NCBI GenBank assembly: GCA_025453925.1 | Contig: JALOPK010000270.1 | Coordinates: forward strand, 1-5,065 | Direction: 5' to 3' | DNA length: 5,065 nt | Origin: Candidatus Eiseniibacteriota bacterium | GTDB taxonomy: Bacteria > JAFGKV01 | Shown here: piece after piece, positions 1 to 5,065 of the stretch | Numbering within the stretch: the stretch's first letter is position 1 | Layout of the letters: every line of letters begins with the position of its first letter | Made by a program: the position numbers and the translations under genes | The notes under the pieces: generated by a model | Told to the model about the DNA's origin: nothing | What the model saw: the letters and a program-made list of their open reading frames with translations, nothing else | Database searches by the model: none

Positions 1-381
1 CTGCTCAAGGCCGACGAATTGGCCCAGGCCCTGGACCTGGATGGTCACATTCCGATCTACGGGGTCTCTTTCGACCCCGGCGGCGCCAAGATCAAGCCGG
101 AGTCCAGGGACCAACTGGGGGAGATCGCCAAGCTCCTGCGCACCCGCACGACGCTGGCGCTGCATGTGGTCGGCCATACGGACAACCAGGGGGAGGAGGC
201 CAAGAACCTGGACCTGTCCCGGCGGCGGGCCGAGGCGGTCGTTGCGGCCCTCACCGGGGACTTCGCCGTCGATCCCACGCGCCTGATGGCCCACGGGCTC
301 GCCGGTCTGGCCCCGCTGACCTCCAACAGCGAAGAGGATGGCCGGGCCATCAACCGCCGCATCGAGTTGGTGGCCCGATAA
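1..381 (+). CDS. OmpA-family C-terminal domain protein, 5' end outside the window
   Basis: The frame is open from base 1 to the TAA at 379-381, giving 126 visible residues; the gene starts before the window. A TTG at 19-21 lies in the frame, but there is no reason to treat it as the start. The visible part is an OmpA/Pal/MotB-type peptidoglycan-binding domain. It opens with a YGVSFDPGGAKIKPES strand-helix segment, followed by VVGHTDNQG, the LSRRRAEAVVAAL helix, and the closing NRRIELV. In this family the Asp of HTD and the first Arg of NRRIE bind the diaminopimelate of peptidoglycan, and both are present. The protein therefore probably anchors an outer-membrane or lipoprotein partner to the cell wall in the periplasm. 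The DPGGAKIKPES opening resembles proteins with a separate N-terminal domain before OmpA, but that part is not visible. The family call is firm; the full architecture is unknown. Confidence 0.9.
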   Translation: MLKADELAQALDLDGHIPIYGVSFDPGGAKIKPESRDQLGEIAKLLRTRTTLALHVVGHTDNQGEEAKNLDLSRRRAEAVVAALTGDFAVDPTRLMAHGLAGLAPLTSNSEEDGRAINRRIELVAR

Positions 382-614
382 TCGAGCAGGGCCCTGCCCC
401 GCCCAGCCCAAGCCAGCCGATCTTGTGCGGGGCTGAAGACGCGGCGCTTCGTCCTGGGAGAAGCAGTTGGCCGCAAATGAACGCCAAATGATTCCACGGG
501 TTTCCTAAGACCTTCTCGGCACCCGGAAGGTGAGACGAACGCGAACGGTGTGTTCGGTGTGGGTAATAGTCAGCCCCTCGGGACAGGGGGTCCGCTCGGG
601 GGGATGGGCCGCAG

Positions 615-638
615 CTCCCCCTTCTTTCCCTGGGGGAG
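615..638. repeat. G/C-rich imperfect palindromic repeat
   Basis: CTCCCCC (615-621) pairs perfectly with GGGGGAG (632-638) around a 10-base loop. The reverse strand continues outward into a CCCTCATCCCTGACC-like tract (about 641-656). This layout, a CCCTCA-type lead followed by CTCCC/GGGAG arms, recalls a degenerate intergenic palindrome common in gammaproteobacterial genomes. That resemblance is from memory and is weak. It could also simply be a stable hairpin in the 3' region of the upstream OmpA gene. Confidence 0.35.
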
Positions 639-856
639 ACAGGTCAGGGATGAGGGTAGAGTCACGGCGTCAGCCACGACCCGTGGTCACTCGCCCACTC
701 CCCATGGCACAGGGCGGATCAGGCCCCAATGAAGGTCCACGACAGGGTGGCCGTGATGTGGGAGAAGGACCGCACCGCGTCTAGGGGCACGTCCATGCCC
801 AAGGAAGCCGAGGGAGCAAAGGTCAGGCAGCCGGCAGGAAGCCGGAATCAGCTCTC

Positions 857-879
857 GACTTGTGCCATGGGCACAGGTC
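857..879. terminator. Stable hairpin downstream of the PEBP gene
   Basis: A 10-bp stem (857-866 with 870-879, one T-G wobble) closes on a three-base ATG loop. It sits about 65 bases beyond the PEBP stop, on the downstream side for the - strand. A second small hairpin (CCGGC/GCCGG with an AGGAA loop) follows at about 829-850. Position suggests transcript-end or RNA-stabilising structures. There is no following T-run on the - strand, so factor-independent termination is not supported. Confidence 0.3.
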
Positions 880-943
880 AAGATCCCCGACCCGATACGC
901 CGATGTGGTTCATGCCCTCACACCGCCCCGGGCCGCAATTCGC

Positions 944-1495
944 TTACTGCCGTCCGTAGGTCGCGGTGAAGGAGGCCGTGCCCAGCGCGTTGGCGTTGAT
1001 CATGAAGCCCGCCAGCGCAGCGGTGGCATCGGCGGGGATCTCCAGCGTTTCGGCTTTCAATGCGTGCACGGTGAAGATGTAGCGGTGCGGCTTGTCGCCC
1101 TGCGGCGGGCACATGCCACCCCAGCCGGCAACGCCGTAGTCGATGCGCACATGGCTAGCGCCCTTGGGCAAGTTGGCATCACCCACGGCGCCGGCGTCTG
1201 GCTTGAGCGCAGAGACGTCAGCGGGCAGGTTGATGACAGACCAGTGCCACCAACCCGAGCCAGTGGGCGCGTCGGGGTCGTACACGGTCACGGCGAAGCT
1301 CTTGGCGCCAGCGGGGGCGCCGCTCCACTCCAAGGCTGGTGACTTGTTTTCGCCCGAACAGCCAAAGCCGTTGAACTCAAACTTCTTGTCGATCACGCTG
1401 TCGGCCTTGATGTCCGGGCTGCTGAGCCGAAATTCGCCGGCGTAGATAAGGGTGCCTGCGCTGATGAGCGCGCTGGCAAGCAAGGTGCGTTTCAT
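944..1495 (-). CDS. YbhB/YbcL-type PEBP (Raf kinase inhibitor-like) protein, exported
   Basis: The product has 183 residues, complete, and belongs to the phosphatidylethanolamine-binding protein family of the bacterial YbhB/YbcL branch. Family hallmarks are DPDAPTG (residues 73-79), the WWHW segment (82-85) with the anion-pocket His, and GWGGMCPPQGDKPHRY (124-139) leading into the YIFTVHAL strand. Residues 1-19 form a signal peptide: Lys-Arg, a hydrophobic stretch, and a likely cut after Tyr-Ala before GEFRLSS. It should therefore act in the periplasm, like YbcL. The start at 1493-1495 is supported by AGGAAG five bases upstream. The family binds small anionic or phospholipid-like ligands, but the physiological role of the bacterial members is poorly defined, so no substrate is assigned. 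It is transcribed in the same direction as the VOC gene 146 bases upstream of it. The family call is firm. Confidence 0.93.
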   Translation of the reverse strand: MKRTLLASALISAGTLIYAGEFRLSSPDIKADSVIDKKFEFNGFGCSGENKSPALEWSGAPAGAKSFAVTVYDPDAPTGSGWWHWSVINLPADVSALKPDAGAVGDANLPKGASHVRIDYGVAGWGGMCPPQGDKPHRYIFTVHALKAETLEIPADATAALAGFMINANALGTASFTATYGRQ

Positions 1496-1641
1496 CCCGC
1501 CTTCCTGAAGTCAAGTTGTGGAGCTGCCATGATGCAGCAGGTTTGATGGGGCGTGATGGGGCTTGAGCACGGGTCTTGCCACCACGCATCTGTGCATCGC
1601 ATGACGGATGCTTGGCTGCATCACATCACCCCATCGGCTTG

Positions 1642-2055
1642 TTACTGCATTGAGTGCAAACCGATCATATTGCCTTCGGTATCGTGAACCAGCGCAACAA
1701 AACCATATTCTCCGATGGTCATTTTGTCGTTACAGATGCGCCCACCGTTTTTGGCGGCACGCGCGGCGGTTACCCCGCAGTCGTCACAGCCGAAATACAC
1801 CAGAGTACCGCCGCTGCCCGGTTTGTAGCCATCCATTTTCACCAGCATTCCGCTTGCGCCCGGGGTTGTCATTTCCGTTTCGCTATCTTCCGGCATTGGA
1901 AAGCTCCACATTTCCATATTCGCTTCCTTGCTCATCTCATCGGTTGGAGGCGGCATCATCTTCAATTTGACTTCCAGTGTTGCTTCGTAGAAAGCTTTCG
2001 CGCGCGCCATGTCCTCTACGTAAATCTCGAACCAAACAACAGGATTGCTTTTCAT
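1642..2055 (-). CDS. VOC-superfamily (glyoxalase/bleomycin-resistance-like) protein
   Basis: The product has 137 residues, complete, and is a single-unit vicinal-oxygen-chelate protein. The N-terminal module has the usual strand-helix pattern (PVVWFEIYVEDMARAKAFYE, residues 5-24), with Glu10 at the place of the first metal ligand. The second module contains GGTLVYFGCDD (82-92) and ends in the typical FVALVHDTEGNMIGLHS strand (119-135), where DTEGN corresponds to the common DPEGN turn. The sequence resembles the 'predicted lactoylglutathione-lyase-related' group, whose substrates are mostly unknown, so no reaction is assigned. The start at 2053-2055 has GGAG seven bases upstream (2063-2066). 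The gene is clearly poorer in GC than its neighbours (about 53% by hand count over 1681-2040, against about 70% in sampled parts of the OmpA and PEBP genes), suggesting separate acquisition. No signal peptide or membrane segment is visible. Confidence 0.92.
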   Translation of the reverse strand: MKSNPVVWFEIYVEDMARAKAFYEATLEVKLKMMPPPTDEMSKEANMEMWSFPMPEDSETEMTTPGASGMLVKMDGYKPGSGGTLVYFGCDDCGVTAARAAKNGGRICNDKMTIGEYGFVALVHDTEGNMIGLHSMQ

Positions 2056-2201
2056 GGCATTGCTCCATTAGCGGGGAAATCGGGGGAAAGGCGTCAAATC
2101 CGAATGGCAGTGACTCAAGAATCGGTCAAGGATCAGGGTCAAAGGAGCTGAGCCACAAGGGTGGTGGGTCAGGTCGTTCTATTTTTTCTCACGAGCTGGG
2201 C

Positions 2202-2237
2202 GAAGTGCAAAAGGAAAGACCCCCCTTCCTTCACTTC
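2202..2237. terminator. Hairpin overlapping the stop of the small reverse-strand ORF
   Basis: GAAGTG (2202-2207) and AAGGAA (2211-2216) pair with TTCCTT (2226-2231) and CACTTC (2232-2237), giving 12 base pairs with a three-base bulge (CAA) and a nine-base loop. The stop codon of the small ORF (2231-2233) lies inside one arm. Read on the - strand, the hairpin ends that transcript, so it may act as a terminator or 3' stabiliser. No T-run follows on the - strand, which keeps confidence low. Confidence 0.35.
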
Positions 2238-2419
2238 TCGCCCTCGACCTGGGCGAGGGCCTCCTTGATGGCCGTCCGGATCAGGCCGCGGGCCTGCCCC
2301 TCGTCCAGATCCGGGACATCCCAAGCCATGATGCGGCAGTACTTACCAGCCATGTGGCGCACATCATCGACCACCTCCCGTTGTTAGAGGGCCATTTCGA
2401 TCTTCGCGGCGTCGAACAT
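2231..2419 (-). pseudogene. Small hypothetical protein frame interrupted by an in-frame TAA
   Basis: The frame begins at ATG 2417-2419 with a strong ribosome binding site (AGGAG, seven bases upstream) and runs 62 codons to TGA at 2231-2233. A TAA at 2384-2386 interrupts it. Before the TAA it encodes MFDAAKIEMAL; after it, in the same frame, it continues QREVVDDVRHMAGKYCRIMA, then WDVPDLDEGQARGLIRTAIK, and ends EALAQVEGEK. The second part looks like real protein: balanced composition, acidic helices, and high GC at third codon positions. I do not recognise the family. It could be a nonsense-mutated pseudogene, a sequencing error, or two frames with re-initiation at a GTG (2372-2374 or 2360-2362) or ATG (2351-2353). 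TAA is not a standard recoding codon, so readthrough is unlikely. The start sits about 180 bases downstream of the REP-like pair at 2599-2676. Confidence 0.5.
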
Positions 2420-2598
2420 GGGGTGACTCCTGCTGTTGGAACTGGCTGGGGCGTGCCGGATACCCGGCCCCGCCAGGGGCAGGATAGCCGATTCTCTGAC
2501 CGGGCACCGCCTACGGCTTGTCGGCGGAGCTGTTCGACCACGAACATCGCTCCTCATAGCGCCCGTCAGTTTCTCGCTCGCCGCCCGTGGCCGCACCG
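2420..2598. other. Gene-free stretch upstream of the small ORF
   Basis: Translations of this stretch in all frames are Arg/Pro-rich and show no domain. SulP homology does not resume here, although the gene to the right is truncated. A short G/C-rich inverted repeat (GCCCC/GGGGC, about 2467-2480) and a TATCCT that could serve as a -10 box for the small reverse-strand ORF are present. No matching -35 box is evident, so no promoter is claimed. Confidence 0.45.
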
Positions 2599-2676
2599 CT
2601 GTGGGCCGGACTTTAATCCGGCACAGCCGTGCAGGCAATCCCGGGCGCTGCTGTCCGGCCGAAGCCCGACGCACAC
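2599..2676. repeat. Inverted pair of REP-like palindromes (BIME-like)
   Basis: The left arm, CTGTGGGCCGGACTTTAATC plus CGGC (2599-2622), contains the hairpin GCCGGA/TCCGGC with a CTTTAA loop. The right arm (2653-2676), read on the opposite strand, has the related core GTCGGGCTTCGGCCGGAC preceded by GTGTGC. Both arms follow the general plan G-T-G/A-G-G then a CGGGCTT-type palindrome, known for gammaproteobacterial REP sequences, and they face each other across about 30 bases. The pair lies directly beyond the 3' breakpoint of the SulP relic. Arm similarity is moderate and judged by eye. Confidence 0.5.
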
Positions 2677-3052
2677 CCATGGGCATCGGAGTCGGCGAGC
2701 ATTGGCCACTTTAGTTATCGTCCTGGCGGTGGTCCTACGCGCATTGGACTCCGTGGCGGTCTGGGTTGGGCTGCCGTTGACCACGAGGGCCGCGCTCAGG
2801 ACCGCGGCCCTATTCGCGGCCGAGGGGCCGAGGATGTCGGCATCCTCATCGACCCACTCATGGTGGCGAGCGCCGAAGCTGCCGGCCGTGACGGCACTTT
2901 GAGCGATGATGATGACGAAGCCGGACCTAGCGATGGGTACCAGTCGCAACAGCTCATCCCAGGTCACCGCGGGCAGGGCGAAGTGCGGCAGGCCGCCAGG
3001 GACAGATCCGAGGGTGGCGATGCCAATGCCAAGGAAGTCGCAGGCGAAGCTT

Positions 3053-3058
3053 GCCGCA
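3053..3058. repeat. Target-site duplication, left copy (GCCGCA)
   Basis: This six-base direct repeat immediately abuts the left end of the inserted element at 3059. An identical GCCGCA abuts the right end at 3267-3272. Removing one copy together with the element rejoins SulP codons in frame (TTT GCG GCA AGC TTC on the - strand), which supports a true duplication. Confidence 0.75.
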
Positions 3059-3099
3059 GGGTGATTAGCGCCATGCCTCAGCCGGACCCAATGCGGCCT

Positions 3100-3124
3100 G
3101 TGGGAGTGGCGCCCTCGCCGCGCC
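3100..3124 (+). repeat. REP-like palindrome, left arm of the inserted element
   Basis: It begins GTGGGAG and continues into the hairpin region GGCGCCCTCGCC, in which a G/C palindrome closes on a CCCT loop. It matches the reverse complement of 3213-3237 at 23 of 25 positions; the differences are T for C at position 8 and C for A at position 24. The GTGGGAG head followed by a GC-rich imperfect palindrome is the layout of REP sequences in Pseudomonas-like genomes. Confidence 0.7.
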
Positions 3125-3212
3125 GCAGGATGCCGCGATCCTCGAACATGTGCGCCGCGCCAGCACACCGCGCCCGTCTGGGGCACCCGCTCTCCATCTG
3201 GAAGACAGCCCC

Positions 3213-3237
3213 GTCGCGGCGAGGGCGCCGCTCCCAC
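3213..3237 (-). repeat. REP-like palindrome, right arm of the inserted element
   Basis: Read on the - strand it begins GTGGGAGCGGCGCCCTCGCC. GCGGCG and CGCCGC form a perfect 6-bp stem around a CCCT loop. It faces the arm at 3100-3124 across about 88 bases, the arrangement called BIME or REPIN when both arms are REPs. Confidence 0.72.
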
Positions 3238-3266
3238 GGCAGGTTGAGCTTCGACGCTTATCGCCC

Positions 3267-3272
3267 GCCGCA
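3267..3272. repeat. Target-site duplication, right copy (GCCGCA)
   Basis: This is identical to 3053-3058 and directly abuts the element's right end at 3266. Together the two copies bracket the 208-bp insertion in the SulP gene. Confidence 0.75.
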
Positions 3273-4019
3273 AAGGCCCCCAGGACGAAGAACGCCATTG
3301 GGAGGCACGGCAGCAGGGAACGGGAGGAGAGGAGCAAACCCCCGACCAGCACCGCTGGGTACAGCGGGGACAGATGTACCTGCGGCGGGAGGAGCTCCCA
3401 GAACTGGCCGACGGTGTGTGGCGAGCCCACCGCGATGCCGAGTAGGCCACCCAGCATGGCGATACCAACCTGGACTCCCACCCCGGTCAGTAACCCGACG
3501 AGCACGGTGCACAACAGGGAATCGGCGAGGAAGCCAAGCCTGAAGATACGTGCCAACAGCAGCAGGCCCGCCGTGAGCAGGGCAACCACGGCGACCAGGT
3601 CCATGTAATGCGCGCTCTCGGTGGCAGCCATGCCGGACAACCCGCTGACGAAGTTGGGGGTGGTCGCCGAGTCCGCCGCCACCACCAAGTGCCGCGAGGA
3701 GCCGACGACCGCGAAGGCGACCAGGGGCAGGAACACGGTGTAGAGCCCGGTGACCACAGGCGTGCCAGCGATGCGCATGTAGCCGAGCACCTGGAGAATG
3801 TTCATGGACACCTGGGTGACGCCGCCCAGGGCATTGCGGAGCGCTCCGCGCAGGCACTGGGGCCGCAGGCCGTTGAATAGCCTCAGCCCCATCGCCAGAC
3901 TCCGGCACCGCCAACAGTACTTGCGGCGGACCGCCCGAGCGCGCTTCTGTGCCATCCTAGGCCCTGGTCCAATGCTTGCGGGTAGCGTCCGGACCAGCCA
4001 TCGGGTCGCCGGAATGTCC

Positions 4020-4895
4020 CTACTCGCCCGGCCCGGCATCGGCCGGGCTGGTTCCCCGGAACCCCTGCTCTTGTTCCGCCGCGTGGTACTTGGCGCGGAT
4101 CTGCGCCAAGTCTACCCGGGTCGGTGGGAGCTTGAGGTTCATATCCTCCATCGTGTCGACGATGATCCGGGAGATCGCGAGATTGCGAAACCACTTGTGG
4201 TTGGCGGGGATCACGTACCAGGGCGCGTGCTTGGTGCTGGTCTGCTCCAAGGCGTCCTGGTAGGCATCAACATAGTCGCTCCACAGTTCGCGCTCTGAGT
4301 AGTCCGACTCGCTGATCTTCCAGTTGCGCGCCGGGTCCTCTAGGCGCTGTTTGAAACGAGCAAGCTGCTCGTCGGGGCTGATGTGCAGAAAGAACTTCAG
4401 GATGCGCGTGCCGTTTTGCCTCAGGGTCCGCTCGAAGTCGTTGATCATCGTGTAGCGCTTGGACCACACCGACTTAGGCGCGAGCTTGTGCACCCGCACC
4501 ACCAGCACATCTTCGTAGTGCGAACGGTTGAAGATGACCACCTCCCCTTTCCCTGGTGTGCGCTGGTGGGCACGCCAGAGGAAATCGTGGGCGGCCTCGA
4601 TAGGGGTCGGCTGCCTGAAGCCGACGACCGCCGTCCCCTGCGGGTTCATGCCACTGAACAGGTGCCGCACGACGCCGTCCTTGCCGGCGGCATCCAGAGC
4701 TTGGAGCACGACGAGCAACGACTGCTCGGCGTTGGCGTAGAGGAGGTACTGGAGGGCATCCATGCGCGCAACATGCCTCTGGGTCTCCGCCAGTGCCTCC
4801 TCGCGGGACTCCGGCCCGCCGGTGTCGGAAGGATTGATCTTGGCCAGGCGGACCTTCTGGCCAGGCTCGACGACGAATTGCTTGCGGTGGTTCAT
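4020..4895 (-). CDS. ppk2: Class III PPK2 polyphosphate:nucleotide phosphotransferase
   Basis: The product has 291 residues, complete. PPK2 enzymes transfer phosphate from inorganic polyphosphate to nucleotides in the cytoplasm; class III members act on both AMP and ADP. The P-loop (Walker A) is ALDAAGKDG (residues 66-74), with Lys72. Walker B lies in VVIFNRSHYEDVLVVRVH (119-136). The lid region is around RLEDPARNWKIS (184-195), and WYVIPANHKWFRN (226-238) is the conserved C-terminal motif. Overall length and sequence closely recall the Meiothermus ruber class III enzyme. The frame extends to 4979, but the start at 4893-4895 (MNHRKQF) is chosen because it has GAGG seven bases upstream and matches the family's N-terminus. 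The class III substrate range is inferred from similarity. A hairpin lies in the last codons, and a repeat element begins about 85 bases upstream of the start. All expected motifs are present, so it should be active. Confidence 0.94.
   Translation of the reverse strand: MNHRKQFVVEPGQKVRLAKINPSDTGGPESREEALAETQRHVARMDALQYLLYANAEQSLLVVLQALDAAGKDGVVRHLFSGMNPQGTAVVGFRQPTPIEAAHDFLWRAHQRTPGKGEVVIFNRSHYEDVLVVRVHKLAPKSVWSKRYTMINDFERTLRQNGTRILKFFLHISPDEQLARFKQRLEDPARNWKISESDYSERELWSDYVDAYQDALEQTSTKHAPWYVIPANHKWFRNLAISRIIVDTMEDMNLKLPPTRVDLAQIRAKYHAAEQEQGFRGTSPADAGPGE
4029..4050. terminator. Strong hairpin in the last codons of ppk2
   Basis: GCCCGGC (4031-4037) pairs perfectly with GCCGGGC (4042-4048) around a four-base ATCG loop, extended by a wobble pair and a C-G pair. 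It lies inside the ppk2 3' end (stop at 4020-4022) and before the SulP relic. Without a following T-run it is more likely an attenuating or RNA-protecting structure than a full intrinsic terminator. Confidence 0.4.
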
Positions 4896-4980
4896 CTCGG
4901 CGCCTCGTGATGATAAACGGCTGGCCGTGCCCCGGCGCGAACTGTTCTGAGAGGATTTCGCGGAATACCCTGAGCGCAAA

Positions 4981-5065
4981 CAGTGATCGACGCCGAAGGC
5001 CAGCCGGCCGTGGCAGCGGCGCCCTCGCCGTGACCTGCCGTCTGCTAGAGGGGGAGCGGGCGCCC
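4981..5065 (-). mobile_element. Second, diverged copy of the 208-bp element, cut by the window end
   Basis: Read on the + strand from 4982, this aligns without gaps to the reverse complement of the first element from its right end (3265 inward). 19 of the first 29 positions match. In the REP-like 25-mer (5010-5034) 23 of 25 match; its first base is also the last of the 29. After a short unalignable step, 5040-5065 matches 21 of 26 positions down to about base 3181. The terminal repeat is poorly conserved (CAGTGATCGACG against GGGCGATAAGCG), so the exact end is uncertain. The strand given is opposite to the first copy's + orientation. It lies just upstream of ppk2, so it may affect that gene's transcription. 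Confidence 0.62.
5010..5034 (+). repeat. REP-like palindrome in the second element copy
   Basis: It begins GTGGCAGCGGCGCCCTCGCC and differs from the 3213-3237 arm (read on the - strand) at two of 25 positions: C for G at position 5 and T for C at position 22. The second change breaks one outer pair of the stem. It is the third member of this REP-like family within 2 kb. Confidence 0.7.

Follow-up and report, generated by a model that had tools for sequence, protein, structure and literature searches.

The sulfate-transporter (SulP) gene on the 5,065-nt contig C304 of assembly G000, which in its full length (positions 1-5065) is the window analysed here, is interrupted by a short segment, and this raises the question of whether the segment is a mobile element and to which family it belongs. 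The first-pass annotation had described a MITE-like insertion with a target duplication, and the repeats that it reported are indeed present: GCCGCA occurs at 3053-3058 and 3267-3272, and GGGTGATTAGCG (3059-3070) matches CGCTTATCGCCC (3255-3266) in inverted orientation at 10 of 12 positions. Taken alone, these bare repeat signals stand out only moderately: the window holds two cases of a 100-400-bp stretch whose inverted ends match at 10 or more of 12 positions and which is flanked by an exact 6-bp direct repeat, and such cases also turned up in 16 of 300 dinucleotide shuffles, with a mean of 0.06. Since such a signature is not overwhelming against chance, related copies were sought.

Within the element, the 23-mer GTGGGAGCGGCGCCCTCGCCGCG forms a REP-like palindrome that occurs in many beta- and gammaproteobacteria (at least 119 stretches). 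When genome contigs were scanned for pairs of exact REPs spaced 72-102 nt apart, there was no match, and it was the search with the single 23-mer that found the family. The whole element is present at L102 in a Lamprocystis purpurea MAG, which contains 72 element matches, mostly REPs. Seven or eight of them are long copies, which have differing flanks and align with their ends to 3060 and 3265; the closest of these are 76-84% identical to the window element. In the flank-inclusive alignment the conserved ends read GGTGATTAG..., while the base just outside them varies, and the window element is therefore placed at 3060-3265 (206 bp). Thus, the search for genome copies that had been suggested for defining the ends did yield copies, but the limits lie one base inside 3059 and 3266. 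Such copies at different sites, two on the window contig and seven or eight long ones in the Lamprocystis MAG, settle at the level of sequence comparison that the insertion is real.

The window element is small and non-coding and has no transposase gene of its own. Its left terminal inverted repeat, GGTGATTAGCGCCATGCCTCAGC (3060-3082, plus strand), agrees over all 23 bp with the family end pattern GGTGATTAGCGCYNNNCCTCAGC, while the right one, GGCGATAAGCGTCGAAGCTCAAC on the minus strand (3243-3265), has 5 mismatches to the pattern and is identical to the left end at 15 of 23 positions. A search for the pattern covered 146 genomes from the family to which the Lamprocystis MAG belongs, and in two of them (G161 and G130) the same ends occur as inverted pairs 1,099-1,101 bp apart around an IS1595-family transposase gene, which matches NF033547 (IS1595 transposase, E 1e-52) as well as PF12762 and PF12760. 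These elements are bordered by perfect 8/8 duplications, TTTTGAGA and TATTATTT. Moreover, when 34 candidate end pairs were compared, the identity of their flanks was highest at a length of exactly 8 bp (0.49 versus 0.24-0.32 at the other lengths from 4 to 12), so that the 6-bp duplication of the first-pass annotation was rejected, although the insertion itself stands. The duplication in the window consists of TGCCGCAG (3052-3059) and CGCCGCAA (3266-3273), which are identical at 6 of 8 positions; both outer positions are mutated, and the six matching bases are the GCCGCA reported first. The corresponding matches are 6/8 at L102 and, as read from the alignment, 7/8 at L138. Because of the five mismatches in the right end and the two in the duplication, the exact ends in the window would be uncertain without the relatives.

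Since its ends are common to transposase-bearing 1.1-kb IS1595 elements with 8-bp duplications, the window element, whose family had not been recognised before, can be assigned as an IS1595-type MITE. It is known that ISApl4 (IS1595) generates 8-bp repeats (PMC12561309), and for H. walsbyi a 165-bp IS1595 MITE with a 25-bp IR and an 8-bp DR has been listed together with ISHwa6 (PMC3852290). Neither the window's assembly nor the Lamprocystis MAG, both of which are incomplete, yielded an IS1595 transposase, and the putative mobilising enzyme is therefore deduced from other genomes.

Inside these ends lie two REP units, which the first-pass annotation did not mention: GTGGGAGTGGCGCCCTCGCCGCG (3100-3122, plus strand) and GTGGGAGCGGCGCCCTCGCCGCG (3215-3237, minus strand), which are inverted with their GTGG heads outward, 115 nt from start to start, and separated by a spacer (3123-3214) that is kept in the Lamprocystis copies. 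A head followed by a palindrome is also the form of the P. fluorescens REP GTGGGAGGGGGCTTGCCCCCGAT (PMC2817692), and an inverted doublet is the REPIN form (PMC3116915); the window pair, whose two units are inverted and each have a GTRG head and a palindrome, is of this kind. Y1_Tnp matches exist in the window's assembly and in relatives, none of them linked to the window's REP. Overall, the element is very probably, judging from its ends and its relatives, a non-autonomous IS1595-family MITE with an inverted pair of REP palindromes as its interior.

Also absent from the first-pass annotation was a second, truncated copy in inverse orientation at about 4982-5065, which is cut off by the contig end, is 79% identical over 76 nt and has its REP at 5010-5032. 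In the window's assembly, element matches are confined to this contig: the other 501 contigs have no copy, the REP is absent at up to three mismatches from the 3.9 Mb outside the window contig, and all three REP units of the assembly thus lie on its 5 kb. The relatives of this assembly (its class was represented by three genomes) have no element copies, and the search gave only a single REP-like match of 24 nt, which lies in an unrelated genome; this is what a misbinned contig would lead one to expect. Upstream of SulP lies a PPK2 polyphosphate kinase gene (4020-4892, minus strand), whose product is 52% identical to its counterpart in a genome of the same genus and up to 61% identical to those in the family that includes the Lamprocystis MAG, and the PPK2-SulP pair is adjacent in two genomes of that Chromatiaceae family as well (G083 and G129). 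The simplest reading is that the window contig was probably misbinned from a gammaproteobacterial, Chromatiaceae-like genome; horizontal transfer is the alternative origin, though not the simplest one. A plasmid search gave only short matches at chance level. The sole IMG/VR match, L017, lies on a phage contig, where the REP core recurs exactly (9693-9716) in a coding stretch rich in proline and alanine, with no second REP.

The consequences for the host gene can be read from its two fragments, which were placed correctly by the first-pass annotation. The N-terminal part of SulP (3274-4039, minus strand; homology from about 3931) is in a frame that continues into the element to 3065, and the downstream part (2740-3051, minus strand) is in another frame. 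Removal of 214 bases puts both in one frame, and this argument is unaffected by the corrected boundary, since 206 plus 8 and 208 plus 6 both give 214. The joined product aligns with L278 at 43% identity over 327 aa without a gap at the junction, and similarly with L280-L282; the intact SulP homologues, from Chromatiaceae, are proteins of about 43-47% identity, and no empty site was found at the nucleotide level. Furthermore, the similarity to SulP breaks off near 2740, and the window does not contain the roughly 240 C-terminal residues that are lacking. The gene is therefore broken twice, and it has lost about its last 240 codons at the 3' end independently of the insertion. For another point, the insertion had been called fairly recent, which we do not uphold: the terminal repeats and duplication of the window copy are decayed in comparison with the 22-23/23 and 8/8 of intact relatives, the nearest long copies are no closer than the values given above, and SulP has also lost its 3' end. 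From these sequences the insertion is not clearly recent.

Presumably, the roughly 23-bp ends were bound by a DDE transposase of the IS1595 family, supplied in trans, which moved the whole unit into SulP with an 8-bp duplication; the insertion would have shifted the frame so that the protein ends inside the element. The REP pair would have travelled as a passenger, which could be a substrate of a RAYT-type transposase or a hairpin, and the event would be old enough for the ends, the duplication and the gene to have decayed.

Other explanations were considered. The inner pair, with its GTGG heads, palindromes and outward inverted arrangement, fits REPs well, REPs without terminal repeats are present in the same Lamprocystis genome, some of them paired 63 nt apart, and Y1_Tnp genes are common in related genomes; it might thus be proposed that the unit is a REPIN that was moved by a RAYT (Y1/HUH) transposase and that the outer inverted and direct repeats are incidental. 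However, homology reaches 40 nt (left) and 28 nt (right) past the REPs, up to the ends shared with IS1595, and the 8-bp duplications abut these ends and not the REPs. The REPs of the composite are also spaced at 115, whereas ordinary pairs in the Lamprocystis genome are spaced at 63, and the MAG has only a sub-threshold Y1_Tnp match, which makes such a REPIN improbable.

It is very improbable that the element is a MITE of an unrelated family with a chance likeness to IS1595 at its ends: the divergent right end and the lack of a transposase in the same assembly would agree with this, but the left 23 bp correspond exactly to the pattern that bounds IS1595 elements with the same duplication length. 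That repeats and frame shift arose with no insertion at all, for example by decay or assembly error, might be argued from the shuffles and from a SulP gene decayed anyway; nevertheless, full-length homologous copies at other loci refute it, the junction is gapless against intact homologues, and we give it hardly any credence.

IS1595-type MITEs with REP pairs inside also occur in other Chromatiaceae genomes. In G094, ends of this type enclose a different REP pair (GTAGGAGCGGCGCCCTCGCCGCG) in a MITE of 138 bp, two copies of which are 96% identical and have perfect 8-bp duplications (ATTACTTA and TTTCTCAT); the composite therefore moved as an IS1595-type MITE. An IS1595-type MITE in G202 encloses another REP pair (GTGGGAGCGGCCTCCGGCCGC type), and one in G201 apparently also encloses a different pair. 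TIR-flanked copies with no recognisable REPs exist at L208 and L247; an element of this kind can therefore be a MITE without the REP pair. In addition, at L244 (202-519, G186), which has a perfect 8-bp duplication, and at L249 (G060), these ends enclose other palindromes (CACGCCCTTTCAGGGCT and CCCAGGGCGTTGCCCTGGG) that are not REPs. We also observed a second composite of a REPIN within a palindrome, with unrelated ends, in which a recurrent inverted repeat of about AACCCAGATTRTCCATTRGA...CATTCCAATGGAYAATCTGGGTT surrounds REP pairs in Sulfuricella/Sulfurimicrobium and a related MAG (L034, L036, L040, L042, L065, L072, L088 and L115). Such nesting has precedent, since REP dimers within palindromes are described for A. 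variabilis and H. neapolitanus (PMC3733652). It is possible, and we propose it only tentatively, that REPINs have repeatedly been enclosed by IS1595-type MITEs, that the differing Chromatiaceae REP pairs are independent captures, and that this is a second, RAYT-independent route for REPs; one ancestral nest with diverging interiors is the alternative.

The window element resembles IS1595 insertion sequences and MITEs, such as that of H. walsbyi (PMC3852290), in its shared ends with terminal repeats of about 23-25 bp, 8-bp target duplication, small size and lack of coding capacity, but it differs from them in carrying an inverted REP pair and in being a decayed copy. It resembles REPINs and GTRG-headed REP dimers (PMC3116915, PMC2817692) in the GTGG head before a G+C-rich palindrome and in two inverted, outward-headed, hairpin-forming units, but the pair lies within MITE ends, would have moved with them, and has no identified partner RAYT. 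The dimers of Anabaena variabilis and Halothiobacillus neapolitanus are likewise regularly embedded in a larger palindrome, which does not appear to be tied to an IS family there, whereas here IS1595-type ends and 8-bp duplications are present. IS1595 MITEs and REP dimers in palindromes are thus each known, while their joint mobility appears to be little described; the open-access literature, as far as it was covered, yielded no paper in which IS1595 MITEs are combined with REPINs. A previously unrecognised repeat can now be named, with its ends and duplication fixed, and the nested combination recurs in related genomes with different inserts. Two kinds of miniature mobile DNA that are usually treated separately and depend on unrelated enzymes (DDE and HUH) travel here as one unit. 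This matters for understanding the spread of REPs from site to site and from genome to genome, and for the way in which their copies should be counted.

Follow-up and report, generated by a model that had tools for sequence, protein, structure and literature searches.

How does a short repeated element come to lie between a metabolic gene and the physical end of a bacterial contig, and what kind of element is it? The window considered here is the complete contig G000:C304 (5,065 bases), assigned to a Candidatus Eiseniibacteriota bin, and it carries one full-length copy of the element inside sulP and a second, truncated one upstream of ppk2, at its right-hand edge (Table 1). An earlier note, made from the letters of the window, had regarded the second copy as an older insertion of a dispersed element that might either provide promoter sequence for ppk2 or displace it. 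The evidence presented below indicates that this copy is most probably the right-hand end of an old, non-autonomous transposable element of purple sulfur bacteria, approximately 205 bp long: an IS1595-type MITE with an inverted REP pair (REPIN-like) in its interior.

Table 1. Annotated features of the window, with the basis of each assignment
Feature	Position	Strand	Basis
sulP (sulfate permease family) remnant, limits approximate	2750..3914	-	Pfam PF00916 on N part
Target duplication of copy one, left, TGCCGCAG	3052..3059	+	6/8 to right one
Full-length copy one (206 bp) within sulP	3060..3265	+	HMM E 2.5e-47; boundaries
Left REP arm of copy one	3100..3125	+	Inverted pair 92% complementary
Right REP arm of copy one	3212..3237	-	Inverted pair 92% complementary
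Target duplication of copy one, right, CGCCGCAA	3266..3273	+	6/8 to left one
ppk2, polyphosphate kinase 2	4020..4895	-	PF03976, 245 bits; ATG at 4895-4893
Predicted 8-bp target duplication of copy two, GCGCAAAC	4974..4981	+	Inferred from 8-bp register of other copies; partner would lie past 5065
Copy two, right-hand part of element (model positions about 122-205)	4982..5065	-	Alignment against shuffles; Lamprocystis-only HMM
Outer terminal inverted repeat of copy two, AGTGATCGACGCCGAAGGCCAGCC	4982..5005	+	17/24 to consensus end GGTGATTAGCGTCGAAGCTCAGCC
Copy two, REP core (GTGG head plus GC-rich palindrome)	5010..5034	+	23/25 to copy one
Interior of element in copy two, up to last contig base	5035..5065	-	24/31 to Lamprocystis consensus

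A Second, Diverged Copy at the Contig End

Copy two is inverted relative to copy one and cut off by the contig end. When aligned with the reverse complement of copy one, it is identical at 60 of 76 columns with one 1-base gap, and the alignment score is 69, whereas 2000 shuffles give no more than 30 and the remainder of the window no more than 26; a BLAST search within the same genome likewise pairs the two copies (79% over 76 nt, E about 1e-9). Independent support comes from an HMM trained on eight Lamprocystis copies only, which finds copy two at window positions 5059-4992 (envelope 5065-4988; model positions 128-195 of 199) with an E value of 4e-6, the best E value in the controls (the reversed window and 74 kb of other contigs from the bin) being 2.3 or worse. 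The existence of a second, diverged copy is thus borne out by both the 60/76 identity and the Lamprocystis-only HMM, with a small correction of its limit: the element had been proposed to start at 4981, and its outer end lies one base further in, at 4982.

The order of parts is that of the family, namely the outer end, the REP arm and then 31 bases of interior, and the similarity is unbroken up to the last contig base. The inner 26-base block had been counted at 21/26, a figure that is reproduced over 5040-5065 with a one-base offset, and the similarity reported for the 29 bases outward of the core also holds, with a count of 18/29 in a fixed register (4981-5009) in place of 19/29. Compared with the Lamprocystis sequences, copy two matches the consensus at 30/32 over 5003-5034 and is 83% identical to the copy on G098:C84 over 5003-5065. 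The 17/24 agreement of its outer terminal repeat has a p value of 1.6e-5 at a fixed place, and a score of 17 was also reached in 5/60 shuffles under a whole-window scan, so the end was placed by its aligned position and not by score alone. This position coincides with the family boundary and agrees with the full alignment; the first bases of the end are AG, not GG. Because the far end is missing, the conclusion that copy two is an insertion rests on homology.

Structure and Dispersal of the Element

The consensus forms one large inverted repeat, in which outer ends (GGTGATTAGCG......CTCAGCCGG) enclose 26-base REP arms and a variable center. Folded as single-stranded DNA, it reaches -81 kcal/mol (z -10.3). 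By definition, a REP opens with GT(A/G)G and continues into a GC-rich palindrome whose loop is short (PMC2817692), and the core of the element, GTGG-GAGCGGCG-CCCT-CGCCGC, conforms to this pattern. The high copy number expected of REPs is found in a Lamprocystis MAG (60 matches) and not in the window's bin.

When 84,980 species genomes were searched with a pattern of the core, they yielded 22 stretches, mostly from Chromatiaceae, 10 of which belong to this single Lamprocystis purpurea MAG (G098). Its 60 matches in all include eight instances of the ~205-bp unit, near-full or partial, together with many 42-nt REP half-units that often occur as inverted pairs. Among 210 Chromatiaceae genomes, G098 alone had the full unit with an E value of 1e-9 or lower (0/209 others), in a survey that scored three candidates per genome and may therefore have missed weaker copies. 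The bin itself contains no further copy, with core matches at the control level; no full copies were detected in 60 genomes of the bin's kin, no element was found in plasmids and viral contigs, and Rfam gave no match for it. The earlier proposal that the whole element, and not the REP core alone, is dispersed is supported by the near-full ~205-bp copies in G098 and their HMM matches, in which the similarity extends beyond the 25-mer. The element is small, multi-copy and without a transposase gene.

The same MAG also contains variants of the unit. L104:1501-1685 (G098:C92:5771-5955) is chimaeric, with a family-like left half, a different interior and a family-type right end, which suggests that the interior is exchangeable, and L178 and L180 display family-type ends around other interiors.

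Terminal Repeats, Target Duplications and the Split sulP Gene

The end motif of the element was detected in 23/210 Chromatiaceae genomes, and in three of them (G263, G200 and G169) it forms inverted pairs with a spacing of 1086-1101 bp, two of the three pairs being flanked by exact 8-bp repeats (AAATATTA and TTTTGAGA). The G263 pair, L208:1501-2586 (G263:C1:1065515-1066600), delimits an autonomous 1086-bp IS1595-family element, whose 313-aa protein matches the IS1595 family transposase model NCBIfam NF033547 with 180 bits (cut-off 75); four near-identical transposase copies are present in this genome. The MITE consensus shares about 24-27 bases with the G263 element at each end and no long stretch with its interior. 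A search for proteins close to the G263 transposase found none in G098 or in the window's bin.

Duplications of 8 bp are usual for the IS1595 family, and ends starting with GG also occur in Merlin, the related eukaryotic elements (PMC8101967). For four unit copies, the two flanks agree at 6, 6, 7 and 5 of 8 positions (24/32) when read in the 8-bp register, compared with an average of 2.35/8 and at most 4 between flanks of different copies (p about 2e-7 for the true pairs). The chimaeric L104 has flanks that match at only 3/8 in this register. A 6-bp duplication, derived from mixed offsets, had been considered and gave way to the 8-bp register when the link to IS1595 emerged.

Copy one lies within sulP. 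Removal of the copy and one duplication makes sulP read through again, and the flank-joined protein aligns with intact Chromatiaceae SulP (G122, G100) with no gap at the junction itself. The 8-bp duplications and the split gene show that the element inserts as a unit. Besides being split by copy one, sulP lacks its C-terminal part and is a pseudogene.

Because its ends match an IS1595-family element, the copies are flanked by 8-bp duplications and sulP is split, the element was assigned to IS1595-type MITEs with an inverted REP pair. It resembles IS1595-family insertion sequences and MITEs in its GGTGATTAGCG...CTCAGCC ends, shared with the 1.1-kb IS1595-transposase element, and in its 8-bp target duplications, but differs from the autonomous element in having no transposase gene and an unrelated interior filled by the REP pair. 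With the REPs and REPINs (BIMEs) of RAYTs it shares the GTGG head, the GC-rich palindrome, the two inverted copies and a high host copy number, whereas here the pair is enclosed in a larger unit that has DDE-type ends and 8-bp duplications, and no clear RAYT is present in the Lamprocystis MAG. Neisseria NEMIS/Correia and other bacterial MITEs (PMC3733652) are comparable in being short and non-coding, with terminal inverted repeats, strong folding and gene-adjacent insertion, but have other hosts and ends; any effect of the present element on a neighboring gene is conjectural. On this basis, an IS1595-type DDE transposase would recognize both ends and move the 205-bp unit in trans, with the REP pair travelling as a passenger. 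Copy two would have entered upstream of ppk2 by such transposition and drifted since; it is predicted to continue for ~120 bases past the contig end, with the partner of GCGCAAAC behind. The contig probably ends inside copy two because assemblers break at repeats.

Competing Explanations

The missing half of copy two leaves room for the view that one element end is joined to unrelated DNA just past 5065, as a fragment or chimaera. The far half does lie beyond the contig end, and the chimaeric L104 and the other-interior L178 and L180 provide precedents in G098; however, the similarity runs without a break to the last base, and we consider this reading rather unlikely. An assembly artefact, in which the contig end was joined to foreign repeat sequence, is scarcely credible. 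Its only attraction is that the match sits exactly at the contig end, whereas the two copies differ at 16/76 columns and copy two is 83% identical to the Lamprocystis copy over 5003-5065, and therefore is not a duplicate of the assembled copy one; moreover, its outer end falls at the boundary of the family.

A different question is whether the element is simply a REP doublet of the usual kind (REPIN/BIME) that a RAYT (TnpA-REP) tyrosine transposase has dispersed, with the similarity outside the REPs being incidental or hitch-hiked. The arms fit the REP definition, a GTGG head with a GC-rich palindrome (PMC2817692), full units in G098 are greatly exceeded in number by REP cores and 42-nt half-units, and related REPs occur about 150-720 bases from some Y1_Tnp genes in G099 and G100. 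A RAYT gene would be expected to be flanked by inverted REPs, and in G098 the search for Y1_Tnp gave only a weak fragment. Against this, the outer ends and 8-bp duplications are kept across copies, and the RAYT-related IS200/IS605-type transposases mobilize elements that have neither terminal inverted repeats nor larger target duplications (PMC2817692). A plain doublet is distinctly unlikely, and a purely RAYT-driven origin of the full unit was rejected on account of the conserved outer ends and the 8-bp duplications. RAYT activity likely does apply to single REPs and not to the 205-bp unit, and the single REPs and half-units in G098 and related genomes would be better explained by it. For the unit itself, including copy two, the IS1595-type MITE remains the preferred explanation.

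The ppk2 Neighborhood and the Age of Copy Two

The distance to the ppk2 start, given earlier as about 85 bases, is 86 bases between the ATG and copy two. This proximity, together with the very strong folding of the consensus, could point to recruitment of copy two as a ppk2 promoter, terminator or RNA hairpin. However, neither a sigma-70-like nor a terminator-like site was found in 4860-5065, which covers copy two and the 86-base gap, and such a REP is absent from all 30 other Chromatiaceae ppk2 loci examined (0/30); we regard recruitment as highly improbable. Most likely, copy two has no special role for ppk2 and is at most a hairpin upstream of the gene.

With regard to age, agreement with the Lamprocystis-only consensus over the comparable part is 63/75 positions for copy two (84%) and 77/82 for copy one (94%), while the Lamprocystis copies covering most of that part range from 81-97%, some being as diverged as copy two. 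That copy two is among the more diverged members fits the proposal of an older insertion, which is weakened by the equally diverged Lamprocystis copies. It is plausible, judging from these identities, that copy two is older than copy one.

Origin of the Contig

The contig belongs to a 502-contig, 82% complete bin, and several features point to another source. Its PPK2 is 57-62% identical to the closest Chromatiaceae relatives and 52% identical to the one from the genus of the bin, Thiorhodococcus mannitoliphagus has the same ppk2-sulP order, and the OmpA-like end and two further repeats of the contig match Lamprocystis. Tetranucleotide usage correlates at 0.737 between the contig and the rest of the bin, compared with 0.858-0.937 for the bin's own pieces. 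The contig probably comes from a member of the Chromatiaceae and was misbinned, which would explain the absence of other element copies from the bin. As to the additional repeats, window positions 454-549 form a further dispersed repeat, which more than 10 places in the Lamprocystis MAG match at about 73-82% identity, and the repeat-like stretch at 694-799 is 84% identical to G098:C66.

Implications for the Spread of REPs

The spread of REPs and REPINs is usually attributed to RAYT transposases. A REP pair within IS1595-type ends, flanked by 8-bp duplications, points to a second vehicle, which is also capable of breaking genes, as in sulP. IS1595-type MITEs and REPs are each already known, and a REP pair inside such a MITE would be a new combination; no description of one was found in the open-access literature, subscription journals being mostly outside this coverage. 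In two other Chromatiaceae, L224:1501-1663 and L220:1501-1662 are MITEs with the same end type and inverted REP-like arms of different sequence. Both escaped a scripted REP finder whose stem threshold was 6 pairs, their inverted arms being visible only by self-alignment, and this pattern is accordingly treated as a lead only. One possibility, somewhat less likely than not, is that IS1595-type MITEs of Chromatiaceae repeatedly carry inverted REP pairs, with the REP type varying by host, and that they offer a second, DDE-transposase route for REPs besides RAYTs. The locus also illustrates how a repeat may end a contig and how a contig may be placed in the wrong bin. More broadly, the element offers an example, open to testing, of one DNA segment shared by two transposition systems.
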